The notes beneath the pieces were generated by a model that saw nothing but the letters and a program-made list of their open reading frames with translations, did no database searches and was not told the DNA's origin. From a virus: a stretch of DNA of 64,000 nt. The translations under genes were made by a program, and so were the position numbers. Of the stretch, positions 1 through 64,000 are shown piece by piece; positions within the stretch are counted from its first letter, which is position 1, and every line of letters begins with the position of its first letter. Location: positions 210,139 through 274,138 of the IMG/VR virus record IMGVR_UViG_3300042482_001138. One strand, 5' to 3'.

Positions 1-1
1 A

Positions 2-520
2 ATAAATGAACTACACCCCAACGTTATTCCAAAATTCCAAAAATTAGTAAACGCGTGGAAAGCTAAGGGATACAAATTTAAAATTACCGACGGATTTAGA
101 ACATTTGATGAACAAGAAAACGAATTCCAAAAAGGAACTAGTAAAGCTCGTGGTGGTCTTGGGATTCACAATTATGGTCATGCGATTGATGTTTATATGT
201 GGAATGGAAAAAATTGGGATAAACCATCTGACGCAATGTTAAAAGTTGCCGTGAACAATGGTTTTGAATCATACGGTCTTTCTTGGGGTTGGGATTTTTA
301 TCACGTACAATATACAAAAGAATTCACAGGTCAAAAAGGTGGTGATGCTAATTTCATAAAAAAATACGGAAAACAATTAATCGATTCTTATTCCAAAATT
401 TCATCTGAAGACAAAAAGAAAATGAAAAAAAATATTGACGCTAAATTTAAACAGGGGAATGGCGGTTACAAAGATTTAATTAATAAATGGTTGGACTTAT
501 ATAGCCCCTTCAAAGATTAA
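2..520 (+). CDS. Peptidase M15-like D,D-/L,D-carboxypeptidase (endolysin type), 5' truncated
   Basis: Open from the window edge (frame beginning at nt 2) to the TAA at 518-520, so the N terminus is missing. The translation contains GIHNYGHAID (nt about 161-190), matching the M15/VanY zinc signature SxHxxGxAxD with Ser replaced by Gly, and a second histidine in WGWDFYHVQY (His codon 302-304) that fits the third zinc ligand. The family cleaves peptide bonds in peptidoglycan stems; T5-type endolysins belong here. The tail after the catalytic part is Lys-rich. In this window it is one of at least seven cell-wall enzymes, so it may be a virion-associated lysin rather than the lysis endolysin. A missing leader peptide cannot be judged because the start is cut off. 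Confidence 0.8.
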   Translation: MNELHPNVIPKFQKLVNAWKAKGYKFKITDGFRTFDEQENEFQKGTSKARGGLGIHNYGHAIDVYMWNGKNWDKPSDAMLKVAVNNGFESYGLSWGWDFYHVQYTKEFTGQKGGDANFIKKYGKQLIDSYSKISSEDKKKMKKNIDAKFKQGNGGYKDLINKWLDLYSPFKD

Positions 521-567
521 AATTTTTTTGACAAATATTTTTTTTATCATTAATTTTAAATTTGAAG

Positions 568-717
568 ATGAAAAATTTAGGATTGTTTATTGCAGGAATT
601 GTTACCGCAATTTTGGCTTTGTTATATTTACCACCATTTATAATTTATCTTATTGGTTGTTTTCAGATTGGGTCATGGATTGGATCTTATATTCAAAACA
701 AAAGATTTGAAGATTAA
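568..717 (+). CDS. Small membrane protein, two predicted TM segments
   Basis: A 49-residue ORF starting MKNLGLFIAGIVTAILALL, with a second hydrophobic stretch (PPFIIYLIGCFQIGSWIG) and a charged tail NKRFED. It sits 47 nt after the M15 peptidase stop in the same direction. A longer ORF in another frame over the same bases has no membrane or domain logic and is taken as a shadow. Function unknown; a holin-like or spanin-like accessory role near the hydrolase is possible but unsupported. Confidence 0.6.
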   Translation: MKNLGLFIAGIVTAILALLYLPPFIIYLIGCFQIGSWIGSYIQNKRFED

Positions 718-767
718 TTAATAATTGGTAACTTATACTGTTTTTATTTCACAAATATTTATTTTAT

Positions 768-1067
768 ATGGTGAATATACCCACATTTTTACTCAGAAGA
801 TTTGACGGTCACAAGATAGAAAAGACGATGAAAAAAATTGCCGGTCAAGTTTATTTTGGTACTGACAACAAACAAGAATTCAAAGATGAACTTGTTTATA
901 GAACTCTTTCTAATTATTTTTGGACAAAATATAATTTCGATATTACACAACTCAGTGACGATGAATTGATATCTATGAATGAATTAATTTTTAAAATCTT
1001 TGAACCACTTATGAATGTATATTATTCAGGTCTTAAAAAAAATTACCCGAGTCCAAAAACAAATTAA
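768..1067 (+). CDS. Hypothetical protein (99 aa)
   Basis: Predicted soluble protein rich in Lys, Asp and aromatic residues; no family recognised. The start is supported by a TATTTAT-type box (about 757-764) just upstream of the ATG, the same arrangement seen before many genes here. The second half (SDDELISMNELIFKIFEPL) looks alpha-helical. No leader ending (I/L)xE is apparent. Confidence 0.6.
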   Translation: MVNIPTFLLRRFDGHKIEKTMKKIAGQVYFGTDNKQEFKDELVYRTLSNYFWTKYNFDITQLSDDELISMNELIFKIFEPLMNVYYSGLKKNYPSPKTN

Positions 1068-1102
1068 TTTTATTTTATTAAAAAATTTTTGAAATTCATA
1101 AA

Positions 1103-1111
1103 TATTTATAA
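1103..1111 (+). promoter_or_regulatory. TATTTATAA late-promoter-like box
   Basis: Exact TATTTATAA, 11 nt before the ATG at 1123. Confidence 0.6.
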
Positions 1112-1122
1112 TAAAAATATTT

Positions 1123-1629
1123 ATGGAAACAAATAGATTTAAACAACTTTTAGAATCAACTCTTGGAAATGTTAAACCATTAATTTCTGAACAAAGAGTA
1201 AACCAATCATCAATTCAAACAGTTGAACAATATGTTGTAAAATGTCTTACAGACATTAACAATTTCATTTTAAAAACAAACAAGGAACAAAAGAAAAATG
1301 TACCAATAATTAAATATACCGTTAAAAGAATGAATGTTGCCGCTGATCCATCATACGGGACAAGACAAACTGTAGAAGTTCCTCAATATACCTTGATGAT
1401 AAACGGAGTACAGGCACCCGCACAATTAGATTTTGGTGTTTATTTAAATAACCCAAATACTTTTTTTAGAATTTGGAAAGATACTTTAGGTAATACAGAT
1501 TGGTTATTGAAAAACATCAAAGATACGCAAATTCTTCCTATAATACAAAATATAGATAAAAAATACTACGATTTATCTTTTAGAGCAACGCAGCAAGGTA
1601 ACAAACAATCCCCTGTAAAAAAACCATAA
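1123..1629 (+). CDS. Leader-bearing hypothetical virion protein (168 aa)
   Basis: Begins METNRFKQLLES and reaches PLISEQ at residues 19-24, giving a 22-residue leader ending I-S-E followed by Q, the same end as other leaders in this window. The body has no recognised family: mixed alpha/beta, with VEVPQYTLMINGVQAPAQLDF suggesting beta strands. It is a single-gene unit with its own TATTTATAA box and a strong terminator. Cargo of the head (see findings) is inferred from the leader only. Confidence 0.75.
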   Translation: METNRFKQLLESTLGNVKPLISEQRVNQSSIQTVEQYVVKCLTDINNFILKTNKEQKKNVPIIKYTVKRMNVAADPSYGTRQTVEVPQYTLMINGVQAPAQLDFGVYLNNPNTFFRIWKDTLGNTDWLLKNIKDTQILPIIQNIDKKYYDLSFRATQQGNKQSPVKKP

Positions 1630-1650
1630 GACACATAAAGTTACTTACAG

Positions 1651-1684
1651 AAAAACCTCATCTTCAAAAGATGAGGTTTTTTAT
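1651..1684 (+). terminator. Rho-independent terminator
   Basis: AACCTCATCTT / AAGATGAGGTT hairpin followed by TTTTTATTTT, ending the 1123 unit. Confidence 0.9.
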
Positions 1685-1694
1685 TTTCTTTATG

Positions 1695-1703
1695 TATTTA
1701 TAA
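1695..1703 (+). promoter_or_regulatory. TATTTATAA late-promoter-like box
   Basis: Exact copy, 14 nt before the ATG at 1718. Confidence 0.55.
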
Positions 1704-1717
1704 CGTATATATTAATT

Positions 1718-1900
1718 ATGACAAACGAACAAAAAGCACAAAAGTATAACGAACTAATGTACGAATATACTAGAACACAGAACAAAATTTCATCAATCAA
1801 AGGTGAATCATTGGAATTAAATCAAAAACAAATCCATGAAGTAAGATTATTGGAAGACAAGTTAAGGTTTTTGATGCAAATGGCAGCGAAACTTCATTAA
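1718..1900 (+). CDS. Small helical protein (60 aa)
   Basis: Highly charged and probably a coiled coil (EYTRTQNKISSIKGESLELN, then HEVRLLEDKLRFLMQMAAKL). No leader and no recognised domain. It has its own upstream TATTTATAA box. Probably a small structural or regulatory protein. Confidence 0.65.
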   Translation: MTNEQKAQKYNELMYEYTRTQNKISSIKGESLELNQKQIHEVRLLEDKLRFLMQMAAKLH

Positions 1901-1918
1901 TTTTTATTTTTTTTATTG

Positions 1919-1927
1919 TATTTATAA
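1919..1927 (+). promoter_or_regulatory. TATTTATAA late-promoter-like box
   Basis: Exact copy, 26 nt before the ATG at 1954. Confidence 0.5.
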
Positions 1928-1953
1928 TAAAAATAAATTACCAAATAAAAAAA

Positions 1954-2592
1954 ATGAAAAACTTTATAATAACTGAATCAGAAAAACAAAGAATTTTAGA
2001 AATGCACCAAAGTGCAACGTCAAGACAATATTTAAAAGAAAATGAAGATGAATGGATAGACATGTCAAATGATATGGAAACAGAATCAGATTTTTCAATG
2101 ATAGATTTAAAAAATGACAGAAATTTCAAAAGATTGGTTTCATTTCTTAAAAGAAATCCTGATGCCGCTATGGATATCAAAAATTCTTTAGAAATGAATA
2201 TCAATGAGGCTCAAAAATACTATGATTATAGTGATGATCGTGGAAAAAAAGAAATTACTAGAAATCAGTATCTTAAAAGAAAACTAATTAATTATGGTAT
2301 ATTTGGATTATTAGGGGCTGCAATTGGTGCAACAATGGGAGCCATGGCTGGTGACCAAGTTTTAGAAGCCGCTCTTCTTATGGCTGGAATGGGTGGTACC
2401 GTGGGAGCGGAACTTGCTGGTCAGATTGGTAGAGAAAGAGTCAAAGACGAACCACCAACAGACGAAACTTCGATAGAAGATGACGAAACATTAAGTGAAC
2501 GTTGGTCACAAAAATACAAAAGATCAATAGATTGTAATAACCCAAAGGGTTTTTCACAAAAAGCCCATTGTCAAGGTAGAAAAAAAAGATAA
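1954..2592 (+). CDS. Leader-bearing protein with glycine-zipper membrane segment and basic Cys tail
   Basis: 212 aa. Leader MKNFIITESEKQRILEMHQS extends to YLKE at residues 26-29. The centre (about 114-150) is a glycine/alanine-zipper hydrophobic segment (LLGAAIGATMGAMAGDQ, then LLMAGMGGTVGAELAGQIG), typical of membrane-inserting proteins. The C terminus ends CNNPKGFSQKAHCQGRKKR, with two Cys, His and a basic run that could bind nucleic acid or metal; I recall similar tails on uncharacterised phage proteins but cannot check. The domain order suits an internal virion protein that enters a membrane during DNA delivery (inference). Confidence 0.75.
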   Translation: MKNFIITESEKQRILEMHQSATSRQYLKENEDEWIDMSNDMETESDFSMIDLKNDRNFKRLVSFLKRNPDAAMDIKNSLEMNINEAQKYYDYSDDRGKKEITRNQYLKRKLINYGIFGLLGAAIGATMGAMAGDQVLEAALLMAGMGGTVGAELAGQIGRERVKDEPPTDETSIEDDETLSERWSQKYKRSIDCNNPKGFSQKAHCQGRKKR

Positions 2593-2596
2593 ACCA

Positions 2597-2622
2597 AACC
2601 CCGCGTTAATGTGGGGTTTTAT
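2597..2622 (+). terminator. Rho-independent terminator
   Basis: AACCCCGC / GTGGGGTT stem with loop GTTAAT, then TTATTTTT. Confidence 0.85.
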
Positions 2623-2632
2623 TTTTATGTAA

Positions 2633-2641
2633 TATTTATAA
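2633..2641 (+). promoter_or_regulatory. TATTTATAA late-promoter-like box
   Basis: Exact copy, 11 nt before the ATG at 2653. Confidence 0.6.
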
Positions 2642-2652
2642 AATAAAAAATT

Positions 2653-3555
2653 ATGAAAAAAGTATTTAAAAAAATTAGTAAGTTGTTTTCCAAAAACAAA
2701 ACGGTATCGGTAGATCCAAATACAATCGAAGGTGTGATTGTAAGCACACTTAACACAATTATTCAATCACCACAAGTACAGGACATGACATTCAAAGTGT
2801 CTTCGTCTTGTGATAAAACATCTGTTTTAAACGACATTGAATTTTGTAACGAAGTTTATGTTCACGATAAATATACTTGGAGTGTTGTTGATGATGCTTG
2901 TATTGATGCTTGTAATGTGGCATATGACATTTGTCATGGCGGATGCTCTGCGATAGATTGGACATGTAATAACTGTTGTACTAAAGAATGTAAACAAGGA
3001 AGAGATGCTTGTAAAAGTCTTTGTGGTTATTTAGATATGACAGGAGGTTACGAGTTCAGACTTATGAACATAAAAGGTGTTGGTGGTATTCAAGTAACAA
3101 ATGTATATGATATGATACCAAAGTCTGATGTAGATAACGTATTTAGTATTACTATGGATTTAAATGTTCCAAAAGTTACCGCTCAGGCATATTATAAGAT
3201 TTGGCAAGACCCTATTCCTGCTATGACTGGAACAATTCCTGTGGTTGCATCTAATGTTACAGGAAAAGCAACCGGAACTTTAATTATTTCTTGTGATGAA
3301 AATAATCCTTCTGAATCAGGTTACTATTTACATATTGACACAATAGAAATTAACATACCTAAAAATGTATTTGATTCAAATATTTTATTAACTGCGGTGT
3401 CTATCTTTGGAATGGACATTCAATACTTAACAGGTGGTATTGTTGATCTTGATCAAATGTTGTTAGATTTAGCGGACGGTGAGTTGGCAGATGTTGTTGT
3501 TGATGTCTTAAACGATATTTTGGATGATTATAAATTAATGGATGCAAATTGTTGA
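2653..3555 (+). CDS. Cysteine-cluster protein (300 aa), unknown function
   Basis: A basic N terminus (MKKVFKKISKLFSKNK) precedes a segment with about 13 Cys between residues 76 and 124, including CIDACNVAYDICHGGC and CNNCC. The spacing suggests a disulfide- or metal-stabilised helical bundle. The remainder is beta-rich with a repeated hydrophobic/polar alternation (FSITMDLNVPKVTAQAYYKI) and ends in an acidic helix. No family recognised and no (I/L)xE leader. First gene of a closely spaced + strand group continuing to 5464. Confidence 0.7.
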   Translation: MKKVFKKISKLFSKNKTVSVDPNTIEGVIVSTLNTIIQSPQVQDMTFKVSSSCDKTSVLNDIEFCNEVYVHDKYTWSVVDDACIDACNVAYDICHGGCSAIDWTCNNCCTKECKQGRDACKSLCGYLDMTGGYEFRLMNIKGVGGIQVTNVYDMIPKSDVDNVFSITMDLNVPKVTAQAYYKIWQDPIPAMTGTIPVVASNVTGKATGTLIISCDENNPSESGYYLHIDTIEINIPKNVFDSNILLTAVSIFGMDIQYLTGGIVDLDQMLLDLADGELADVVVDVLNDILDDYKLMDANC

Positions 3556-3558
3556 TAA

Positions 3559-4047
3559 ATGAAATCCAAATTAGAAAGTCTAAATGATACTAGTTTATCA
3601 AGATATCTTAATTATGTAAAAAACGCATTATCTAATGTTGTTGATATTGAAACGATAGAATTCACTGAATTTTATGAAAAATTAACTTATGATCTTGATT
3701 TAGAAAGAAAAATTTTTTCCCCAATAAGAGGTGGTGATAGGTATGATGTAGAATACATCTTTGCATGTTTTTCATTAAATAATTACGGAAATAATAATTT
3801 CGACCCGAATGATTTAATGAGACCTGATCAGAAAGGGTTTACAGTTAACTATATGCTAGATGAAAGAGAATTAACTAGACGAACCTACAGGATAAAGATG
3901 GAAACTTATCTTACGCGAAGAGATTTTGACACATCATATCTTTGGCAACTTAAAAATGAAGACGAAATCGATCCATGGTCATGGGAACATGTTGACACAG
4001 ATTATTTGGATAGTGATTTTGTGGATGATGATTTTGATATACATTAA
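3559..4047 (+). CDS. Hypothetical acidic protein (162 aa)
   Basis: Starts 3 nt after the preceding stop, so it is co-transcribed and probably coupled. The body contains RGGDRYDVEYIFACFSLNN and a very acidic C terminus (DTDYLDSDFVDDDFDIH). Acidic tails are common on phage assembly proteins, but no family is recognised. Confidence 0.7.
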   Translation: MKSKLESLNDTSLSRYLNYVKNALSNVVDIETIEFTEFYEKLTYDLDLERKIFSPIRGGDRYDVEYIFACFSLNNYGNNNFDPNDLMRPDQKGFTVNYMLDERELTRRTYRIKMETYLTRRDFDTSYLWQLKNEDEIDPWSWEHVDTDYLDSDFVDDDFDIH

Positions 4048-4058
4048 AATTTTATATT

Positions 4059-4610
4059 ATGAAGTTTATTATAAATGAAAACCAATTTGCCGGATTAAGA
4101 CAGAAACTTAGAAATTCAATTGAAACGGTAGGTGTATACGAAACTTTGAGAAGGTATAATATTACATTAAATATTTTATCGGTAATCTTCGATGGGAACA
4201 TGCCTGACACATCTTGTTATGATTTGTATGAATTAATTAGAGTATATCTAAGACAAAAAAAGTTCAAAGAAAAAACTTATAAAAATTTGACATTTAAGTT
4301 TAGCTTCGATTCTATGGGTGGGGTTTTAGAATTTGAATGTGAAGATAAAATAAAAAATGATTTTGTAACAGCGTTTGCTACACCATATTGGGATGGAGAG
4401 TGTCACCTTCCAATAGATTTTCAATATTTTGGTTTTATTGGTGGAGGACCAGAATCCGAATTTGAAATAAGTGGTGATTATTTCTACATTGAAGATTTAC
4501 CAAATAAATTTAACAGTTTCAACGATGTAATAAAATGGCTAAATGAAGACTATTTAATAATACTTTACGATAAGTGTAAAGAAGTTTTTGAATATATGAG
4601 AGAACAATGA
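4059..4610 (+). CDS. Leader-like hypothetical protein (183 aa)
   Basis: Begins MKFIINENQFAGLRQKLRN, resembling the MK-I-I-(S/T/N)-E start of other leaders (I-N-E at residues 5-7), but lacks a clear second (I/L)xE, so it is either a short variant or not processed. The body is predicted alpha/beta and contains GFIGGGPESEFEISGDYFYI. Its stop overlaps the start of the next gene (ATGA), showing translational coupling. Confidence 0.7.
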   Translation: MKFIINENQFAGLRQKLRNSIETVGVYETLRRYNITLNILSVIFDGNMPDTSCYDLYELIRVYLRQKKFKEKTYKNLTFKFSFDSMGGVLEFECEDKIKNDFVTAFATPYWDGECHLPIDFQYFGFIGGGPESEFEISGDYFYIEDLPNKFNSFNDVIKWLNEDYLIILYDKCKEVFEYMREQ

Positions 4611-5464
4611 AAATAATAATTTCTGAAAAACAATATAGAGCACTTAAGAGTAAATTTCTAAACGAAAATGAAGAACTCAATCAGTATGGATTAACTGACA
4701 GTGAAATGCGTGAAGTTGAAAAGGTTGCCGAAGAAGAAACTAATGATAGTATTGAAAGATTAAAAAATAATATAAAAGAGTTGGAGGATGAGGTTAAATT
4801 CTATTCAAATTATGACTTTTCTAATATTGATGATGAAAAAGTTAAAGAACATATTATTAAAAACTGGATTGAGCCAAAGAAAAAAGAGTTAGTAAAATTA
4901 AAAAAGAGTCTTGATGAATTTAATTTTGAAGATTGGAAACAAAGAGTTATGCAGTGGCATTTATATAGTGCTGGAGGTGTGGGATATTCTTTTAGATATG
5001 AAAGATATAAGAACGAGGCTTTAAATAGAAATTTAACTAAAGAAGATATAATTGATCTATTTGTTACCGCATTAGAAGGTGGATCTAACTATTGGTATTA
5101 TATGGACTTACCTGACAACATAAAAAGTTATGGTCAGTATATATCTGAAGCCGTAGGTGAATACATTCTACAGGGAGGTAAAATATATTTTTACGATGAT
5201 GAATTAAGGTCTGAAGTAATGTATAACTTAAGAAAGGGCGAGTATAAGATAGAAGGAGATATAATTGACCAAAAAAGATTTGATGAAGACATAGAAGAAA
5301 CATATTTAGGATATGTTGATATGGATAAAATTTTAGATGCAATATCTCTAATAAAAAAAGAATATCCAAACATTTGGGAAAATATATTATTAGAACAAAG
5401 TGATGCGGGTGACGCTGACGTTTTTTTACAACTTAGTGTTATGGGTGAAGTGGTTTTTGGGTGA
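4607..5464 (+). CDS. Leader-bearing hypothetical protein (285 aa)
   Basis: Leader MKIIISEKQYRALKSKFLNE (ending L-N-E at residue 20), followed by an acidic region with a coiled-coil segment (residues about 40-105, many Glu/Lys heptads). The ATG overlaps the upstream stop. No enzymatic motif seen. The gene shares with 4059 a similar start and may be a diverged paralogue at the N terminus only. Confidence 0.75.
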   Translation: MKIIISEKQYRALKSKFLNENEELNQYGLTDSEMREVEKVAEEETNDSIERLKNNIKELEDEVKFYSNYDFSNIDDEKVKEHIIKNWIEPKKKELVKLKKSLDEFNFEDWKQRVMQWHLYSAGGVGYSFRYERYKNEALNRNLTKEDIIDLFVTALEGGSNYWYYMDLPDNIKSYGQYISEAVGEYILQGGKIYFYDDELRSEVMYNLRKGEYKIEGDIIDQKRFDEDIEETYLGYVDMDKILDAISLIKKEYPNIWENILLEQSDAGDADVFLQLSVMGEVVFG

Positions 5465-5520
5465 TAAAAACCATTAAAAAATTAATTTGTGTTTGAAATT
5501 ATTTTATTTTAAACATTCAA

Positions 5521-5529
5521 TATTTATAA
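5521..5529 (+). promoter_or_regulatory. TATTTATAA late-promoter-like box
   Basis: Exact copy, 11 nt before the chosen ATG at 5541. It decides the start: the upstream in-frame ATG at 5487 lies before the box. Confidence 0.6.
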
Positions 5530-5540
5530 ATAAAACATCT

Positions 5541-6572
5541 ATGAAAAGATTACTGATAAACGAACAGGAAAAACTAAGGATATTAAATCTTTATGGTACA
5601 TCAAAAAATATAATAAAAGAAGAAGTTGTAATCCCATTTTCACAACAATCTGTTTATGATTCAGGTTCATCCGATCCTGCAAAATTTATAAATGACTTTG
5701 TAACAAACTTAATAAAAAAAATTGACGCAGACCCAACGGCAAAAACAATGAGATTAAGTGGTCAAATGGTATTAAGTCGAGGTACTTTTGCCGCAGGTGC
5801 AAGTAATTCTTGGGGTAAGTCCGCAACGGGTTTTGATAGAACGAATGACATGAAACCGGCAAAACCAAGTGAAACGGTTTTGTATCAAAAAAATTATGAT
5901 TTGGCATTAGAAAGGGCTAATAAATTTGAAGAAGCTTTATGGCCAATATTAGACAAATATAAAATAAAAAAATCAACCGATCTTTCTGAAGTTAAAACAC
6001 TGGCATATGTTGTTGACACTGGAGGAAAAAGTGATTCTGCTAGAGACACCACCAAATACCCAAATCCAGGTCAAAAAATAAATGTAAACTTAGTTTTTGA
6101 ATATTCACAAAAACTTGAAGAAAATAAAGACGCAACTAAGATCACATCTTTGAATCAATTTAGAAAAAACTTTGTTTTAACTGGTTCTTACTACTGTAAT
6201 GGTAAAAATGGTCTTGGTGTTAGTGCAAATGTTGATACTTATTCTAACCAATGTGCCAAACTACCAGCAAACCTAAAAGATGGGAACCACATTTCCGCAT
6301 GGGAAATAAAATGGAATCCAAACGTAATGAAAAATCCATATACTGTACCTCTATATCGATGGAATTTTTATTGGGGTGCTGACGGAAAAATAAAATCTAT
6401 AGTTGGACAACAATTCAATAACGAAGCAAAATATCCGGTAAATAAAATATTTCCACCATCACAAAATGTTTCTAAAGATGACAAAACACTATTATATATG
6501 ATGGGACTAAATGATAATCAAACGGCGACTGGCGGTGCTTTATATACTAAATTGATAAAACCTTACATTTAA
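5541..6572 (+). CDS. Leader-bearing hypothetical virion protein (343 aa)
   Basis: Start chosen at 5541 because the encoded MKRLLINEQEKLRILNLYG matches the leader family (compare 1954 and 11777) and the TATTTATAA box lies 11 nt upstream. The leader could be cut after IIKE (residues 24-27). The body has RLSGQMVLSRGTFAAGASNS and a YYCNGKNGLGVSANVDTYSN region with two Cys; overall beta-rich. No family recognised. Converges with the minus-strand gene that follows, overlapping it by 4 nt. Confidence 0.75.
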   Translation: MKRLLINEQEKLRILNLYGTSKNIIKEEVVIPFSQQSVYDSGSSDPAKFINDFVTNLIKKIDADPTAKTMRLSGQMVLSRGTFAAGASNSWGKSATGFDRTNDMKPAKPSETVLYQKNYDLALERANKFEEALWPILDKYKIKKSTDLSEVKTLAYVVDTGGKSDSARDTTKYPNPGQKINVNLVFEYSQKLEENKDATKITSLNQFRKNFVLTGSYYCNGKNGLGVSANVDTYSNQCAKLPANLKDGNHISAWEIKWNPNVMKNPYTVPLYRWNFYWGADGKIKSIVGQQFNNEAKYPVNKIFPPSQNVSKDDKTLLYMMGLNDNQTATGGALYTKLIKPYI

Positions 6573-7135
6573 AAGTAACCTACAGTAACAAAATTTACTG
6601 TTGTGTATATTTTATTTGATTTAGACTTTTTTACTGAACAACTTATCATACCTGAAAATCCATTCGGATCTTTAAACATTGATTCGATTGTTAATTTGTG
6701 ATTCTTTGAGGATAACCAACCGTTAAAAATTGATTTTGACAAATCATCATAAGTCAAAAAATTACCTTCGGCCATTGAAATTATTTCTGCCGATTGATCG
6801 ATGAAAAGTATACTCGGATTTTTTGAACCACATTTCCCATTTGTAAAATTAAATAATTCTGAGTACAACATTGTGTTCAATCCTTCGTTATTCACATCCA
6901 TTTCCAAATGAAAGGGACTATCTTGTTTAGAATTCAAAGTTGAAGTTTTATCAGAAACACTGTCTCTAAGAGTTTTGGATGAATAAAGTTCACAAAGACC
7001 AAGTGATTTTCTATATGTATTAATTTGATAAAGTACTTTTGTTTCTAACAAGGTGAAATTGAAATTATTGTAGTCAATTTTTTGTGATAAAGTTGTAAAT
7101 GATAATAAAAAACAAAATAACAAGATCGACTTCAT
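6569..7135 (-). CDS. Secreted CAP-superfamily (SCP/PR-1-like) protein
   Basis: 188 aa with a signal peptide (MKSILLFCFLLSFTTLSQ). The mature part has the CAP-domain layout: an N-x-x-R helix (QINTYRKSLGLCEL), a later SPFHLE segment, then WLSSKNHKLTI and a final GMISCSVKK...YTTVNFVTVGYF strand pair. CAP proteins are extracytoplasmic and often bind lipid or act in cell-surface interactions; not all catalytic residues are kept. A lone minus-strand gene between + strand late genes, suggesting an inserted accessory gene (moron). Confidence 0.65.
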   Translation of the reverse strand: MKSILLFCFLLSFTTLSQKIDYNNFNFTLLETKVLYQINTYRKSLGLCELYSSKTLRDSVSDKTSTLNSKQDSPFHLEMDVNNEGLNTMLYSELFNFTNGKCGSKNPSILFIDQSAEIISMAEGNFLTYDDLSKSIFNGWLSSKNHKLTIESMFKDPNGFSGMISCSVKKSKSNKIYTTVNFVTVGYF

Positions 7136-7225
7136 AACAATTTTAATATATACAAAGATAGTGTTTTTTAATATCGCTAACTAATTATAACTAAAAAAAT
7201 ATACAGATTTTTTTCTGTTGGTTGA

Positions 7226-7234
7226 TATTTATAA
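7226..7234 (+). promoter_or_regulatory. TATTTATAA late-promoter-like box
   Basis: Exact copy, 13 nt before the ATG at 7248; places the start downstream of the in-frame ATG at 7218. Confidence 0.6.
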
Positions 7235-7247
7235 TAAAAATAATTTT

Positions 7248-9164
7248 ATGAACAAAAGTTATAGCAAGATTAGGCACATCCAAGAATTAAACCGAAGACT
7301 GGATGAAAGTCGTAATGAAAAAAATGAAGAAAAATATTTGTTTGAAAGTTTTGGAACAAAAAACGAAAAAAACATATATCTTGATCTAATAGAAAAACAA
7401 AGAATTTTGGAAGAAAATTTAAAATTTGGTAATAAAAATTTTTTATTTGAAGCCGAAGAAGAAATTGATGTCGAAGATGAAAATTTAGATGACGAGTCTG
7501 GTTTGGAAACTGAAGCAGATTATGACGAAATGATTAAATTATATCCTAATGAATTTAAAGAGTTTTTACAAGATTTTATAAAACAAGTTGAAGCTTCGCC
7601 TGAAGCTAATGAACCAGAATCTTTGTCTGAATCATTACTCGATGATAATCAAGCTTTATTAATTTTGGAAAGGTGTTGTGCGTTTGGTGATAACTGTTAT
7701 TTGGCAGACTGTTTCAAAAAAAATACCAAATTCAAAAGATGGATGAGAAGGCAAAAAAGTGATCTAAGACAATTTAACACGAGACTCAAAAGAAAATTCA
7801 GAGATTGGATGCGTAATATTAAAGACATAGACTTAGATATTGAATTCAAAAAACATAAAAAAAGAAAGAAAAAGAAATCCCGAATACAAAGTAAGAGACC
7901 AAAAAGTTTACAAAAAACATGGGCAAAAAACAAAAGAGGTACCATCAAAATAGGAAGGGCCAGATGGTTAACATTTGGTAAAGGAAAAGGTTCTGAATAT
8001 GAAGAATTTGATTCTGAAGAAAGTCAAGAACCATCAATTCCTGAAGAACAATGGGCAAGCTATTTACAAGAAAATGACGGAAAAATGGTAAGTCTTATGA
8101 CAAAAGTTTCGAAACAAAATTGGAATACATTAAAAACTGATCCTGATGATATTGGATATGCAGTTGCCGTTTTAGAAAGATTCAATGACACTTATGAAGA
8201 AAAGAAATGGAAAAAAGTAGGGGTTGGTTTGGATGTAAATACTTTCAAACAAGAAATTGAACAGGATCCAATAATAAGTGATATTGAAGGTGAAACACAA
8301 GATTATCCTTACCAAACTTTTGACTTTCCATTTGATATGGCTGCAGAACCAAATTTATTTGTTAATAACCAATGGACAGAACAATATGCCACAGTATTTT
8401 CACAACAAGTTGATACATTAGTTAGTCAGGTTAGTGAAGTATTAAAAGGTTTGAACCCACCAGAAGGTAAACCTAAAGGTTATATTAAGGCATTATATTT
8501 AGAGTCTTCAGCGTCAAGATTCAGAAATGGTGGTTTGGCTAGTGATCTTTCTTTTTTAGAGTTATCAAATAAAAGATTAGATACCGCAAAACAAATCATT
8601 TATAATAAATTGAATGCAGTTGGTGTTGGGTCAGATGCCCAAACATTAGTAAGTTTCAAACCGGAAGGTGCTAATGGGGATGGTTCATCTGGACCAAATC
8701 CACCATTGAAATATGGTTATGTACCTAAAGGAAATGTAAAAATGGAACCTTTTTGTGCTAGTGGAAAACAAGAATGTACAATAGGTGGAAAGGTTGTTAA
8801 AAGAAATGAACTTGGAGAACCACACGCCACCGAAAAAGAGTACGATAAATACAAATATATCAGAGGTACTATCGTAATAGTCTTTAACGATACGGTTAAA
8901 AAAGATCCTGATGTCACGCCACCAAAACAAGATCCGAAGGAATTTGAGCCTGATTTTGAAATAATTGAAACAGATACTTATCCAATTTATTTCTACGCAC
9001 CTGGTAAAAAACCTTTTAGGATACCAATTCCAGGTATCAGAATTAAATGGAAGAAGTTATTTGAAAAAAGATCATTCGTGAGACGTGGTATACCAACTTA
9101 CGGACCACCTAATAAAAAACCAGGATCAACGAAATGTGAATTTTTTGGTGAAAACGGAAGATAA
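7248..9164 (+). CDS. Large leader-bearing protein with basic region and OmpA-like segment (638 aa)
   Basis: Start MNKSYSKIRHIQELNRRLDE fits a leader ending L-D-E at residue 20. An acidic stretch follows (about 75-140), then a very basic segment (about 200-240, containing KKHKKRKKKKSR) suited to contact DNA. Around residues 412-470 the sequence YLESSASRFRNGG...LSNKRLDTAKQII resembles an OmpA-like peptidoglycan-binding fold (Ser/Ala start and an LS-x-x-R helix), though this is a weak reading. The C terminus is Pro/Gly/Lys-rich. Acidic, basic and wall-binding parts together suit an ejected internal protein. Confidence 0.7.
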   Translation: MNKSYSKIRHIQELNRRLDESRNEKNEEKYLFESFGTKNEKNIYLDLIEKQRILEENLKFGNKNFLFEAEEEIDVEDENLDDESGLETEADYDEMIKLYPNEFKEFLQDFIKQVEASPEANEPESLSESLLDDNQALLILERCCAFGDNCYLADCFKKNTKFKRWMRRQKSDLRQFNTRLKRKFRDWMRNIKDIDLDIEFKKHKKRKKKKSRIQSKRPKSLQKTWAKNKRGTIKIGRARWLTFGKGKGSEYEEFDSEESQEPSIPEEQWASYLQENDGKMVSLMTKVSKQNWNTLKTDPDDIGYAVAVLERFNDTYEEKKWKKVGVGLDVNTFKQEIEQDPIISDIEGETQDYPYQTFDFPFDMAAEPNLFVNNQWTEQYATVFSQQVDTLVSQVSEVLKGLNPPEGKPKGYIKALYLESSASRFRNGGLASDLSFLELSNKRLDTAKQIIYNKLNAVGVGSDAQTLVSFKPEGANGDGSSGPNPPLKYGYVPKGNVKMEPFCASGKQECTIGGKVVKRNELGEPHATEKEYDKYKYIRGTIVIVFNDTVKKDPDVTPPKQDPKEFEPDFEIIETDTYPIYFYAPGKKPFRIPIPGIRIKWKKLFEKRSFVRRGIPTYGPPNKKPGSTKCEFFGENGR

Positions 9165-9169
9165 AAAAT

Positions 9170-9194
9170 AAAAGGGGACTAAGTCCCCTTTTTT
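9170..9194. terminator. Bidirectional terminator
   Basis: AAAGGGGAC-TAA-GTCCCCTTT with T-runs on both strands, between convergent genes at 7248 (+) and 9193 (-). Confidence 0.85.
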
Positions 9195-9744
9195 ATTTAG
9201 TAGATCTAATACAGATATTAAATGAAGATTTATTTTGATAAACCCCAAATCCGTAAGTTGTATGTTCACTATTTAACAACATATTCATGTGGGAATCAGA
9301 ACTAATAAAGATATCAAAAATACAATCAGCGATTACTTTGTTTACATCGGTACTATTGTAGTCAATTTTACTAATTAAAATAAAATTAATAGTTGCAATT
9401 ACCTCATCTTCGTTTTCTGATAAATTCACATCATGACAAAAACTTTCAGAAAGTTTTTTTGCGTAAGATTTTGATTGTTTTGTCATTTCTTTATTTTCAG
9501 TAACAGATGGCTTACCATAATCAGATCTGAAATTATTAAATGATGTCAAAAGATAACCATTAATTTTTAATGTATCAATTTTAGATAACATTTCTGATGA
9601 TGGGTAAGAAAAATTTCCACCATTTATTGGTGTTATTCTTTTTGTGGTTTTTGAAAAAGACCAAACATTAGAATACAAATCAAATGTTTGTGAAAAACAG
9701 TTAAAGTAAAAAATTAAGGAAAATAAAATAGAAAAAAATTTCAT
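9193..9744 (-). CDS. Secreted CAP-superfamily-like protein, second copy
   Basis: 183 aa with a signal peptide (MKFFSILFSLIFYFNCFSQ). The mature sequence has the CAP helix FNNFRSDYGKPSVTENKEM, a segment KKLSESFCHDVNLSENEDEV, and SDSHMNMLLNSEHTTYGFGV, matching the H/E and GxG parts of CAP domains. Only distantly similar to the 6569 protein but with the same layout (signal peptide plus CAP, minus strand, convergent with a leader-bearing gene). Predicted periplasmic or secreted; role in infection unknown. Confidence 0.65.
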   Translation of the reverse strand: MKFFSILFSLIFYFNCFSQTFDLYSNVWSFSKTTKRITPINGGNFSYPSSEMLSKIDTLKINGYLLTSFNNFRSDYGKPSVTENKEMTKQSKSYAKKLSESFCHDVNLSENEDEVIATINFILISKIDYNSTDVNKVIADCIFDIFISSDSHMNMLLNSEHTTYGFGVYQNKSSFNICIRSTK

Positions 9745-9788
9745 TTTGTTTTTTTTTGGTTATAACACAAATATACAAGATTTTATGA

Positions 9789-9797
9789 TATTTATAA
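9789..9797 (+). promoter_or_regulatory. TATTTATAA late-promoter-like box
   Basis: Exact copy, 17 nt before the ATG at 9815. Confidence 0.6.
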
Positions 9798-9814
9798 TAA
9801 AAAACAAAAAAATT

Positions 9815-10135
9815 ATGAAAAGAATAGTTAGATTGACAGAATCAGACCTTACAAGAATTGTAAGAAGAGTGATTTCAGAACAAGAAGAAGCCTTTATCGA
9901 ACAAATTGATTCGGAATTAGATTCTGTTCCTGAAGAAGGGGAAGATCCTGGTTTATTAGAAAGAATTATAAATAAAATTCAAGATGCCGGTCACGATGTG
10001 GAAATGATTATTAGAAGATTGAAAAGAAACGGTAGAAAATTCAAAAAACACATTTCTAGACATTTCCAACAAGAAATGATACAAGGTAAAAAAATGTGGA
10101 GAAGAATCAGAAAGAAATTAAATAGAATGTTTTAA
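9815..10135 (+). CDS. Leader-bearing small basic protein (106 aa)
   Basis: Start chosen at 9815 after the TATTTATAA box. The first 23 residues contain LTESDLTRIVRRVISEQ and are identical in protein to the start of the gene at 57235 although the codons differ. After I-S-E comes an acidic linker (EEAFIEQIDSELDSVPEEGE) and then a highly basic helical C terminus rich in Arg and Lys (RRLKRNGRKFKKHISRHF). A basic mature protein suits DNA association inside a head, as with T4 internal proteins. Confidence 0.8.
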   Translation: MKRIVRLTESDLTRIVRRVISEQEEAFIEQIDSELDSVPEEGEDPGLLERIINKIQDAGHDVEMIIRRLKRNGRKFKKHISRHFQQEMIQGKKMWRRIRKKLNRMF

Positions 10136-10170
10136 GTTCCGAAGTATAATTCCATTATACATCCACTACT

Positions 10171-10198
10171 AAACCCCAATTTTTTTGGGGTTTTTTTG
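10171..10198 (+). terminator. Rho-independent terminator
   Basis: AAACCCCAA / TTGGGGTTT stem followed by TTTT, ending the 9815 unit. Confidence 0.85.
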
Positions 10199-10207
10199 TT
10201 TAATTTA

Positions 10208-10216
10208 TATTTATAA
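10208..10216 (+). promoter_or_regulatory. TATTTATAA late-promoter-like box
   Basis: Exact copy only 4 nt before the ATG at 10221, so any transcript started here would be nearly leaderless. Confidence 0.55.
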
Positions 10217-10220
10217 GAAT

Positions 10221-10880
10221 ATGGAAAAAAGAATTTCAGATAAAAAAAGTAGAAACTTTATATTCAGAAGATATGGGTACATTAGACCAATAATCGATAG
10301 GGAAAAAAAAGACCAAGAACCTTGTTATTATAAAGATAAATATGGTGAGTTTGAAGGGTTCAAATACTACATGGAAACCGTTTCCACATCGGTTGTTGAG
10401 TTTATAATGTATTCTTTACCTGACTTTCATGATATGGATTCTGATGAAGAAGAAAATATGGTTGATAGTCTTTTAGGAGCCTTTGACGATATGTTTTTTA
10501 ATGAAATCGAAGAATATTATTTTAATTTTGATTGTGGTGAATATTTTCAAAACTTGTCCACAATATACGAATCGGTTTCACATCAAGTTTTAAGAAGACT
10601 TAGAAGGATCCAAGAAGTTAGAGACACAATAGAATTCCAAATGGAAATCCAAGACCCGTGTGATTTTGAAGATAGTGAAGAATTTGCCGATTTTTGTATT
10701 GGTGAAGGCCTAAGTTTTTTTTATGGTGATGAAAACTATGAAAGAGAAGATGATATATTTGCAGATGAAAATGATAATGAAGATAGTGGTAGGGAAGAAA
10801 TAGAACAAATGATGTATGAAGAATATTTTGACAAATTAGTTAAGTTTTGGGATGAAATTGTTAAATACGGTAACTGTTAA
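10221..10880 (+). CDS. Acidic hypothetical protein (219 aa)
   Basis: Start MEKRISDKKSRNFIFRRYG placed after the TATTTATAA box rather than at the in-frame ATG 36 nt upstream. A basic N terminus is followed by a strongly acidic body (Asp/Glu runs such as EREDDIFADENDNEDSGREE). No (I/L)xE leader of the usual form and no family recognised. Followed after 2 nt by another small acidic protein. Confidence 0.7.
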   Translation: MEKRISDKKSRNFIFRRYGYIRPIIDREKKDQEPCYYKDKYGEFEGFKYYMETVSTSVVEFIMYSLPDFHDMDSDEEENMVDSLLGAFDDMFFNEIEEYYFNFDCGEYFQNLSTIYESVSHQVLRRLRRIQEVRDTIEFQMEIQDPCDFEDSEEFADFCIGEGLSFFYGDENYEREDDIFADENDNEDSGREEIEQMMYEEYFDKLVKFWDEIVKYGNC

Positions 10881-10882
10881 TT

Positions 10883-11167
10883 ATGAAAATGGATCCACAA
10901 CTTTTACGAAGATATGTTTTGATTAAAGAATTAATTGATAATTCATATGATGTCTTAAGATCCGAAGTTTGTGATTATGCTTTTTCTGATTTTTTAGAAG
11001 AAGTTTGTTGGCAAGTTTCAGACCATTTGGATTTAGAAACTGTTGACTCAATTGAAAAAATACATAGATGGGTTAGAAATAATTTTAACGACTACATTAG
11101 AGAAAATTTCAATAATTTATTAAATGAAGAAAATTGTGATGATGATTTCTATGATGATGTAGATTGA
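10883..11167 (+). CDS. Small acidic helical protein (94 aa)
   Basis: Begins MKMDPQLLRRYVLIKELIDN and ends with an Asp-rich tail (EENCDDDFYDDVD). Two nt after the previous stop, so one transcript. The tail resembles that of the upstream gene and of 3559, pointing to a shared assembly or DNA-mimic property, which is inference only. Confidence 0.65.
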   Translation: MKMDPQLLRRYVLIKELIDNSYDVLRSEVCDYAFSDFLEEVCWQVSDHLDLETVDSIEKIHRWVRNNFNDYIRENFNNLLNEENCDDDFYDDVD

Positions 11168-11260
11168 TTATTCATCATTATTTTTTTTTGTATTTAAAAA
11201 ACAAAAACCAATTATCAACCAACCAACAACTAAAGTAAAAACTAATTTGAATATCATCAT
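11168..11260 (-). CDS. Putative single-TM peptide (30 aa)
   Basis: Minus-strand ORF MMIFKLVFTLVVGWLIIGFC followed by a polar tail (FLNTKKNNDE). It fills exactly the gap between two + strand genes. The composition is that of a membrane peptide, but with no independent support it may be chance in AT-rich DNA. Confidence 0.3.
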   Translation of the reverse strand: MMIFKLVFTLVVGWLIIGFCFLNTKKNNDE

Positions 11261-11267
11261 CTAAGTA

Positions 11268-11276
11268 TATTTATAA
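11268..11276 (+). promoter_or_regulatory. TATTTATAA late-promoter-like box
   Basis: Exact copy, 4 nt before the ATG at 11281. Confidence 0.55.
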
Positions 11277-11280
11277 GTAT

Positions 11281-11736
11281 ATGTTAACAAAAAAACAAAT
11301 TCAAGGATTCAAAATTCTCAATAATATTGTATGTACTGAATTTCCATACATAAAAAAAGTTGAGCCAGTACTTTCAGAAATTGATAGATATCAATTTTCT
11401 TTAAATGTTTTAGTGCATGTTGATGTTTTTGAAGTCAAAGATACTTTGAATTTAGAATTTAGATCGGACTTATCAGATAAAAAAAAGGAAAATCTTGTAG
11501 AATATATTTTAAGTATGAATGATTGGGGATATAATTATTTATTTACTATTTTTGATAAAAAGTTTGAAGAAAAAACCAATCGAAACTTCAATATCAAAAT
11601 TGAAACCTTTATGAATAGAGTGTACCATCAATTACCAAAAGATATGGTAGTTTTGGAAGACTATGAGTCTCTATTAAAAATTAAAGAACCTAAAGATCTT
11701 GAAATTAAAACTCTTATTTTTGTAGTCAAAAAATAA
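11281..11736 (+). CDS. Hypothetical protein (151 aa)
   Basis: Predicted alpha/beta protein beginning MLTKKQIQGFKILNNIVC, with an alternating strand region (YQFSLNVLVHVDVFEVKDTL). Similar length and pattern to the minus-strand gene at 16573 and the gene at 23455, which also carry a long hydrophobic-polar strand in the middle; a distant paralogy is possible but not demonstrated. No leader. Confidence 0.65.
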   Translation: MLTKKQIQGFKILNNIVCTEFPYIKKVEPVLSEIDRYQFSLNVLVHVDVFEVKDTLNLEFRSDLSDKKKENLVEYILSMNDWGYNYLFTIFDKKFEEKTNRNFNIKIETFMNRVYHQLPKDMVVLEDYESLLKIKEPKDLEIKTLIFVVKK

Positions 11737-11753
11737 TTTTATTCTTTTTTTGA

Positions 11754-11762
11754 TATTTATAA
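11754..11762 (+). promoter_or_regulatory. TATTTATAA late-promoter-like box
   Basis: Exact copy, 14 nt before the ATG at 11777. Confidence 0.6.
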
Positions 11763-11776
11763 AGAAACATTTTTAT

Positions 11777-12514
11777 ATGAAAAGAATTATTATTTCTGAA
11801 GAAGAAAGAAATCATATTTTAAAATCCCATGGTTTGAACGAATCATTGCCAGAACTTGATGTTTTTCCAATTCAGGGTGGTAAGTATAATATTGGATACG
11901 ACCCAAAATGGGACGACTTCAACAACCCTATGGGTACCGCAAACAGTGACTACTCAAGACAAGCAACCCATGCTGGCGCTGGTGGACATTTACATGGTCA
12001 TATAGGGGTAGATATTTTTGGACCCAAAGGTACACCTATTTTAGCGCCTGTTGATGGTAAAGTTAAATATGGTGGTAACGGTTTAACTGTGATAATAGAA
12101 GATCCCGAAACAGGATATTCACATTGGTTAGGTCACTTGGATACACGTACAGTAAATGAAGGTGATTTTGTATTTGCAGGTCAACAAGTGGGTACTTTAG
12201 GTAATACAGGAAACGCACAGGGAACAGCACCTCACCTACATTACAATATTTACAGTACTAACGCAGGATTTTATTCAGGCGAAGATCCTTTAAACATATT
12301 AAAAGGGGCGATCAATAAGACACCCAAAAAACCACAAGAAGTAGAGTATGAAGATTTAGGTACGAAATTTAAAAGCGCCTTCAAAAAAATATTTGGATCC
12401 GAAGAAAAAGATGAAAAAGGAAACGTCAAAGCTGAAGATGAACATGATCTTTGGGATAAAATGAAAATTGCTGGAAGTGTTTTCTTTGATAAAATTAAAA
12501 ATATCTTTGATTAG
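11777..12514 (+). CDS. Leader-bearing M23 (lysostaphin-type) metallopeptidase
   Basis: 245 aa. Residues 1-22 form the leader (MKRIIISEEERNHILKSHGL then N-E), ending L-N-E. The M23 domain (about 60-165) has every expected ligand: HxxxD at H75-D79 (HIGVDIFGPKGTPI), GHLD at H120, and HLH at 153-155. M23 enzymes are zinc endopeptidases that cut peptidoglycan cross-bridges or stems. The C terminus (about 190-245) is basic then amphipathic. First of a run 11777-14313 that also carries an NlpC/P60 enzyme. A hydrolase with a head-targeting-like leader suggests a wall-opening enzyme carried in the virion. Confidence 0.9.
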   Translation: MKRIIISEEERNHILKSHGLNESLPELDVFPIQGGKYNIGYDPKWDDFNNPMGTANSDYSRQATHAGAGGHLHGHIGVDIFGPKGTPILAPVDGKVKYGGNGLTVIIEDPETGYSHWLGHLDTRTVNEGDFVFAGQQVGTLGNTGNAQGTAPHLHYNIYSTNAGFYSGEDPLNILKGAINKTPKKPQEVEYEDLGTKFKSAFKKIFGSEEKDEKGNVKAEDEHDLWDKMKIAGSVFFDKIKNIFD

Positions 12515-12515
12515 T

Positions 12516-12803
12516 ATGGGACATATTAGAATTTCTGAAAGAGAACTTATAAATACAATCAAAAAAATTATAAATGAAAATAGTGATTTTGTTACAGGTA
12601 TTTCTGCATCAGAAAGAGCTGAATTAGTTGACGATGTTATAAACAGAATAAATGAATTTGGGGACGAGTATATTATTGCGTTGAATAAATTGAATTATGA
12701 ATTTCAACCAAAAAGAATTAAAAGAATGGAAAGACCTAGATCTATGGACGATGTAGAACTACCTAAAGGAATAAAAATTAGTAAAAGTATTTTTCCACGG
12801 TGA
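12516..12803 (+). CDS. Leader-bearing small protein (95 aa)
   Basis: Begins one nt after the M23 stop with MGHIRISERELINTIKKIIN; the leader ends I-I-N-E at residue 21. The remainder (SASERAELVDDVINRINEFG and a basic tail) is helical. Start chosen at the ATG at 12516, since the longer in-frame extension overlaps the M23 gene and lacks the leader form. Its stop overlaps the GTG of the next gene (GTGA). Confidence 0.75.
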   Translation: MGHIRISERELINTIKKIINENSDFVTGISASERAELVDDVINRINEFGDEYIIALNKLNYEFQPKRIKRMERPRSMDDVELPKGIKISKSIFPR

Positions 12804-13483
12804 AAAAAGAACAATTCAACATATTAGAAATTGAAAAAAGAAGGATTCTTGAAATGCATAATTTCAAAGGGAGTTACATTTCTGAAGAAAAAAAACCTAC
12901 TTTTTTGGTTTTGGAACAAGAAGAAGAAAATCCTGTTACAACTAACACAACAAGTATACCACCCGAAGTAAATCTCAACTCAAACAATGAAGATTTACCT
13001 ACTATGGAGCCACTTAAACCTGAAAAAATAGATGTCACTCTACCATCACCGGAAATTGTGGAAATTGGTAAACAGTATTTAGGTAAACCATATGTCTATG
13101 GTGCCCAAGGACCAAATAAATTTGATTGTAGTGGTTATGTAAGATATTTACTATCCAAAACGGGTTTATTGACAGATATAAACGACACATCTAAACTTCC
13201 TAGAACTGCTTCAGGAATGTATTCATCACCATCATTAACCAAAGTTAGTATGGAGGAAATAAAACCCGGTGACTTAGTTTTTTTTAAATCAGGATCAAAA
13301 ATTAGTCACGTAGGTTTGATTTCCAAAGTCGATCAGGATGAAAAAAATGAAAAAATATTTCATATGTTACACGCGTCTTCATCATCGGGAACCCAAGATA
13401 CAGAACAAACTCAATATACAAAAAAAGGTGTAAATAAAACCCCATATTGGGCACCAAAGATCGCCGGTTTCGGAAGAGTTTAA
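12800..13483 (+). CDS. Leader-bearing NlpC/P60 cysteine endopeptidase
   Basis: 227 aa, GTG start overlapping the preceding stop. The leader begins MKKEQFNILEIEKRRILEMH and ends Y-I-S-E at residue 29, close to the EKQRILEMH leader of the 1954 gene. A low-complexity linker (30-85) leads into the NlpC/P60 domain (about 86-227): catalytic Cys110 in NKFDCSGYVRYLL, His170 in KISHVGLISK, and a third polar residue near His191. These enzymes cut D-glutamyl-diaminopimelate stem linkages. Together with the M23 gene upstream it forms a two-enzyme wall-cutting set. Confidence 0.9.
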   Translation: MKKEQFNILEIEKRRILEMHNFKGSYISEEKKPTFLVLEQEEENPVTTNTTSIPPEVNLNSNNEDLPTMEPLKPEKIDVTLPSPEIVEIGKQYLGKPYVYGAQGPNKFDCSGYVRYLLSKTGLLTDINDTSKLPRTASGMYSSPSLTKVSMEEIKPGDLVFFKSGSKISHVGLISKVDQDEKNEKIFHMLHASSSSGTQDTEQTQYTKKGVNKTPYWAPKIAGFGRV

Positions 13484-13486
13484 ACT

Positions 13487-13801
13487 ATGAAAAAATTGTT
13501 TATAAATAGAATTTTAAAAGAGTATGTAATGACCGAGTCATTAATTTACGATGATAATTCGTTTATTGATGAAATTGATCAGATAAAAAGACTTTCTGAA
13601 CAAGATCCTGAATTTGAAAACAAACTTGATAAAATTTGGAACACTTTAGAAATTAAAGTTAAAAAAAGTGGTGGTGATATGTCAAACATTAAAACAAGCG
13701 TGAATACTTTGTTAAAAATGTTCGTTGAAAAACTAAAAGATAAAAGTAAAAATCCAGCTGTTTGGATAAGGAGATATAATGTTTGTAAATTATGGAAATG
13801 A
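13487..13801 (+). CDS. Leader-like small protein (104 aa)
   Basis: Three nt after the NlpC/P60 stop. Starts MKKLFINRILKEYVMTES; possible cut sites are I-L-K-E (residue 12) or R-L-S-E near residue 37. The rest is helical and Lys-rich. No family recognised; placed with the hydrolases by operon position. Confidence 0.65.
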   Translation: MKKLFINRILKEYVMTESLIYDDNSFIDEIDQIKRLSEQDPEFENKLDKIWNTLEIKVKKSGGDMSNIKTSVNTLLKMFVEKLKDKSKNPAVWIRRYNVCKLWK

Positions 13802-14313
13802 CCAAAAATGTAAATGTTGATAATATTTATTCTGACAGTTTGGAAAGAATCAAATTGTTGTATTCTGAATTCAAGAACTCTAAGGCAATAGTGTATGAAT
13901 ATTATCGTAGATTACACTTAGACATAACAAATAGTACTTTTGGTAAAGTTAGAAAAGAACTTATAGAAATTATAGATAACGCCAAATCAGGAATTGTTGA
14001 TTTAAAAACTGAAATAGTTAAGTACTTTAAAAAAAATAAAAGTTTAGTAACTAAATATTCTTTTGAAAGTGCATTTTCATTCGTAAAAAAAATTGATTAT
14101 ATAAAAAACCAAAATGCTAAAACCTTGTTACCATCAATAAACAAGGTTATAGTTAGATTAACTAATTTAGAATTTGCAGATAAAAACAAATTTAAAAAAC
14201 TGATAAATAAATTTTATTTTATTTTGAATAACTATATCAAAATATTAGTACCATCAGATAAAAGTGATTTTTTGATGGGATGGGTACTTGGAAAAGTTAA
14301 TCCCCAAAATTAA
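13792..14313 (+). CDS. Hypothetical helical protein (173 aa)
   Basis: Overlaps the previous gene by 10 nt. Lys-rich and largely alpha-helical (SDSLERIKLLYSEFKNSKAI ...). A second in-frame ATG lies two codons in. No leader and no recognised domain. Last gene of the 11777-14313 unit, which ends in a hairpin terminator. Confidence 0.65.
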   Translation: MEMTKNVNVDNIYSDSLERIKLLYSEFKNSKAIVYEYYRRLHLDITNSTFGKVRKELIEIIDNAKSGIVDLKTEIVKYFKKNKSLVTKYSFESAFSFVKKIDYIKNQNAKTLLPSINKVIVRLTNLEFADKNKFKKLINKFYFILNNYIKILVPSDKSDFLMGWVLGKVNPQN

Positions 14314-14327
14314 TTGGGGATTTTTTT
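14299..14327 (+). terminator. Rho-independent terminator
   Basis: AATCCCCAA / TTGGGGATT stem followed by TTTTT; the stem overlaps the end of the 13792 gene. Confidence 0.85.
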
Positions 14328-14751
14328 AATTAACTTCCAAAACTTCAAGATCAAAGATTAATTTTTTACCCGCTAATGGGTGATTACCATCCAATTTAAC
14401 ATTTTCATCACCAACCTCAATAACTCTAAAATTTATTGGACCCATTGGTGTATTTGCTTGTAACATGTGACCAACAACAACACCTTCAGGGACTTTGTCT
14501 TTAGGAACTTCTTGAATCATATTTTCGTTGTATTGACCATAAGCCATATCGGACTCAATTTCAATTGTTTTCTTGTGACCAACTTCCATGTCGATCAAAC
14601 CGTCTTCGAACCCTTTTATAAGTTGTCCTTGACCTAAAGTGACCGTCAATGGATCTCTTCCTTCATTTAAAGAAGAATCGAATACGGTACCGTCTTCTAA
14701 TTTACCCGTGTAGTTTACAGTCACGGTGCTGTTGTTTGTAATTTTTACCAT
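14326..14751 (-). CDS. slyD: FKBP-type peptidyl-prolyl isomerase, SlyD-like
   Basis: 141 aa. N-terminal FKBP half with VNYTGKLEDGTVFDSS and GQLIKGFEDGLIDMEVGHKK, the IF (insert-in-flap) region MAYGQYNENMIQEVPKDKV, and the closing NHPLAGKKLIFDLEVLEV typical of SlyD-type enzymes. It lacks the His-rich metal-binding tail of E. coli SlyD. The role is proline isomerisation and chaperoning of folding proteins in the cytoplasm. Rare in phages, so likely host-derived. Minus strand, isolated among + strand genes, and without an upstream TATTTATAA box. Confidence 0.9.
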   Translation of the reverse strand: MVKITNNSTVTVNYTGKLEDGTVFDSSLNEGRDPLTVTLGQGQLIKGFEDGLIDMEVGHKKTIEIESDMAYGQYNENMIQEVPKDKVPEGVVVGHMLQANTPMGPINFRVIEVGDENVKLDGNHPLAGKKLIFDLEVLEVN

Positions 14752-14796
14752 AATTTTTTTCTTTTAAAAATAATTAAATGAAATCGAAATGTAAAA

Positions 14797-14967
14797 TCAA
14801 AAAAACAGCAACAATATAAAAAACACGATATTTACTAAAATTCTTATTATATATAACCAAAGAAATAACCCCATAAACTTGAATATGATGTCTTCTTTTT
14901 TAAATTTTAATAGGTCAAATAAAAAATTTTTTATTGACGGCCAATATGACTTGATTAAGTTTAACAT
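14797..14967 (-). CDS. Small membrane protein (56 aa)
   Basis: Minus-strand ORF MLNLIKSYWPSIKNFLFDLL ..., with a hydrophobic stretch of about 25 residues (FMGLFLWLYIIRILVNIVFF) and a very short tail. It fills the otherwise empty interval between the FKBP gene and 15018 and lies upstream of, and in the same direction as, the FKBP gene. Function unknown. Confidence 0.45.
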   Translation of the reverse strand: MLNLIKSYWPSIKNFLFDLLKFKKEDIIFKFMGLFLWLYIIRILVNIVFFILLLFF

Positions 14968-15003
14968 AACCAAATTATATTATTTTTTTTTTATTAATCA
15001 ATA

Positions 15004-15012
15004 TATTTATAA
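15004..15012 (+). promoter_or_regulatory. TATTTATAA late-promoter-like box
   Basis: Exact copy, 5 nt before the ATG at 15018. Confidence 0.55.
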
Positions 15013-15017
15013 GTAAT

Positions 15018-15653
15018 ATGAAAAAAGTTATCTCAGAAGAATTGAATTATATCAAATATTTGTTTGATTATAAAAAAGGTGTTGTTATTTCAGAACAATC
15101 GGTAGTCACTGATACTACAACTTTAGACCCAAGTAATAAAACTAAATCAACGATAAATCAAACAAAATCTGCTAATTTACCTGTGGTTGACGAGCCAGAA
15201 CCAAGTCCTTCAAAACCAACAATTTCAACAACACAAACAGTTTCAACTACTAATGTTAATACTGTTGAACTTGAATCACAAAAAAAACAATTAGAAACGC
15301 AACTAAGTAGTATCCAATCAAGTTTGGACGTACTTAATAGAAAAAATGAAACTGAAGAAAGACAAAGAATAGAATCTTCAATTATTAAAAAAATAGAAGA
15401 CTTAGACACTTATCTTAGATCAAACTGTGGAAAGAAAATGACAAAACTCTGTAAAGAATACTTGAAAGAAAAAAATTCATATAACCAACAAATGGCAACC
15501 CTTAGAAATCTTACAACAAAAGAAGGTCCAGGTATGGAAAAAAATGAAAAGGATGCCGCGGACAAAACACAAAAATGGATTACAGTAGTTAACAATATCA
15601 TTGGGTTATTTACAAGTGCAATCGCAGCAACAAAATTGACTAAAACACAGTAA
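15018..15653 (+). CDS. Leader-bearing coiled-coil protein with C-terminal hydrophobic segment (211 aa)
   Basis: Leader MKKVISEELNYIKYLFDYKK extends to VVISEQ at residues 22-27, again I-S-E then Q. A Thr/Ser/Pro linker (28-80) is followed by a coiled coil (about 80-165) with a conserved-looking Cys pair (SNCGKKMTKLCKEYL). The last 30 residues (WITVVNNIIGLFTSAIAATK) could insert in a membrane. Shape resembles a fusion or channel-forming internal protein, by inference only. Confidence 0.75.
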   Translation: MKKVISEELNYIKYLFDYKKGVVISEQSVVTDTTTLDPSNKTKSTINQTKSANLPVVDEPEPSPSKPTISTTQTVSTTNVNTVELESQKKQLETQLSSIQSSLDVLNRKNETEERQRIESSIIKKIEDLDTYLRSNCGKKMTKLCKEYLKEKNSYNQQMATLRNLTTKEGPGMEKNEKDAADKTQKWITVVNNIIGLFTSAIAATKLTKTQ

Positions 15654-15656
15654 ATT

Positions 15657-15869
15657 ATGAAATTTCTTAAGTTTCTAATAATTGAGCTTATGAATAAGTA
15701 TGGTTCGTTTATGTGGTTTGGAACTCATTTATCTATGACTCAAACAGATTGGCACTATCTACTTGAAACTTTTTTATGTCTTTTAGTTAACCTTTTAGTT
15801 ATTTTTTCCTTATATTTGCAATACAAAGAAAAGGAAGATGAAAAATTACAAAAAACTAATAATACCTAA
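15657..15869 (+). CDS. Small membrane protein (70 aa)
   Basis: Three nt after the previous stop. N terminus MKFLKFLIIELMNKYGSFMW, one strong TM segment (LLETFLCLLVNLLVIFSLYL) and a charged cytoplasmic tail (QYKEKEDEKLQ). Overlaps the next gene by 32 nt. Function unknown. Confidence 0.6.
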   Translation: MKFLKFLIIELMNKYGSFMWFGTHLSMTQTDWHYLLETFLCLLVNLLVIFSLYLQYKEKEDEKLQKTNNT

Positions 15870-16428
15870 AGATTCTGCATGGAATAGGAAAGGAATCTTA
15901 CCATTATTATGGCGAAACACACATTGGAGATTAAGATACTTTCTTGGAGGTATTAAAAACATTTTCAGATGGATGCCAACTTTATATAAAGATAAAGATT
16001 GGGATGATTGGTACATATTCACAATTCTTCAGAAAAAAATAGAATTTCAGCGTAAGGAAATAATCTACGCTAATCGCCATATGGAGGTTGATCGTGATAA
16101 TCGTGATATGACTATAGTTTTAAATTTAATAGAAAGAGTTAAAGAAGAATATTATGGTACTGAATATCTTGACTATTCAGAAACTAAATTCAGGTTTGAA
16201 CCTATTGAGGGGGATGATGATCATTATTCATTAGAACAAGATTTAATTTCAGAAAATTACGATGAGTATCTAAGAAAGTACCCGTCAAGTGTTCGTAAAG
16301 TATCAAAAGAAAAACCTGATTTAAATAAAAGAGATTTATGTTTTTGGGTTGCAAAACATAACGAAGAAAAGGCACATAATTTATTGTTCAGAATTTTAAA
16401 AGAAAGAATGAGATGGTGGTGGGATTAA
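15838..16428 (+). CDS. Conserved-looking phage protein of unknown function (196 aa)
   Basis: Trp- and Arg-rich N terminus (LLWRNTHWRLRYFLGGIKNI) followed by a DWDDWYIFTILQKKIEFQRK helix and an acidic middle. I recall similar proteins with this WDD..I...K pattern in other large marine phages, without known function. A TATATTTG box (15795-15802) inside the preceding gene could be a host-type -7 element for it, but no -33 TTG is well placed. Confidence 0.7.
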   Translation: MKNYKKLIIPKDSAWNRKGILPLLWRNTHWRLRYFLGGIKNIFRWMPTLYKDKDWDDWYIFTILQKKIEFQRKEIIYANRHMEVDRDNRDMTIVLNLIERVKEEYYGTEYLDYSETKFRFEPIEGDDDHYSLEQDLISENYDEYLRKYPSSVRKVSKEKPDLNKRDLCFWVAKHNEEKAHNLLFRILKERMRWWWD

Positions 16429-16607
16429 AAGTCTATAAAGTAAAAGATAAAGAAACGTATAATCACTTACATACTGTTCTTTCTGGTTGGTGTTTTTTTA
16501 GAAATGAAAATCAAAATTATTATATCAAAGCTCCCGTTAACAAAACAATTCTTAATTTGATTGAAATGGGGCTTATTCAGGAAGAAGATCAAAAGAAGAT
16601 TGAATAA
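16413..16607 (+). CDS. Small hypothetical protein (64 aa)
   Basis: Overlaps the upstream gene by 16 nt and the downstream minus-strand gene by 35 nt. Contains KVKDKETYNHLHTVLSGWCF and an amphipathic C terminus. No family recognised. Confidence 0.5.
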   Translation: MVVGLKVYKVKDKETYNHLHTVLSGWCFFRNENQNYYIKAPVNKTILNLIEMGLIQEEDQKKIE

Positions 16608-16854
16608 TAATTTCTTTTCTTGAACCAACAACACTCCAAGCCATTTTTATCAATGAATTCAATGAAGTGGGGTACAAAATTTCAAAATCATCAAGACTAG
16701 ATACAAACAAAGTAACGTTCAATAAATAGGAGTCTTTACTTCTAATGTAACTTATATTGTTTATTGATATTTTACTATTTTTTCCAAACATTTCAGATAA
16801 GTCTTTTTTTAGTTGGGTGTCTAAAAACATTTGTAAAATTTCCTTTCTGTTCAT
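16573..16854 (-). CDS. Hypothetical protein (93 aa)
   Basis: ATG chosen at 16854 (MNRKEILQMFLDTQLKKDLS); an in-frame TTG at 16890 would add 12 residues. Contains a strand region (DSYLLNVTLFVSSLDDFEIL) and a helix near the end (LNSLIKMAWSVVGS). Convergent with 16413. Unknown function. Confidence 0.55.
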   Translation of the reverse strand: MNRKEILQMFLDTQLKKDLSEMFGKNSKISINNISYIRSKDSYLLNVTLFVSSLDDFEILYPTSLNSLIKMAWSVVGSRKEIIIQSSFDLLPE

Positions 16855-16934
16855 ACGATAAAAAATAGTTATTGTATACTCATTTGACAAGTCAAAGTAT
16901 AGACATAACCAATAATTATTACTATTTATTTTAT

Positions 16935-19391
16935 ATGAAAAAAATATTTTTAATTTTTATACTTTTAGTTAACTTTGTGTATTCACAATATTGTCCTTAT
17001 ATTGGACCGGATTTAACCTTACCTTGTGGTGTCAACTCAACAACTTTGACCGCTGATCTATCACAATGTGGTCAAGGAGCACTTCCTCAAGGAACCTCTA
17101 ATTATGGAGTTACTAACATACCTTATGTTGCTCAAGTAAATAACGGAACATTGGTTCAACTTGGGGACGATTCACAATCTGGTGTATTTAATATTGGTTT
17201 TACTTTTTGTTATTACGGATCAACTTACACACAGTTTCGTATAGGATCTAACGGATGGGTTTCGTTAGGTGCAGGTGCTCAACCAACAACGTTCACATCT
17301 GCGGCAATTCCAAATGCAGGATTTAACATACCTAAAAATTGTATTATGGGCCCATGGCAAGATTGGAACCCTGGAATTGGAGGTCAAATTAGATATCAAG
17401 TACAAGGAACAGCTCCGTGTCGTAAATTAGTAGTTAGTTGGATAGGTGTTCCTATGTTTTCTTGTACAAACCTTCAGGGCACTTTTCATATTATACTTTA
17501 TGAATCCACAAATGTTATAGAAAATCATATTGCAAATAAACCAAACTGTCTTCAATGGGCTGGAGGAACTGCAGTACAGGGTATACATAACCTTTTAGGA
17601 AACGCTGCCGTAACAGTTGTAGGACGAAACTCAACTCAATGGACTACTGTTAACAATGCTTATCGTTGGACACCAAACGGTGGAGTGATCCAACCAACTT
17701 GGACATGGTATCAGGTAGGAAATCCAAACCCAATTGGTACAGGATTGAGTATCACTGTCAATCCCCCCATCGGAGGAGCCTATTATACCTGTCAACCAGT
17801 ATTCCCTTCTTGTAACGCAGGATGGGCAACATGTAATATTGGTGGTGGTAATTTAGGTCCCGACACCATTTTAGTAACACCAACACCAAATTTACCACCA
17901 CCCACAGTTACTCCAACAGATCCTTTATGTAATAATGGTTGTAATGGATCAATAGTTGTGACTCCTGTTGGTGGATTAGCCCCTTATGTTATTAATTGGG
18001 CTAATGGATCAAACACTCTAACTTTAAATAACTTGTGTTCAGGGACATATAATTTTTCTTTAACCGATGCAAATGGGTGTGTGTACAATGGAACTTCCAC
18101 TTTATTGAACCCACCACCATTACAATTACCAATAGTAACGTCAACTAACCCAACTTGTTTTGGTTATTGTGACGGATCATCAATTGTCAATCCTATAGAT
18201 GGACTTGCACCATACACATACCTTTGGAATGATGGTCAAACCACTCAAACGGCAACTAATTTATGTTCGGGAAACTATTCTGTAACTGTTACAGACGCAA
18301 ATAACTGTCCTGCAACTCAAACTACAACGTTAGTTGATCCTCCACTTGTAACAATCAACCCGATTACAGGATCAGACACAGTTTGTTTTAACTCTACAGG
18401 TAATTTATACAATGTTTCAAGTGTTTTTCCTAACCTAAACTACGTATGGACTAATACGATAGGAAATATCTCGTCAGGACAAGGTACAAATCAAATAAAC
18501 TTGGACGTAACTGGCGTGAATAATGGTCTTTACACTAATACTTTATCGGTTATTGGTGTAAATCAGGTAGGTTGTCAGTCACAACCTCAAACTTTTTCTA
18601 TAGTTGTGTTAAATATTTTTCCTGTGATCACACCAGTTGGACCTTTTTGCGAATACGACAACTGTATCAACCTAATTGCGACTCCTCCTAACGGTAGTTT
18701 TAGTGGATCTAACGTAATTGGTGATCAATATTGTCCAAGTAATGGTTATATTGGTCTTGATGAGGTTACGTATACTTATATTCAGTCAGGATGTTTGTTT
18801 GATACCTCAATATTTGTTCAAACTTACTCAAGACCATCAATAATTCCTGTCACAAATGGTATTGTAGGTGAAAATACTGAGTATCATCAGATATGTGAAG
18901 GAGATACGGTACAAGATTCCTTCACGTTGAACACACCGAGTGGTGGTTTTAACGAATGGTATGTGTTTGGTGACACAACACAGACACAAAACCTGTCAAT
19001 TACATGGAATATTGATGGAATCTACACATTTCAAGGGGTAAGATGGGACAATGGATGTGTTTCTAACCCCCAAACGTTCACTGTAACGTTAGAATTGTGT
19101 CCAAATGACATATTTTACATACCAAACGCCTTTACACCCGATGGAGACGAAAAAAACAACGTATTTAAACCCATAATTACATCAGGAGTTGACATTTTTA
19201 ACTACAGTTTTGTTATATTCAACCGTTGGGGACAGATAATATGGGAATCAATGAACACAAATACAGGTTGGGACGGTACATATGACAACAAACCATGTCA
19301 AGATGGAGTTTATACGTGGAAATTGAAGTATAAAAATCCTAAAAATGATGAAATTCGTGAGTTTTATGGAAATTTCTCATTAATTAAGTAA
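16935..19391 (+). CDS. T9SS-type secreted surface protein with SprB-like repeats and CHU_C/gliding C-terminal domain
   Basis: 818 aa. Signal peptide MKKIFLIFILLVNFVYSQ (start at 16935; the upstream in-frame ATG would bury it). Residues about 20-300 form a Cys-containing beta-rich domain typical of Flavobacteriia surface proteins. About 320-480 holds two SprB-like repeats (DPLCNNGCNGSIVVTPVGG and NPTCFGYCDGSSIVNPIDG, each followed by LAPY, W-N-(D/N)-G and T-D-A-N-x-C). The last 90 residues start IPNAFTPDGDEKNNVFKPI and include YSFVIFNRWGQIIWES and GVYTWKLKYKN, the gliding-motility-associated type B sorting domain for type IX secretion. Predicted to be exported to or through the outer membrane by the host T9SS. 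Its composition is less AT-biased than its neighbours, suggesting transfer from a host. Roles could be adhesin, surface mask or superinfection exclusion; unknown. Confidence 0.88.
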   Translation: MKKIFLIFILLVNFVYSQYCPYIGPDLTLPCGVNSTTLTADLSQCGQGALPQGTSNYGVTNIPYVAQVNNGTLVQLGDDSQSGVFNIGFTFCYYGSTYTQFRIGSNGWVSLGAGAQPTTFTSAAIPNAGFNIPKNCIMGPWQDWNPGIGGQIRYQVQGTAPCRKLVVSWIGVPMFSCTNLQGTFHIILYESTNVIENHIANKPNCLQWAGGTAVQGIHNLLGNAAVTVVGRNSTQWTTVNNAYRWTPNGGVIQPTWTWYQVGNPNPIGTGLSITVNPPIGGAYYTCQPVFPSCNAGWATCNIGGGNLGPDTILVTPTPNLPPPTVTPTDPLCNNGCNGSIVVTPVGGLAPYVINWANGSNTLTLNNLCSGTYNFSLTDANGCVYNGTSTLLNPPPLQLPIVTSTNPTCFGYCDGSSIVNPIDGLAPYTYLWNDGQTTQTATNLCSGNYSVTVTDANNCPATQTTTLVDPPLVTINPITGSDTVCFNSTGNLYNVSSVFPNLNYVWTNTIGNISSGQGTNQINLDVTGVNNGLYTNTLSVIGVNQVGCQSQPQTFSIVVLNIFPVITPVGPFCEYDNCINLIATPPNGSFSGSNVIGDQYCPSNGYIGLDEVTYTYIQSGCLFDTSIFVQTYSRPSIIPVTNGIVGENTEYHQICEGDTVQDSFTLNTPSGGFNEWYVFGDTTQTQNLSITWNIDGIYTFQGVRWDNGCVSNPQTFTVTLELCPNDIFYIPNAFTPDGDEKNNVFKPIITSGVDIFNYSFVIFNRWGQIIWESMNTNTGWDGTYDNKPCQDGVYTWKLKYKNPKNDEIREFYGNFSLIK

Positions 19392-19447
19392 ATAAATTGA
19401 CTTTTTTAAAAAAAAATAGTATTAATTAGTATAAAATTATAAAAATT

Positions 19448-19678
19448 ATGTTATTAAACGCACTTTTAATCATTTTTACACTAGTTTTGATCGTAATTGC
19501 GGTCGGAATGGTCATTTGGTGGAAAAAATTTGGTAAATCTTTCTTTGAAATGTCAAAAAATCTTTCAAAAATGAACCAAAACATGTTAAAAAACCAAAAA
19601 ATAGGTAATTTGGGGGATTTTACCAAAGATTTTGATGAACAAATGAAGATAATTCAACAATTTATGAAGAAAAAGTAA
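19448..19678 (+). CDS. Membrane-anchored helical protein (76 aa)
   Basis: N-terminal TM segment (MLLNALLIIFTLVLIVIAVG) followed by a Trp-Lys boundary and a Met/Asn/Lys-rich helical domain (EMSKNLSKMNQNMLKNQKIG). Predicted N-out or single-pass inner-membrane protein. Single gene with its own terminator. Function unknown. Confidence 0.65.
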   Translation: MLLNALLIIFTLVLIVIAVGMVIWWKKFGKSFFEMSKNLSKMNQNMLKNQKIGNLGDFTKDFDEQMKIIQQFMKKK

Positions 19679-19701
19679 CAAATTACTATCAAAAATGCGA
19701 C

Positions 19702-19730
19702 AAAAAAGGGTATTATTTACCCTTTTTTTG
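19702..19730. terminator. Bidirectional terminator
   Basis: AAAAAAGGGTA...TACCCTTTTTTT, between convergent genes 19448 (+) and 19713 (-); its stem includes the stop of the minus-strand gene. Confidence 0.85.
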
Positions 19731-19865
19731 TTTAATTTCGACTTCATATGGACCTGTAGTTGTCTTATGGTTATCGTATTTCCATATTACAATACAATCT
19801 TCATGATCAACAATTCTTTCATATTTCTTTCGTTCTGGTAGTTTTTTTTCTTTTTTACTTGACAT
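19713..19865 (-). CDS. Small basic protein (50 aa)
   Basis: MSSKKEKKLPERKKYERIVD followed by a strand-like region (EDCIVIWKYDNHKTTTGPYE). Placed directly against the shared terminator, which supports it as a real gene. No family recognised. Confidence 0.55.
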   Translation of the reverse strand: MSSKKEKKLPERKKYERIVDHEDCIVIWKYDNHKTTTGPYEVEIKQKKGK

Positions 19866-19965
19866 ATTTTACAAATATAGTCTTTTTATCAGTAATTTAC
19901 AAATTTTTTTATCTAACTATCAAAAATAATTACACAAATTACTAAAAAGTTATTTTGATATTAAA

Positions 19966-19992
19966 TAAAAACCCCACTTTTCAAGGTGGGGC
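19966..19992 (-). terminator. Rho-independent terminator
   Basis: Minus-strand hairpin GCCCCACCTT / AAGTGGGG followed by TTTTTA, downstream of the 20019 gene. Confidence 0.8.
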
Positions 19993-20018
19993 TAGTAAAA
20001 AATTTAAAAAAATGAAAA

Positions 20019-20282
20019 TTAACCTTCTGTAATTTCTTCAGAATCTGAACCGTGTTTTTTGTGAATAAATTTATCAACAGAACCTATCGCGAATGACCCT
20101 AAAACCAATATTAAAAATGAATTGAATATAAATTCATTAATTACTAATGGTGCCCCCATAAATCCTGTTACAATATCCGCACAAGCAAATATACACATCA
20201 TAATAAATGCGATAAAACCAACAACAGATTTTTCATTGATAGAATTGTTGTCACAAAATAGTTCTTTTAAAAATTTTTTCAT
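20019..20282 (-). CDS. Small two-TM protein, holin-like
   Basis: 87 aa: charged start MKKFLKELFCDNNS, TM1 about 19-38 (SVVGFIAFIMMCIFACADIV), TM2 about 50-70 (FIFNSFLILVLGSFAIGSVD), then a basic/acidic tail (KFIHKKHGSDSEEITEG). This N-in/C-in hairpin layout is usual for class II holins and related phage membrane proteins. It is 32 kb from the endolysin, so a lysis role is not implied by context. A TATTTATA box on the minus strand (20299-20306) lies 16 nt upstream. Confidence 0.65.
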   Translation of the reverse strand: MKKFLKELFCDNNSINEKSVVGFIAFIMMCIFACADIVTGFMGAPLVINEFIFNSFLILVLGSFAIGSVDKFIHKKHGSDSEEITEG

Positions 20283-20367
20283 AATTAATTGTTTTTTATA
20301 TAAATATTTAATAAAAAGTAAAAAAACTATTTACTTTTTTTATTTGTATACATTGTGTTTGTAGACC

Positions 20368-20400
20368 AAAAAAAAAAAGGGACAGTAGCGAATTGTCCCT
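20368..20400 (-). terminator. Rho-independent terminator
   Basis: Minus-strand AGGGACA / TGTCCCT hairpin with loop of nine, then a run of 11 T; ends the 20441 gene. Confidence 0.9.
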
Positions 20401-20440
20401 TTCATTGTTACCAATAACGGTAACGATCCTAAGCAAAAAT

Positions 20441-20971
20441 TTATTGGCCCTTAACCAAATTAATACATTGTTTTAGATATTCTTTAGCTCTTGGTGACGG
20501 AGTATATTCGTCTTCCCTAGTTTGAAGATTTAAAACTCTTTCGATATCTTTGACAAGTTCCGTACCATGTTCATTTTCTTTATATAATTCTATTATTTTG
20601 TCCATAGCTCGGTGACAATCACCAGTAGTTTCATCGTAATAGTTTTTGTTTCGAAACCTATTCAAATTGTTCATCATTTCATATGCCAAATGTGAACCAC
20701 CATCTTTGATATCTTTAAAAAGTCTCAGATTATTTAATATACCTAAAGTATCTACCATAGAGTTAACCCCTGATTGTCTTTTTGTAATACCAGGTGAATA
20801 TTTTCCATATTCTTCAGCTCTACCTACTATTTCATCAAGAGGGATCATATTTTCTCGAACACATCTTGGTTTCACTTCACCTTTTTTTCTTTTTGTTTCT
20901 GAATCCTCCTCATTTAAAACTTTTCTTGCAATTCTTCTAATGTCTGATTCTGAAATTTTAAACACTTTCAT
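20441..20971 (-). CDS. Leader-bearing hypothetical protein (176 aa)
   Basis: Leader MKVFKISESDIRRIARKVLN ending L-N-E at residue 21, a clear relative of the TESDLTRIVRRVISE leaders at 9815, 41227 and 57235, here on the minus strand. The body is helical with charged clusters (KRKKGEVKPRCVREN; EDEYTPSPRAKEYLKQCINL). A TATTTAT box precedes it on the minus strand (about 20989-20996). Confidence 0.75.
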   Translation of the reverse strand: MKVFKISESDIRRIARKVLNEEDSETKRKKGEVKPRCVRENMIPLDEIVGRAEEYGKYSPGITKRQSGVNSMVDTLGILNNLRLFKDIKDGGSHLAYEMMNNLNRFRNKNYYDETTGDCHRAMDKIIELYKENEHGTELVKDIERVLNLQTREDEYTPSPRAKEYLKQCINLVKGQ

Positions 20972-21045
20972 ATTTTTTATTTTTTAGATAAATATATTAA
21001 AATAAGTGAATTTTCACATATTTATACTAATAAATATCAACTACC

Positions 21046-21420
21046 ATGATCAACGAATCAACTATAAAAAAATTAATACATAAAATTATAAATGAAGAGT
21101 TTAATAATTTTATATATCGTGACATTTATGGATCAGTAGAAAATGCTGATTTTATATTAGAAGCAGAATATCAAGGACGAAAAGTCCAACTTGGTAAAAT
21201 AATGCAAGGTGATATTAAAAAATTTAAAGTTTATGTTAAAAATGACAAAGGAAAGGTTGTTAAAGTAAACTTTGGTTTTGGTGGAAAATCTGCAAAAGGT
21301 AAAAGGATGGTTATAAAGAAAAATAACCCCGAAAGAAGAAGATCTTTCAGGGCAAGACATAATTGTGACAATCCTGGCCCAAGATGGAAACCGAGATATT
21401 GGGCTTGTAGAACTTGGTAA
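21046..21420 (+). CDS. Leader-bearing protein with Arg/Cys C-terminal motif (124 aa)
   Basis: Short leader MINESTIKKLIHKIINE (I-N-E at residues 15-17). The centre is a small beta domain (residues 45-90, LEAEYQGRKVQLGKIMQGDI). The end contains RRRSFRARHNCDNPGPRW and YWACRTW: an Arg-rich, two-Cys tail of a type I associate with uncharacterised phage virion proteins (recall, not checked). Preceded by TATTTATAC 19 nt upstream. Confidence 0.75.
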   Translation: MINESTIKKLIHKIINEEFNNFIYRDIYGSVENADFILEAEYQGRKVQLGKIMQGDIKKFKVYVKNDKGKVVKVNFGFGGKSAKGKRMVIKKNNPERRRSFRARHNCDNPGPRWKPRYWACRTW

Positions 21421-22386
21421 TTATTTGATAACAAATTTAACGGAATTCAAACAATTTAAATTACTCGGGTTAGAACCTGCGTATGATATTGCACTTTGTA
21501 AAGATTCTTCTATTTCAACAAGTTTCGAAAAAATTGACAAATCCTTGTATTCAACTAATTTTTTAATACCCTCAATTCGGTTTGTTTTTCCTGATTGAGA
21601 TGAAGATGCACTTCCCCAAAATTCCTTGTACCAAGAATTGTCTATCATGTTTTTAACCTTTTTACCTGGAGATTCCTGATAACCCGATAACATACCGCCA
21701 ACCATAACCATCGAAGCTCCTAAAACTAAACTTTTTACAATATCACAATGTTGTTTAATTGATCCATCGGCAATTATAGGTACTTTTGAAACTTCAACAC
21801 AGTTTCTTATCATAGACGCCTGCCAACCCCTATTACCAAAACCTGTTGAGTGATATGTAGTACAGGCAGATCCACCGCCAATACCACATTTGATTGCATC
21901 ACATCCCCATTCAGTTAGATCGGTTACCGCTTCAGGTGTACAAACATTACCTCCAATTAAAAAAACATCTGGCATTCTGTTTTTAACGTAATTAACCATT
22001 TTTTTCATTTTGATTGAATGTCCGTGAGCAATATCTATTGTGATAAAGTTAGGGATGTAGTTTTTTGTCACCAACTCGTCTATAAGTTGGTATGAATCTT
22101 CGTTAACTCCGATTGAAATTGACAACATTAGGTCCAAATCAATTATTTTTTTACAGAAATTAATTATGTCAATGTTAAATCTGTGCATAATATAAAAATA
22201 ACCTTTTTCTGCCAACTTGATTGCAAGATCTTCGTCAATAATACTTTCCATGTTGGCGGGTACAATTGGTAGGTTGAATTTAAATTTACCAAATTTACAA
22301 GATGCGTCACATTCAGACCTACTATTAGCGTAACTAAAAGTTGGTAAAAGAGTTATATCGTCAAAATCAAAAACTTTATTGTTCAT
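21421..22386 (-). CDS. guaC: GMP reductase
   Basis: 321 aa, near the usual length of bacterial GuaC. IMPDH/GMPR fold signatures: DFDDITLLP start, VPANMESI (NAD/substrate loop), and the catalytic loop GIGGGSACTT with Cys175. TGFGNRGWQ, PIIADGSIKQHCDIVKSLVLGA and GYQESPGKK match the GMPR C-terminal half, ending SVKFVIK. It deaminates GMP to IMP using NADPH, letting the phage shift purine pools. Overlaps the thioesterase gene by 11 nt, so the two are co-transcribed. No CBS insert, as expected for GMPR rather than IMPDH. Confidence 0.9.
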   Translation of the reverse strand: MNNKVFDFDDITLLPTFSYANSRSECDASCKFGKFKFNLPIVPANMESIIDEDLAIKLAEKGYFYIMHRFNIDIINFCKKIIDLDLMLSISIGVNEDSYQLIDELVTKNYIPNFITIDIAHGHSIKMKKMVNYVKNRMPDVFLIGGNVCTPEAVTDLTEWGCDAIKCGIGGGSACTTYHSTGFGNRGWQASMIRNCVEVSKVPIIADGSIKQHCDIVKSLVLGASMVMVGGMLSGYQESPGKKVKNMIDNSWYKEFWGSASSSQSGKTNRIEGIKKLVEYKDLSIFSKLVEIEESLQSAISYAGSNPSNLNCLNSVKFVIK

Positions 22387-22789
22387 ATTCTATTGTTTCT
22401 ATTAGTGTTGTTATTCTACGTTTAGCTTTTTCACCTAAAGGTATTGGATTTCCTCCTTCATCGATTTGTACAAATGTGATTTGGGTTTTTAATACCAAGT
22501 CTTGTTTTCCAGTATAAACATTATGAGCTCGAGCTTCCATATATAAAGTCATTGATGTGTTCCCAACTTTTGTTGGTTTACCATAAATTTTTAATAACTG
22601 ACTTTCTTTTGCCGGTCTTTCAAAATTACATTTATCTATTGATACTGTAACCATTCTTGGTGTATCACATAATTGCATTGAATATCCGGCCGCTGAAGCA
22701 TCTATCCATGCAAGTAATTTACCACCAAATAAATTACCGTGGAAACCTAAATCAGATTTTTTGATTGGGTGGGTATTTAATAAATCCAT
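22376..22789 (-). CDS. Acyl-CoA thioesterase, hotdog fold
   Basis: 137 aa. The N-terminal signature GNLFGGKLLAWIDASAAGYS places the catalytic Asp in the hotdog helix, as in YciA/BFIT-type acyl-CoA hydrolases, followed by the central strands (MVTVSIDKCNFERPAKESQL; NTSMTLYMEARAHNVYTGKQ). It hydrolyses acyl-CoA to free fatty acid and CoA in the cytoplasm. Very unusual in phages; possibly adjusts host lipid pools. First gene of the minus-strand pair with GMP reductase. Confidence 0.85.
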   Translation of the reverse strand: MDLLNTHPIKKSDLGFHGNLFGGKLLAWIDASAAGYSMQLCDTPRMVTVSIDKCNFERPAKESQLLKIYGKPTKVGNTSMTLYMEARAHNVYTGKQDLVLKTQITFVQIDEGGNPIPLGEKAKRRITTLIETIEYEQ

Positions 22790-22853
22790 TTCTTTAACTT
22801 TTTAAAAAAAATACATATTATTGAAAATACAATCAATACTAATATTTATCATT

Positions 22854-23453
22854 ATGGATTTTGAGCAAATTTTGTTAGAAGACGGTAGAAGAAGACAAGT
22901 AATAAGAGCTATTGTTAGGGATATAATAACAGTTTATAAAAAAGAAGATGAAGGGGAATTTTATTTACCAAATCACATTGAAAAAGATGATGACTATTAT
23001 AATTTTACGAATTTTGACCATAATTTAATTGTAGAATTAATAATAATTGAAAACTATGACATAGAAGACTTTATTGTTGACGCTAACTATTGGAGAGACG
23101 AAGAAATAATTGAAATTATAATTGATTACAATCCTGATCGTAAATTCGAAACTTTATACGATTTAGTTGGTGAACTTAACCAAATTGTCGCCCACGAAAT
23201 CAGACATATTGACCAAAAACATAAAGGTACACACGATCTTGATCAAGAAGAAGAGTATGACCCATTTAAGTATTACAGTCAACCACATGAAGTTGACGCT
23301 CAAGTCTTTGGTTTTAATCGACTTTCCAAACTTACAAAAAAACCGTATGAAGCCGTGGTACGAAGTTGGTTTGAAAAAAATAAAGATATTCATAGACTTA
23401 ATGAAAAAGAAAAAGAAGAAATTATAAAAATTTTACTTAATTATAAAAATTAA
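22854..23453 (+). CDS. HExxH zinc metallopeptidase with short leader-like start
   Basis: 199 aa from the ATG at 22854 (TATTTATC box 3 nt before). MDFEQILLE could be a minimal leader (L-L-E at 7-9). Central motif AHEIRHIDQKHKG has H114-E115-x-x-H118, and the downstream helix PHEVDAQVFGFNRL supplies Glu146, the usual third ligand (gluzincin arrangement). The preceding region is acidic. Target unknown: a virion-processing or host-protein-cleaving protease is possible. Two nt before the next gene. Confidence 0.8.
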   Translation: MDFEQILLEDGRRRQVIRAIVRDIITVYKKEDEGEFYLPNHIEKDDDYYNFTNFDHNLIVELIIIENYDIEDFIVDANYWRDEEIIEIIIDYNPDRKFETLYDLVGELNQIVAHEIRHIDQKHKGTHDLDQEEEYDPFKYYSQPHEVDAQVFGFNRLSKLTKKPYEAVVRSWFEKNKDIHRLNEKEKEEIIKILLNYKN

Positions 23454-23454
23454 T

Positions 23455-23859
23455 ATGGCTAAAAGGTACCCACAAAAGTATGAAGAAAAATTATTAGTAA
23501 TAAAAAAGTTAATTTCATTAAAAAGTAAGTTACTTTCGGAATACAATAGAGATTTTACAATCGAACTTGATGATTATGATTATAGTGAACAAGATGACGA
23601 ATTCAACGAATTAGTTTTTGAAATCAGAATAAAAAATGTTGAATGTCCTGATTGTGATTTTGAAATCGATGGTCTGAGCCATGATTTACAAACAATAAAA
23701 GATAAAATATTGAATGGATCGTCGTTCAATTTATCCAAAAAATTAAATATAACTGCTGGTAACTCAACTACAAGGGGTGTACTATTAGGTGAACTTGATT
23801 ACAGATTTAGTTACATCCAATCAGTAGTTTTTCATCTATTTATAGATCCAGAAGGTTAA
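23455..23859 (+). CDS. Hypothetical protein (134 aa)
   Basis: Lys-rich N-terminal helix, a CPDCDFEID segment with two Cys, and a C-terminal beta-rich part (GNSTTRGVLLGELDYRFSYI). Follows the metallopeptidase by one nt and overlaps the convergent gene by 4 nt. No leader and no recognised family. Confidence 0.65.
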   Translation: MAKRYPQKYEEKLLVIKKLISLKSKLLSEYNRDFTIELDDYDYSEQDDEFNELVFEIRIKNVECPDCDFEIDGLSHDLQTIKDKILNGSSFNLSKKLNITAGNSTTRGVLLGELDYRFSYIQSVVFHLFIDPEG

Positions 23860-24476
23860 GATCTAAACCTGTCAACAATTTTTCTTACCAATTCTTTTAC
23901 CATAACACCCGAAACAGTCAACGCACCAAAAGAAATTATTCTTTTAACAACATCATCTAACGCAACTTCCGAAAAATCCTTTGTGGCAATTTTGTAAATT
24001 TCAGGAAGAACTGGTATTAAAAAGGCATATGCTATCATATTACTTACTTTGTGTGTCGTAATACCTAAACTATCAATGAAAGAAAGAAATGTTTTTTCTA
24101 ATTTTTCAGTTTTGGTTAAAACTTCGTCAAAAATTTTAACTAAACCTTTTTCTTTAATCATAACCAATATTTTATGTAAAAACTTTTTGTTTGATGTAAA
24201 ATAAGTTAAAATTATTCCAGTTAGAATCAAATCTATTTCTGTACCACTAATTTTTATGGGTTGGTTTTCAATAAAGTCAGAAATAGGTCCGATGAATCCC
24301 CCTATTGTTGTTCCCCAGGTTAATAAAAAAGTTAAGTCCAAACCGGCTTGTGTTTTTGCCGATTTAATTATTCTAGTTACAATTGAAGATTGATCTTCTA
24401 AAGTTTTAGAAATACTTTTTTTAGATTCTTCTAATAGAATATATTTATATTGTGATTCTGTAATTATTATATTCAT
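23856..24476 (-). CDS. Leader-bearing membrane protein (206 aa)
   Basis: ATG at 24476 gives MNIIITESQYKYILLEESKK, a leader relative ending L-L-E at residue 16. Several hydrophobic segments follow (FLLTWGTTIGGFIGPISDFI; IDLILTGIILTYFT; MIAYAFLIPVLPEIY; IISFGALTVSGVMVKELV), giving about four TM helices. Membrane proteins with such leaders are unexpected for a simple soluble-cargo model. TATTTATTAA lies upstream on the minus strand. Confidence 0.7.
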   Translation of the reverse strand: MNIIITESQYKYILLEESKKSISKTLEDQSSIVTRIIKSAKTQAGLDLTFLLTWGTTIGGFIGPISDFIENQPIKISGTEIDLILTGIILTYFTSNKKFLHKILVMIKEKGLVKIFDEVLTKTEKLEKTFLSFIDSLGITTHKVSNMIAYAFLIPVLPEIYKIATKDFSEVALDDVVKRIISFGALTVSGVMVKELVRKIVDRFRS

Positions 24477-24511
24477 GATCAATTAATAAATATATTGTAA
24501 TATTTATTTAT

Positions 24512-25216
24512 ATGGGAAAGAAAAGATTATTAAACGCTCCTTTAAAAAAGGGTGATACCGTACAATTAATAAGTATGTCAGATCGTGATAAAGTTAGTTC
24601 CGGTATGTTTGGGACTGTAACATCTGTAAACAACATACAAGGTACAGTTTTATATGGTGTGGAATGGAGAACACCTGGTGGTAATAAGTTACGTGATTTA
24701 GCCCTGATAGATGGTATAGACCCTGAAACTAACAAAAGATTGGATCAATGGTTTAAAATTGTGGACGAAGATATGGATGATTCGGAAAATATGATGGAAA
24801 ATAAATTTTTAACACTCACTAAAGGACAAATTTTAAGTGAATCTAAAAAAAAAACTCCTGAGGAATTCACAAGACTTTCAGACCTATATGATATCGCAGA
24901 AATATACAAATATTTAGAAGCTTTAAGATTATCAGGAATCATTAACATGTTTGGAGCTTCACCTTACCTTTATATGGGTAGAGATAGAATTTACCACCAA
25001 CATTATTACGAAGACTTTGGGGACGAAGAAAGGGAATCTAATTATAACTATGTTTTGGATAATGCTGAAAAAATAAAAAACATTATGATAAGTGGGGCTT
25101 ATTCTTCATTAGGTGGTGATAATATGAGATCCTTAGAAAGAAAAATACAAAAAGACGCAACTGATTTACTGATGTTATTTACCAAAATGAAGGGTGGTAG
25201 TAAATTTATGCGTTGA
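24512..25216 (+). CDS. Protein with N-terminal KOW/SH3-like barrel (234 aa)
   Basis: Residues about 10-65 (KKGDTVQLISMSDRDKVSSG, GMFGTVTSVNNIQGTVLYGV) look like an SH3-like/KOW barrel; the remainder is helical. A leader-type phrase, LTKGQILSESKKK, occurs internally near residue 105 rather than at the N terminus, as if a second module had been fused behind the barrel. Preceded by TATTTATTT. Confidence 0.65.
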   Translation: MGKKRLLNAPLKKGDTVQLISMSDRDKVSSGMFGTVTSVNNIQGTVLYGVEWRTPGGNKLRDLALIDGIDPETNKRLDQWFKIVDEDMDDSENMMENKFLTLTKGQILSESKKKTPEEFTRLSDLYDIAEIYKYLEALRLSGIINMFGASPYLYMGRDRIYHQHYYEDFGDEERESNYNYVLDNAEKIKNIMISGAYSSLGGDNMRSLERKIQKDATDLLMLFTKMKGGSKFMR

Positions 25217-25221
25217 TAAAC

Positions 25222-25230
25222 TATTTATAA
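25222..25230 (+). promoter_or_regulatory. TATTTATAA late-promoter-like box
   Basis: Exact copy, 13 nt before the ATG at 25244. Confidence 0.6.
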
Positions 25231-25243
25231 AAAAAATAAAAAA

Positions 25244-25693
25244 ATGGCAAATTACTTTTTAAACATCACAAAACAAGATAAAGAAAACATTCTTAATAAA
25301 CATCGTACCGTTTATGATGGATTTGTCACACAATACGGACAATCTATCAATAATCAACCACTTTATGTACAAGACTTTGCAAATGACAAAAATGGGATCA
25401 CAGTATCCAATAAAGGAGTGGTTAAAAATTATACAAATGTTAATATCAACGAATCTATGATACCTATTGACAATATTAATAGTTCAAATAAAATTACATT
25501 AGATATTAAACCTGAAAAAAAAATAGAAAGGGGTGATTGGGTAGATGAATTGATGTCAAATCAAGAAGAAGTTGACGAAATTTATAATGAGCAAGAATTT
25601 TTTGAAGGGATGGACCAAGATGATGTTTTGAATTTAGAAAATAAGTTACAAGAGTCTTTAGATATGTTCAAAAGATTTAAAAAATACAATTAA
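25244..25693 (+). CDS. Leader-like hypothetical protein (149 aa)
   Basis: N terminus MANYFLNITKQDKENILNKH resembles the ESEKQRILEMH leader subtype in spacing (helix with I-L then K-H) but has no (I/L)xE until NINES near residue 70. Acidic C terminus with a helix (MDQDDVLNLENKLQESLDMF). Its last base pair overlaps the next start. Confidence 0.65.
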   Translation: MANYFLNITKQDKENILNKHRTVYDGFVTQYGQSINNQPLYVQDFANDKNGITVSNKGVVKNYTNVNINESMIPIDNINSSNKITLDIKPEKKIERGDWVDELMSNQEEVDEIYNEQEFFEGMDQDDVLNLENKLQESLDMFKRFKKYN

Positions 25694-25998
25694 TGGAAAT
25701 AAAAGAAATTATATCGTACTACTTTGATCAAGACACAAAACGAATAGATGTTTCATTTAGATTAACAATTGATTCTGACGATGAAGTCAGAAGTGATATC
25801 GTTAAAGTTGAAGAAGCTAAAGAATTTGGTTATGATATAATTACTGAAGAAATTGATATTTTTGATTTTAGTGACGATGAAGATTATGAAGATGATGACG
25901 ATGATTTTGTTACCGTTGATGAAGATATTTTACTTTCATATCTAAATGAATATTATATCGTTTATCCAAATAAATTACCAAAGTCAGATGTGTTTTGA
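25693..25998 (+). CDS. Acidic small protein (101 aa)
   Basis: Contains a run of Asp/Glu (DDEDYEDDDDDFVTVDED). Stop and start overlap on both sides show coupling with 25244 and 25995. No family recognised. Confidence 0.65.
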   Translation: MEIKEIISYYFDQDTKRIDVSFRLTIDSDDEVRSDIVKVEEAKEFGYDIITEEIDIFDFSDDEDYEDDDDDFVTVDEDILLSYLNEYYIVYPNKLPKSDVF

Positions 25999-26234
25999 AC
26001 GAATATAATCACATAATAAAACTTATGTCAGATTTTACATTTGAAGACACAAGTAATGAAGAACTTGGTGAACAAGACGCACCTGCTGGTGGGGGGTCCG
26101 CAGCAGCACCTTACCCTACAGTGACAAAGTGGGAAACAGGACTTACTAGAAGCGTTGCTAATCAAATTGATAGTAAAGCAAAGTGGAAGGAATTATATAA
26201 AATAACAAGAGGAAAGGCTAACACACTTATATGA
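25995..26234 (+). CDS. Leader-like small protein (79 aa)
   Basis: A TTG start overlapping the preceding stop (TTGA) gives MNEYNHIIKLMSDFTFEDTS then NEELGEQ, a leader-like segment ending L-G-E then Q. A later in-frame ATG at 26025 would shorten it by 10 residues. A Gly/Ala/Pro linker follows, then a helical C terminus. Its stop overlaps the ATG of 26231. Confidence 0.6.
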   Translation: MNEYNHIIKLMSDFTFEDTSNEELGEQDAPAGGGSAAAPYPTVTKWETGLTRSVANQIDSKAKWKELYKITRGKANTLI

Positions 26235-28429
26235 AAGATATTGATAATATAATTCTTAAATCGCTAAATCTAATCAGTTATGATAGGTCAAAACATGTAA
26301 CAGAACAGGTTGTCCCAAAACAACCTGGATTAAACACATTTACATTTAACCCAAAAACCGGTCGTTTTGAACCACCAAAATCCCCATTTGATACTATTAT
26401 TAAGACACCATCAATAGACGATTTTATAAAGAGTCAACAACCTAAAAGGGAAAAAATAAATGATGAAGATGCAATTCCATATTCAACATTTAAAAGTGTG
26501 GTGAATAATAAAAATATTTATTTACCAAGTAGGATAGTAAAACAAAAAGGTAAGACTAAATTTGTCACACCAAACATAATTAAAAAAGTAACTACAAGTG
26601 AGTCATATGACCCCAAATTAGCAGAAGAATATTTTGGTTCACAATGTTCTAAATTATCAGGAAATCACCCAAAATATAACGTTGGGTACTATAAACAATT
26701 AGATTATTATATTGATGATTCAGGAAATCAATGTACTCCTATACCCTACAAAGTAATATCAAAAGAAGTTGTTAAAAAAGGTCAAAAAACACCAAGCGTC
26801 ATAGAGACAGACGTTTGGCAAAATGATTTATCTAAACCGATAACTTTAAAAAATGGTAGTACCATTCAAAAAAGTAAGTATAAATATCCTCAAGGTTGTA
26901 AACCAATACCTTATGATACCTGTCTTAGATATTCTTGGAAAAATTTACATTCATTTGGAGCACAAAATGATGGAATTTTAGAGTTTGAAAAAGAAACTTA
27001 TGATGGAGGTTCATCTAAAGGATCTGTTGGAGGTTTTGAGCCAACAAGAACAAATACAACCAAAATAAGTTATGGTGCTTGTTTAAGTGATGATTGGTTT
27101 CCGTGGTTATCAAATTTTGTCGGGTACTTACCAAAGACCCAAATAAAAGTACAGACAGATTCTGCCGGTAAAAAACAGATTACTAAATGTATTAGAAGAA
27201 ATTATTCAACAACCGGAGTTGATTTAGTTGAAAATAATTTAAAATCATATAATTTAAGTTCGGGGGTTGGTACTCTTTTACCTGTTCCATACGATAATGT
27301 TCTTCAATTTCCATTAGATTTAGCAGTAAAAGAATCTACAGGTTCGGCATACAAAATAAATGCTAACTACATAGACTACACGATAGATTTAAATCAATGG
27401 TTTGTTTGGGGTAACGCCGACTATAAAACATATAAAGTAGATGCTAACATAGATTTCCAAGAATACTTGAATAAAGGTGGTAGTGAAAAAGATATATATG
27501 ATGATTATTTGAAAGATTTATATGGGGATAGTAAAACTTACAAATTCTTTGGAAAAGAATTTAATCTATTTGGTAAAGAAGAACTTGGTATTGACGGATT
27601 GGAAAAAATGATCAATGATGAAAAAACTGTCGATGGTTTAGAGTCAAAATACAAAGATGTATCGGAAAGATTTATAGGTAAAGAAGATTATGTCGGGTAT
27701 TTGGTGCAATTGTCCACAGATTACAATACTGAAAAGGCAAAACCAAGACCAAATGAAGTTGTAACATCTTTTTTAGAATTACAATGGAACACAACATTAT
27801 CGATAATAAGAATGTCTTTAGTTTATCCAATTTACAAAAGATTGGTCCCCGATGCAACAATAGATGAATTTACGATTTCTTACCTTTCATATTTATTTGG
27901 CATAATATCCGATGATAATGCGGCGAAAGAAAGTGTTAAAACATCACGAACCACCCCAAGTTTTCTAAGTAAAACGGCTATTGGAATAAACAAACAATTG
28001 AATCCTTCGAATGATTCTGAAACGGCAAAAACTAATGATTATTACGCGTCTTTTTTGATGAACGAAAAAGGAATATGGGAAACTATTAAAAAGTATCCAC
28101 TTATGGTCCCAAGTGATTATGCACAATACAACAAAAAAAATGTTAAACCTGTCACAATTCTTGACGCCAAAGACAGGGCAAAATCTGACGGTAAAACTAA
28201 TGGTTATTTATGGAATACACAAACTGTACAAGACGTACAAGCGGGAACTCCGGTTGAAATGAATAATTTTTTATATAAAAGTTTATACTCAGATGGATCT
28301 CAATCTCAGTCAAGTGGTAGTGGTGAATTAAGTGACGCGGACATTCAAACCATGATAGATGCTTATGAATCTTTTGACAAACAAATAGAATCTATAATAA
28401 AAAATACAATTGTTTTAATGGGTAGATAA
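26231..28429 (+). CDS. Large leader-bearing protein (732 aa)
   Basis: ATGA overlap with the upstream stop. The leader MKDIDNIILKSLNLISYDRS runs to K-H-V-T-E then Q at residue 26. The body is Lys/Asn/Tyr-rich and soluble, with scattered Cys (SQCSKLSGNHPKYN; QCTPIPYKVISK; CKPIPYDTCLRYS) that may pair. No enzymatic motif seen. First of four large proteins (26231-34604) that are likely to work together as major internal or inner-tail proteins. Confidence 0.75.
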   Translation: MKDIDNIILKSLNLISYDRSKHVTEQVVPKQPGLNTFTFNPKTGRFEPPKSPFDTIIKTPSIDDFIKSQQPKREKINDEDAIPYSTFKSVVNNKNIYLPSRIVKQKGKTKFVTPNIIKKVTTSESYDPKLAEEYFGSQCSKLSGNHPKYNVGYYKQLDYYIDDSGNQCTPIPYKVISKEVVKKGQKTPSVIETDVWQNDLSKPITLKNGSTIQKSKYKYPQGCKPIPYDTCLRYSWKNLHSFGAQNDGILEFEKETYDGGSSKGSVGGFEPTRTNTTKISYGACLSDDWFPWLSNFVGYLPKTQIKVQTDSAGKKQITKCIRRNYSTTGVDLVENNLKSYNLSSGVGTLLPVPYDNVLQFPLDLAVKESTGSAYKINANYIDYTIDLNQWFVWGNADYKTYKVDANIDFQEYLNKGGSEKDIYDDYLKDLYGDSKTYKFFGKEFNLFGKEELGIDGLEKMINDEKTVDGLESKYKDVSERFIGKEDYVGYLVQLSTDYNTEKAKPRPNEVVTSFLELQWNTTLSIIRMSLVYPIYKRLVPDATIDEFTISYLSYLFGIISDDNAAKESVKTSRTTPSFLSKTAIGINKQLNPSNDSETAKTNDYYASFLMNEKGIWETIKKYPLMVPSDYAQYNKKNVKPVTILDAKDRAKSDGKTNGYLWNTQTVQDVQAGTPVEMNNFLYKSLYSDGSQSQSSGSGELSDADIQTMIDAYESFDKQIESIIKNTIVLMGR

Positions 28430-28430
28430 A

Positions 28431-30938
28431 ATGAAGAATAGTTTAGAACTAAAAATATTGAAAGAAAATAAACAAGCCATCAACGAAATTGCTCCATTAG
28501 TTTGGGGCGCAATAGTTGTAGGTGGCGCATTGGCGAGTTATTTGGGATATAATGCGGCGACAAAAAGTCATGAAGATCAGGAAATGATAAAAAATGACAA
28601 AGGTTTTTTTGTTGATGAAATGTGGGTTGGTGAAAATTTTAAGATAACATATTATACAGGAAGTGAAGAACCATATCAGTTAATGAGTTTCCCACCAAAC
28701 GTTAAGGGTTGGGAAGTTTTTGGTGATGATTATGGGACTTATATAAAGATAAAAGGTAGTTCACCAAATGCGGAGAATGATCTAAGAGTATATCTTCCAA
28801 AAAAAGAATGGTTTAATCAATTTAAGGGTAAAATTAAAACTATTACAGATTACAAAGCAGGATCAGAAGAATCAAACACTTACAGTCTTTGTTTTTATCT
28901 GAAGAACCCACAAAAAGCAATTAAAACCAAGGTTTTGAGACCAGATGGGTCAACATTTTTTGGTCCACCTGACGAAGCTTTAAATATTAGTAAAACAGAA
29001 AGTATTGACGATCCAAGTCGTGGTTGGGCGGTATTAGAAACATATAAACAAAGTGGTTACTTTTCTATGAAAGGTGATGTTTTTTCTGATTTGGCAGAAT
29101 CAAAAACCCCTCCCAACAATTTAGTGACTGAATCAAATATTTTTGAAGAAACTGGTTCTGTCTCATATTATTCCGCCTTTCCAGAAAAATATCAAGAAAA
29201 GAAAGATAAAGAAGCACGTGAATCTTATTCGAATTCTTTAAAACAAAAACTTACTGATTTGTCGGCTAATCCACCAAGTGGACTACAGGAATATCAATGG
29301 AATACATATGGTCAAAAATACGCTGGAAGTGAATTTGATAATTGGTATGATAGTTCATCAGGCACTTTTGTTGTAATTGGTATGCAAATTTGTGCTTCTA
29401 TCGCATTTGCCCCATTGGCCGAATATTTTGCCTTAAGAGCAACAAGTGCTGCGGCATATGCCGCTTGGAACATAGGTGTTCAAGTGGCCGGTGAATTAAT
29501 ATTTAGTGTGTGGGAAGCGATATATCTGTACAATCGTGGTTTAACAAGTCAAGCGGGGCTGATCATGTTTTGTTGTTTACTTCCCGTTTTTTCAGAAAGC
29601 ATGATGTTTGGTAAATTAATAGGAAGACCACCAGGATTTGATGACGCTATAAAAGATTTGGCCTATAAATTTGGATCAGGTTCTTTTAGTAGTCCAGCAG
29701 ACTTCAAAAGGTGGTTCAAAGCTTTAGATCCGGCTTTACAGAAAGAATTACAAATGTCTATGACATTAGCGTCACAATATTATAGTAAAGCAAGTACTAA
29801 AAGTATTGCAAAACAACTTGGTGAATCCATGGCTAAGGCGATTGACGACATTGAAAAAACAGGTATAAAAGGGGAAGTAGATTTAATGAAAAATTGGGAC
29901 ATAGGTCTTAGTGGTGTTGAGTTATTAAAAAAGAACCCAACTATAAAAAAATATTTAGTAGCAAAATCATCATTGAAGGATCTTAAGAATTTAGCCGCTA
30001 TAGTTGGAGGATATTCAAAAGGAAAAAATTTATTATTAAAAGGTTTAGGTTTGAACTTATTAATGGTTGGTGGTGTTATATTTCCAATATGTACATTTGC
30101 AATAAAAGACAATGAAGAATTTATAAAAGATCCACAAGGTATATTAAATGGTGCTGAAATGGGTATTGCGTCTTTCAAGAATCAAAGCCCTAAAAACGCT
30201 AAGAAATTTGAAGATCAAGTCACTGCATTTGTTAATAAAATGAAAGATGAAAAAGATGTTGACAAGGCTTTACAATACGCAAAAGAATACATCCAAATTT
30301 TGGTAGAATTAGATTTCATAAGTAAAAACGGTAGTTGGGGTGATAAAAAGAAACAATATCACAAATTTATTGAAAATTATAAAAAGGTTGTTTTGGCTGA
30401 AAATCAGGCATTATACTACCAAGGTTTACAAGAAAATAATCGTGATAAAACAGTTAATTCATTAAAGGTTTTAGAAAATATTAGTGTTGACACAAAAAAT
30501 AAAACTGTTCTTGCAATAATTAATGGAACACCAAGTTCTTATAAAAAAGTACAAAGTGGTTATATAGATTCAGAAGGTGTAAATCACGTACCAAACAATG
30601 ATGAACTTATAAAGTTTTTTGAATGGTTTTCAGGGTACAATATTAAAACCAAATCAATAACTAATTCAAACCCATATCAAGTTTCAAACAACGTAACATT
30701 TACTGCAAAATTCACTTTTCAAAAACCTGACGGTACTCCCATGGAAAAAACAAGGGAATTCAATAACCAACTTCTGATCAATATGTGTCAGTCGTCATTT
30801 AATAACCCAACCCCTGGTTTTAATTTAGATGTGAACTTTGGTGATCCAGCGTCTAGTAATTATTGGGGTAATATATATTTTGTTAGAAAAATTTTTACAG
30901 ACTATTATGATGATTATTTGTTAAGTAAAAAAAAGTAG
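28431..30938 (+). CDS. Large leader-bearing membrane-active protein (835 aa)
   Basis: Starts 1 nt after the 26231 stop. Leader MKNSLELKILKENKQAINE (I-N-E at 17-19) runs straight into a hydrophobic Gly-rich segment (APLVWGAIVVGGALASYLG). A second hydrophobic cluster lies at about 315-400 (GMQICASIAFAPLAEYFALR; GLIMFCCLLPVFSES) and a third near 540-565 (LNLLMVGGVIFPICTFAI). The C-terminal third is a soluble beta-rich domain. Multiple membrane segments in a large putative virion protein suit a channel- or tunnel-forming ejection protein, by analogy with T7 gp15/gp16; inference only. Confidence 0.7.
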   Translation: MKNSLELKILKENKQAINEIAPLVWGAIVVGGALASYLGYNAATKSHEDQEMIKNDKGFFVDEMWVGENFKITYYTGSEEPYQLMSFPPNVKGWEVFGDDYGTYIKIKGSSPNAENDLRVYLPKKEWFNQFKGKIKTITDYKAGSEESNTYSLCFYLKNPQKAIKTKVLRPDGSTFFGPPDEALNISKTESIDDPSRGWAVLETYKQSGYFSMKGDVFSDLAESKTPPNNLVTESNIFEETGSVSYYSAFPEKYQEKKDKEARESYSNSLKQKLTDLSANPPSGLQEYQWNTYGQKYAGSEFDNWYDSSSGTFVVIGMQICASIAFAPLAEYFALRATSAAAYAAWNIGVQVAGELIFSVWEAIYLYNRGLTSQAGLIMFCCLLPVFSESMMFGKLIGRPPGFDDAIKDLAYKFGSGSFSSPADFKRWFKALDPALQKELQMSMTLASQYYSKASTKSIAKQLGESMAKAIDDIEKTGIKGEVDLMKNWDIGLSGVELLKKNPTIKKYLVAKSSLKDLKNLAAIVGGYSKGKNLLLKGLGLNLLMVGGVIFPICTFAIKDNEEFIKDPQGILNGAEMGIASFKNQSPKNAKKFEDQVTAFVNKMKDEKDVDKALQYAKEYIQILVELDFISKNGSWGDKKKQYHKFIENYKKVVLAENQALYYQGLQENNRDKTVNSLKVLENISVDTKNKTVLAIINGTPSSYKKVQSGYIDSEGVNHVPNNDELIKFFEWFSGYNIKTKSITNSNPYQVSNNVTFTAKFTFQKPDGTPMEKTREFNNQLLINMCQSSFNNPTPGFNLDVNFGDPASSNYWGNIYFVRKIFTDYYDDYLLSKKK

Positions 30939-30984
30939 CCTACAAATAAACCATATTTAAGATATATTTATTTAAAAAAAAAAG

Positions 30985-33078
30985 ATGGAAAACAAAGCTT
31001 TAGAAATTTTAAAAATTAAAAAACTGATGGGTCTTACATCGAAACTAAATGAAGGTTTTTATGGGACCAACAAATTACTATTGATGGAAGAAACTGGTTA
31101 TGGTGAAGCCATGGATATATATAAAAGATTACTTAGAAAAACCACACAAGCACTTTCAGAAGAAGAAAAAAGATATCTAAAATCACTTATAGATGAATAT
31201 AACGCAAGATTTGCAGATGAAGCCGGAAGTATCAATTTCGAAGGTAAAATGACACCTGACATCAGACTAAGATTAAATGGGTTTTTGGCTGCTGAAACTT
31301 CAGACATGATTACAAATGTGTTTGATGGTGCCATAAGAAGAGCTGAAAGACAACTTGTAAGTCAAAATGCTATTGATCAGATGAAACTAGCAAATGATTT
31401 TTACGAAGACATTATGGGAAGACCGATAAGTGACGATGTATTGAATGCTGATGGATCACCAATAAGCATATTAGATACTTTAAAATTTATTTATCAAAAA
31501 GGTGGGGTTAGAAACTCATCGCTACCCTTAGACTTTCAAACAATACTAAGAAATGAATTGGCAGCAATTTCCCCTATGTTGGATGAAGTTACGCCTGTAA
31601 GAAAGTATGTCGATGATGTAATTGATCAAATTGATGAAATAGAAGATCCATCAACTGTAAGATTGGCTCCGGCAGAAGAAATTGCCGTTATTACTAATAA
31701 CATAAGCGGAATCAAAAACTCATTAGAAAATCCAATTGAGCAAGTTACATTAGATTTAACAGATGATTGGAGAATATCGTTTGACGAGGATGACCTTGGT
31801 TTAGGAAGAACACCTAACGAAGTAAGGAAACAAGCAATTGATGCTGTCATGAGAGACATGGAATCCAAATGTAAAGTAGGATTTTGTAAAACTATGGTCG
31901 CTTATTATAAAAAAGACAGTAAAAAATTTAATGATATGTGGGCTTACATATATCAAAAACTTGAGAGTGGGATTAAACCAGTTGCAAGAGCGGAATTCGA
32001 AGCGGGTGCACCTGCGGCTTTGATAAACGAATATGAACTTATTTTAAAACAATTCGAAAAACTTGACACACCTTTAACACCTAATGATTATATTAAGTTA
32101 GGTGAAGAAATTTATACTAAAATGAAAGAGACTGGACAGTTGGGTGTTTTCGGTGGTACTTTTTCACCTCTAACATCAGATATAAGGGTTTTTACGAGTA
32201 AAGACATGTTATATCGAACTCTTGGATATGTTACATTAGGATCAGACCCATTTAAGGGTGGGTGGACTTTCCAAGGGATGTGGTCCAGATGGTGGAAAAT
32301 GAACCTTATATGGTTCCCAATAATATTTACAAAAAATTTAATCGATGCTGGTAAAGGTAGTGATGATCCTACAGAAACTGCGTTAGAACAGTTTGGTGAA
32401 TTACTTTTGAATACCGCCAAAAACACGGCATTATTAGGTTTAGCACCAGGACCAAGAGTATTTTTTGAAGGCACAATATATTTCTTAAATCAAAAAATGA
32501 AGGGTTCAAAATACGTTGATTACCCAACTCTTGTTGATTATTTAAACAAACAACATGGTTGGACTGAAAATCAAGTTTATGATAATTTAATTAATAAAGG
32601 GTTAGTTAGGACATTCAGAGATAGAACTCCAGCTTACACACAAATTAGTGGGGCAACGGATGTATATGCTGTTGCTAATGGGAAATATGAAATTGTTAAT
32701 GAAACATATGTTGGCGGAATCATAAATCCAAAAATTGTATTTACACCTGAAGGTCAATTAACACCAAAAAAAGAAGAAAAAACCGCAAAAATTGATAGAG
32801 AGGCAAGAACAGAAATAAAAGAACTAATTGCAAATGAATCATTCATATCTGATTCCATAGGTTTAACATTACTTAAAAAGAAAAATATAGATTTTGATCG
32901 TCAAGAAACTGTTGATGATGGAGGAACCAAAGTAACAATTTTAGTTTATAAAGCGGTAAACACCCAAGATGCAAAGGCAGAAATTAGTATCAATTATGAT
33001 GCTTGGATTGCAGCTCAAAAACCAGAAATTAAAACTGAAGAAAATTTCAATAAATACGTCAAGATAAAATTAATATAA
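30985..33078 (+). CDS. Large leader-bearing helical protein (697 aa)
   Basis: Leader MENKALEILKIKKLMGLTSK then L-N-E at residue 23. The first half is strongly helical and acidic (Asp/Glu/Ile/Leu heptads); a Trp-rich stretch near 425-455 (KGGWTFQGMWSRWWKMNLIW) could be membrane-interfacial. The C terminus has a KKEEKTAKIDREART hinge. TATTTATTT precedes the ATG. The gene overlaps the next by one nt. Confidence 0.7.
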   Translation: MENKALEILKIKKLMGLTSKLNEGFYGTNKLLLMEETGYGEAMDIYKRLLRKTTQALSEEEKRYLKSLIDEYNARFADEAGSINFEGKMTPDIRLRLNGFLAAETSDMITNVFDGAIRRAERQLVSQNAIDQMKLANDFYEDIMGRPISDDVLNADGSPISILDTLKFIYQKGGVRNSSLPLDFQTILRNELAAISPMLDEVTPVRKYVDDVIDQIDEIEDPSTVRLAPAEEIAVITNNISGIKNSLENPIEQVTLDLTDDWRISFDEDDLGLGRTPNEVRKQAIDAVMRDMESKCKVGFCKTMVAYYKKDSKKFNDMWAYIYQKLESGIKPVARAEFEAGAPAALINEYELILKQFEKLDTPLTPNDYIKLGEEIYTKMKETGQLGVFGGTFSPLTSDIRVFTSKDMLYRTLGYVTLGSDPFKGGWTFQGMWSRWWKMNLIWFPIIFTKNLIDAGKGSDDPTETALEQFGELLLNTAKNTALLGLAPGPRVFFEGTIYFLNQKMKGSKYVDYPTLVDYLNKQHGWTENQVYDNLINKGLVRTFRDRTPAYTQISGATDVYAVANGKYEIVNETYVGGIINPKIVFTPEGQLTPKKEEKTAKIDREARTEIKELIANESFISDSIGLTLLKKKNIDFDRQETVDDGGTKVTILVYKAVNTQDAKAEISINYDAWIAAQKPEIKTEENFNKYVKIKLI

Positions 33079-34604
33079 TGTCATCATTTAAACTTTCCAA
33101 ATTGATACTCGAAAGAGATGCTAAACAAAAACCAAGTACTTGTGGATCAAATGCTGCCGTAGAAACCAATCAGACAAATTTTGGTACTTACCAGATGAAA
33201 TCAACAGAGTATATTACATGGAAAGAAAATGAAGGATTTACTGTTTATTACTATTATTGTAAAAAACCATCAGGTTCTAATCCACCTGTAGTACCACCTG
33301 TAGTACCACCTGCGGGTGAAAAATGTCCAGAAGACGAAGGTTATGTTACAAAAGAATTTCAAGAATGGGTATGGAAAGTTAAAAATGGATTTTTAGAAAC
33401 TGATAAAAAAAAGACAAAACTTTGTGGAGGCGCAAAATGTGACTATAAAACTGCGGTTGATGGTGATTGTGGTCCTAGTACAAAAACACTATGGAAAGAT
33501 GAAACGTTAAAACAGGAATTTATTTCTTACAAAAAACAAAATCCTGTCATAACACCTGACCCAATCGTACAACCAAATACTGAAGAACAAAAAATCGCCG
33601 CATGTAAAACTAAAAATTTAGAATACGATAAAGCAACCGATCAATGTGTTGTCCCAAAACAAGAATTAGATCCTGATGCACAACTATTAAAAGATCAGAT
33701 GCAAATTTATAGAAATATTCTTAATAGATTTACTGACTCAAAAGGATGGACTAATGTGGATTCTTTATCACCGGGAAAATATATACCGGCTAATTTAGAT
33801 ATTAACATGTTGGAACAAATAACAAACCAAATTGTTTCATTAATCAAAAGAAAATCACGGTCAAAAGATTATGGTTTGTTTAAAAAATTAATGTCATCTC
33901 TATCAACGGCTTATAATGTTGAAAAGTACAAAGATTTCTTTTCAAAACAAATTGATCCTGAATCAACAGGTGATGTTTTTGAAAAAATTAAAGGATTTAT
34001 CGCTAAAATTGATACACAAGCTCAAGAAACCCAAGACGCATATAATTTTGATCCATTAACAAATCCTGAAGAAGTTGATGTTAGAAATTTTATTTATACA
34101 GGACAATTTTTAAGCGTTTACAAAGTTGGATCATTAAATCTTATGATGATGGTTTATTTCTATAATAGCGATCAACGTGTAAAAGGTAGTAAGGTCGGTT
34201 TTGACAAACTGTGGCAACCAAAAGAAGATTATTGGAATGAAAAACCTGAAGTTTTGAAAAAGGTTTATGATATTTATAAAACAGTACATGGTAGTTATAC
34301 TTTTGATAATTGTAAAAAAATATTGGGGGCTTACAAAGATACTATAAACAGTATTGAAGATAGAAAATTATATTCTGAATCACCAAGACTAAAAGAACAT
34401 GTTAAATATGAAATTCAAAAATGTTGGTGTGGTGATCAATACAAAGAATTGGGTAAATTGGGTGTAAAAAACATGTTTGACGTTGAAATGAAAAAAGATA
34501 GAAAAGAACTTATAAAATTTTTGAATTCGTTAGGTGGAGCAACATGGGGAGATTTTGGTATAGATTTTTCAACTGCCTGTGGTGAGTTTGAAGATTACAA
34601 GTAA
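33078..34604 (+). CDS. Leader-bearing protein with peptidoglycan-binding-like region (508 aa)
   Basis: Leader MSSFKLSKLILE (I-L-E at 10-12). A short Pro-Val repeat (PPVVPPVVPPAGEKC) links to residues about 88-150, where YVTKEFQEWVWKVKNGFLET ... DGDCGPSTKTLWKDE has the helix-DG-x-G-P-x-T layout of a PG_binding_1 domain, with extra Cys. The remaining C-terminal part is helical, with a Cys pair near the end. A wall-binding element is consistent with action during penetration. Confidence 0.65.
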   Translation: MSSFKLSKLILERDAKQKPSTCGSNAAVETNQTNFGTYQMKSTEYITWKENEGFTVYYYYCKKPSGSNPPVVPPVVPPAGEKCPEDEGYVTKEFQEWVWKVKNGFLETDKKKTKLCGGAKCDYKTAVDGDCGPSTKTLWKDETLKQEFISYKKQNPVITPDPIVQPNTEEQKIAACKTKNLEYDKATDQCVVPKQELDPDAQLLKDQMQIYRNILNRFTDSKGWTNVDSLSPGKYIPANLDINMLEQITNQIVSLIKRKSRSKDYGLFKKLMSSLSTAYNVEKYKDFFSKQIDPESTGDVFEKIKGFIAKIDTQAQETQDAYNFDPLTNPEEVDVRNFIYTGQFLSVYKVGSLNLMMMVYFYNSDQRVKGSKVGFDKLWQPKEDYWNEKPEVLKKVYDIYKTVHGSYTFDNCKKILGAYKDTINSIEDRKLYSESPRLKEHVKYEIQKCWCGDQYKELGKLGVKNMFDVEMKKDRKELIKFLNSLGGATWGDFGIDFSTACGEFEDYK

Positions 34605-34678
34605 TGAAGATACTTATCGATCGTAGTTGATCGGTAGGGATAAACCATCTAAAGAAAGGGGAGGTGTTCATTATCTAG

Positions 34679-34710
34679 CAAAATGGGAACTTAGGTTCCC
34701 ATTTTGTTTT
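34679..34710 (+). terminator. Strong terminator
   Basis: AAAATGGGAAC-TTAG-GTTCCCATTTT, 11 bp, then GTTTT. It ends the 26231-34604 unit. A second small hairpin (CGATC...GATCG, near 34617-34635) lies upstream in the same 134-nt gap. Confidence 0.9.
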
Positions 34711-34716
34711 GTTGTA

Positions 34717-34725
34717 TATTTATAA
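34717..34725 (+). promoter_or_regulatory. TATTTATAA late-promoter-like box
   Basis: Exact copy, 13 nt before the ATG at 34739. Confidence 0.6.
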
Positions 34726-34738
34726 TTAAATAATTTTT

Positions 34739-35419
34739 ATGAAACACATCATTGTTACAAGATGTAAATTTGGAAATGACGAAAGTTTTCAAAAATATTT
34801 CCAAGTTATGAAAAAAACCTATATTCCATCTATAAATTCACAAACAAACAAGAACTTTTCAATTGCTCTTATAGTCAATCCCAAACACTATGATTTAATT
34901 AGAAATGAAATAAACAAGGATATTGAAATTGTTAAATTTACAAGTCAAAATGAAGAATATAAAGATTTGGAAATAAGACAAAAAATAGATTTAATTCCAT
35001 TTTCAGATACAAAAAAAGATTACAGGGATTATGTAATTAAAAACAATATTACAATACAAACAAGACATGATTGTGATGATATAATGTTACCAAATTACGT
35101 CAATAAAATTCAAAAGCTTTATTCTGAAAATAAAAACAAACATGACGATTTTATTTTAAATTTTCACCCAACCAAACTTATTGTAGAATCAGGTAAAGAG
35201 TATACCCATAGTAGAGATTATAGTAGAGTATGTTCTATGTTTTCAACATTAGTACAAAAAAAAGTAAAACATGGGATCATGGATGTTATGCATGATCATT
35301 TAGTAAGAATAACAAAAAATGTGATTTATATTCCTGAAACATTTGTTAAATTAGGAATACATGGTAATAACACAACATCTAAACTTAGGGAAACTGATAA
35401 ATTAATAAGAAATTCATGA
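34739..35419 (+). CDS. Putative glycosyltransferase (rhamnosyltransferase-like, GT-A type)
   Basis: 226 aa. Opening strand KHIIVTRCKFG and the motif ITIQTRHDCDDIMLPNYV supply a DxD-like metal site (DCDD) typical of GT-A enzymes of the putative rhamnosyltransferase family. The C-terminal part (HDHLVRITKNVIYIPETFVK) fits the acceptor side. No signal or TM segment, so cytoplasmic. Overlaps the next gene (ATGA) in a four-gene sugar cassette that could decorate virion proteins, DNA or host surface glycans. Confidence 0.7.
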   Translation: MKHIIVTRCKFGNDESFQKYFQVMKKTYIPSINSQTNKNFSIALIVNPKHYDLIRNEINKDIEIVKFTSQNEEYKDLEIRQKIDLIPFSDTKKDYRDYVIKNNITIQTRHDCDDIMLPNYVNKIQKLYSENKNKHDDFILNFHPTKLIVESGKEYTHSRDYSRVCSMFSTLVQKKVKHGIMDVMHDHLVRITKNVIYIPETFVKLGIHGNNTTSKLRETDKLIRNS

Positions 35420-36168
35420 TCAAAAATTATACTTTAAAAGAAATTCAACAGGAAATAAAAAAAAACTACAAGTTTGGTGATACCATAGACATTTGTATTG
35501 TAACATTCAATAGATTGGAATACTTAAAAAAATGTGTTACAAGTATTATTGCATCCACATCAATTAAATTTCGAATTTTTGTAATTGATGATGGATCAAC
35601 TGACGGAACTAAGGAATGGTTACAGAAACAAAAAAAAAGAGGATTAATTTTTGATATAATACTAAATAAAAAAAATTTAGGAACGGCAACAAACTTTAAT
35701 CTTGTAATTGACAAGAGTGATAGTCCATTTTTTGTGATGTGTAATGACGATATGTATTTTCACAGATATTGGGACTTTGCAATTATGGATATTATAAATA
35801 AATTTGACGATTGCGGTATAGTTTCATTTTATGATTACACAAGATATGGTCTTGACGAAGGTGTTTCAACTATTGACGATACAACAATTAAAGTTCCAAG
35901 AACTGGTTTGGGAGCTGCGGCGATTAACAGAGAACTATTCAATTTATCAGGAAAATTTATACTACCTGAAGGTGCAAAGATGGGATTTTTTGCGACCCCA
36001 TTTTGTTCAAGATGTTATAACACAAATATAAAAAGAAATACACATTATGCGACAGTACCCAATTATGTTACAAATATGGATGTGTCTTATTGTAAATTAA
36101 ACGAGAATGACAATTTACAAGAATATGGGTTAATGAGGAAAAAAGAAAAACGAGGCTGGGGTAAATAA
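35416..36168 (+). CDS. Family 2 glycosyltransferase
   Basis: 250 aa. Canonical GT2 start DICIVTFNRLEYLKKCVTSI, FVIDDGSTDGTKEWLQ, NLGTATNFNLVIDKS, and the DxD equivalent FFVMCNDDMYF. It uses a nucleotide-sugar donor; the acceptor is unknown. The AT-rich codon usage matches its neighbours, so it is settled in this genome. Confidence 0.85.
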   Translation: MIKNYTLKEIQQEIKKNYKFGDTIDICIVTFNRLEYLKKCVTSIIASTSIKFRIFVIDDGSTDGTKEWLQKQKKRGLIFDIILNKKNLGTATNFNLVIDKSDSPFFVMCNDDMYFHRYWDFAIMDIINKFDDCGIVSFYDYTRYGLDEGVSTIDDTTIKVPRTGLGAAAINRELFNLSGKFILPEGAKMGFFATPFCSRCYNTNIKRNTHYATVPNYVTNMDVSYCKLNENDNLQEYGLMRKKEKRGWGK

Positions 36169-36186
36169 ATTAAAAAAAAAATAATT

Positions 36187-36780
36187 ATGTTGTTAAACGA
36201 GCTGGCAAAAAAATATGGTACAGATAAAAAAATTCCAGATGGTATAAAATGTCAAAATGGTCTTTTAGGTCATGGATACACCGTACACTACGAAAAAATA
36301 TTAAAAAACAGAAACATCAAAACTATGTTAGAAATAGGGGTTTCTTTTGGTGGATCTATTAAAATGTGGAATGAATACTTCAAAGGGAAATGTCACATTA
36401 CAGGAATTGATATTAACGAGAAAAGATTTAGAAAAAAAGACTTAGAAAATAAGAACATAAGGATCAAACTTGGTAGTCAAAACGATGTTAAATTTTTGAA
36501 GTCGTTATGTGATATTAAATATGATTTTATAGTTGATGATGGAAGTCATAAAAGTGGGGATCAAATAATATCCTTTAATAATTTATTTAACAATATGAAT
36601 AGTGGTGGTGTCTATATTATCGAAGATCTTCATGTTGCAAAAAAAACGGAACATATTTTTGAATCTATTAACACTAACGATGAATTTTATAAATTACATT
36701 TAGATGAAACAGTAATAAAAAATATTAAATCTGTTGAATTTTATGAATCAAATAAATTGTGTGTTATTTATAGGAAATGA
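36187..36780 (+). CDS. SAM-dependent methyltransferase, CmcI/macrocin O-methyltransferase-like
   Basis: 197 aa. MLEIGVSFGGSIKMWNEYF is the SAM-binding motif I; HITGIDINEK is motif II; FDFIVDDGSH-like YDFIVDDGSHKSGDQI is the metal/acidic site characteristic of the CmcI/TylF-type small-molecule (often sugar) O-methyltransferases; GGVYIIEDLH follows. Placed between glycosyltransferases, it probably methylates a sugar. Overlaps the next gene by 4 nt. Confidence 0.82.
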   Translation: MLLNELAKKYGTDKKIPDGIKCQNGLLGHGYTVHYEKILKNRNIKTMLEIGVSFGGSIKMWNEYFKGKCHITGIDINEKRFRKKDLENKNIRIKLGSQNDVKFLKSLCDIKYDFIVDDGSHKSGDQIISFNNLFNNMNSGGVYIIEDLHVAKKTEHIFESINTNDEFYKLHLDETVIKNIKSVEFYESNKLCVIYRK

Positions 36781-37838
36781 TATCAATAATAGTCACCGCA
36801 TATAATAATAAAAATTACATTCATGAATGTTTACAAAGCATTATAGAATCTTGTGGTGATGTAGATTTTGAAATTTTGTTGGGTATTGATAATTGTACAT
36901 CAACTTTGAAATCCGTGTTTCAAAAACACAAAAAATACAAAAATTTAAAAATACTCTTTTTCAAAAATAGAGTCGGAACTTACATTATAAGAAATAGTCT
37001 TGTGCCAATTTCAAAGTATGATAATATTTTATTTTTTGATTCTGATGACATCATGAAAAAAAATATGATTAATGATTTATTGTATAATATAAAAAAATAT
37101 GACTGTGTTAAACCTATGTTTTCTGGATTTAAAGATGGAGATGATATTACTTTACCCAAATTTAACACACAAAAAAACACATTTGGTGAAGGGGTATTTG
37201 CAATAAAGAAAAATGTTTTTAACGAAATGAACGGGTTTGAGCCATGGGTCTGTGCGGCAGATTCAGAGTTCAATTGGAGGTTGAGAATGAACAACAAAAC
37301 TTTTAAATACATAGAAAGGGTTTGTTTTTATTATAGAAGACATTCTACAAGTTTAACAACAAATCAAGAAACTGGAATGAGATCTAAATTGAGAATGAAA
37401 TATCATATTTTAACTAAAAACAAAAAAAATACTAAATCATTCTCACCATTGGATGAGATGGTTGTTTCGAAATTCATAGAAATAACTAACCATAATATTG
37501 ATAATTTTTTAATAGACCAATTAAACCCTTCATTTGAAATACCTGAAGATAAAGGTCCCTTAGATGTTAACAATAATGAAAATGTAATTTCATTGATTTT
37601 TAATAAAACACCCAAGAAAGTTGTAGAACCAAATAAAAAACCAAAAGTTCAAATAGTTTCTAATAATCCAATAAATAATATATTAGTTAGAAAACCGAAA
37701 GTTGTTGATAAAGATAAAATCACTAAACAAAGACAAAATATTATTAACATAAAACAAAAAACTAATAGAGAAGTTTTTAACGAAATACACCCATCAAAAC
37801 CAAACCGAAGATTGGATCTTCCAAATATTAGGTTATAA
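36777..37838 (+). CDS. Family 2 glycosyltransferase with C-terminal extension (353 aa)
   Basis: GT2 domain in residues 1-210: ISIIVTAYNNKNYIHECLQS, EILLGIDNCTSTLKS and NILFFDSDDIMKKNM (DxD), with the acceptor motif EPWVCAADSEFNWRLRM. Residues about 225-353 form a Lys/Asn/Pro-rich extension (KKVVEPNKKPKVQIVSNNP) ending RRLDLPNIRL, which may tether the enzyme to a partner. Last gene of the sugar cassette. Confidence 0.82.
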   Translation: MISIIVTAYNNKNYIHECLQSIIESCGDVDFEILLGIDNCTSTLKSVFQKHKKYKNLKILFFKNRVGTYIIRNSLVPISKYDNILFFDSDDIMKKNMINDLLYNIKKYDCVKPMFSGFKDGDDITLPKFNTQKNTFGEGVFAIKKNVFNEMNGFEPWVCAADSEFNWRLRMNNKTFKYIERVCFYYRRHSTSLTTNQETGMRSKLRMKYHILTKNKKNTKSFSPLDEMVVSKFIEITNHNIDNFLIDQLNPSFEIPEDKGPLDVNNNENVISLIFNKTPKKVVEPNKKPKVQIVSNNPINNILVRKPKVVDKDKITKQRQNIINIKQKTNREVFNEIHPSKPNRRLDLPNIRL

Positions 37839-37880
37839 ATTTACATTTTGATTTTTATTTTTTATTTTTAAAATAAAAAA

Positions 37881-38060
37881 ATGTACGTTATAATCAAACA
37901 TGTTAAAATGTCCGATAATAAAAAAAGGATACCTGTGATAATTCTTGATAGCCAAAATGAAATTTGGGAGTTTGAAGATTATGAAGAAGCTAAAAAAATG
38001 AAAGATATTTTTGAAACTAATTCTGATTCTGGTCACATATATGAAGTAAAAAAAATATAA
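37881..38060 (+). CDS. Small hypothetical protein (59 aa)
   Basis: MYVIIKHVKMSDNKKRIPVI, then LDSQNEIWEFEDYEEAKKMK: a compact beta-beta-alpha layout of a kind common in small phage proteins that report on a single value or ligand (for example WGR- or DUF-like modules). One nt before the next ORF, so co-transcribed. Confidence 0.65.
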   Translation: MYVIIKHVKMSDNKKRIPVIILDSQNEIWEFEDYEEAKKMKDIFETNSDSGHIYEVKKI

Positions 38061-38061
38061 A

Positions 38062-38178
38062 ATGGAAGATATTCTATATGAAATACATAATGAATTTGTA
38101 AATTCTGAAGATTTTGACAAAATGTTATATGAAATGTTAATTTATTCAGAAAAGTATTGTCAATTAAAAAAAGATTAG
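38062..38178 (+). CDS. Small acidic protein (38 aa)
   Basis: MEDILYEIHNEFVNSEDFDK then MLYEMLIYSEKYCQLKKD, amphipathic helices. It starts 1 nt after the preceding stop. Its end contains the -33/-7 host-type promoter of the downstream unit. Confidence 0.5.
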   Translation: MEDILYEIHNEFVNSEDFDKMLYEMLIYSEKYCQLKKD

Positions 38179-38186
38179 TATATTTG
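38157..38186 (+). promoter_or_regulatory. Bacteroidota-type promoter upstream of tRNA island
   Basis: TTG (38157-38159), 19 nt, TATATTTG (38179-38186), matching the Bacteroidota primary-sigma pattern TTG-N19/20-TAnnTTTG. Confidence 0.65.
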
Positions 38187-38231
38187 TAAAGGAATTAGAA
38201 CTTTTTAAAAAAACTGTATAATTATAATAAA

Positions 38232-38339
38232 ATGAAAAATACACTCAGACATATGGTCATTTGTAACAAGCCGAGCAATCAGTGGTCGTTTAGCTATATT
38301 ACGCGTAATCAGTCAAGGGTATTTTCACTTATGAGTTAA
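38232..38339 (+). CDS. Putative small protein or leader transcript (35 aa)
   Basis: MKNTLRHMVICNKPSNQWSF then SYITRNQSRVFSLMS. It is the only ORF between the host-type promoter and the terminator at 38371, so the unit is either a small-protein gene or a short RNA. The RNA also has a CGTTTA/TAAACG-like pairing near 38342. Coding status uncertain. Confidence 0.35.
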   Translation: MKNTLRHMVICNKPSNQWSFSYITRNQSRVFSLMS

Positions 38340-38370
38340 AAACGTTTAACTAACATAATAGAAGGAATGT

Positions 38371-38405
38371 AAAACCCGAGACTTAAAAATCTCGGGTTTT
38401 TTGTT
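38371..38405 (+). terminator. Rho-independent terminator
   Basis: AAACCCGAGA / TCTCGGGTTT stem, loop of eight, then T-run, just before the first tRNA. Confidence 0.9.
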
Positions 38406-38413
38406 TTATATTA

Positions 38414-38485
38414 GCTCTGTAAGCATTGTTGGAGATGCGCCTGACTTGTAATCAGGAGAAATCAGTTCGATTCTGGTACGGAGCT
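38414..38485 (+). tRNA. tRNA-Thr(TGT)
   Basis: Acceptor GCTCTGT/ACGGAGC, anticodon arm CCTGA-CTTGTAA-TCAGG, T loop TTCGATT. CCA not encoded. Confidence 0.9.
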
Positions 38486-38518
38486 CAAAAAGGTTCTTTG
38501 ACATATTGGTCTTTATAG

Positions 38519-38589
38519 TGTTCCCTCGTCTAATGGCAGGACACGCGGTTTTGGTCCGTGGAATTGGGGTTCGAGTCCCTGGGGAACAA
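38519..38589 (+). tRNA. tRNA-Gln(TTG)
   Basis: Acceptor TGTTCCC/GGGAACA, anticodon arm CGCGG-TTTTGGT-CCGTG. CCA not encoded. Confidence 0.88.
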
Positions 38590-38595
38590 CAATAA

Positions 38596-38679
38596 GGAAG
38601 AGTAATCACAACGGCTTGTGACTCCGTCTTGAAAACGGCAGGTACTGAAAGGTATGGGGATCGACACCTCACTCTTCCT
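38596..38679 (+). tRNA. tRNA-Ser(TGA)
   Basis: Acceptor GGAAGAG/CTCTTCC, anticodon loop CTTGAAA, long variable arm. The T loop is ATCGACA, with A instead of T at position 54. Confidence 0.85.
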
Positions 38680-38688
38680 CAACAATAA

Positions 38689-38761
38689 CTAGGTGTAGCT
38701 CAGATGGTAGAGCGGGTGGTTTGGGACCATCAGGCCGCAGGTTCGATCCCTGTCACTTAGA
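38689..38761 (+). tRNA. tRNA-Pro(TGG)
   Basis: Acceptor CTAGGTG/CACTTAG, anticodon arm GGTGG-TTTGGGA-CCATC, T loop TTCGATC. Confidence 0.9.
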
Positions 38762-38765
38762 CAAC

Positions 38766-38841
38766 GTCTTCGTAGCTCAGTTGGTTTTAGAGCACCTCAC
38801 TTTTAATGAGGGGGTCACAGGTTCGAGCCCTGTCGGGGACA
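38766..38841 (+). tRNA. tRNA-Lys(TTT)
   Basis: Acceptor GTCTTCG/CGGGGAC, anticodon arm CCTCA-CTTTTAA-TGAGG. Confidence 0.92.
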
Positions 38842-38908
38842 CAAAAATTTAGTAAAACTGAGCGATTTATACCAAAAAATGGTTATATTTGCGTAAATAA
38901 ACTAAAAA

Positions 38909-38982
38909 ACACTCTTAGCTCAGATGGTAGTAGCGGTTGTCTTACATACAACAGGTCACAGGTTCGATCCCTGTAGGGTGTA
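38909..38982 (+). tRNA. tRNA-Val(TAC)
   Basis: Acceptor ACACTCT/AGGGTGT, anticodon arm GTTGT-CTTACAT-ACAAC. A TATATTTG box lies at 38884-38891 but without a well-placed TTG. Confidence 0.9.
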
Positions 38983-38988
38983 CAATAA

Positions 38989-39071
38989 GGGAGAGTTGAG
39001 CAATTGGTTGGCTCAGCAGACTGTAAATCTGTCGTCGTAAGACCTTGGGGGTTCGAGTCCCTCCTCTCCCA
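38989..39071 (+). tRNA. tRNA-Tyr(GTA)
   Basis: Acceptor GGGAGAG/CTCTCCC, anticodon arm CAGA-CTGTAAA-TCTG, long variable arm as usual for bacterial Tyr. Confidence 0.92.
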
Positions 39072-39080
39072 CCACAAAAA

Positions 39081-39153
39081 GGACAAGTAGCTCAATTGGT
39101 AGAGCACCGCACTGTTAATGCGGGGGTTACAGGATCGTACCCTGTCTTGTCCG
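39081..39153 (+). tRNA. tRNA-Asn(GTT)
   Basis: Acceptor GGACAAG/CTTGTCC, anticodon arm CCGCA-CTGTTAA-TGCGG. T loop ATCGTAC (A54 instead of T54). Confidence 0.9.
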
Positions 39154-39159
39154 CAATAA

Positions 39160-39232
39160 GTTCACGTAGCTCAATTGGTAGAGCGCCGATCTGATACGTC
39201 GGAGGTAATGGGATCGTAACCCGTCGTGAACA
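39160..39232 (+). tRNA. tRNA-Ile(GAT)
   Basis: Acceptor GTTCACG/CGTGAAC, anticodon arm CCGAT-CTGATAC-GTCGG. T loop ATCGTAA (A54). Confidence 0.9.
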
Positions 39233-39235
39233 CTA

Positions 39236-39321
39236 CGGAAGATAAACCTTGATGGCGATAGGGTCCGCCTGCTAAGCGAGATGTACCTTTGGGTATTTGG
39301 TTCGATTCCAATGTCTTCCGC
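39236..39321 (+). tRNA. tRNA-Ser(GCT)
   Basis: Acceptor CGGAAGA/TCTTCCG, anticodon loop CTGCTAA within a CGC/GCG stem, long variable arm (ATGTACCTTTGGGTAT). The discriminator appears to be C, unusual for Ser. Confidence 0.82.
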
Positions 39322-39326
39322 AAAAC

Positions 39327-39396
39327 GCCGATAGGAAAGGTTTCCGATCCGGGCTCATATCCTGGATGTCATTGGGTTCGATACCCTTTATCGGTA
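39327..39396 (+). tRNA. tRNA-Met(CAT), elongator
   Basis: Acceptor GCCGATA/TATCGGT, anticodon arm CCGGG-CTCATAT-CCTGG, T loop TTCGATA. Only 70 nt, with a short D arm. Confidence 0.82.
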
Positions 39397-39403
39397 CTAC
39401 ATG

Positions 39404-39476
39404 GTGTATGTAGCTCAGTTGGCAGAGTGCTTGATTGTGGTTCAAGAGGTCATGGGTTCGACCCCCATCATACACA
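39404..39476 (+). tRNA. tRNA-His(GTG)
   Basis: Acceptor GTGTATG/CATACAC, anticodon arm CTTGA-TTGTGGT-TCAAG. A G is present at the -1 position, but the discriminator is A. Confidence 0.9.
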
Positions 39477-39477
39477 C

Positions 39478-39574
39478 AAATAGTTCACAACGGACAAGGC
39501 TTAGGCTCAAAGTGTGAGGTTATAATTCCTTATATTCCCTGAGGTGGGTGGCGAGTGGTTGACCAGAACTATTT
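39478..39574 (+). ncRNA. Stem-closed RNA element A between tRNA-His and tRNA-Arg
   Basis: Closed by the 9-bp stem AAATAGTTC/GAACTATTT, abutting both tRNAs. Inner hairpins include CTCA-AAGTG-TGAG and TGG-TTGA-CCA. It has no T loop or anticodon arm, so it is not a tRNA. It shares the phrase ACAACGGACA with element B. Confidence 0.55.
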
Positions 39575-39576
39575 AT

Positions 39577-39648
39577 ACCTTCGTAGCTTAATGGAAAAGC
39601 CTCAGAATACGAATCTGATGATTGGGAGTTCGACCCTCTCCGAAGGTA
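39577..39648 (+). tRNA. tRNA-Arg(ACG)
   Basis: Acceptor ACCTTCG/CGAAGGT, anticodon arm TCAGA-ATACGAA-TCTGA. Wobble A34 would need TadA deamination. Confidence 0.9.
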
Positions 39649-39649
39649 C

Positions 39650-39782
39650 AAAAGATGATAGGAAGCGTAGAACAACGGACACGGAGGGGTGTTCGCAAGG
39701 GTACACACTAAGAATATATTTCTCTCTAAGGGTGTGTGAAGTCATACGATGGGATTCCTGATAAAGTTGTTCATCATCTTTT
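39650..39782 (+). ncRNA. Stem-closed RNA element B
   Basis: Closed by the perfect 10-bp stem AAAAGATGAT/ATCATCTTTT, continued by GAACAAC (39670-39676) with GTTGTTC (39766-39772). Inner pairings include CACAC...GTGTG. It directly follows tRNA-Arg(ACG) and precedes tRNA-Arg(TCT). Confidence 0.6.
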
Positions 39783-39786
39783 ATTT

Positions 39787-39858
39787 ACCCCTTTCGTATA
39801 ATGGAAGTACAACACTCTTCTAAGGTGTCAGGTTGGAGTTCGAATCTCTGAGGGGGTA
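39787..39858 (+). tRNA. tRNA-Arg(TCT)
   Basis: Acceptor ACCCCTT/AGGGGGT, anticodon arm ACACT-CTTCTAA-GGTGT. Confidence 0.9.
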
Positions 39859-39869
39859 CAACAAAATAC

Positions 39870-39940
39870 GCGTCTCTGGTGTAATGGTAGCATGATGGAT
39901 TCCAAACCCATCGGTCAGGGTTCGAGCCCTTGGGGACGCG
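39870..39940 (+). tRNA. tRNA-Trp(CCA)
   Basis: Acceptor GCGTCTC/GGGACGC, anticodon region GATGG-ATTCCAAA-CCCATC with CCA in the loop, T loop TTCGAGC. Confidence 0.85.
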
Positions 39941-39948
39941 CTAATTAA

Positions 39949-40021
39949 GGACAGGTAGCTCAGTTGGTAGAGCGTTGGACTGAAGATCCAAGCGTCGGGG
40001 GTTCAATTCCCTCCCTGTCCA
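39949..40021 (+). tRNA. tRNA-Phe(GAA)
   Basis: Acceptor GGACAGG/CCTGTCC, anticodon arm TTGGA-CTGAAGA-TCCAA, T loop TTCAATT. Confidence 0.92.
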
Positions 40022-40032
40022 CAAAATAAAAT

Positions 40033-40063
40033 TTGTAATTTCTAACAAAAACCATTATCTTTG
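40033..40063 (+). promoter_or_regulatory. Bacteroidota-type promoter, nearly leaderless
   Basis: TTG (40033-40035), 20 nt, TATCTTTG (40056-40063), followed after 4 nt by the ATG at 40068, so the transcript should start at or beside the start codon. Confidence 0.75.
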
Positions 40064-40067
40064 TATA

Positions 40068-40562
40068 ATGAAACATTTACCATACGAAGCTACAGGAAAG
40101 GCAATTAAGGGATATTCTGAATCAGAAACCGCTAGACGTGAAACAAATGACTGTGTGGTTAGAGCATTTGCATCGTCATTTGAAGTGTCTTATGATTATG
40201 CCCATAAGTTTGTTGCGGATGAATTTGGTAGAAGACCAAGAAAAGGAACTTACGGAACTGTATCAAAACTTGTCAAAATGGCCGACAGTTTATTTAAAGT
40301 TAATGGTAAAAAAGTTTGTCCTGTTGGTATTAGACACAACGATAATATGTTAAGATCTTTGATGTATGATGTTAAAGTGAAAGGGGAAATTAAAAAAAGA
40401 AATATGACTGTTGGGACATTTGTTAAACAAAATCCAAAAGGAACTTTTTTTGTTTTGGTTAGACGACACGCATTTACAATCAAAGATGGTGTTGTAATTG
40501 GTAATTGGGATGACGCTATAAAAACAAAAAGACCAATGAGATGTGCCTTCAGAATTAAATAA
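40068..40562 (+). CDS. Papain-fold cysteine peptidase-like phage protein (164 aa)
   Basis: RRETNDCVVRAFASSFEVSY places Cys29 at the start of a helix, as in papain-like folds, and LVRRHAFTIKDGVVIGNWDD supplies His134 and Asn146, a plausible Cys-His-Asn triad. I recall related TNDCVVRA proteins in many phages, with unproven substrate. It lies inside the tRNA island, is followed at 12 nt by the RNase H-like gene, and is driven by a host-type promoter, consistent with early expression. Confidence 0.75.
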   Translation: MKHLPYEATGKAIKGYSESETARRETNDCVVRAFASSFEVSYDYAHKFVADEFGRRPRKGTYGTVSKLVKMADSLFKVNGKKVCPVGIRHNDNMLRSLMYDVKVKGEIKKRNMTVGTFVKQNPKGTFFVLVRRHAFTIKDGVVIGNWDDAIKTKRPMRCAFRIK

Positions 40563-40574
40563 AAAAATAAAAAA

Positions 40575-41030
40575 ATGAACCGTGTATTTAGAACGGTGGA
40601 AGGGGTTTCTATACCTGATATTGTAAAACATACTATTGATATTCTTAAAGAATGTCCATATGCTGAAATACACATTGGTACAGACTCACAAAACCATAGA
40701 AGATCAACCGTGTATGTTACGGCAATAGCATATAGATATGGTAACCGTGGGGTTCACTACATTTATCATAAACAAAAAATTAAAAAAATTCGTGATAAGT
40801 GGACAAGATTATGGAATGAAGCTGATTATTCGATCGAAGTTGCAAATTGGTTGACAAATAAAATAAAGGTTCAAGTTGAAATAGACCTTGATTACAATTA
40901 TCAAGAAAAGTACTTCAGTTCGAAGTTAGTTGGTCCAGCGGTTGGGTGGGTACAATCGTTAGGTTATAAGGCAAATATAAAACCAAATAATCAAATTGCA
41001 ACAAGAGCGGCAGACCACCACTGTCGTTAA
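40575..41030 (+). CDS. RNase H-like protein, DUF458/YkuK type (151 aa)
   Basis: IHIGTDSQNHRRSTVYVTAI ... NRGVHYIYHK is the signature of the YkuK/DUF458 family, which has an RNase H-like fold with the first acidic residue in GTDSQ. A second acidic pair EIDLDYN lies in the next strand (VQVEIDLDYNYQ). The stop codon abuts tRNA-Cys by 2 nt. Activity of the family is not established; a role in RNA processing within this RNA-rich locus is a reasonable guess. Confidence 0.78.
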   Translation: MNRVFRTVEGVSIPDIVKHTIDILKECPYAEIHIGTDSQNHRRSTVYVTAIAYRYGNRGVHYIYHKQKIKKIRDKWTRLWNEADYSIEVANWLTNKIKVQVEIDLDYNYQEKYFSSKLVGPAVGWVQSLGYKANIKPNNQIATRAADHHCR

Positions 41031-41032
41031 TT

Positions 41033-41104
41033 GGTCGGGTGTCTGATGGGTAAAGTCTCGGTCTGCAAAACCGTAGTATGTGGGTTCGAATCCCACCCCG
41101 ACCT
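41033..41104 (+). tRNA. tRNA-Cys(GCA)
   Basis: Acceptor GGTCGGG/CCCGACC, anticodon arm CGGT-CTGCAAA-ACCG; begins 2 nt after the RNase H-like gene stop. Confidence 0.9.
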
Positions 41105-41113
41105 CAACAAAAT

Positions 41114-41187
41114 GCCCCTATGGCGGAATTGGTATACGCGTGTGACTTAGGATCACAATCTTGCAGGTTCGAGTCCTGCTGGGGGTA
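41114..41187 (+). tRNA. tRNA-Leu(TAG) with class I-type short variable loop
   Basis: Acceptor GCCCCTA/TGGGGGT, Leu-like D arm (GCGGAATTGGTATACGC), anticodon arm TGTGA-CTTAGGA-TCACA. The variable region is only ATCTT before the T arm GCAGG-TTCGAGT-CCTGC, whereas bacterial Leu tRNAs normally have a long variable arm. Confidence 0.85.
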
Positions 41188-41205
41188 CAAATATTTTTAT
41201 TAGTA

Positions 41206-41213
41206 TATTTATA
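41206..41213 (+). promoter_or_regulatory. TATTTATA late-promoter-like box (near match)
   Basis: TATTTATAC, 12 nt before the ATG at 41227. Confidence 0.5.
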
Positions 41214-41226
41214 CTAAAAGATTATT

Positions 41227-41817
41227 ATGAAAAAGATTATAAGACTTACTGAATCAGATCTCGCTCGTATAGTTGGACGAGTTATTAAAGAAGAATATGA
41301 TGAAGATGATGAAGTGGAGGTTACACCTGAAATGATTATCAAAATGCTTATGGATAGTGCCGAATCAACCCCACAAGAAAATTATGATGACCTATATGAT
41401 TGGATGCAAGATGTATTTTCACCGGTTGAAAGTGAACTTGAGGATATGGGGTATGATATTGACGACCTTCGTATGACATATGATGATGTTATAATGAGTT
41501 TATGGGATGATAATGATGAAGATGATGAGGAATCATTATATGAATCAGATCTCGCTCGTATCGTTAAACAAGTTATTAGTGAATCTAAAAAGAATCTTAG
41601 TAAATCTGAAATATTGAAGATGTCAAAAGATGAGCTAAAAGATGTTTATGGTGAATTGGAAGTAAAAGGTGAGTATCACGGAAACAAAGGAACATTCCAC
41701 CACTTCAAAAGAACTGCAATCGGAGATATTGTCTGTAGTTTTAGAACTGATGACTCAACACCATCAGGATTGAAAAGAAATACTCAAGGAATTAAAGTCA
41801 AAAATTTAGATTTTTAA
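41227..41817 (+). CDS. Leader-bearing protein with a second internal leader copy (196 aa)
   Basis: The N-terminal leader contains LTESDLARIVGRVIKEE; after an acidic segment a second copy, YESDLARIVKQVISESKK, begins near residue 105. The two copies share 20 identical bases (41251-41270 and 41542-41561), so the duplication is recent compared with other leaders. The C-terminal domain (about 125-196, LKMSKDELKDVYGELEVKGE ... FRTDDSTPSGLKRN) is small and basic. It looks like a tandem fusion of two leader-bearing proteins. Confidence 0.8.
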   Translation: MKKIIRLTESDLARIVGRVIKEEYDEDDEVEVTPEMIIKMLMDSAESTPQENYDDLYDWMQDVFSPVESELEDMGYDIDDLRMTYDDVIMSLWDDNDEDDEESLYESDLARIVKQVISESKKNLSKSEILKMSKDELKDVYGELEVKGEYHGNKGTFHHFKRTAIGDIVCSFRTDDSTPSGLKRNTQGIKVKNLDF

Positions 41818-41847
41818 TAAAACTTGACACTTTTGAAATTATTAGTA

Positions 41848-41856
41848 TATTTATAA
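41848..41856 (+). promoter_or_regulatory. TATTTATAA late-promoter-like box
   Basis: Exact copy, 20 nt before a 22-codon ORF at 41877. Confidence 0.5.
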
Positions 41857-41876
41857 AACAAATTAAAAAACCGCAA

Positions 41877-41945
41877 ATGAAAAATTTACACATATTATTG
41901 ATAGGGGGCGATTTAGCTGAAGCAACTTTCAAGAAGAGGGTGTAA
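41877..41945 (+). CDS. Possible 22-aa peptide in a short transcription unit
   Basis: MKNLHILLIGGDLAEATFKK then RV, between a TATTTATAA box and a strong terminator at 41969. The whole unit is about 150 nt. It may instead be a small RNA. Confidence 0.3.
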   Translation: MKNLHILLIGGDLAEATFKKRV

Positions 41946-41968
41946 TATTTTATACATTTAATATTTAG

Positions 41969-42000
41969 AACCCCTCTTCCAAAAAAGAGGGGTTTTTTGT
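41969..42000 (+). terminator. Rho-independent terminator
   Basis: AACCCCTCTT / AAGAGGGGTT followed by TTTT. Confidence 0.9.
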
Positions 42001-42029
42001 TTTAGGTTCTTTGAAATAATGGTAATAAT

Positions 42030-42114
42030 GGTTCGGTGGTGGAATTGGCAATACACGACAGGTTTAAGCCCTGTTTCCCATTGAGGATTGTGGGTTCGAG
42101 TCCCACCCGGACTA
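42030..42114 (+). tRNA. tRNA-Leu(TAA)
   Basis: Acceptor GGTTCGG/CCGGACT, anticodon arm ACAGG-TTTAAGC-CCTGT, 15-nt variable arm, T arm GTGGG-TTCGAGT-CCCAC. Confidence 0.9.
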
Positions 42115-42118
42115 CAAC

Positions 42119-42216
42119 AAAAACACATAAACTTTGGTTCCCACACAGCGGTGAGACGGGGTAAGTTATATACAATTTCTCGGGGCTGGAAGTAGAAAGC
42201 CAAAGAATGTGTTTTT
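42119..42216 (+). ncRNA. Stem-closed RNA element C
   Basis: Closed by AAAAACACAT (42119-42128) with ATGTGTTTTT (42207-42216), then CTTTGG (42132-42137) with CCAAAG (42200-42205). Starts 4 nt after tRNA-Leu(TAA). Its 3' side ends in a T-run and may also terminate transcription. Confidence 0.6.
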
Positions 42217-42239
42217 TTAAAAAAAACTTTACAAAGTAT

Positions 42240-42270
42240 TTGGTAGAACAAAATAAAAAATTTAATTTTG
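42240..42270 (+). promoter_or_regulatory. Bacteroidota-type promoter
   Basis: TTG (42240-42242), 20 nt, TAATTTTG (42263-42270), with the ATG of a 38-aa ORF 6 nt further on. Confidence 0.65.
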
Positions 42271-42276
42271 TAATAA

Positions 42277-42393
42277 ATGAAGACAATTGAAGTTACATAT
42301 CAAGAAATCAAAATGGCAACAAGGCCAAATGTGTATAAAAATAAAAAAAAATACACAAGAAAAGAAAAACATAAAAAAGATTTGGTAGATTAA
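42277..42393 (+). CDS. Small basic protein (38 aa)
   Basis: MKTIEVTYQEIKMATRPNVY then a Lys-rich tail. Its start lies 6 nt behind a host-type promoter, implying a near-leaderless mRNA, and its end overlaps the -33 element of the next promoter. Plausibly an RNA- or DNA-binding early peptide. Confidence 0.5.
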   Translation: MKTIEVTYQEIKMATRPNVYKNKKKYTRKEKHKKDLVD

Positions 42394-42412
42394 AAAAAAT
42401 CTTATATCTTTG
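42382..42412 (+). promoter_or_regulatory. Bacteroidota-type promoter for the second tRNA block
   Basis: TTG (42382-42384), 20 nt, TATCTTTG (42405-42412), just upstream of element D and the tRNAs that follow. Confidence 0.7.
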
Positions 42413-42421
42413 TTAAACAAA

Positions 42422-42598
42422 TGACGGGGGTAGGAAAATTAGTGTTGTGGATTCCTACTCCCGTGTAAAAGGGAAGAAAGTTCTTTGATTTAAAATATTG
42501 TGGTTGTAAGCAATGGGAAACTCGTTAAGTACATCAACCAGTTGGCTCAAGATGGTGAAACGAGAGTGTGAGTCAACTACTAAATCACAAAAAAAATG
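42422..42598 (+). ncRNA. Structured RNA elements D and E
   Basis: D: a 13-bp hairpin (42424-42436 with 42452-42464, one G-T pair). E: TGATTTA with TAAATCA closes a second domain that contains AGTTGGCTC...GAGTCAACT. Both lie at the 5' end of the transcript predicted from the 42382 promoter. Short ORFs here are not convincing. Confidence 0.5.
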
Positions 42599-42602
42599 AA
42601 AT

Positions 42603-42727
42603 AGGCAAGTGGCGGAATTTATGGCAGACGCTTAGGTTGATTCCCCGTAAGAAGTCACCGAGATATAGCTGGGGATGTCTCTTGAAAAGGGAACTATATC
42701 GTACAGGTTCGAATCCTGTTTTGCCTA
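42603..42727 (+). tRNA. tRNA-Leu-like RNA with long insertion
   Basis: Acceptor AGGCAAG/TTTGCCT, Leu-type D arm (GCGGAATTTATGGCAGACGC) and a perfect T arm ACAGG-TTCGAAT-CCTGT. Between D and T arms there are about 71 nt instead of 25-40, including a 7-bp stem GATATAG/CTATATC. The anticodon cannot be assigned safely (GAT or GAA are visible in candidate loops). Could be an intron, an enlarged variable arm or a degenerate tRNA. Confidence 0.5.
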
Positions 42728-42732
42728 CACAT

Positions 42733-42805
42733 CGCGGGATGTGGAAGATGGTTATCCGCTCGGTCTCATAAGCCGAGATCGCCGGTTCGAGTCCGGCTCC
42801 CGCAA
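42733..42805 (+). tRNA. Initiator tRNA-fMet(CAT)
   Basis: Acceptor CGCGGGA/TCCCGCA has the C1-A72 mismatch that defines bacterial initiators; anticodon arm TCGGT-CTCATAA-GCCGA; T arm GCCGG-TTCGAGT-CCGGC. Confidence 0.88.
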
Positions 42806-42810
42806 CTTAA

Positions 42811-42870
42811 AGGGTGGATAGGTGGAAGGGCCTTTCCTGAAAGACGGTTTACTAGGCCCGTGTCCACCCT
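42811..42870 (+). ncRNA. Small stem-closed RNA element F (60 nt)
   Basis: AGGGTGGA/TCCACCCT closes it, with an inner GGGCC/GGCCC stem. No T arm, so not a tRNA. Confidence 0.5.
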
Positions 42871-42881
42871 ACTGAATTTAT

Positions 42882-42962
42882 GCTGACGTACCAGTGGATG
42901 CTTATATCATCTATACCTGTAGCGGTAAGTTGAAAACGTTGGTTCGAATCCAACCGTCAGTA
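42882..42962 (+). tRNA. Candidate tRNA-Ile(TAT) lacking a normal D arm
   Basis: Acceptor GCTGACG/CGTCAGT and T arm GTTGG-TTCGAAT-CCAAC are clear. GGATG-CTTATAT-CATCT gives a TAT anticodon, but only 7 nt separate it from the acceptor, leaving no room for a D arm; a TACC-TGTAGC-GGTA hairpin sits on the variable side. Isotype uncertain. Confidence 0.5.
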
Positions 42963-42965
42963 CGG

Positions 42966-43175
42966 GAGTGTATGCAGTAGAGATCTGCTTATGATGGTAG
43001 GGACAAACACTTTAAAAAAGGGTCCCAAAGAGATAAGCCGTTTAGTAGTTTTGGTCGATAAAAACTAACGGATTTTATAGTAATGGTTCACCGATCGAAA
43101 CCAATACTCATGATGTCAGAAAGGTTGATCACCTAATTCATGTAAACACCGTGACAACACCCCAAAGTTGTCACA
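42966..43175 (+). ncRNA. Multi-hairpin RNA element G (about 210 nt)
   Basis: Tandem hairpins: GCAG/CTGC (42974-42988), GGGAC/GTCCC (43000-43026), CCGTTTAGT/ACTAACGG (43039-43072), TGGTT/AACCA (43084-43103) and a perfect 8-bp GTGACAAC/GTTGTCAC (43151-43174). No convincing ORF. Confidence 0.55.
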
Positions 43176-43180
43176 CTTTT

Positions 43181-43253
43181 GCGGGAGTAGCTCAATTGGT
43201 AGAGTTCCAGCCTTCCAAGCTGGCTGTTGAGGGTTCGAATCCCTTCTCCCGCT
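43181..43253 (+). tRNA. tRNA-Gly(TCC)
   Basis: Acceptor GCGGGAG/CTCCCGC, anticodon arm CCAGC-CTTCCAA-GCTGG. Confidence 0.92.
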
Positions 43254-43260
43254 CCAAGTT

Positions 43261-43330
43261 GGGCCTGATGCCGACGGCAGGTCGAGTGGTTTGCAACCAC
43301 ATCGTTTGGGTTCGATTCCCACAGTGTCCA
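43261..43330 (+). tRNA. tRNA-Ala(TGC)
   Basis: Anticodon arm GTGG-TTTGCAA-CCAC, T arm TGGG-TTCGATT-CCCA. The acceptor GGGCCTG/AGTGTCC has mismatches but keeps the G3-T70 pair that specifies Ala. Followed by an encoded CCA (43331-43333). Confidence 0.8.
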
Positions 43331-43357
43331 CCAAATAAACAAAAAAACAAAGTAGTG

Positions 43358-43513
43358 ATGAAGGAAGTTTTGTCAGGAACTTTAAAATCAAGAAAAGTTA
43401 ATTTTGTTCAGATTGAAAATAACAGTGATTTTTTAAGTTCTTTAAGAAAAAAAATAAAAAAAAGAATAAGTAATTTAAAAAAAACAATTAAATTTGTAAA
43501 AAAAAGAAGATGA
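43358..43513 (+). CDS. Small basic protein (51 aa)
   Basis: MKEVLSGTLKSRKVNFVQIE followed by a Lys/Arg-rich helix. Lies between tRNA-Ala and tRNA-Glu; its stop is inside the 5' strand of element H, so one overlaps the other. Confidence 0.5.
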   Translation: MKEVLSGTLKSRKVNFVQIENNSDFLSSLRKKIKKRISNLKKTIKFVKKRR

Positions 43514-43586
43514 GTTTCCCTACATCCCGGATTAGTGAGAAACTTAAAGAGGGACAAAAGTGGTACACAAGTCCACGACTCATCTT
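43507..43586 (+). ncRNA. Stem-closed RNA element H
   Basis: Closed by AAGATGAGT (43507-43515) with ACTCATCTT (43578-43586); inner GTTTC/GAAAC and GTGG/CCAC hairpins. Ends 5 nt before tRNA-Glu. Confidence 0.5.
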
Positions 43587-43591
43587 AATTT

Positions 43592-43663
43592 GGTCGGTTC
43601 ATCTAGGGGTCAGGATACAAGGTTTTCATCCTTGTCACACGGGTTCGAATCCCGTACCGACTA
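43592..43663 (+). tRNA. tRNA-Glu(TTC)
   Basis: Acceptor GGTCGGT/ACCGACT, anticodon arm CAAGG-TTTTCAT-CCTTG. Confidence 0.9.
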
Positions 43664-43688
43664 CAAACCTGTCAAGGTAGTACAGGAA

Positions 43689-43804
43689 GGTCAGGAGTGT
43701 AATGAGGCACGGTGCCAAGTCCTAAAGACACCACGGTCCAAGAGCAATTTGGACGCGAGAAGTTATAAGGTTGCTCATTGTAGGTTCGAATCCTACCCTG
43801 ACTT
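43689..43804 (+). tRNA. tRNA-like RNA with long insertion, isotype unassigned
   Basis: Acceptor GGTCAGG/CCTGACT, short D arm GTG-TAATGAGG-CAC and T arm GTAGG-TTCGAAT-CCTAC are clear. The 84 nt between acceptor and T arm hold several hairpins (GGTG/CACC, GTCCAA/TTGGAC, GAGCAA/TTGCTC), with no standard 7-nt anticodon loop. Same kind of anomaly as 42603. Confidence 0.45.
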
Positions 43805-43805
43805 C

Positions 43806-43957
43806 ACGGTTCGGATCATCACCGAATAGTATGCCCAATACGATGAGAAATGAGGTGATACCTCATATGGGACTTCTGATAGATAAAGGATCTATTCGGT
43901 TTGACTAACCGCGGGAAATATCAAAGAGGGTTGAAGAACTACGTACCCTCGAGTCCA
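43806..43957 (+). ncRNA. Multi-hairpin RNA element I (about 150 nt)
   Basis: Five consecutive hairpins: TTCGG/CCGAA, ATGAGGT-GAT-ACCTCAT, ATAGAT/ATCTAT, CGGTT/AACCG, GAGGGT/ACCCTC, filling the spacer before tRNA-Asp. Confidence 0.55.
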
Positions 43958-43960
43958 ATT

Positions 43961-44032
43961 GGTCCATTGGTGTAGTGGCTAACATTCATCCCTGTCACGG
44001 ATGAGCCGCGAGTTCGATTCTCGCATGGACCG
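43961..44032 (+). tRNA. tRNA-Asp(GTC)
   Basis: Acceptor GGTCCAT/ATGGACC, anticodon arm CATCC-CTGTCAC-GGATG, discriminator G followed by encoded CCA (44033-44035). Confidence 0.92.
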
Positions 44033-44057
44033 CCAAACTTATTAAAAATTAACCATT

Positions 44058-44327
44058 ATGAAAACTTTTCAAGACTTGGAATTTATAAAAATAAATGATG
44101 CACCGTTTATGGTTGGTAAAAAATCCCGTATGCATTTTGATAATGGGTTCGGTGTATCTGTTGTATCACACTCTTATTCATATGGGGGTCGTGATGGTCT
44201 TTATGAAGTCGCGGTCCTTGACTCTGACGACAATCTTACCTACGATACTCCAATAACCAATGATGTAATGGGTTACTTAACTGAACAAGATGTTACTAAT
44301 GTCATGAAACAAGTTCAAGAGCTATAA
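44058..44327 (+). CDS. Hypothetical phage protein (89 aa)
   Basis: MKTFQDLEFIKINDAPFMVG ... NGFGVSVVSHSYSYGGRDGL, a beta-rich small protein of a kind often seen near phage RNA loci; no function known. Starts 22 nt after the tRNA-Asp CCA. Confidence 0.7.
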   Translation: MKTFQDLEFIKINDAPFMVGKKSRMHFDNGFGVSVVSHSYSYGGRDGLYEVAVLDSDDNLTYDTPITNDVMGYLTEQDVTNVMKQVQEL

Positions 44328-44330
44328 AAG

Positions 44331-44399
44331 ATGACAGTTTTTTTATTCATAACATTTTTAACGACACTTTTTTTGTTGAGAAAAAAAAGAAAGTTTTAA
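44331..44399 (+). CDS. Possible 22-aa membrane peptide
   Basis: MTVFLFITFLTTLFLLRKKR then KF: a hydrophobic helix with a basic end, starting 3 nt after the previous stop. May be chance. Confidence 0.3.
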   Translation: MTVFLFITFLTTLFLLRKKRKF

Positions 44400-44412
44400 G
44401 TAGATAAAAAAA

Positions 44413-44486
44413 GGTCTCTTAGCTCATTAGGTTAGAGCAACTGACTCATAATCAGTAGGTGGTTGGTTCGATCCCAACAGGGACCA
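44413..44486 (+). tRNA. tRNA-Ile2(CAT), lysidine type, or Met
   Basis: Acceptor GGTCTCT/AGGGACC, D arm TTAGCTCATTAGGTTAGAGC, anticodon arm ACTGA-CTCATAA-TCAGT. Overall close to the bacterial Ile2 tRNA that reads ATA after TilS modification. Confidence 0.85.
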
Positions 44487-44531
44487 CAAAAGTATTGAAT
44501 ATTTTAAAACAGAAATTATTATTTATAATAT

Positions 44532-44605
44532 GCACCCGTAGCTCAGCTGGATAGAGCAACTGCCTTCTAAGCAGTAGGTCAATGGTTCGAATCCATTCGG
44601 GTGTA
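44532..44605 (+). tRNA. tRNA-Arg(TCT), second copy
   Basis: Acceptor GCACCCG/CGGGTGT, anticodon arm ACTGC-CTTCTAA-GCAGT, followed by a T-run. Different body from the 39787 copy. Confidence 0.92.
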
Positions 44606-44624
44606 CTTTTTTTTTATTTTTTTT

Positions 44625-44654
44625 TTGGAAATCAAAAAGTTTCCTGTATCTTTG
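44625..44654 (+). promoter_or_regulatory. Bacteroidota-type promoter
   Basis: TTG (44625-44627), 19 nt, TATCTTTG (44647-44654), 23 nt before the ATG at 44678. Confidence 0.7.
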
Positions 44655-44677
44655 TTGAAATAAATAACGATAAAGAT

Positions 44678-45427
44678 ATGACAACAGACATCACAGCACA
44701 GGTAAAAAATTACAACGGTAAAAATTCATTCATTTTGAAAATGAAAGACGCAATTAGTAAATATGGATCACTTACTGTGAACCAAAAATCTGCAGTAGAA
44801 AAAATTTTTAAGAATGTTGATGAAGTAAAGTCAGTTGAAATGACTGAAGATCTTAAGAAAATTGCATCCTATGACGGGCCAAATTCTTTTGTTTTGGATA
44901 TTAAAAATAAACTTACTCAATATGGTAAACTTTCTGAAAAACAAATTTCGGCTGGTTTGAAGCAAATCGACAAAGAACAAAACAAAACTGTTGTTCGTAA
45001 AGTTAATGTACCAGCAATTGGTGATACTATCAAAGTTGGTAGAAAAATTGGTCAACAACTTAAAGAAAAATACGGTCTTAATTTTAACCCAATTTTGTTG
45101 GACATCACAAAAGTTTTATCGTTTTCTGCTAAAGCTGTAAAATTTTCAGGTAAAATGACCGTAAAACGTGGTGACGTTTGTGTGTGTTGTGCAAAAACTC
45201 TTACCGATGAGTTTTCAATGTTAACTAAAATGGGTAAGACATGTGCGAAACACATGGGTGTTGAGTACATCACAGACGCAAGTGAGGCGGATAAATTCCG
45301 TGAAGAGTACCTACGTCGTGTTGAAGAAATTGGTGAAATGGAATTTTGGGTTCCAAATTCCCAAATTAAATCTTGGGAAGGAGACACTAATGTTCTTCAA
45401 AAAATGTCACACCTTTGGTTCAAATAA
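44678..45427 (+). CDS. Two-repeat protein with Cys zinc-knuckle (249 aa)
   Basis: Two tandem repeats, YNGKNSFILKMKDAISKYGS (about 10-42) and YDGPNSFVLDIKNKLTQYGK (about 64-95), each followed by a helix ending K-x-I. After a linker, VCVCCAKTLTDE ... GKTCAKHMG gives a four-Cys zinc site like that of small nucleic-acid-associated phage domains (C-x2-C ... G-x-x-C-x-x-H). Start at 44678 follows the host-type promoter; a longer in-frame extension would begin inside tRNA-Arg. Confidence 0.75.
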   Translation: MTTDITAQVKNYNGKNSFILKMKDAISKYGSLTVNQKSAVEKIFKNVDEVKSVEMTEDLKKIASYDGPNSFVLDIKNKLTQYGKLSEKQISAGLKQIDKEQNKTVVRKVNVPAIGDTIKVGRKIGQQLKEKYGLNFNPILLDITKVLSFSAKAVKFSGKMTVKRGDVCVCCAKTLTDEFSMLTKMGKTCAKHMGVEYITDASEADKFREEYLRRVEEIGEMEFWVPNSQIKSWEGDTNVLQKMSHLWFK

Positions 45428-45433
45428 AAAAAA

Positions 45434-45476
45434 AGTGGGGTTTGTTCATCAATAGAACGGCCCCACTCATTTTGTA
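45434..45476 (+). terminator. Terminator hairpin
   Basis: AGTGGGG / CCCCACT outer stem with an inner GTTC/GAAC pair, followed by CATTTTG. Confidence 0.7.
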
Positions 45477-45522
45477 TTTTTTTGTTAAAATTTTTTATTA
45501 TTTATATTATAAACATCATCAC

Positions 45523-45612
45523 ATGGACAACTCAATCATAGCGGCAATATTAACACCAATAGTTCTATTTGGTATTTTTCTTTATTTCTACTTTACAGAT
45601 AAAGAATACTAA
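45523..45612 (+). CDS. Single-TM peptide (29 aa)
   Basis: MDNSIIAAILTPIVLFGIFL then YFYFTDKEY: an uncharged start, one hydrophobic helix and a charged end. TATTTATAT lies about 14 nt upstream of the ATG, supporting expression. Confidence 0.5.
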   Translation: MDNSIIAAILTPIVLFGIFLYFYFTDKEY

Positions 45613-45616
45613 AGTT

Positions 45617-46225
45617 TTATTTTATATCGGTAGACTCTAAAAGTGTGTAAGAAAATTTGTTACCATGGATTTTTGCCGCTTTTTTACATATTGACATAAA
45701 TTCATCAAAATCTTTAACTCTTTTAAATACCTGACATCCTTCGGACCAATTTTCAACCCAAGTCGAGTCCTGACCGGCTTTGTGTATGTTAATACCAAAC
45801 ATTCCTGTGTCTGTTTTAGTTTCTTCAAAAATTAAATCTTTATTAGAATCTCTCCAAACTGTTACATTACCTAATCTTTGGCAAAGAGCGTCGTATTTCC
45901 CTTGATGTTTATCAATTTTCCAAACACCTCGATACTGGCCGGGTACTAATCTTGCAACGCCATTTTTGTTGTGAAATTCCATGACCCCTTTTTTACCAGG
46001 ATCACATGTTGCCATCCAACAATGAAATTTCCAACTGCCTGTTTCGTCTTTATAAGTTATCGTTAGACAATCATCAAAAACATTTGTGACTTTGTCAGCA
46101 ACACTTGGTTCATTATTTCTAACACCAACAATATTTACATCATAACCTTTGTTAGATGCGTCGTCAAACCATTTAAAATTTTTTGATTTGACAGTAGTTT
46201 CTATTTGTTCTTTTGTATAACACAT
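45617..46225 (-). CDS. L,D-transpeptidase (YkuD)-like peptidoglycan enzyme (202 aa)
   Basis: GMFGINIHKAGQDSTWVENW followed by SEGCQVF gives the YkuD arrangement His148 ... Ser161-x-Gly-Cys164 (normal S/T-H-G-C, here SEGC). The central part (WKFHCWMATCDPGKKGVMEF; ARLVPGQYRGVWKIDKHQGK) fits the fold core. L,D-transpeptidase-type enzymes make or cut 3-3 bonds; some phage relatives are hydrolases. No signal peptide, so delivered by virion or holin. A minus-strand TATTTATAA box (46239-46247) precedes it. Confidence 0.7.
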   Translation of the reverse strand: MCYTKEQIETTVKSKNFKWFDDASNKGYDVNIVGVRNNEPSVADKVTNVFDDCLTITYKDETGSWKFHCWMATCDPGKKGVMEFHNKNGVARLVPGQYRGVWKIDKHQGKYDALCQRLGNVTVWRDSNKDLIFEETKTDTGMFGINIHKAGQDSTWVENWSEGCQVFKRVKDFDEFMSICKKAAKIHGNKFSYTLLESTDIK

Positions 46226-46238
46226 AATATATTTTTTT

Positions 46239-46247
46239 TTATAAATA
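46239..46247 (-). promoter_or_regulatory. TATTTATAA late-promoter-like box
   Basis: Exact copy on the minus strand, 13 nt before the ATG at 46225. Confidence 0.55.
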
Positions 46248-46290
46248 TAAAGTTTTTCAAAAAGTAAATAGTTTGATAATATTTATTAAT

Positions 46291-48048
46291 ATGTCAAAAT
46301 TGTCTAAAGTATCTTTTTTTATTTCGATAGTGATTATGTCAATTTATTTTGTGACACAATCTTTACTTGTGACAGGAAACATAAGTTATAGTAAAAATAT
46401 CGGTTATGCTGGATATATATGTTTTTTACTTTTTGTATCTTTTTTTGGGATTTACATTTATGAATATTTGAAAAAAAACAAAAAAATAAAAAAAAGAAGT
46501 GATTACGTTAAAAAATTAAATGAAACATTAATATATCAATCATTAAATTCTTCTTTTTTCGAAGGTAACACGTCAGAAGGCGCTAAAGTTCTAACTAAAG
46601 AAGTCAGTAATTCAATCAATGCTGACAGATGCTCAGTTTGGTTGTACAATACAGACAGAACTTCAATTATTTGTCAACAATTGTATTCCAAAAAAACTGA
46701 CAGCTGGGAACAAAATTATGAATTATTAAAAGAAGATTATAAACCTTATTTTTTATCTCTTTTATTAAATCCTATCATAGTTGCAAATGATGCAAGAAAT
46801 CATAGTGCAACATCATGTTTTAAAGACACTTATCTTGACCCATTGGGTATTAAATCTATGCTTGATGTTCCCATTTCCTACAAGGGAGACACTATTGGGG
46901 TAATATGTATTGAAAATTTTGATTTTAGAATTTGGGACCAAGTTGAAATTGATTTTGCTCAAATGTTATCAGCATTATATTCATTTGCATATTCAATAAA
47001 AGAAAATAATAATGTTAATAAGACAATTGATGATATTGAAGGATTTATAGATCATTCGGTATTAGTAAGTAAAACGGATTCTAAGGGTAAGATAGTTTAT
47101 GTGAATAAAAAGTTTGAAGATGTTTCTGGTTGGAAACTTAGTCAGGTAATAGGAAAAGATCATAACATTGTTAATTCAGGAAAACATACCAAAAATTTTT
47201 GGAAAGACATGTATAAAACAACAGTAGAAAAAAGAAAGATTTGGAACCAAATAGTTACAAATAAAACAAAAAAAGGTGAACTTTATTGGGTTGATTCTTA
47301 TATAATGGCAGAATTTGACGAACAAGATTGTTTAAAAGGGTTTATGTCTATAAGGTATGATGTTACAGATTTGATAAAAAAAACTGAAGAAATAGCGAAG
47401 AAAAATGTTTATTTGGAACATGCCGCAAAAATATTAAGACATGATATGCATTCAGGAATTAATACTTACATACCAAGAGGGATAAGTTCGTTAGAAAGAA
47501 GATTGAGTGATAACCAAATTCAAGAATATAAATTGGAAGCCCCTTTGAAAATGTTGAAAGAAGGTCTCAAACACGCTCAGAAAGTTTATAAAGGTGTTTA
47601 TGAATTTACTAATTTAGTAAAAAAAGATTCAGTGCTCAACAAAACTAAAGTAAACTTAAAAGAAATATTAGAAAGTTACCTATCAACAACATCATATAAA
47701 TCACAAGTTGTAATTGATACTTTAGAAGACCATGAAGTTAATGAACCTTTATTTTGTACCGCCATCGATAATTTAATTAGAAATGGCCTCAAATATAATG
47801 ACAATGATAACAAATTTGTACATTTATATATGGAAGATTTTCAGTTGGTAATTCAGGATAATGGAAGGGGGCTGTCACAAGAAGAATTTGACAATTTATC
47901 GAAACCATACGTAAGAAAAGAAAACCAAAAAGAAAGTGGTAGTGGTTTAGGTTTAAATATATGTTTAGCAATACTCAAAGAACACGGATTCAGCGTTTCT
48001 TGTGAAAAAAACCATATAGGCACTAAAATTAAAATTAAATTCAAATGA
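46291..48048 (+). CDS. Membrane sensor histidine kinase with GAF and PAS domains
   Basis: 585 aa. Two TM helices (about 7-30 and 38-60), then GAF (about 80-235, EVSNSINADRCSVWLYNT ... DVPISYKGDTIGVICIENF), PAS (about 250-360, SDSKGKIVYVNKKFEDVSGW-like), an H box ILRHDMHSGINTYIPRG with His384, and an ATPase domain: N box IDNLIRNGLKYN (492-503), G1 DNGRG (523), G2 GSGLGL (550-555). All catalytic boxes look intact. It autophosphorylates in response to an unknown signal; the phospho-acceptor is likely the regulator at 50108. First gene of a five-gene unit; TATTTATTAA lies just upstream. Its stop overlaps the next start. Confidence 0.9.
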   Translation: MSKLSKVSFFISIVIMSIYFVTQSLLVTGNISYSKNIGYAGYICFLLFVSFFGIYIYEYLKKNKKIKKRSDYVKKLNETLIYQSLNSSFFEGNTSEGAKVLTKEVSNSINADRCSVWLYNTDRTSIICQQLYSKKTDSWEQNYELLKEDYKPYFLSLLLNPIIVANDARNHSATSCFKDTYLDPLGIKSMLDVPISYKGDTIGVICIENFDFRIWDQVEIDFAQMLSALYSFAYSIKENNNVNKTIDDIEGFIDHSVLVSKTDSKGKIVYVNKKFEDVSGWKLSQVIGKDHNIVNSGKHTKNFWKDMYKTTVEKRKIWNQIVTNKTKKGELYWVDSYIMAEFDEQDCLKGFMSIRYDVTDLIKKTEEIAKKNVYLEHAAKILRHDMHSGINTYIPRGISSLERRLSDNQIQEYKLEAPLKMLKEGLKHAQKVYKGVYEFTNLVKKDSVLNKTKVNLKEILESYLSTTSYKSQVVIDTLEDHEVNEPLFCTAIDNLIRNGLKYNDNDNKFVHLYMEDFQLVIQDNGRGLSQEEFDNLSKPYVRKENQKESGSGLGLNICLAILKEHGFSVSCEKNHIGTKIKIKFK

Positions 48049-48647
48049 AAAAAATTTTTTTATTATTCAACTTTTTATTTATAACTTTTTTGTTACACGG
48101 ACAAAATTCTTACCCAATCCAAACAATTTTAAAGGGTGATTCAGTTGTAATTTATACCACAGATCAATCAAATGATTTGAATTTGACAATAGAAAATCAA
48201 AGATTCTTATCATCTACTTATAAAACTAAACTTGAAGACTATAGTAAAAAAATTGACAGTTTAGAAAAAAACATAAATAATAAACAGATGGTAATAGATA
48301 GTTTATATTTAACACATAAAAATCAAGACAGTTTACAACAAAGATTATACGTACTTGAAAATTGGTTAATAAAAGCATCAATTGACAACTCTTACATTTA
48401 TATGTCATGGCCAGATCATACTATTAAATTTGTGGATTTAACATTATATACAGTTCATTGTAGTATGCAAAATGGTACTTTAAGAATGATTAGAAGAGGA
48501 CCAAATGATGAATTTGAAATTTGGAAAGGATTAAATTATATTAGAAAAGAAAGTCCAGAAATTGGTTGGGAAATGAAATATACTGAAGACGAACGACCAA
48601 TAGTAAAAAATCTACCAATAAACATAAAAATTAACGACTACAAATAA
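48045..48647 (+). CDS. Exported coiled-coil protein of the kinase operon (200 aa)
   Basis: Signal peptide MKKIFLLFNFLFITFLLHGQ, then a coiled coil (about 60-115, LEDYSKKIDSLEKNINNKQM) and a small beta-rich C-terminal domain (YIYMSWPDHTIKFVDLTLYT). It overlaps kinase 1 by 4 nt (ATGA) and lies 1 nt before kinase 2. The probable role is a periplasmic partner or signal-sensing subunit for the two kinases. Confidence 0.75.
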   Translation: MKKIFLLFNFLFITFLLHGQNSYPIQTILKGDSVVIYTTDQSNDLNLTIENQRFLSSTYKTKLEDYSKKIDSLEKNINNKQMVIDSLYLTHKNQDSLQQRLYVLENWLIKASIDNSYIYMSWPDHTIKFVDLTLYTVHCSMQNGTLRMIRRGPNDEFEIWKGLNYIRKESPEIGWEMKYTEDERPIVKNLPINIKINDYK

Positions 48648-48648
48648 G

Positions 48649-50103
48649 ATGAAAAAAATAATTTTTATTCTTTTAATATTGTTTTCATTCTACAATATAA
48701 CAATCGCACAAGGACTTATCAAAAATAAAAAAGAAATTACCGAGTCTATGTGGGATCAAGGAGTGCCTGTCTTACCTGAAGATGAATATATTTCATCTTT
48801 AATTGATAAAGTTGGATTCGATAACTTAAGACAAAGAAATAAAGCCGTTAACAAAGAAGAAGCTAAATTGTGTAGAGAAATTGGTATTGCTTTTTACAAT
48901 AGAGAAATGTATGAAGCTGCTGATTGGTATTTGGAAAGAGTACGAGGTTTTGTTGAAGTTGTTGAACTTGAACCTGAAATAGTTTTTGAAACTAAAAAAG
49001 AAGAAACCGAAGAACCTTCAGAAGATTTATCTGTGGAAGATTTGAAAAGTCTACAGTCAGACAAGGTTTTTTTACAAAACCTACCAAAAAGTTATGAAAA
49101 TGTTTCACCTACAGATATGAAAAAATTGGCAGAAGAAATTGAAGGTCAAATAGAAAAACTTATTAAAGAAAAGGAAGAATTACTAAAAAGACACGCTCCT
49201 AAAGAAGTGATAGATGCTAAAGATGCGACTATAGGGTCATTAGGAAAAGAAAAAAAAATCATAGACCTATCAATAGATAAAGACAAACTTAAAAATGAAA
49301 CAAAAGTTTTGGGTATTGAAAAAAGAAATTTGAAATTTTATTTAAATTGGGCAATAGCTATAGGTTTGATATTAATATTAATAATATTTGTTTTAATACA
49401 GAGAAAAACTATCAAAGGACAGGATAAAGAAATTGATAAACAACTAAATGACATAAATACTAAAAACACGTATTTAGAACATGCGGCAAGAATAATCAGA
49501 CATGATATGCATTCTGGTATAAACACATATATTCCAAGGGGTATATCTTCTTTGGAAAAAAGGCTGACTGTCGACGACATGAAAAATCTTAAGATCGAAG
49601 GTCCAATAAAGATGATTCGTGAAGGTTTAAATCACACCCAAAAAGTTTATAAAAATGTTTATGAATTTACAAATTTAGTTAAACAAAATGTTGTTTTAGA
49701 AAAAACCAAACAAAATATAAAAAATACTTTAGAACAGTTTTTTGTAAAAACATCATACTATAATCAAATCAAAATAAAGAATCTCCCGACTTTAGAAATT
49801 AATGAAGTTCTTTTTTGTGGGGCAATTGAAAACTTTGTGAAAAATGGTCTAAAATACAATAATAACGAAAATAAAGAAGTTTTAATTTTTGAAGAAGATA
49901 ATTATATAGTAGTACAAGATAATGGTATTGGTATGACATCAACTGAATTTGAAAAACAAATTAAAATAGTTTCTAAAGAAGATATTGGTGAAATCGGTTT
50001 AGGCTTAAATATTTCAATTGCCATTTTAAAAGAACACGGATTTAGTGTTGAATGTGAAAAAAATGAAATTGGAACTAAAATAAAAATTAAATTTAAAAGT
50101 TAA
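48649..50103 (+). CDS. Second histidine kinase with periplasmic helical sensor
   Basis: 484 aa. Signal peptide or TM (MKKIIFILLILFSFYNITIA), a periplasmic part with TPR-like helices (about 75-110, LCREIGIAFYNREMYEAADW) and coiled coil (150-225), a TM helix (about 229-250), then the H box IIRHDMHSGINTYIPRG with His285, N box ENFVKNGLKYN, G1 DNGIGM and G2 IGLGLN. The kinase core is very close to that of the 46291 kinase (RHDMHSGINTYIPRGISSLE in both), so the two arose by duplication with different sensors. Four nt before the response regulator. Confidence 0.9.
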   Translation: MKKIIFILLILFSFYNITIAQGLIKNKKEITESMWDQGVPVLPEDEYISSLIDKVGFDNLRQRNKAVNKEEAKLCREIGIAFYNREMYEAADWYLERVRGFVEVVELEPEIVFETKKEETEEPSEDLSVEDLKSLQSDKVFLQNLPKSYENVSPTDMKKLAEEIEGQIEKLIKEKEELLKRHAPKEVIDAKDATIGSLGKEKKIIDLSIDKDKLKNETKVLGIEKRNLKFYLNWAIAIGLILILIIFVLIQRKTIKGQDKEIDKQLNDINTKNTYLEHAARIIRHDMHSGINTYIPRGISSLEKRLTVDDMKNLKIEGPIKMIREGLNHTQKVYKNVYEFTNLVKQNVVLEKTKQNIKNTLEQFFVKTSYYNQIKIKNLPTLEINEVLFCGAIENFVKNGLKYNNNENKEVLIFEEDNYIVVQDNGIGMTSTEFEKQIKIVSKEDIGEIGLGLNISIAILKEHGFSVECEKNEIGTKIKIKFKS

Positions 50104-50107
50104 AAAA

Positions 50108-50545
50108 ATGATTGATTCTATTTTATTAGTTGATGATGAGGATTTATTCCACTTGGTGTTTGAAGACGCTTGTTCTTTATTGGACATAAGTTTATCTTTA
50201 AAATCTATAAATAGTGCAGATGAAGCGGCATCAATGTTTAAAAAATGGTTAGAAGAAAAAACACCAGAAAGTAGACCTGAATGTGTTTTTGTTGATCTTA
50301 ATATAATTGGTAGTTCATTTGATGGTATTGAACTTATAAGAAAAATAAATTTCGAATACGGAAATCATGTTGTAATAGGAATTATTTCATCATCTAACGA
50401 ACCAGAAGAACAAGCTAAAGCACTACAAGCAGGTGCACAATTTTGGATTATAAAATCTGATGAAATTGAACCTAGACTTGAAGAATTCAAAAAAGATTAT
50501 GATCAGTATAAAAACAGAACCGCACCATTTAAAGTATACAAATGA
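50108..50545 (+). CDS. Single-domain response regulator (CheY-like)
   Basis: 145 aa, receiver domain only: acidic pair Asp9-Asp10 (LLVDDED), phospho-acceptor Asp63 (VFVDLNI), switch Ser94-96 (IISSSNEP), Lys116 (WIIKSD). No DNA-binding output domain, so it must act by protein contact. The next gene overlaps by 4 nt and encodes a membrane coiled-coil protein, the obvious candidate partner. Confidence 0.9.
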   Translation: MIDSILLVDDEDLFHLVFEDACSLLDISLSLKSINSADEAASMFKKWLEEKTPESRPECVFVDLNIIGSSFDGIELIRKINFEYGNHVVIGIISSSNEPEEQAKALQAGAQFWIIKSDEIEPRLEEFKKDYDQYKNRTAPFKVYK

Positions 50546-51219
50546 TTAAAATAGATAGTAATACTAAAAAAACTTTAATTGATCTTTATAACAAAAAGGG
50601 TATAGGTCTTGAAGGTAATATTACTAAACTTATAGATGTTGAAAACGACGAAGAGTTCAAAACGTATTTAAAAGAATGTAAGGCTAAAGACGAAGAAAAA
50701 AGAAAAAAACGTCTTGACATGACAAAAAAAATACAAAAACAAAATGAAGATTTGGTTGTTGCAAACACAGAAAACAATAGAATTATGGAGGAACTTCAAC
50801 AAAGTTTACTTGAAGTTGAAGAATCCAAAACAATTTTTGAAAACCAAAACAAAGAACTCAACGATTGGAAAAAAGAAAATTTAGAACTGACTGAAAAATT
50901 ACAAATTGAAATGTCAAACGCTGAAATGGCTAAGTTAGAAGCCTTGAAGGCTAAGGAAATGGCGGAAAATGATTTAGACTTGTTACAGAAAAAAAATCAA
51001 ACAGAACTTATTTCTACTATAGTCAGAGTTGCTTTATGGGTAATTGTTGGTGTTGGTATAATTACTACTGGTGTTTATATGTTCACTTTATTATTAGGTA
51101 AAGACACACAGGTTATTAGTGCTGCGTGGTCAAATATTTTTGGTATTTTACTTACCAATGCATTTTCAATAGTGGGTACTATTATGGGGATTAAATATGC
51201 AACTGAAAATAAACAATAA
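50542..51219 (+). CDS. Cytoplasmic coiled coil with C-terminal TM hairpin (225 aa)
   Basis: Residues 1-55 form a small helical domain (KTLIDLYNKKGIGLEGNITK), 55-155 a long coiled coil, then two TM helices (VRVALWVIVGVGIITTGVYM; WSNIFGILLTNAFSIVGTIM) and a short tail. It overlaps the response regulator gene and ends 10 nt before the endolysin. Candidate effector linking the regulator to the membrane or to holin timing. Confidence 0.75.
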   Translation: MIKIDSNTKKTLIDLYNKKGIGLEGNITKLIDVENDEEFKTYLKECKAKDEEKRKKRLDMTKKIQKQNEDLVVANTENNRIMEELQQSLLEVEESKTIFENQNKELNDWKKENLELTEKLQIEMSNAEMAKLEALKAKEMAENDLDLLQKKNQTELISTIVRVALWVIVGVGIITTGVYMFTLLLGKDTQVISAAWSNIFGILLTNAFSIVGTIMGIKYATENKQ

Positions 51220-51229
51220 AAAATAGATT

Positions 51230-52066
51230 ATGTTACTTAAAGTAGGATCAGAAGGGGCTGATGTAAAAAAACTCCAAGAAAAATTAGGTGTTGAAACAAT
51301 AGGAAAGTTTGGACCTAAAACCGAAGCTGCGGTAAAAGCATGGCAAAAAGCAAATGGATTAAAAGATGATGGTATTGTTGGTGATGCAACTTGGAGCAAA
51401 ATGTTTGGGGAATCTACCCCAAAAACAAATGTTATTAAAGAAGATGTTGTTATACCAAGTGGTGGTCCTTTAAATATTGAAAAGTTAAAAGGACACATAC
51501 CTGATTCTGTTTTGGCCCAAATTCCGGAAACCGCAAAAAAATTTAATATTACAAACAATTTAAGATTAGCACACTTTTTATCACAATGTGGTCATGAATC
51601 TGGTGGATTCAAAGCTGTCAGTGAAAATTTAAATTATTCAGCCGATGGTTTAAAAAAGATTTTTGGAAAATACTTTCCGGGTAACCTGAATGAATCTTAC
51701 GCTCGTAAACCCGAAAAAATTGCGTCCCGTGTTTATGGTAACAGGATGGGAAATGGTGATGAGGCGTCAGGCGAAGGATATAAATTCAGAGGTAGGGGTT
51801 ACATCCAACTTACAGGAAAAAGTAACTATACAAATTTTTCTAAATTTATAGGTGAAGATTGTGTTTCAAATCCTGATTTAGTTGCAACAAAATATCCTTT
51901 AGCGTCTGCGGCATTCTTTTTTGATTCAAATAAATTGTGGTCTATTTGTGACAAGGGAGCCGATGATGCCACTGTTACATCTGTAACCAAAAGAGTTAAT
52001 GGGGGAATTTTAGGTTTATCAGACAGAATTAAACACTTTAAAGAGTATTATAACCTTATTAAGTGA
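51230..52066 (+). CDS. Endolysin: PG-binding domain plus GH19 chitinase-like lysozyme
   Basis: 278 aa. Residues 2-60 are a PG_binding_1 repeat (LKVGSEGADVKKLQEKLG ... DGIVGDATWSKMF). Residues about 85-278 are GH19: AHFLSQCGHESGGF with catalytic Glu123, GEGYKFRGRGYIQLTGKSNY with the second acid Glu182, and TKRVNGGILGLSDR. The domain cuts the glycan strand. No signal peptide and no leader, as expected for a holin-dependent endolysin. The holin follows within 37 nt. Confidence 0.92.
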   Translation: MLLKVGSEGADVKKLQEKLGVETIGKFGPKTEAAVKAWQKANGLKDDGIVGDATWSKMFGESTPKTNVIKEDVVIPSGGPLNIEKLKGHIPDSVLAQIPETAKKFNITNNLRLAHFLSQCGHESGGFKAVSENLNYSADGLKKIFGKYFPGNLNESYARKPEKIASRVYGNRMGNGDEASGEGYKFRGRGYIQLTGKSNYTNFSKFIGEDCVSNPDLVATKYPLASAAFFFDSNKLWSICDKGADDATVTSVTKRVNGGILGLSDRIKHFKEYYNLIK

Positions 52067-52075
52067 TATTTATAA
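52067..52075 (+). promoter_or_regulatory. TATTTATAA late-promoter-like box
   Basis: Exact copy overlapping the endolysin stop, 27 nt before the holin ATG. Confidence 0.5.
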
Positions 52076-52102
52076 TAAAATAAACCATAAAAAACAAATT
52101 TT

Positions 52103-52270
52103 ATGAAATTAACTAAAGAACAAATTATGGGAATTATCAGACACGGACTAACATTCGTAGGTGGTATTCTTATAATGAAAGGGCTTGTTACTGAGTCAGT
52201 CGTTGCAGACATAACTGGTGCACTTATGACTTTAACAGGTGCTATTTGGTCTATTGTTGATAAAAAATAA
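52103..52270 (+). CDS. Holin (55 aa), Pam3-gp28-like
   Basis: MKLTKEQIMGIIRHGLTFVG then GILIMKGLVTESVVADITGA and LMTLTGAIWSIVDKK. Two TM helices separated by a polar turn (KGLVTESVV) and a basic tail. The K-E-Q-x-x-G-I-I-R-H start with the T-G-A-x-x-T-L-x-G-A-x-W-S second helix is the pattern of the Pam3-gp28 putative holin family, as I recall it. Position directly behind the endolysin supports the call. Confidence 0.82.
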   Translation: MKLTKEQIMGIIRHGLTFVGGILIMKGLVTESVVADITGALMTLTGAIWSIVDKK

Positions 52271-52287
52271 ATTGTGTAAATAGACTT

Positions 52288-52320
52288 AAAAACCCTCGAT
52301 AATTTCGGGGGTTTTTATTT
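52288..52320 (+). terminator. Rho-independent terminator
   Basis: AACCCTCGA / TTCGGGGGTT stem then TTTATTTTT, closing the lysis pair. Confidence 0.85.
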
Positions 52321-52353
52321 TTGTAACATATTTATTATATAAAAATTAAATTT

Positions 52354-53010
52354 ATGAAAAAGTTGATAACTGAAAACGAAAAAAATAGAATTAGAAAAAT
52401 GAATTCTATTGATGAAAGTTTATTTTCAGATGTGTTGGCATCAATACAAAAATCAGAAACTTTTCAGGATCTTAAAAAGAAATTCAAGGAATTAACGGGT
52501 GTTGACTTTGAAGAAAAAGAAAAGTCGGGAGATGTAAGCAAAGATTTCAAAAATTATAAAATTACCGAACCTAATGATGATGACATCAAGTTTTATAAAA
52601 AAATACTTGAAAAATTGGACGCACCTAATACTAAAGAAAATTTAGCGTTTCTTTACGCGTGGAGACAAGCGGAGGGTGCAAAATCCGCCTTTAACCCTTT
52701 TAATACCACACAAGAAATGGATAGTTCAACATTTATGAACTGTCTGAAGAAAAAAGATAATAAGTGTATTGGGGGAGTTAGAAATTATAAATCTGAAAAA
52801 GATGGAATAGATGCTACAGTCAAAACTTTGAAAAATGGTAGATATGATTGTATTGTTAATGGTTTACAAAAAAATAAAGGGTCAAAAGATATCGCCAAAT
52901 GTAGTTCTTTAGATACTTGGGGAACAAAAGACGGTATTTTAAGAGTTTTAGATGGTGGTAAAATAAATCCACCTGAAATATCAAGATCCACAATAAAAAA
53001 AGTTGATTAA
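52354..53010 (+). CDS. Leader-bearing lysozyme-like protein (218 aa)
   Basis: Leader MKKLITENEKNRIRKMNSID then E at residue 21 (I-D-E). After a charged linker, residues about 88-200 read LAFLYAWRQAEGAKSAFNPF, then NTTQ ... GGVRNYKSEKDGIDATVKTL, the pattern of phage lysozyme-like/transglycosylase domains with the catalytic Glu107 and the N-P-x-N-T-T loop. Predicted to cleave peptidoglycan glycan, carried in the virion. TATTTATTAT lies upstream of the start. Confidence 0.78.
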   Translation: MKKLITENEKNRIRKMNSIDESLFSDVLASIQKSETFQDLKKKFKELTGVDFEEKEKSGDVSKDFKNYKITEPNDDDIKFYKKILEKLDAPNTKENLAFLYAWRQAEGAKSAFNPFNTTQEMDSSTFMNCLKKKDNKCIGGVRNYKSEKDGIDATVKTLKNGRYDCIVNGLQKNKGSKDIAKCSSLDTWGTKDGILRVLDGGKINPPEISRSTIKKVD

Positions 53011-53011
53011 T

Positions 53012-53620
53012 ATGGAAGAATACGTAGGGATTATTATTGCGTTTATAACAGGTGTGTTGGGACCAATATTACTTTTATACTTGAAAAACAAATTAGAAAA
53101 AAAAGAAAAGCCAGACATGGTCAAAGACACTCTGAGAGTTGCTGAGTTGGTAAATAATAAAATTGAACATATTCGTGAAGAATTTAATGCCGATCGTGTT
53201 TGGGTTACACAATTTCATAATGGTGGTAATTTTTATCCTACAGGTAAATCAATGGCAAAATTTTCAATAATGTATGAAACAGTAAATTCTGGCGTTTCTT
53301 CAGTTCAAACTAATTTTCATAATATACCTGTTAACCTTTTTTCTAAGTCTATAAATCAATTATTAAATAACGATACTATTGAAATTGCCGACTACAAAGA
53401 TGAAACAATAGCAACTTACGGACTAAAATATATTGCTGAAGATACAGGTTGTAAATCAAGTTACTTATTTGCAATAAAAACAATTGATGAAAAGTTTATT
53501 GGTACATTAGGTTTAGATTATACCAAAAGAAAAACTAAATTAGATATTGAATCTATAAATCATTTATTGGTTCACGCAACGTCTTTAGGTGGTGTTTTGA
53601 TGACACACTTGTCTGAATAA
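53012..53620 (+). CDS. Membrane-anchored GAF-like sensor protein (202 aa)
   Basis: One TM helix (MEEYVGIIIAFITGVLGPIL), a short coiled coil, then a GAF-like domain (about 60-200: DRVWVTQFHNGGNFYPTGKS ... SSYLFAIKTIDEKFIGTLGL). It has no kinase or cyclase output. Its GAF form resembles that in the 46291 kinase, and it lies 2 kb downstream of that operon, so it may modulate it. ATG at 53012 preferred over a TTG at 53003. Confidence 0.7.
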   Translation: MEEYVGIIIAFITGVLGPILLLYLKNKLEKKEKPDMVKDTLRVAELVNNKIEHIREEFNADRVWVTQFHNGGNFYPTGKSMAKFSIMYETVNSGVSSVQTNFHNIPVNLFSKSINQLLNNDTIEIADYKDETIATYGLKYIAEDTGCKSSYLFAIKTIDEKFIGTLGLDYTKRKTKLDIESINHLLVHATSLGGVLMTHLSE

Positions 53621-53655
53621 TTTTTTATTACAAAAAAATTTATTATTTTTGTAGT

Positions 53656-54144
53656 ATGAATATTTTTTTTCTTGACTACGATACCCAAAAATGTGCACAA
53701 TATCATTGCGATAAACATGTGGTCAAGATGGTATTAGAAACTGCACAACTTTTATGTGGGGTTCATCATACAACCCCCCAAGTTACCCCCCAAGTTCCCT
53801 ACAAGTTATCCCACAAAAATCACCCATGCGCAATATGGACTCGTGAAAGTTTATCAAACTACTTATATCTTTGTGATCTTGGTTTAGAATTATGTAATGA
53901 ATATAGTTTTAGATATGGTAAAACACATAAGTCACAACAAGTAATCGAGTGGTGTCTTGATAATAAACCAAACATAGTTGATAAAGGTTTTACCACACCA
54001 CCAAAAGCAATGCCCGATGAATATAAAGTTTTTGACGTTATTGAATCTTATAGAAACTACTATCGTGGGGCAAAAAAAAGTTTTGCTTCATGGAAAAATA
54101 GACAAATACCCGATTGGTTTCAAACTGATGAAGTATTTATATGA
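53656..54144 (+). CDS. Conserved phage protein, Cys/His-rich (162 aa)
   Basis: MNIFFLDYDTQKCAQYHCDK then HVVKMVLETAQLLCGVHHTT, followed by NHPCAIWTRESLSNYLYLCD and a C-terminal TTPPKAMPDEY ... YYRGAKKSFASWKNRQIPDW. I recall this family as widespread in phages without proven function. The C-x3-H-C-D-K-H cluster suggests metal binding or catalysis. A TATTTTTG box lies 4 nt before the ATG, consistent with a weak host-type, leaderless start. Confidence 0.75.
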   Translation: MNIFFLDYDTQKCAQYHCDKHVVKMVLETAQLLCGVHHTTPQVTPQVPYKLSHKNHPCAIWTRESLSNYLYLCDLGLELCNEYSFRYGKTHKSQQVIEWCLDNKPNIVDKGFTTPPKAMPDEYKVFDVIESYRNYYRGAKKSFASWKNRQIPDWFQTDEVFI

Positions 54145-55682
54145 TAAAATCATATATGAAAGGTTTATTAAATGAACATTTGACTAGAATAAGATCATTG
54201 ATGTCTATCAATGAATCTTTAGTTGATGCATACCCAAAATTTTCGAAAAAAATATTTGATGAAGTAGACCCTACTTGGGGTGGTGGGCCAAATTCGCATT
54301 CATCAAGACACCCTGATGCATCCGGCAAAGATTGGTTTAGTAATAACGCATACGACATCATGGCACCTGAAGGGACACCAATATATTCAATATCGGAAGG
54401 TTATGTTGATAAAATTACCGACAATCCACCAGGTTTAAGATCAGTTGGTGGTAAGAGAATTTATGGGGACAGTTTAACCATTAGAGGAACAGGGGGTGAT
54501 CCCGATGTTTTCTACACACATGTAACAAAAATTGTTGTTGAAGAGGGACAATACGTTGATAGGGGTCAATTATTAGCATTCATAATCAAAGGGGAGTTGG
54601 GTATACCTGAACACGTTCATGTTGCAGTAAAAGTTGGTGATGTGAAAGATTTCTTAGATGTTGATGGAAACATAAACAGAGTCAATATTGATTTAGTGGA
54701 TAGACTAAAAATCTTACCAACAAACAAGGAACTTGAAGTGACAACCGACCCAAAAACAATAATGGGCGCTGCGGCCGGTCTTACCGCATCAGCTATAAGT
54801 TCTTTAAATATTAATAGACCTGAGTCTGACATCAGTGGCATTGCAACAAGATTCGGTATTAAAGATACTGATGTTAACATGGATTCGGTATCAGGTGTTT
54901 TGAATAAAATAATATTATCTTCTGAAGGTCTTGGTACTGATGAAACTGGAATTCATGATGCAATAAAGAAATTAAAAAGTTGTTATGAACTTGATGAAAT
55001 TAACAAAATTGTAGAAAGAAAAGAAATCGACGGAAAAAAATACAAAGACATTTATGATTATATAAATAGTGAAATGAATTATGGTGATGAGCTGTTTGTA
55101 AAAAGTTTAGTAAAAACCATAAATAATATATGTCCTGATACCGTAACTGATAAAGGTACTCAAATAGTGAAAGTAACAAGATCATCATCTTTAGGATCTG
55201 GAATCGATAGAGTCAGTCCTATAAAATTATTAAATGATCTAAAATCATATGGATTATCTGATAAGGCCGCCAAAGGTGTTGTTGCGAATGCTTTTGGTGA
55301 AAGTGGGTTTAACGTTAAGGCTAAAGGAGATTCTGGACCCAACGCCGAAAACAACACAAGATCAATAAATATAGATGGTAAAAAATACTGTTCGTTTGGA
55401 TTGTGGCAATATAATGTCTGTGGTGGTATGGGGGTTTCTTATTTGAAGAACTATAATATAGATGTTGACAGATCAACAGACGCTGAAAAAATCAGGGTTC
55501 TATTTGATTATAATAAACAAATTGAATTTATGTCTAAAAGAATTAAAGAAGAACAATCCAAAAGCGAAAAAGATGTTAGAACATGGATTGATTGGATTGT
55601 TGATAATGTAGAAAGACCATCAGATAGATACGGTGCAAAAATGAAAAGACAAGAATTTGCAAAACAACAAGGTTGGTCTTAA
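54141..55682 (+). CDS. Leader-bearing multidomain wall hydrolase: degenerate M23 plus phage-lysozyme domain (513 aa)
   Basis: ATGA overlap with the upstream gene. The leader MIKSYMKGLLNEHLTRIRSL runs to SINE at residue 25. M23-like domain (about 65-180): NNAYDIMAPEGTPIYSISEG, YTHV (His127) and HVHVAV (His158, His160); the first zinc His of HxxxD is replaced (Asn68), so it may be inactive or binding only. Residues about 255-285 hold an annexin-like GLGTDETGIHDAIKKL element. The C-terminal domain (about 365-513) has VVANAFGESGFNVKAKGDSG with Glu387 and CSFGLWQYN, the phage tail-lysozyme pattern. A likely virion lysin. Confidence 0.82.
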   Translation: MIKSYMKGLLNEHLTRIRSLMSINESLVDAYPKFSKKIFDEVDPTWGGGPNSHSSRHPDASGKDWFSNNAYDIMAPEGTPIYSISEGYVDKITDNPPGLRSVGGKRIYGDSLTIRGTGGDPDVFYTHVTKIVVEEGQYVDRGQLLAFIIKGELGIPEHVHVAVKVGDVKDFLDVDGNINRVNIDLVDRLKILPTNKELEVTTDPKTIMGAAAGLTASAISSLNINRPESDISGIATRFGIKDTDVNMDSVSGVLNKIILSSEGLGTDETGIHDAIKKLKSCYELDEINKIVERKEIDGKKYKDIYDYINSEMNYGDELFVKSLVKTINNICPDTVTDKGTQIVKVTRSSSLGSGIDRVSPIKLLNDLKSYGLSDKAAKGVVANAFGESGFNVKAKGDSGPNAENNTRSINIDGKKYCSFGLWQYNVCGGMGVSYLKNYNIDVDRSTDAEKIRVLFDYNKQIEFMSKRIKEEQSKSEKDVRTWIDWIVDNVERPSDRYGAKMKRQEFAKQQGWS

Positions 55683-55744
55683 TTTTTTTTTAGTACCTAT
55701 TGTTTTATAGTTTTATTATTTATATAATTAAAAAAAAAGAAAAA

Positions 55745-55888
55745 ATGGAAGATATCAATCAATTAGAAAATGAAATTTTTGCCTACATCAATGATAAAGG
55801 TCAAGAAGTTTTTACACCTAATTTTGAATTTGCGAACATCATGGCAAAAAAATATGGTACTTTAAAAGTTTTTGTACAAAAATTTTAA
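55745..55888 (+). CDS. Small hypothetical protein (47 aa)
   Basis: MEDINQLENEIFAYINDKGQ then EVFTPNFEFANIMAKKYGTL. A TATTTATAT box lies upstream. No family recognised. Immediately precedes the promoter of the large noncoding RNA. Confidence 0.55.
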   Translation: MEDINQLENEIFAYINDKGQEVFTPNFEFANIMAKKYGTLKVFVQKF

Positions 55889-55907
55889 AAAAAAAATTAC
55901 AAAGTAC

Positions 55908-55938
55908 TTGACAGATACAAATAAATGTAGTAACTTTG
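55908..55938 (+). promoter_or_regulatory. Bacteroidota-type promoter of the large ncRNA
   Basis: TTGACA (55908-55913), with 20 nt between TTG and TAACTTTG (55931-55938); transcription should start near 55944. Confidence 0.8.
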
Positions 55939-55943
55939 TAAAA

Positions 55944-56931
55944 CAAATCAGGAAAAGACCTGAAACGTTCTTTGAAAAATAGATTATCCGTTCAGGAAAA
56001 GTTTTGTCAGATTCTATGACAAGTAATTGGAATGAAATTTCCATCTTTGAATGATAAAGATATTGGGCCGTGTATAGTCCATAAAATAAACTACGAAAGT
56101 AGGATAAAGTGAACCCTTAAGTGTGTTGGGTTTGCGGCTTCTTCGGGAGCTTGAGTACACAAGCGGGATACCATTTTGGCTTTAGTATTGAGGGCAACGC
56201 TGTAAAGAATAAGGCAAAATGATTTGGCGATGTGGGTCGTCTGATTGAGGTGGGAACACCAATAGGAATAACCCGTAGGAATATTGCAAGACTCAAAGTC
56301 ATCCAACTTTAATATTGCGTTTTCCAATATAATAGGTTACTTAAAACCAAGTGGAAGGACCACAAGGTAAGATGTAGAACGAGTGGTGTCGCTAACATCC
56401 TTCACTCAGGTTTACCAAAACCCGGTGATGAAGTAGTCTAAAAATATGGAGGTAGGGATATCTCACGGAGTAGTTGAGTATCGACTCGTTCAAAAGATGG
56501 GTTGGCTCGGTTGGCGGACCACTACTTCGACAATCCACGACACAAAACTTATGACTATTGAATTAAGTCCATTAATTAATACATTAAGGAAAAGTGTCCG
56601 TCAGGTTTGGATGAAAGGTGACTACATAGTAATGAGCCGTTCATTGCACACAGAGATCCCAAGTCGATGTGTAATTATCCGAAAAACCTTTAGTCCCGCA
56701 AGGACGAGTTGGGAAGGCATTCTCGAAAAGAGTAGATTAGGATGAGAGTAATTCAAACCTTAAGGAGTGGTAAACCTAAAAGACCGTCACTGAGAAATAC
56801 TTCTCAAAAGGAAGTGGATAAGAGTAGAAACAATAATGACTCTAAAGGTTCTCACACAAACGTGTAATCTCAGCGTTTTATTTTAATGGAGCCACCGGTA
56901 AAGAACATTAGGGACTGATAGTCCCTTTTTT
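55944..56931 (+). ncRNA. Large structured noncoding RNA (about 990 nt), possibly GOLLD-like
   Basis: Lies between a host-type promoter and a terminator with no convincing ORF. Base composition is markedly richer in G and C than neighbouring spacers. Visible helices include TCAGG/CCTGA (55948-55963); TGTGT/ACACA enclosing GCTTC-TTCG-GGAGC with a UUCG tetraloop (56137-56150); CATTTTG/CAAAATG (56172-56221); GGTG-GGAA-CACC with a GNRA loop (56249-56260); GAGTG/CACTC near 56380-56405; and TGAGAA-ATAC-TTCTCA (56791-56806). Size, ornate folding and location in a tRNA/tmRNA-bearing phage fit giant phage RNAs such as GOLLD or ROOL, which assemble into multimeric cages. No covariance search was possible, so the class is uncertain and could be new. 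Confidence 0.75.
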
Positions 56932-56932
56932 G
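56908..56932 (+). terminator. Terminator of the large ncRNA
   Basis: AGGGAC-TGATA-GTCCCT followed by TTTTTG. Confidence 0.9.
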
Positions 56933-56951
56933 TTTTATAATATTTATATAT

Positions 56952-57161
56952 ATGACAACAATTCACGAAGTCCAACAAGTTCTAACAGTAAACACTCCTT
57001 TTGGCGAAGCTCAAGTTTTATTTATTATTGATTATGGAATCCATAGAAATTCAATATGGGTATGTTCATCATTTGATGATGGTAAAATAAGACATTTTGA
57101 TACCAATCAGATATCTGTTACAATAAATCATACATTAAATTTCAATATGAAAGATAAATAA
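56952..57161 (+). CDS. Hypothetical protein (69 aa)
   Basis: MTTIHEVQQVLTVNTPFGEA then QVLFIIDYGIHRNSIWVCSS: a small beta-barrel-like protein of the kind often found beside phage structural genes. TATTTATAT lies directly before the ATG. Function unknown. Confidence 0.65.
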   Translation: MTTIHEVQQVLTVNTPFGEAQVLFIIDYGIHRNSIWVCSSFDDGKIRHFDTNQISVTINHTLNFNMKDK

Positions 57162-57234
57162 TTGCTTTTTCTGATTTATCATATATTTATTATTAAAAAT
57201 ATAATAAAATAATAAAAAAAACAAAATTAAAATT

Positions 57235-57696
57235 ATGAAAAGAATTGTTAGATTAACTGAGTCAGATCTTACTAGAATAGTAAGAAGAGTTATTAGCGAA
57301 CAAACAAAACCATCGGCTAAGGATTATTTTGTCAACGAAAATCAAACTTCAATGCCAGGAGGGACAAACTTTTTTGCCGTAACTTCGGTTGGAGCTCCTA
57401 CACCAATTAAAGATGGAAATTACAAAAGTTTCCAAGTAACTGTTTCAGGTGTCCAATATTATAAAAGTACTAGTGGTGAAGGATGGAAAAAAACAAGAAA
57501 TTTTACAGAAAAACTACAACACAGATGTGGAGCTAAAGCTAACTTTTGGGCCGCAGAGTGGAATGGTGGTATTCCTGAAGTAGATACGGGTTCTGCGGGA
57601 TATGTATCAAAAATGGGAGGTGGATTAGAGTCGACTTCAAATACGTACTGTAATTCAAAAGGAGCTAAGAACCAATCAAGTATTGGACTTATGTAA
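57235..57696 (+). CDS. Leader-bearing protein (153 aa) with leader identical to that at 9815
   Basis: The first 23 residues, containing LTESDLTRIVRRVISEQ, equal those of the 9815 protein, although 9 of the 23 codons differ synonymously. After I-S-E, the body (TKPSAKDYFVNENQTSMPGG ... EKLQHRCGAKANFWAAEWNG) is unrelated, beta-rich and has two Cys. Single gene with its own terminator; TATTTATTA upstream. Confidence 0.8.
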   Translation: MKRIVRLTESDLTRIVRRVISEQTKPSAKDYFVNENQTSMPGGTNFFAVTSVGAPTPIKDGNYKSFQVTVSGVQYYKSTSGEGWKKTRNFTEKLQHRCGAKANFWAAEWNGGIPEVDTGSAGYVSKMGGGLESTSNTYCNSKGAKNQSSIGLM

Positions 57697-57715
57697 TCAA
57701 AATACAAACAAATAA

Positions 57716-57743
57716 AAAAACCCTCAATTGAGGGTTTTTTTAT
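57716..57743 (+). terminator. Rho-independent terminator
   Basis: Palindrome AAACCCTCAATTGAGGGTTT followed by TTTT; A-run on the other side makes it usable in both directions for the convergent gene at 57764. Confidence 0.85.
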
Positions 57744-57763
57744 TTTATTAATATAGTTCTTGA

Positions 57764-58315
57764 TTATTTGTCAAAAACATTTGTATCACTATCGGTGAAC
57801 ATTTCATTAAAATCCCTAGTATCTACAGAATATACCCCTTTGTAGTCATCACCATCCTTCCAAATAATTTGTAACTTAGGGTAGTTAGGATTATCTTTCA
57901 AATTGATGATCATTAATTTTTCTGTAATATCATTGTAATACCCTGTTTTATCTGTTACTGAAAAAAATGCAAAATCGGCGTTAGATTTAATCATTTTAAT
58001 ATCTAAAGTGTATGTTTTATCAACGATAGAGTCATTTTGGTCGTAATCATAAAAATGATGACTTAATACGTTTTTATCAAAATCAAAAGTATAAATTTGA
58101 AATCCTTCAGTGATAGAATCACTAATTTTATTTTTGAATGAACCTACAGACATTGGGAAATCGGTATAATCAATCTGTTTTGTTGAATTAACAAAGATTT
58201 GTTTGGTCCCATCCAAAGGTTGTGATTTTGTCCCTGTGAATACTTCTTTAGTAACAAAAGATGAAAAAAGTACTATTGATAAAAGTACGAAGATGGATTT
58301 GAAGATTGTTTTCAT
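57764..58315 (-). CDS. Exported protein (183 aa), unknown function
   Basis: Signal peptide MKTIFKSIFVLLSIVLFSSF, then a beta-rich mature domain (FQIYTFDFDKNVLSHHFYDY; YTLDIKMIKSNADFAFFSVT) resembling small host periplasmic proteins. A lone minus-strand gene, like the two CAP genes, so probably an accessory gene from a host. No lipobox Cys seen. Confidence 0.7.
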   Translation of the reverse strand: MKTIFKSIFVLLSIVLFSSFVTKEVFTGTKSQPLDGTKQIFVNSTKQIDYTDFPMSVGSFKNKISDSITEGFQIYTFDFDKNVLSHHFYDYDQNDSIVDKTYTLDIKMIKSNADFAFFSVTDKTGYYNDITEKLMIINLKDNPNYPKLQIIWKDGDDYKGVYSVDTRDFNEMFTDSDTNVFDK

Positions 58316-58437
58316 GGGTTTTTATTTTTTAGTTATTAAATTATTAATAATACAAATATATGTGGTTTTTTTTAATTTACAAACACAAAATTTGTTTTTT
58401 TTCTTTTTTCCCCATCAAATATGATGGGGATTTCAGA

Positions 58438-58828
58438 TGGTGGAGGCGGAGGGACTCGAACCCTCGTCCATAATATCCTGTCAGATAAGGACTACATGTT
58501 TAGGTTGATATTTTCTAATATCCCAAAATAGTTGATTTGTTCTTCACCATCGTAAATCAACAACCAATGGTCCCGAATCGGATTTAGAGAGCCATCCGGT
58601 GTGCTCTATCAAACTACGACTTCTGTTGCTAGGTTATATGTCTGCCGACCCCCCGTTTCCGTAAACTTCTTAAGCTACAGTAACTTCAGAACCTCTTACT
58701 AATCCAAGAGTTTCCATTTTGTTTAGCACATTGCCAGTTGTTTTCTAAGTCAGTTTTTAAAGAGATTAACTCAGTCCCTACATGCCCTTATTCTTCAGCC
58801 AATACCTGTCAAATCCAAAAACGCCCCC
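58438..58828 (-). ncRNA. ssrA: tmRNA
   Basis: 391 nt, minus strand. The 3' end has GAGGG-TTCGAGT-CCCTC then CGCCTCCACCA with CCA encoded; the 5' end GGGGGCG pairs with CGCCTCC and keeps the G3-T70 pair used by alanyl-tRNA synthetase. The first 20 nt (GGGGGCGTTTTTGGATTTGA) are typical of tmRNA. The tag is unclear: at the usual position (about 80-110 nt from the 5' end) no frame gives a normal -ALAA; candidates end QLAMC, or much later EVTVA. It rescues stalled ribosomes. A hairpin (CCCCATC/GATGGGG) lies just past the 3' end. Confidence 0.95.
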
Positions 58829-58866
58829 ATATTTTCAATGAACTTTTAATATAAATATTATAAGTA

Positions 58867-58897
58867 CAAATATAAGTACTATTTTAATTATATCCAA
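58867..58897 (-). promoter_or_regulatory. Bacteroidota-type promoter of tmRNA
   Basis: On the minus strand TTG (58895-58897), 20 nt, TATATTTG (58867-58874); about 38 nt before the mature 5' end, leaving a short leader to be removed. Confidence 0.75.
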
Positions 58898-58920
58898 ATT
58901 TGGGTATATTTATTTTTAAG

Positions 58921-60000
58921 ATGTCTGAACACAGTGAAATATACGATTTTTTGAAAAAAGTTTCCAAAGGTGACACATCATTTATGCCATATAGTAGATG
59001 GAATTTACCTTACCCAATTTATGATATAAAGTATAACAGCCAATCACCAGCGTCAAGTGTTATTTGGATTGAATTTGAAAATACCGAAAAATATTTAAAT
59101 GCCTTAGGGATCGATGATGATGAAGATATATTTGTTTGGAATAGATTTATGGAAAATTACTATTATGACGATTATGATTACTACCGTTATGAAGAAGATT
59201 GGAAAGAAGGTTATATTATAAAAGATTTCAATCCTGAAAACATCCGATTAGTTGAAAATATACTTATGTTATCTAATCCTTCATTAAGTCTAGATATTAA
59301 TAATGATGAAAGTTGTTCTAATGTTTCCTTGTATTTGTCAAGAAGATTTGATGATATTGATTACATTATTAGTGAATTTGGTAATCTAAATGAAGATTGT
59401 AAACGAAGAGCGGTAGTTGACGTTTTAGATAATGAAACTAAAAATCCATTTCGTAAATTTGGTATCACTGAAATTTATAAAAGACACAGATTCAAAACTA
59501 CTGTTAATGTGTTATTACATTGGTATAACGTAATTGACAATAAAGAATTAGACCTAATTGAATTATTACAAGAACTACTGAAAAAATTTGATAATGAAAG
59601 TAGAGGTAATTGGTATGAGTTAGAATATAATGTTTGGTGTGATGATTTTGACAATGAATCGTTTCAAAAGGAAACAAAAAGAAACTTAGAAAAAATTATA
59701 GAAAATTTGGAAGAAAGTATTGAAGGAAAGGTTGATCTTGAAACAATAAATTCCTTATATAATAAAGTCATAAGTTTGGGTGGGTTTGGTAGATGGATTA
59801 ATATTAAAGAAAAGAAAGCTGAAGTTAACTTTAGAGATTTGGATACTAAAAAAGGGATACTAAAATTTTACTATAGAAGCCCACAAACCGGAAAGGCAAC
59901 TGAAGAAAGGTCTGTCAAAAATTTGGAAGAACTCAACTTATCACTTTATCAACCTGAGCTTTTTGAGCATGTAAAAAAAATCAAGAAAATTATATTGTAA
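58921..60000 (+). CDS. Hypothetical protein (359 aa)
   Basis: Start MSEHSEIYDFLKKVSKGDTS at 58921, after a TATTTATTT box. Acidic, aromatic-rich middle (NYYYDDYDYYRYEEDWKEGY) and helical C-terminal half. No leader, no enzymatic motif recognised. Directly upstream of, and probably not coupled to, the peptidase at 60030, which has its own promoter. Confidence 0.7.
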   Translation: MSEHSEIYDFLKKVSKGDTSFMPYSRWNLPYPIYDIKYNSQSPASSVIWIEFENTEKYLNALGIDDDEDIFVWNRFMENYYYDDYDYYRYEEDWKEGYIIKDFNPENIRLVENILMLSNPSLSLDINNDESCSNVSLYLSRRFDDIDYIISEFGNLNEDCKRRAVVDVLDNETKNPFRKFGITEIYKRHRFKTTVNVLLHWYNVIDNKELDLIELLQELLKKFDNESRGNWYELEYNVWCDDFDNESFQKETKRNLEKIIENLEESIEGKVDLETINSLYNKVISLGGFGRWINIKEKKAEVNFRDLDTKKGILKFYYRSPQTGKATEERSVKNLEELNLSLYQPELFEHVKKIKKIIL

Positions 60001-60025
60001 TTGTTAATTAATTTTCATAAATTTG
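59995..60025 (+). promoter_or_regulatory. Bacteroidota-type promoter, nearly leaderless
   Basis: TTG (59995-59997), 20 nt, TAAATTTG (60018-60025), ATG 4 nt later at 60030, the same TTTG-TATA-ATG layout as at 40068. Confidence 0.7.
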
Positions 60026-60029
60026 TATA

Positions 60030-60815
60030 ATGGAAAGAAATTATAATTTACTCAAAGAAGTTTTGTCGGTGCCGTCTAAGACTTATCAAGAAGATTTGTT
60101 AATACAATTTATTTGTGATTGGTTGGACCAAAACAATTTTGATTACTTTGTTGATGATTTATATAATATTTATGTAACTAAACAAACTGATGAATCTGTT
60201 GAGTTTTTTCCTTGTGTAGTTGCACACACAGATACTGTACACAACATAGATAAAATAAATGTAAAAGAAGAAATGTTACCTGACGCCCAAGGTAATGTAA
60301 AACTTTCTTTAAAAGCTTATAATGACGAAGGTAATCCTACAGGTATTGGTGGTGATGATAAGTGTGGTGTTTATGCTTGTTTAGAATTATTGAAAGAAAT
60401 ACCCAATTTAAAAGCTGCTTTTTTTGTGGCTGAAGAAACGGGATGTAAAGGGTCTTTCAATGCGGATCCAAATTTCTTTTCAAATGTTGGTTATGTAATT
60501 CAATTTGATGCTCCCGAAAACAACATGATTTCAGAATTCCTTATGAACAGACCAATGTTTGATAGAAATAGTGAATTTTTTAATGTTGGTGGTAAATTAA
60601 TTACTGAACATTTTCCAAGTGACACAAAATATCACAAACATCCTTACACGGACATTTATCCTTTGAACCAAAAATTTGGTATGTCATGTTTTAATGTTTC
60701 CATAGGTTACTACAATTACCACACAAAAAACGAATATGTTGTCGTAGATGACACCTATAATGGAATCAAGGTTGGTAAGTTAATGATTGAAGAATTAGGT
60801 TGTACTAAACATTAA
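60030..60815 (+). CDS. M20/M28-type di-zinc metallopeptidase (261 aa)
   Basis: Ligand set in order: VVAHTDTVH (His66, Asp68), GIGGDDKCGVYACLELL (Asp109), VAEETGCKGS (Glu135 catalytic, Glu136), QFDAPENN (Asp160) and YYNYHTKNEYV (His near 233). Complete for a co-catalytic di-zinc aminopeptidase/carboxypeptidase. No lid domain insert of long M20 enzymes, so closer to compact M28/M42-like forms. Cytoplasmic; could recycle peptides from host proteins degraded during infection. Confidence 0.85.
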   Translation: MERNYNLLKEVLSVPSKTYQEDLLIQFICDWLDQNNFDYFVDDLYNIYVTKQTDESVEFFPCVVAHTDTVHNIDKINVKEEMLPDAQGNVKLSLKAYNDEGNPTGIGGDDKCGVYACLELLKEIPNLKAAFFVAEETGCKGSFNADPNFFSNVGYVIQFDAPENNMISEFLMNRPMFDRNSEFFNVGGKLITEHFPSDTKYHKHPYTDIYPLNQKFGMSCFNVSIGYYNYHTKNEYVVVDDTYNGIKVGKLMIEELGCTKH

Positions 60816-60844
60816 AAAAGGAGGACTTTTAATCCTCCTTTTTC
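60814..60844. terminator. Bidirectional terminator
   Basis: AAAGGAGGA / TCCTCCTTT stem with flanking A and T runs, between 60030 (+) and 60829 (-). Confidence 0.85.
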
Positions 60845-62889
60845 TTTCTACCTTTTTTCTTGGGTTCAGGTTTAGATCTATCTTCTATACTTATTGTTTG
60901 TGTTTCTCCTTCTCCCTCAACAAATAACATATAATCAGTTCCTTCGACAACTTCGTTTGTTAGAATTTTTTCAGAAATAAGATCTTCTATTTTATCTTGT
61001 ATTGCTCTTTTTATTGGTCTTGCACCATATTGGTCATCAAACCCAACTTTTGATATGAAATCAATGACAGAATTTTCATATGAAACTTTGTATTTCATAG
61101 ATGATAATCTAGAAATGAGTTTATCAATTTCTAATTTAACAATTTTATCTATGTGATCTTTTTTAAGTGAATTAAAAATAATAACGTCATCAATTCTATT
61201 TAAAAATTCAGGTGCAAAAAACTTACTTAATTCTTTTTTAAGAATGTCTCTTTTATATTCTTCTTGGATTGCATCACTATTATTATTTGTTTTAAAACCA
61301 ACACCACTACCAAAATCCTGTAATTTCTTTACCCCAATATTTGATGTCATAATTATTAGGCAATTTTTGAAATTTATTTTTCTGCCTAATCCGTCAGTTA
61401 AATGGCCATCATCCAACAATTGAAGTAATGTGGAAAAAACATCTTTATTTGCCTTTTCAATTTCATCAAACAAAATTACAGAATAAGGTTTGTTCTTTAC
61501 TTGCTCTGTTAATTGACCCCCTTCTTCATGACCAACGTATCCTGGTGGTGATCCTATCAAACGTGAAATGGTATGTTTTTCTTGAAACTCACTCATATCT
61601 ACCCTAATTAAACTATCTTCACTACCAAATATTTCTTTTGCCAATTGTTTTGCTAAAAAAGTTTTACCAACACCTGTTGATCCTAAAAATATAAAAGAAC
61701 CAATTGGTCTATTTGGATCTTTTATACCTACCCTATTTCTTCTTATAGATTTAGAAATTTTACCTACAGCTTCTTCCTGTCCAATTACATTTTTATTTAA
61801 TGTTGTTTCAAGATTGACTAAAGAATTTTTTTCATCAATGTTTATTTTACTAACAGGAATTTTAGTCATGTTGGACACAACTTCGTAAATTAGTTCTTCA
61901 GGTATACCCCTTTTACTATTTTTAAGGTCTTCTTCAAATTTCTTTTTTTCTTCTTCAAGTTTTAAGAGAATACTTCTTTCACGATCCCTAAGTTCTGCCG
62001 CTTGTTCATAATTTTGTTTTTTTATGACATTAAGTTTTTCTTGTTTAATTTCTTGGGCTTCTATTTTCAATTTTTCAATTGACTCGGGTAGTTTAATATC
62101 TATTTGCATTCGTGACCCAACCTCATCTAAAATATCAAAAGCTTTATCTGGAAATTCCCGATCGGTAATATATCTATCCGCTAGCTCAACACATAACCAA
62201 AGTGAATCATCAGTGTAATTAACTTTGTGATGTTCTTCATACTTCGATTTACTTTGTTTCAGAATTTCAAAAGTTTCTTCTTTTGTTGATGGATCTACAA
62301 TAATTTTTTGAAACCGTCTTTCTAAAGCCCCATCTTTTTCGAAATGTTTTCTATACTCATCTAAAGTGGTTGCTCCAATACACTGTATTTCACCTCTTGA
62401 AAGTGCTGGTTTAAATATGTTTGATGCATCCAAAGAACCCGAGCTATTACCGGCACCAACCATAGTGTGAATTTCGTCGATAAAAAGAATAATGTTAGGC
62501 GTGTTTTGAAGTTCTTCTATTATAACTTTCATTCTTTCTTCAAACTGACCTCTATATTTTGTTCCAGCAACAATAGAATTTATATCTAAGGAAACTATCC
62601 TTTTATCTACTAAATTTTTTGGACAATCGCCACTATAAATCATCATTGCCAAACCTTCTGCAATTGCCGTTTTACCTGCACCTGGTTCTCCAATAATAAT
62701 AGGATTATTTTTCTTTCTTCTTGAAAGAACTTGAGCAATCCTAAAAATTTCTTTTTCTCTACCAATTACTGGATCTAATTTACCTTGTTCGGCAAGTTTA
62801 ATTAAATCTTTACTAAAATTGTCTAAAACAGGCGTTCCACCATCTGTCTTTTTTTTGTTTTTTTCATTATCATCTACAAAATCTAACAT
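60829..62889 (-). CDS. clpC: ClpC-type AAA+ unfoldase lacking the N-terminal domain
   Basis: 686 aa against about 810-850 for host ClpC; the N-terminal Clp_N repeat is absent. D1 Walker A GEPGAGKT (67-74) and Walker B LFIDEI (135-140); a UVR-type middle segment (about 285-312, LNVIKKQNYEQAAELRDRER); D2 Walker A GSTGVGKT (403-410) and LFDEIEKA (473-480); VGF loop at 530-532, the ClpP-docking element; C-terminal GARPIKRAIQDKIEDLI. All ATPase motifs are intact. It should unfold substrates and feed them to host ClpP, with substrate choice altered by loss of the N domain. Divergent from the UVR protein at 63049. Confidence 0.92.
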   Translation of the reverse strand: MLDFVDDNEKNKKKTDGGTPVLDNFSKDLIKLAEQGKLDPVIGREKEIFRIAQVLSRRKKNNPIIIGEPGAGKTAIAEGLAMMIYSGDCPKNLVDKRIVSLDINSIVAGTKYRGQFEERMKVIIEELQNTPNIILFIDEIHTMVGAGNSSGSLDASNIFKPALSRGEIQCIGATTLDEYRKHFEKDGALERRFQKIIVDPSTKEETFEILKQSKSKYEEHHKVNYTDDSLWLCVELADRYITDREFPDKAFDILDEVGSRMQIDIKLPESIEKLKIEAQEIKQEKLNVIKKQNYEQAAELRDRERSILLKLEEEKKKFEEDLKNSKRGIPEELIYEVVSNMTKIPVSKINIDEKNSLVNLETTLNKNVIGQEEAVGKISKSIRRNRVGIKDPNRPIGSFIFLGSTGVGKTFLAKQLAKEIFGSEDSLIRVDMSEFQEKHTISRLIGSPPGYVGHEEGGQLTEQVKNKPYSVILFDEIEKANKDVFSTLLQLLDDGHLTDGLGRKINFKNCLIIMTSNIGVKKLQDFGSGVGFKTNNNSDAIQEEYKRDILKKELSKFFAPEFLNRIDDVIIFNSLKKDHIDKIVKLEIDKLISRLSSMKYKVSYENSVIDFISKVGFDDQYGARPIKRAIQDKIEDLISEKILTNEVVEGTDYMLFVEGEGETQTISIEDRSKPEPKKKGRKKKED

Positions 62890-62969
62890 ATATAAAATTT
62901 TATTTTAAAAGTAATTATAAGAAAAGTACTAGTCAATACTTGTCTTTTTGTCAGGTTCTTTTAGTATTA

Positions 62970-62986
62970 TATGACAAAATGTCATA
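62970..62986. promoter_or_regulatory. Palindromic operator candidate between clpC and UVR gene
   Basis: TATGACA-AAA-TGTCATA, perfect 7-bp arms, in the 159-nt divergent intergenic region; further TGTC half-sites lie at about 62939-62953. Likely a repressor site or a transcript hairpin. Confidence 0.5.
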
Positions 62987-63048
62987 GTTTAAACTTTGGC
63001 ATATTTTTAATGTTAAAAAAATAAAATAAACTTATAAAAAATAAAAAA

Positions 63049-63426
63049 ATGTTTAATTGGAATAAATTTGACAAACTTTTTAATGAAATGTTTAATTCTT
63101 CTTTTGATGGGTTTTCTTTTGATGAAAATAAATGGCAAAAAAGAACCTATAAATCACCAGATGGAAGTATTTCTATGACTTACTTCACTCATTCACCTAA
63201 AGTAAGTAATCAATCTAATGAAATAGAATTACTTAAACAAAAACTTGATTTGGCGGTTGAAGAACAAAACTTTGAAGATGCCGTAAAATTACGTGATGAA
63301 ATTAAAAATTTGGAAATTAATCAAGAAAAAATTTCAGAACTAAAAAATAAATTAGATGAATGTGTAAAAAATCAAGATTTTGAAAGTGCTATAGAATATA
63401 GGGATCAAATAAAAAGCTTGAAATAA
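63049..63426 (+). CDS. UVR-motif protein, McsA-like adaptor candidate (125 aa)
   Basis: Two consecutive UVR motifs: LKQKLDLAVEEQNFEDAVKL (about 65-90) and LKNKLDECVKNQDFESAIEY (about 99-123), each with the A-x-x-x-R-D-x-I-K/R core. UVR motifs occur in UvrB/UvrC, in ClpC middle domains and in the ClpC adaptor/activator McsA. The N-terminal part (NKFDKLFNEMFNSSFDGFSF) lacks McsA's zinc Cys pairs. Divergent from a phage ClpC that itself has a UVR segment, so a dedicated adaptor for it is likely. Confidence 0.78.
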   Translation: MFNWNKFDKLFNEMFNSSFDGFSFDENKWQKRTYKSPDGSISMTYFTHSPKVSNQSNEIELLKQKLDLAVEEQNFEDAVKLRDEIKNLEINQEKISELKNKLDECVKNQDFESAIEYRDQIKSLK

Positions 63427-63429
63427 ATT

Positions 63430-63453
63430 ATCCACCGAAAGGTGGATTTTTTA
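63430..63453 (+). terminator. Rho-independent terminator
   Basis: ATCCACC-GAAA-GGTGGAT followed by TTTTT. Confidence 0.92.
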
Positions 63454-63484
63454 TTTATATCAATTATTTTAATTAAAAAAAATT

Positions 63485-63727
63485 ATGGCAATACTAAAAG
63501 AAGAAATAATAGGAACAAAAATCATAAATGAAATCCAATCATCAAATTTAGTTAAAACAGAGTATGATGTTGAGACTAAAAAATTAATTGCTGAATTCAA
63601 AAACGGTATTAAGTATGTTTATGAAGATGTACCACATCAAAAATATACAGAATTCAGAATGGCGCCATCCCAAGGAACTTACTTTAACAAAAACATTTCA
63701 AAGGTTTTCAAATATTCAAAAGTGTAA
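63485..63727 (+). CDS. KTSC-domain protein (80 aa)
   Basis: IQSSNLVKTEYDVETKKLIA, FKNGIKYVYEDVPHQKYTEF, then QGTYFNKNISKVFKYSKV match the KTSC domain, a small fold named after the KTSC motif of lysyl-tRNA synthetase C-terminal extensions and common in phages. Function not established; often thought to bind nucleic acid. Confidence 0.82.
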   Translation: MAILKEEIIGTKIINEIQSSNLVKTEYDVETKKLIAEFKNGIKYVYEDVPHQKYTEFRMAPSQGTYFNKNISKVFKYSKV

Positions 63728-63746
63728 GTTCAAAGTATTTATTAGT

Positions 63747-64000
63747 ATGGATACTCAAGATATTATTAAAAGTTTTGATGCACAGGAAGAGCTTAATCCA
63801 AAAATTTGGGAAAAAAAAGGTAATGACTATACCATGAATCCTGAAGTTAGAACTAAACTTTTAGAAATCGCAGAACTTTTCATTGATTTTTTAGGGATTG
63901 ATGTTTTAATAACTGACATTATAATGATCGGTTCATTGGTTAATTATAATTGGTCTAAATATTCAGATGTTGATCTTCACATTGTTGTAAATTATGGTCA
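63747..64000 (+). CDS. Nucleotidyltransferase (Pol beta superfamily), 3' truncated
   Basis: Runs off the window end. MDTQDIIKSFDAQEELNPKI leads to IGSLVNYNWSKYSDVDLHIV, with G62-S63 and Asp74-x-Asp76, the GS...DxD signature of nucleotidyltransferases. TATTTATTAG precedes the ATG. It transfers a nucleotide to RNA, protein or a small molecule; the acceptor cannot be told from the fragment. Confidence 0.8.
   Translation, partial: MDTQDIIKSFDAQEELNPKIWEKKGNDYTMNPEVRTKLLEIAELFIDFLGIDVLITDIIMIGSLVNYNWSKYSDVDLHIVVNYG

Follow-up and report, generated by a model that had tools for sequence, protein, structure and literature searches.

A phage gene with two copies of a putative capsid-targeting propeptide: a candidate head polyprotein of uncultivated T4-like jumbo phages

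In phage T4, L/I-X-E is the motif after which the prohead protease gp21 cuts, and a 10-residue capsid targeting sequence (CTS) brings internal proteins into the head; its N-terminal part targets, and its last residues direct processing (PMC9026906). The leaders described here resemble those of the T4 internal proteins IPI-III (PMC9026906) in that a short N-terminal leader with the end hydrophobic-x-E precedes unrelated cargos, in phages that also encode a gp21-family protease and a gp23-family capsid protein. They differ in that the leader is unrelated in sequence as far as seen, is about 22 residues long with two candidate cleavage sites, and occurs on many genes and also inside fused proteins. 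Several cuts by gp21 in a single precursor have been described for T4 gp22 and gp67 (PMC9026906), but the resulting fragments are mostly discarded scaffold, whereas the pieces predicted here match stand-alone proteins of relatives. Head proteins of SPN3US and phiKZ are likewise cut several times by a gp21-related protease (PMC10052503); there, the cuts remove one long propeptide, while in the protein described here two cargos are set apart by an internal copy of the leader. The phages considered here are also like the freshwater Bacteroidetes bS21 phages (PMC9723584) in size (293-331 kb), in G+C content (31-34%), in a terminase-portal-protease-capsid block, and in an ORF between head genes that resembles ribosomal protein bS21 by eye (61 aa; L033:9439-9624, minus strand); this likeness is one of genome features, and the excerpts of that study describe no leader family. 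We found no mention of the leader motif in the literature searched.

The window, i.e., the whole stretch of DNA analyzed here, is 64 kb long and lies at the end of a 274-kb IMG/VR record. It contains a gene that is open throughout its frame (Table 1), with a tRNA-Leu gene on one side and a region of additional tRNA genes on the other. Altogether, 22 predicted tRNA genes cluster around it (window 38414-44606). An earlier note on this DNA claimed that the encoded protein carries two leader copies that share 20 identical bases, the second being followed by its own I-S-E. We confirmed the second copy at residues 104-119 (L104-Y-E-S-D-L-A-R-I-V-K-Q-V-I-S-E119), including ISE119; the exact repeat is also real, and its length is 21 bases rather than 20 (TGAATCAGATCTCGCTCGTAT), with the two copies in frame and 291 bases apart. 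When the codons of the gene were shuffled (n = 1,000), the longest repeat was 8-16 bases and never >16, versus the 21 observed. Because leader 2 lacks the first leader residues (MKKIIR) and has Y in place of T, it represents a truncated and not a full copy. It also lacks its own start codon; the nearest in-frame ATG upstream is codon 90, inside cargo 1. The window is identical to two other IMG/VR records (L006 and L007) over 12,588 bases, which makes an assembly slip unlikely; the fused gene is found in three assemblies, and all its copies are identical.

TABLE 1 Features of the two-leader gene (window coordinates)
Feature	Position	Strand	Remarks
Two-leader precursor gene, 196 aa	41227..41817	+	ATG-started open frame; identical in L006, L007
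Leader 1, residues 1-22, MKKIIRLTESDLARIVGRVIKE	41227..41292	+	Class-A; forms one family with 298 distinct N-terminal leaders
Candidate protease site LTE9	41245..41253	+	N-terminal leaders: L 0.99, T 0.96, E 1.00; putative cleavage
Candidate protease site IKE22	41284..41292	+	E in 297/298 leaders, position unscored; putative cleavage
Cargo 1, about residues 23-103	41293..41535	+	71% identity over 73 aa to separate 97-aa protein L013:213-506
Leader 2, residues 104-119, LYESDLARIVKQVISE, truncated copy	41536..41583	+	Profile match
Candidate sites LYE106 and ISE119 in leader 2	within 41536..41583	+	Both sites kept in 7/7 extra copies
Cargo 2, residues 120-196	41584..41814	+	83-97% identity over 72 aa to separate 98/99-aa proteins: L008, L038 (= L012), L074
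First copy of the 21-base direct repeat	41250..41270	+	
Second copy of the 21-base direct repeat	41541..41561	+	

Relatives identified in a viral-contig search have the two halves of this gene as separate genes. L013 and L014 encode the N half by itself (97 aa; MKKVVRLTEADLVRIVKRVIKEQEGEITPE...DDDDDEF), and L008-L012 and L074 encode the C half by itself (98 or 99 aa; MKKIIRLTESDLARIVKQVISESKKN...VKNLDF), each with a single leader. These separate homologues, together with the recurrence of the layout elsewhere (see below), bear out the earlier note's suggestion that the protein is a fusion of two leader-bearing proteins, and we regard the fusion as well supported by sequence comparison. Cargo 1 is acidic and, at low confidence, predicted to be mostly helical. 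Since leader 2 lacks its first residues, we place the fusion junction within it. In the fused protein, leader 1 seems to be a mosaic, the first half of which is like the leader of the separate C half and the end (RVIKE) like that of the separate N half; therefore, recombination between leader repeats is a likely route of fusion. The reverse order, in which the separate C half arose from the fused gene by deletion between the two repeats, is possible; that the N half also occurs separately, however, points to two genes at the outset.

Recombination-type events seem to affect leader DNA readily. The tandem genes L014:648-1163 and 1190-1483 adjoin and have leader DNA that is near-identical over >60 bases, while their cargos are unrelated, which suggests that this leader was recently duplicated or converted. 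Similarly, the leader of L103 is chimeric, and 40 identical bases link it to L103's own second leader. Separately, we observed that the cargo SDPKxGTGKKPEG... follows directly after a class-A leader in L013:1247-2413 and, in L012:767-1687, follows another leader plus another cargo, joined at NE/SDP; judged from the sequences, this pair is a case of cargo shuffling at a leader boundary.

Leader 1 belongs to a set of 298 distinct class-A leaders, a short N-terminal sequence common to cargos that are unrelated after the final Glu. Glu-22 is present in 297 of these 298 leaders, with positions 15-17 outside the score, and the leader end is a strict [IL]xE in 92% and hydrophobic-x-E in 99.7% of them. 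The relative entropy is 3.6 bits at this Glu and 1.45, 0.5, 0.4, 0.3, and 0.1 bits over the five residues that follow, and such an abrupt drop in conservation is the profile that would be expected of a propeptide boundary. The class-A leader offers two candidate sites, LTE9 and IxE22, which are 13 residues apart (LxE/SDL...IxE/; slashes mark candidate cuts). More broadly, [IL]xE with Glu at residues 6-10 is found in 22 of 115 ORFs in the 170-274 kb part of the genome versus 7.3 expected, and in 15 ORFs versus 12.2 expected in the rest of the genome, where there is little excess; the chance rate of the (I/L)xE motif is about 1.4% of positions. The excess in the 170-274 kb part is in keeping with the numerous other types of leader that it contains. 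By analogy with T4, the class-A leader appears to behave like a capsid-targeting propeptide that would be packaged with its cargo and cleaved.

Genes for a T4 gp21-type protease (Peptidase_S77, E = 1e-23) and for a capsid protein of the T4 gp23 type (E = 5e-64) are present in the sister records that carry the identical fused gene; an S77 protease gene is located, for example, at L033:10203-10919. The window's own record gave no match for Gp23 or S77, probably because it is a fragment. The capsid proteins have LINE/A or LINE/S where T4 gp23 has SFLTE/A; the two sites are equated by position and by the common SFL because the pairwise alignment has a gap between SFL and INE. The 269-kb record G014, which holds L129, has two S77 and two Gp23 matches, at 31-35 kb and 233-238 kb, and this doubling of head genes is either a duplication or a chimeric assembly. 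The model of the earlier note, cleavage after (I/L)xE, gains from the conservation of the leader end, the S77 protease of the sister records, and the capsid site, and cleavage itself stays a prediction. Alternatively, the leader could be some other addressing or partner-binding tag and no processed propeptide, in which case the fused protein would stay whole. This is very improbable, given the near-invariant Glu, the abrupt end of conservation at hydrophobic-x-E, and the distribution of the head genes: among 12 long leader-bearing records, S77 and Gp23 are both present in 9, always together, and both missing in 3, which may be fragments.

We scored a profile of leader positions 4-14 on all reading frames of the fetched loci (1.8 Mb) and identified 318 leaders at or near a start as well as seven different proteins with an extra internal or C-terminal leader copy, i.e., the 196-aa protein, L012:8587-9909, L054:4001-4702, L102:2179-3633, L103:1911-2762, L141/L142, in which the extra copy is at the C terminus, and L192:672-1109. 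Because the queries used to fetch the loci resembled leaders, and one query was derived from internal copies, 7 two-leader proteins in about 300 is a sample frequency and no census. All seven also have an N-terminal leader; that of L102 belongs to another class, and that of L103 is a hybrid. Stand-alone versions of the second cargo, with their own leader, are also known for L054 (in L084 and L053) and for L103 (in L096). An "internal" leader match in L104 was rejected, as an ATG lies just upstream. A simple-pattern search for internal copies of four other leader classes found none, Pfam gave no match above the cut-offs for the other two-leader proteins, and scans for relatives of the L012 and L102 two-leader proteins gave only themselves. 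L141 and L142 differ at three positions, none of them in the leader copy, which is too few for a selection test.

Homologues of cargo 1 of L054 carry three different C-terminal modules, each directly after [IL]xE, which gives a further hint at processing after this motif. One of these homologues is encoded in the window (1954-2592, plus strand); it has another leader class (MKNFIITESEK...) and ends in the small module SERWSQKYKRSIDCNNPKGFSQKAHCQGRKKR directly after LSE, and its relatives have other modules at the same place, after IEE or IKE. L033:15328-16281 and the L141/L142 proteins named above (L141:1183-2115 and L142:2140-3072) combine an N-terminal leader with a leader-like helix at the extreme C terminus (EVRITESHLVLLIKNILKEL; ESLKESDLTRIVKRVIQENKK); cleavage at this helix would release no second cargo.

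The first site, which is nearly always LTE in N-terminal leaders, reads LYE, LTE, INE, ITE, ISE, LKE, and LTE in the seven extra copies; thus, the middle residue varies, and I/L and E are constant. The second site reads ISE, IAE, IKE, LKE, ISE, IQE, and IKE. Of these residues, the Glu of the first site was scored by the profile, and the I/L of the first site (position 2) and the whole second site (positions 15-17) were unscored. This pattern would be expected if the targeting constraint were lost and the protease constraint stayed. Site retention is suggestive but not decisive because the sites were inherited from leaders. The fusion could be genuine and the internal copy a relic, such that only the N-terminal leader is cut and one two-domain protein is present in the virion. 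The truncation of the second copy is in line with this, and the DNA shared by the two copies in this gene points to a recent event, which would make the retention of leader 2 explicable without selection. However, both (I/L)xE sites are kept in all extra copies even though residues near the first site vary, and we consider a relic unlikely. We find it quite doubtful that the internal copy instead acts as a second scaffold-binding helix that aids packaging, rather than as a cleavage site. The helix ESDLxRIVxxV is kept alongside the sites, and leader-like helices are also found at C termini (L141/L142 and L033); but in T4 it is the N-terminal part of the CTS that targets (PMC9026906), the very part that the internal copies have lost, and the protease sites are kept too.

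The reading that we consider rather probable is that of a fused head-cargo gene, the precursor of which is cut by a gp21-type protease into two cargos; packaging, cleavage, and the resulting fragments are predictions. Two features of a polyprotein are present, in that both cargos also occur as separate proteins (L013/L014; L008-L012 and L074) and intact protease-site motifs, LYE106 and ISE119, lie between them. We propose that, in a T4-like jumbo phage, a fusion joined two head-cargo genes that both had a capsid-targeting propeptide of their own. The precursor would enter the prohead via its N-terminal leader, and the gp21-type prohead protease would cut after (I/L)xE in leader 1 (after E9 and/or E22) and in leader 2 (after E106 and/or E119). 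Cargo 1 (E23-E106 or S10-E106) and cargo 2 (S120-F196) would be freed as two distinct small proteins, which are probably both packaged and injected, and leader 2 would be removed as a 13-residue spacer (S107-E119). The two cuts and two polypeptides anticipated in the earlier note are plausible on this basis, with the refinement that up to four cuts, and the release of the spacer, are possible because each leader has two candidate sites (LxE and IxE). Several points speak against double cleavage, namely, that leader 2 lacks the N-terminal part, that (I/L)xE is short enough to arise by chance, that the extra copies had both sites from the start through their descent from leaders, and that the C-terminal copy in L141/L142 would free no second cargo.

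Searches of Pfam and PHROGs with the 196-aa protein gave no convincing match. The whole protein and a 23-aa consensus leader had no match by tblastn in 50,697 phage records, and the leader alignment, run against 84,980 prokaryote genomes, gave no confirmed relative; thus, no cultured phage or prophage with the leader was found in these sets. The AlphaFold model of the full protein was too poor (mean pLDDT 43.6), which ruled out a fold search. The T4-type propeptide itself is already known; what appears to be new is a capsid-targeting propeptide in polyprotein form.

The two-leader protein makes the guess that the leader is a cleaved head-targeting propeptide directly testable: it is a natural double-site substrate, and single-site versions of both halves are at hand as controls. 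More tentatively, uncultivated T4-like jumbo phages might repeatedly build head polyproteins in which cargos are joined by internal leaders that are cut out as spacers, so that one targeting event would deliver two injected proteins in a 1:1 ratio and leader DNA would serve as a recombination site for swapping and joining cargos. If true, phages would deliver several proteins at once through capsid-protease polyproteins, and the leader would provide a reading key to the many leader-bearing genes without assigned function in these large phages.
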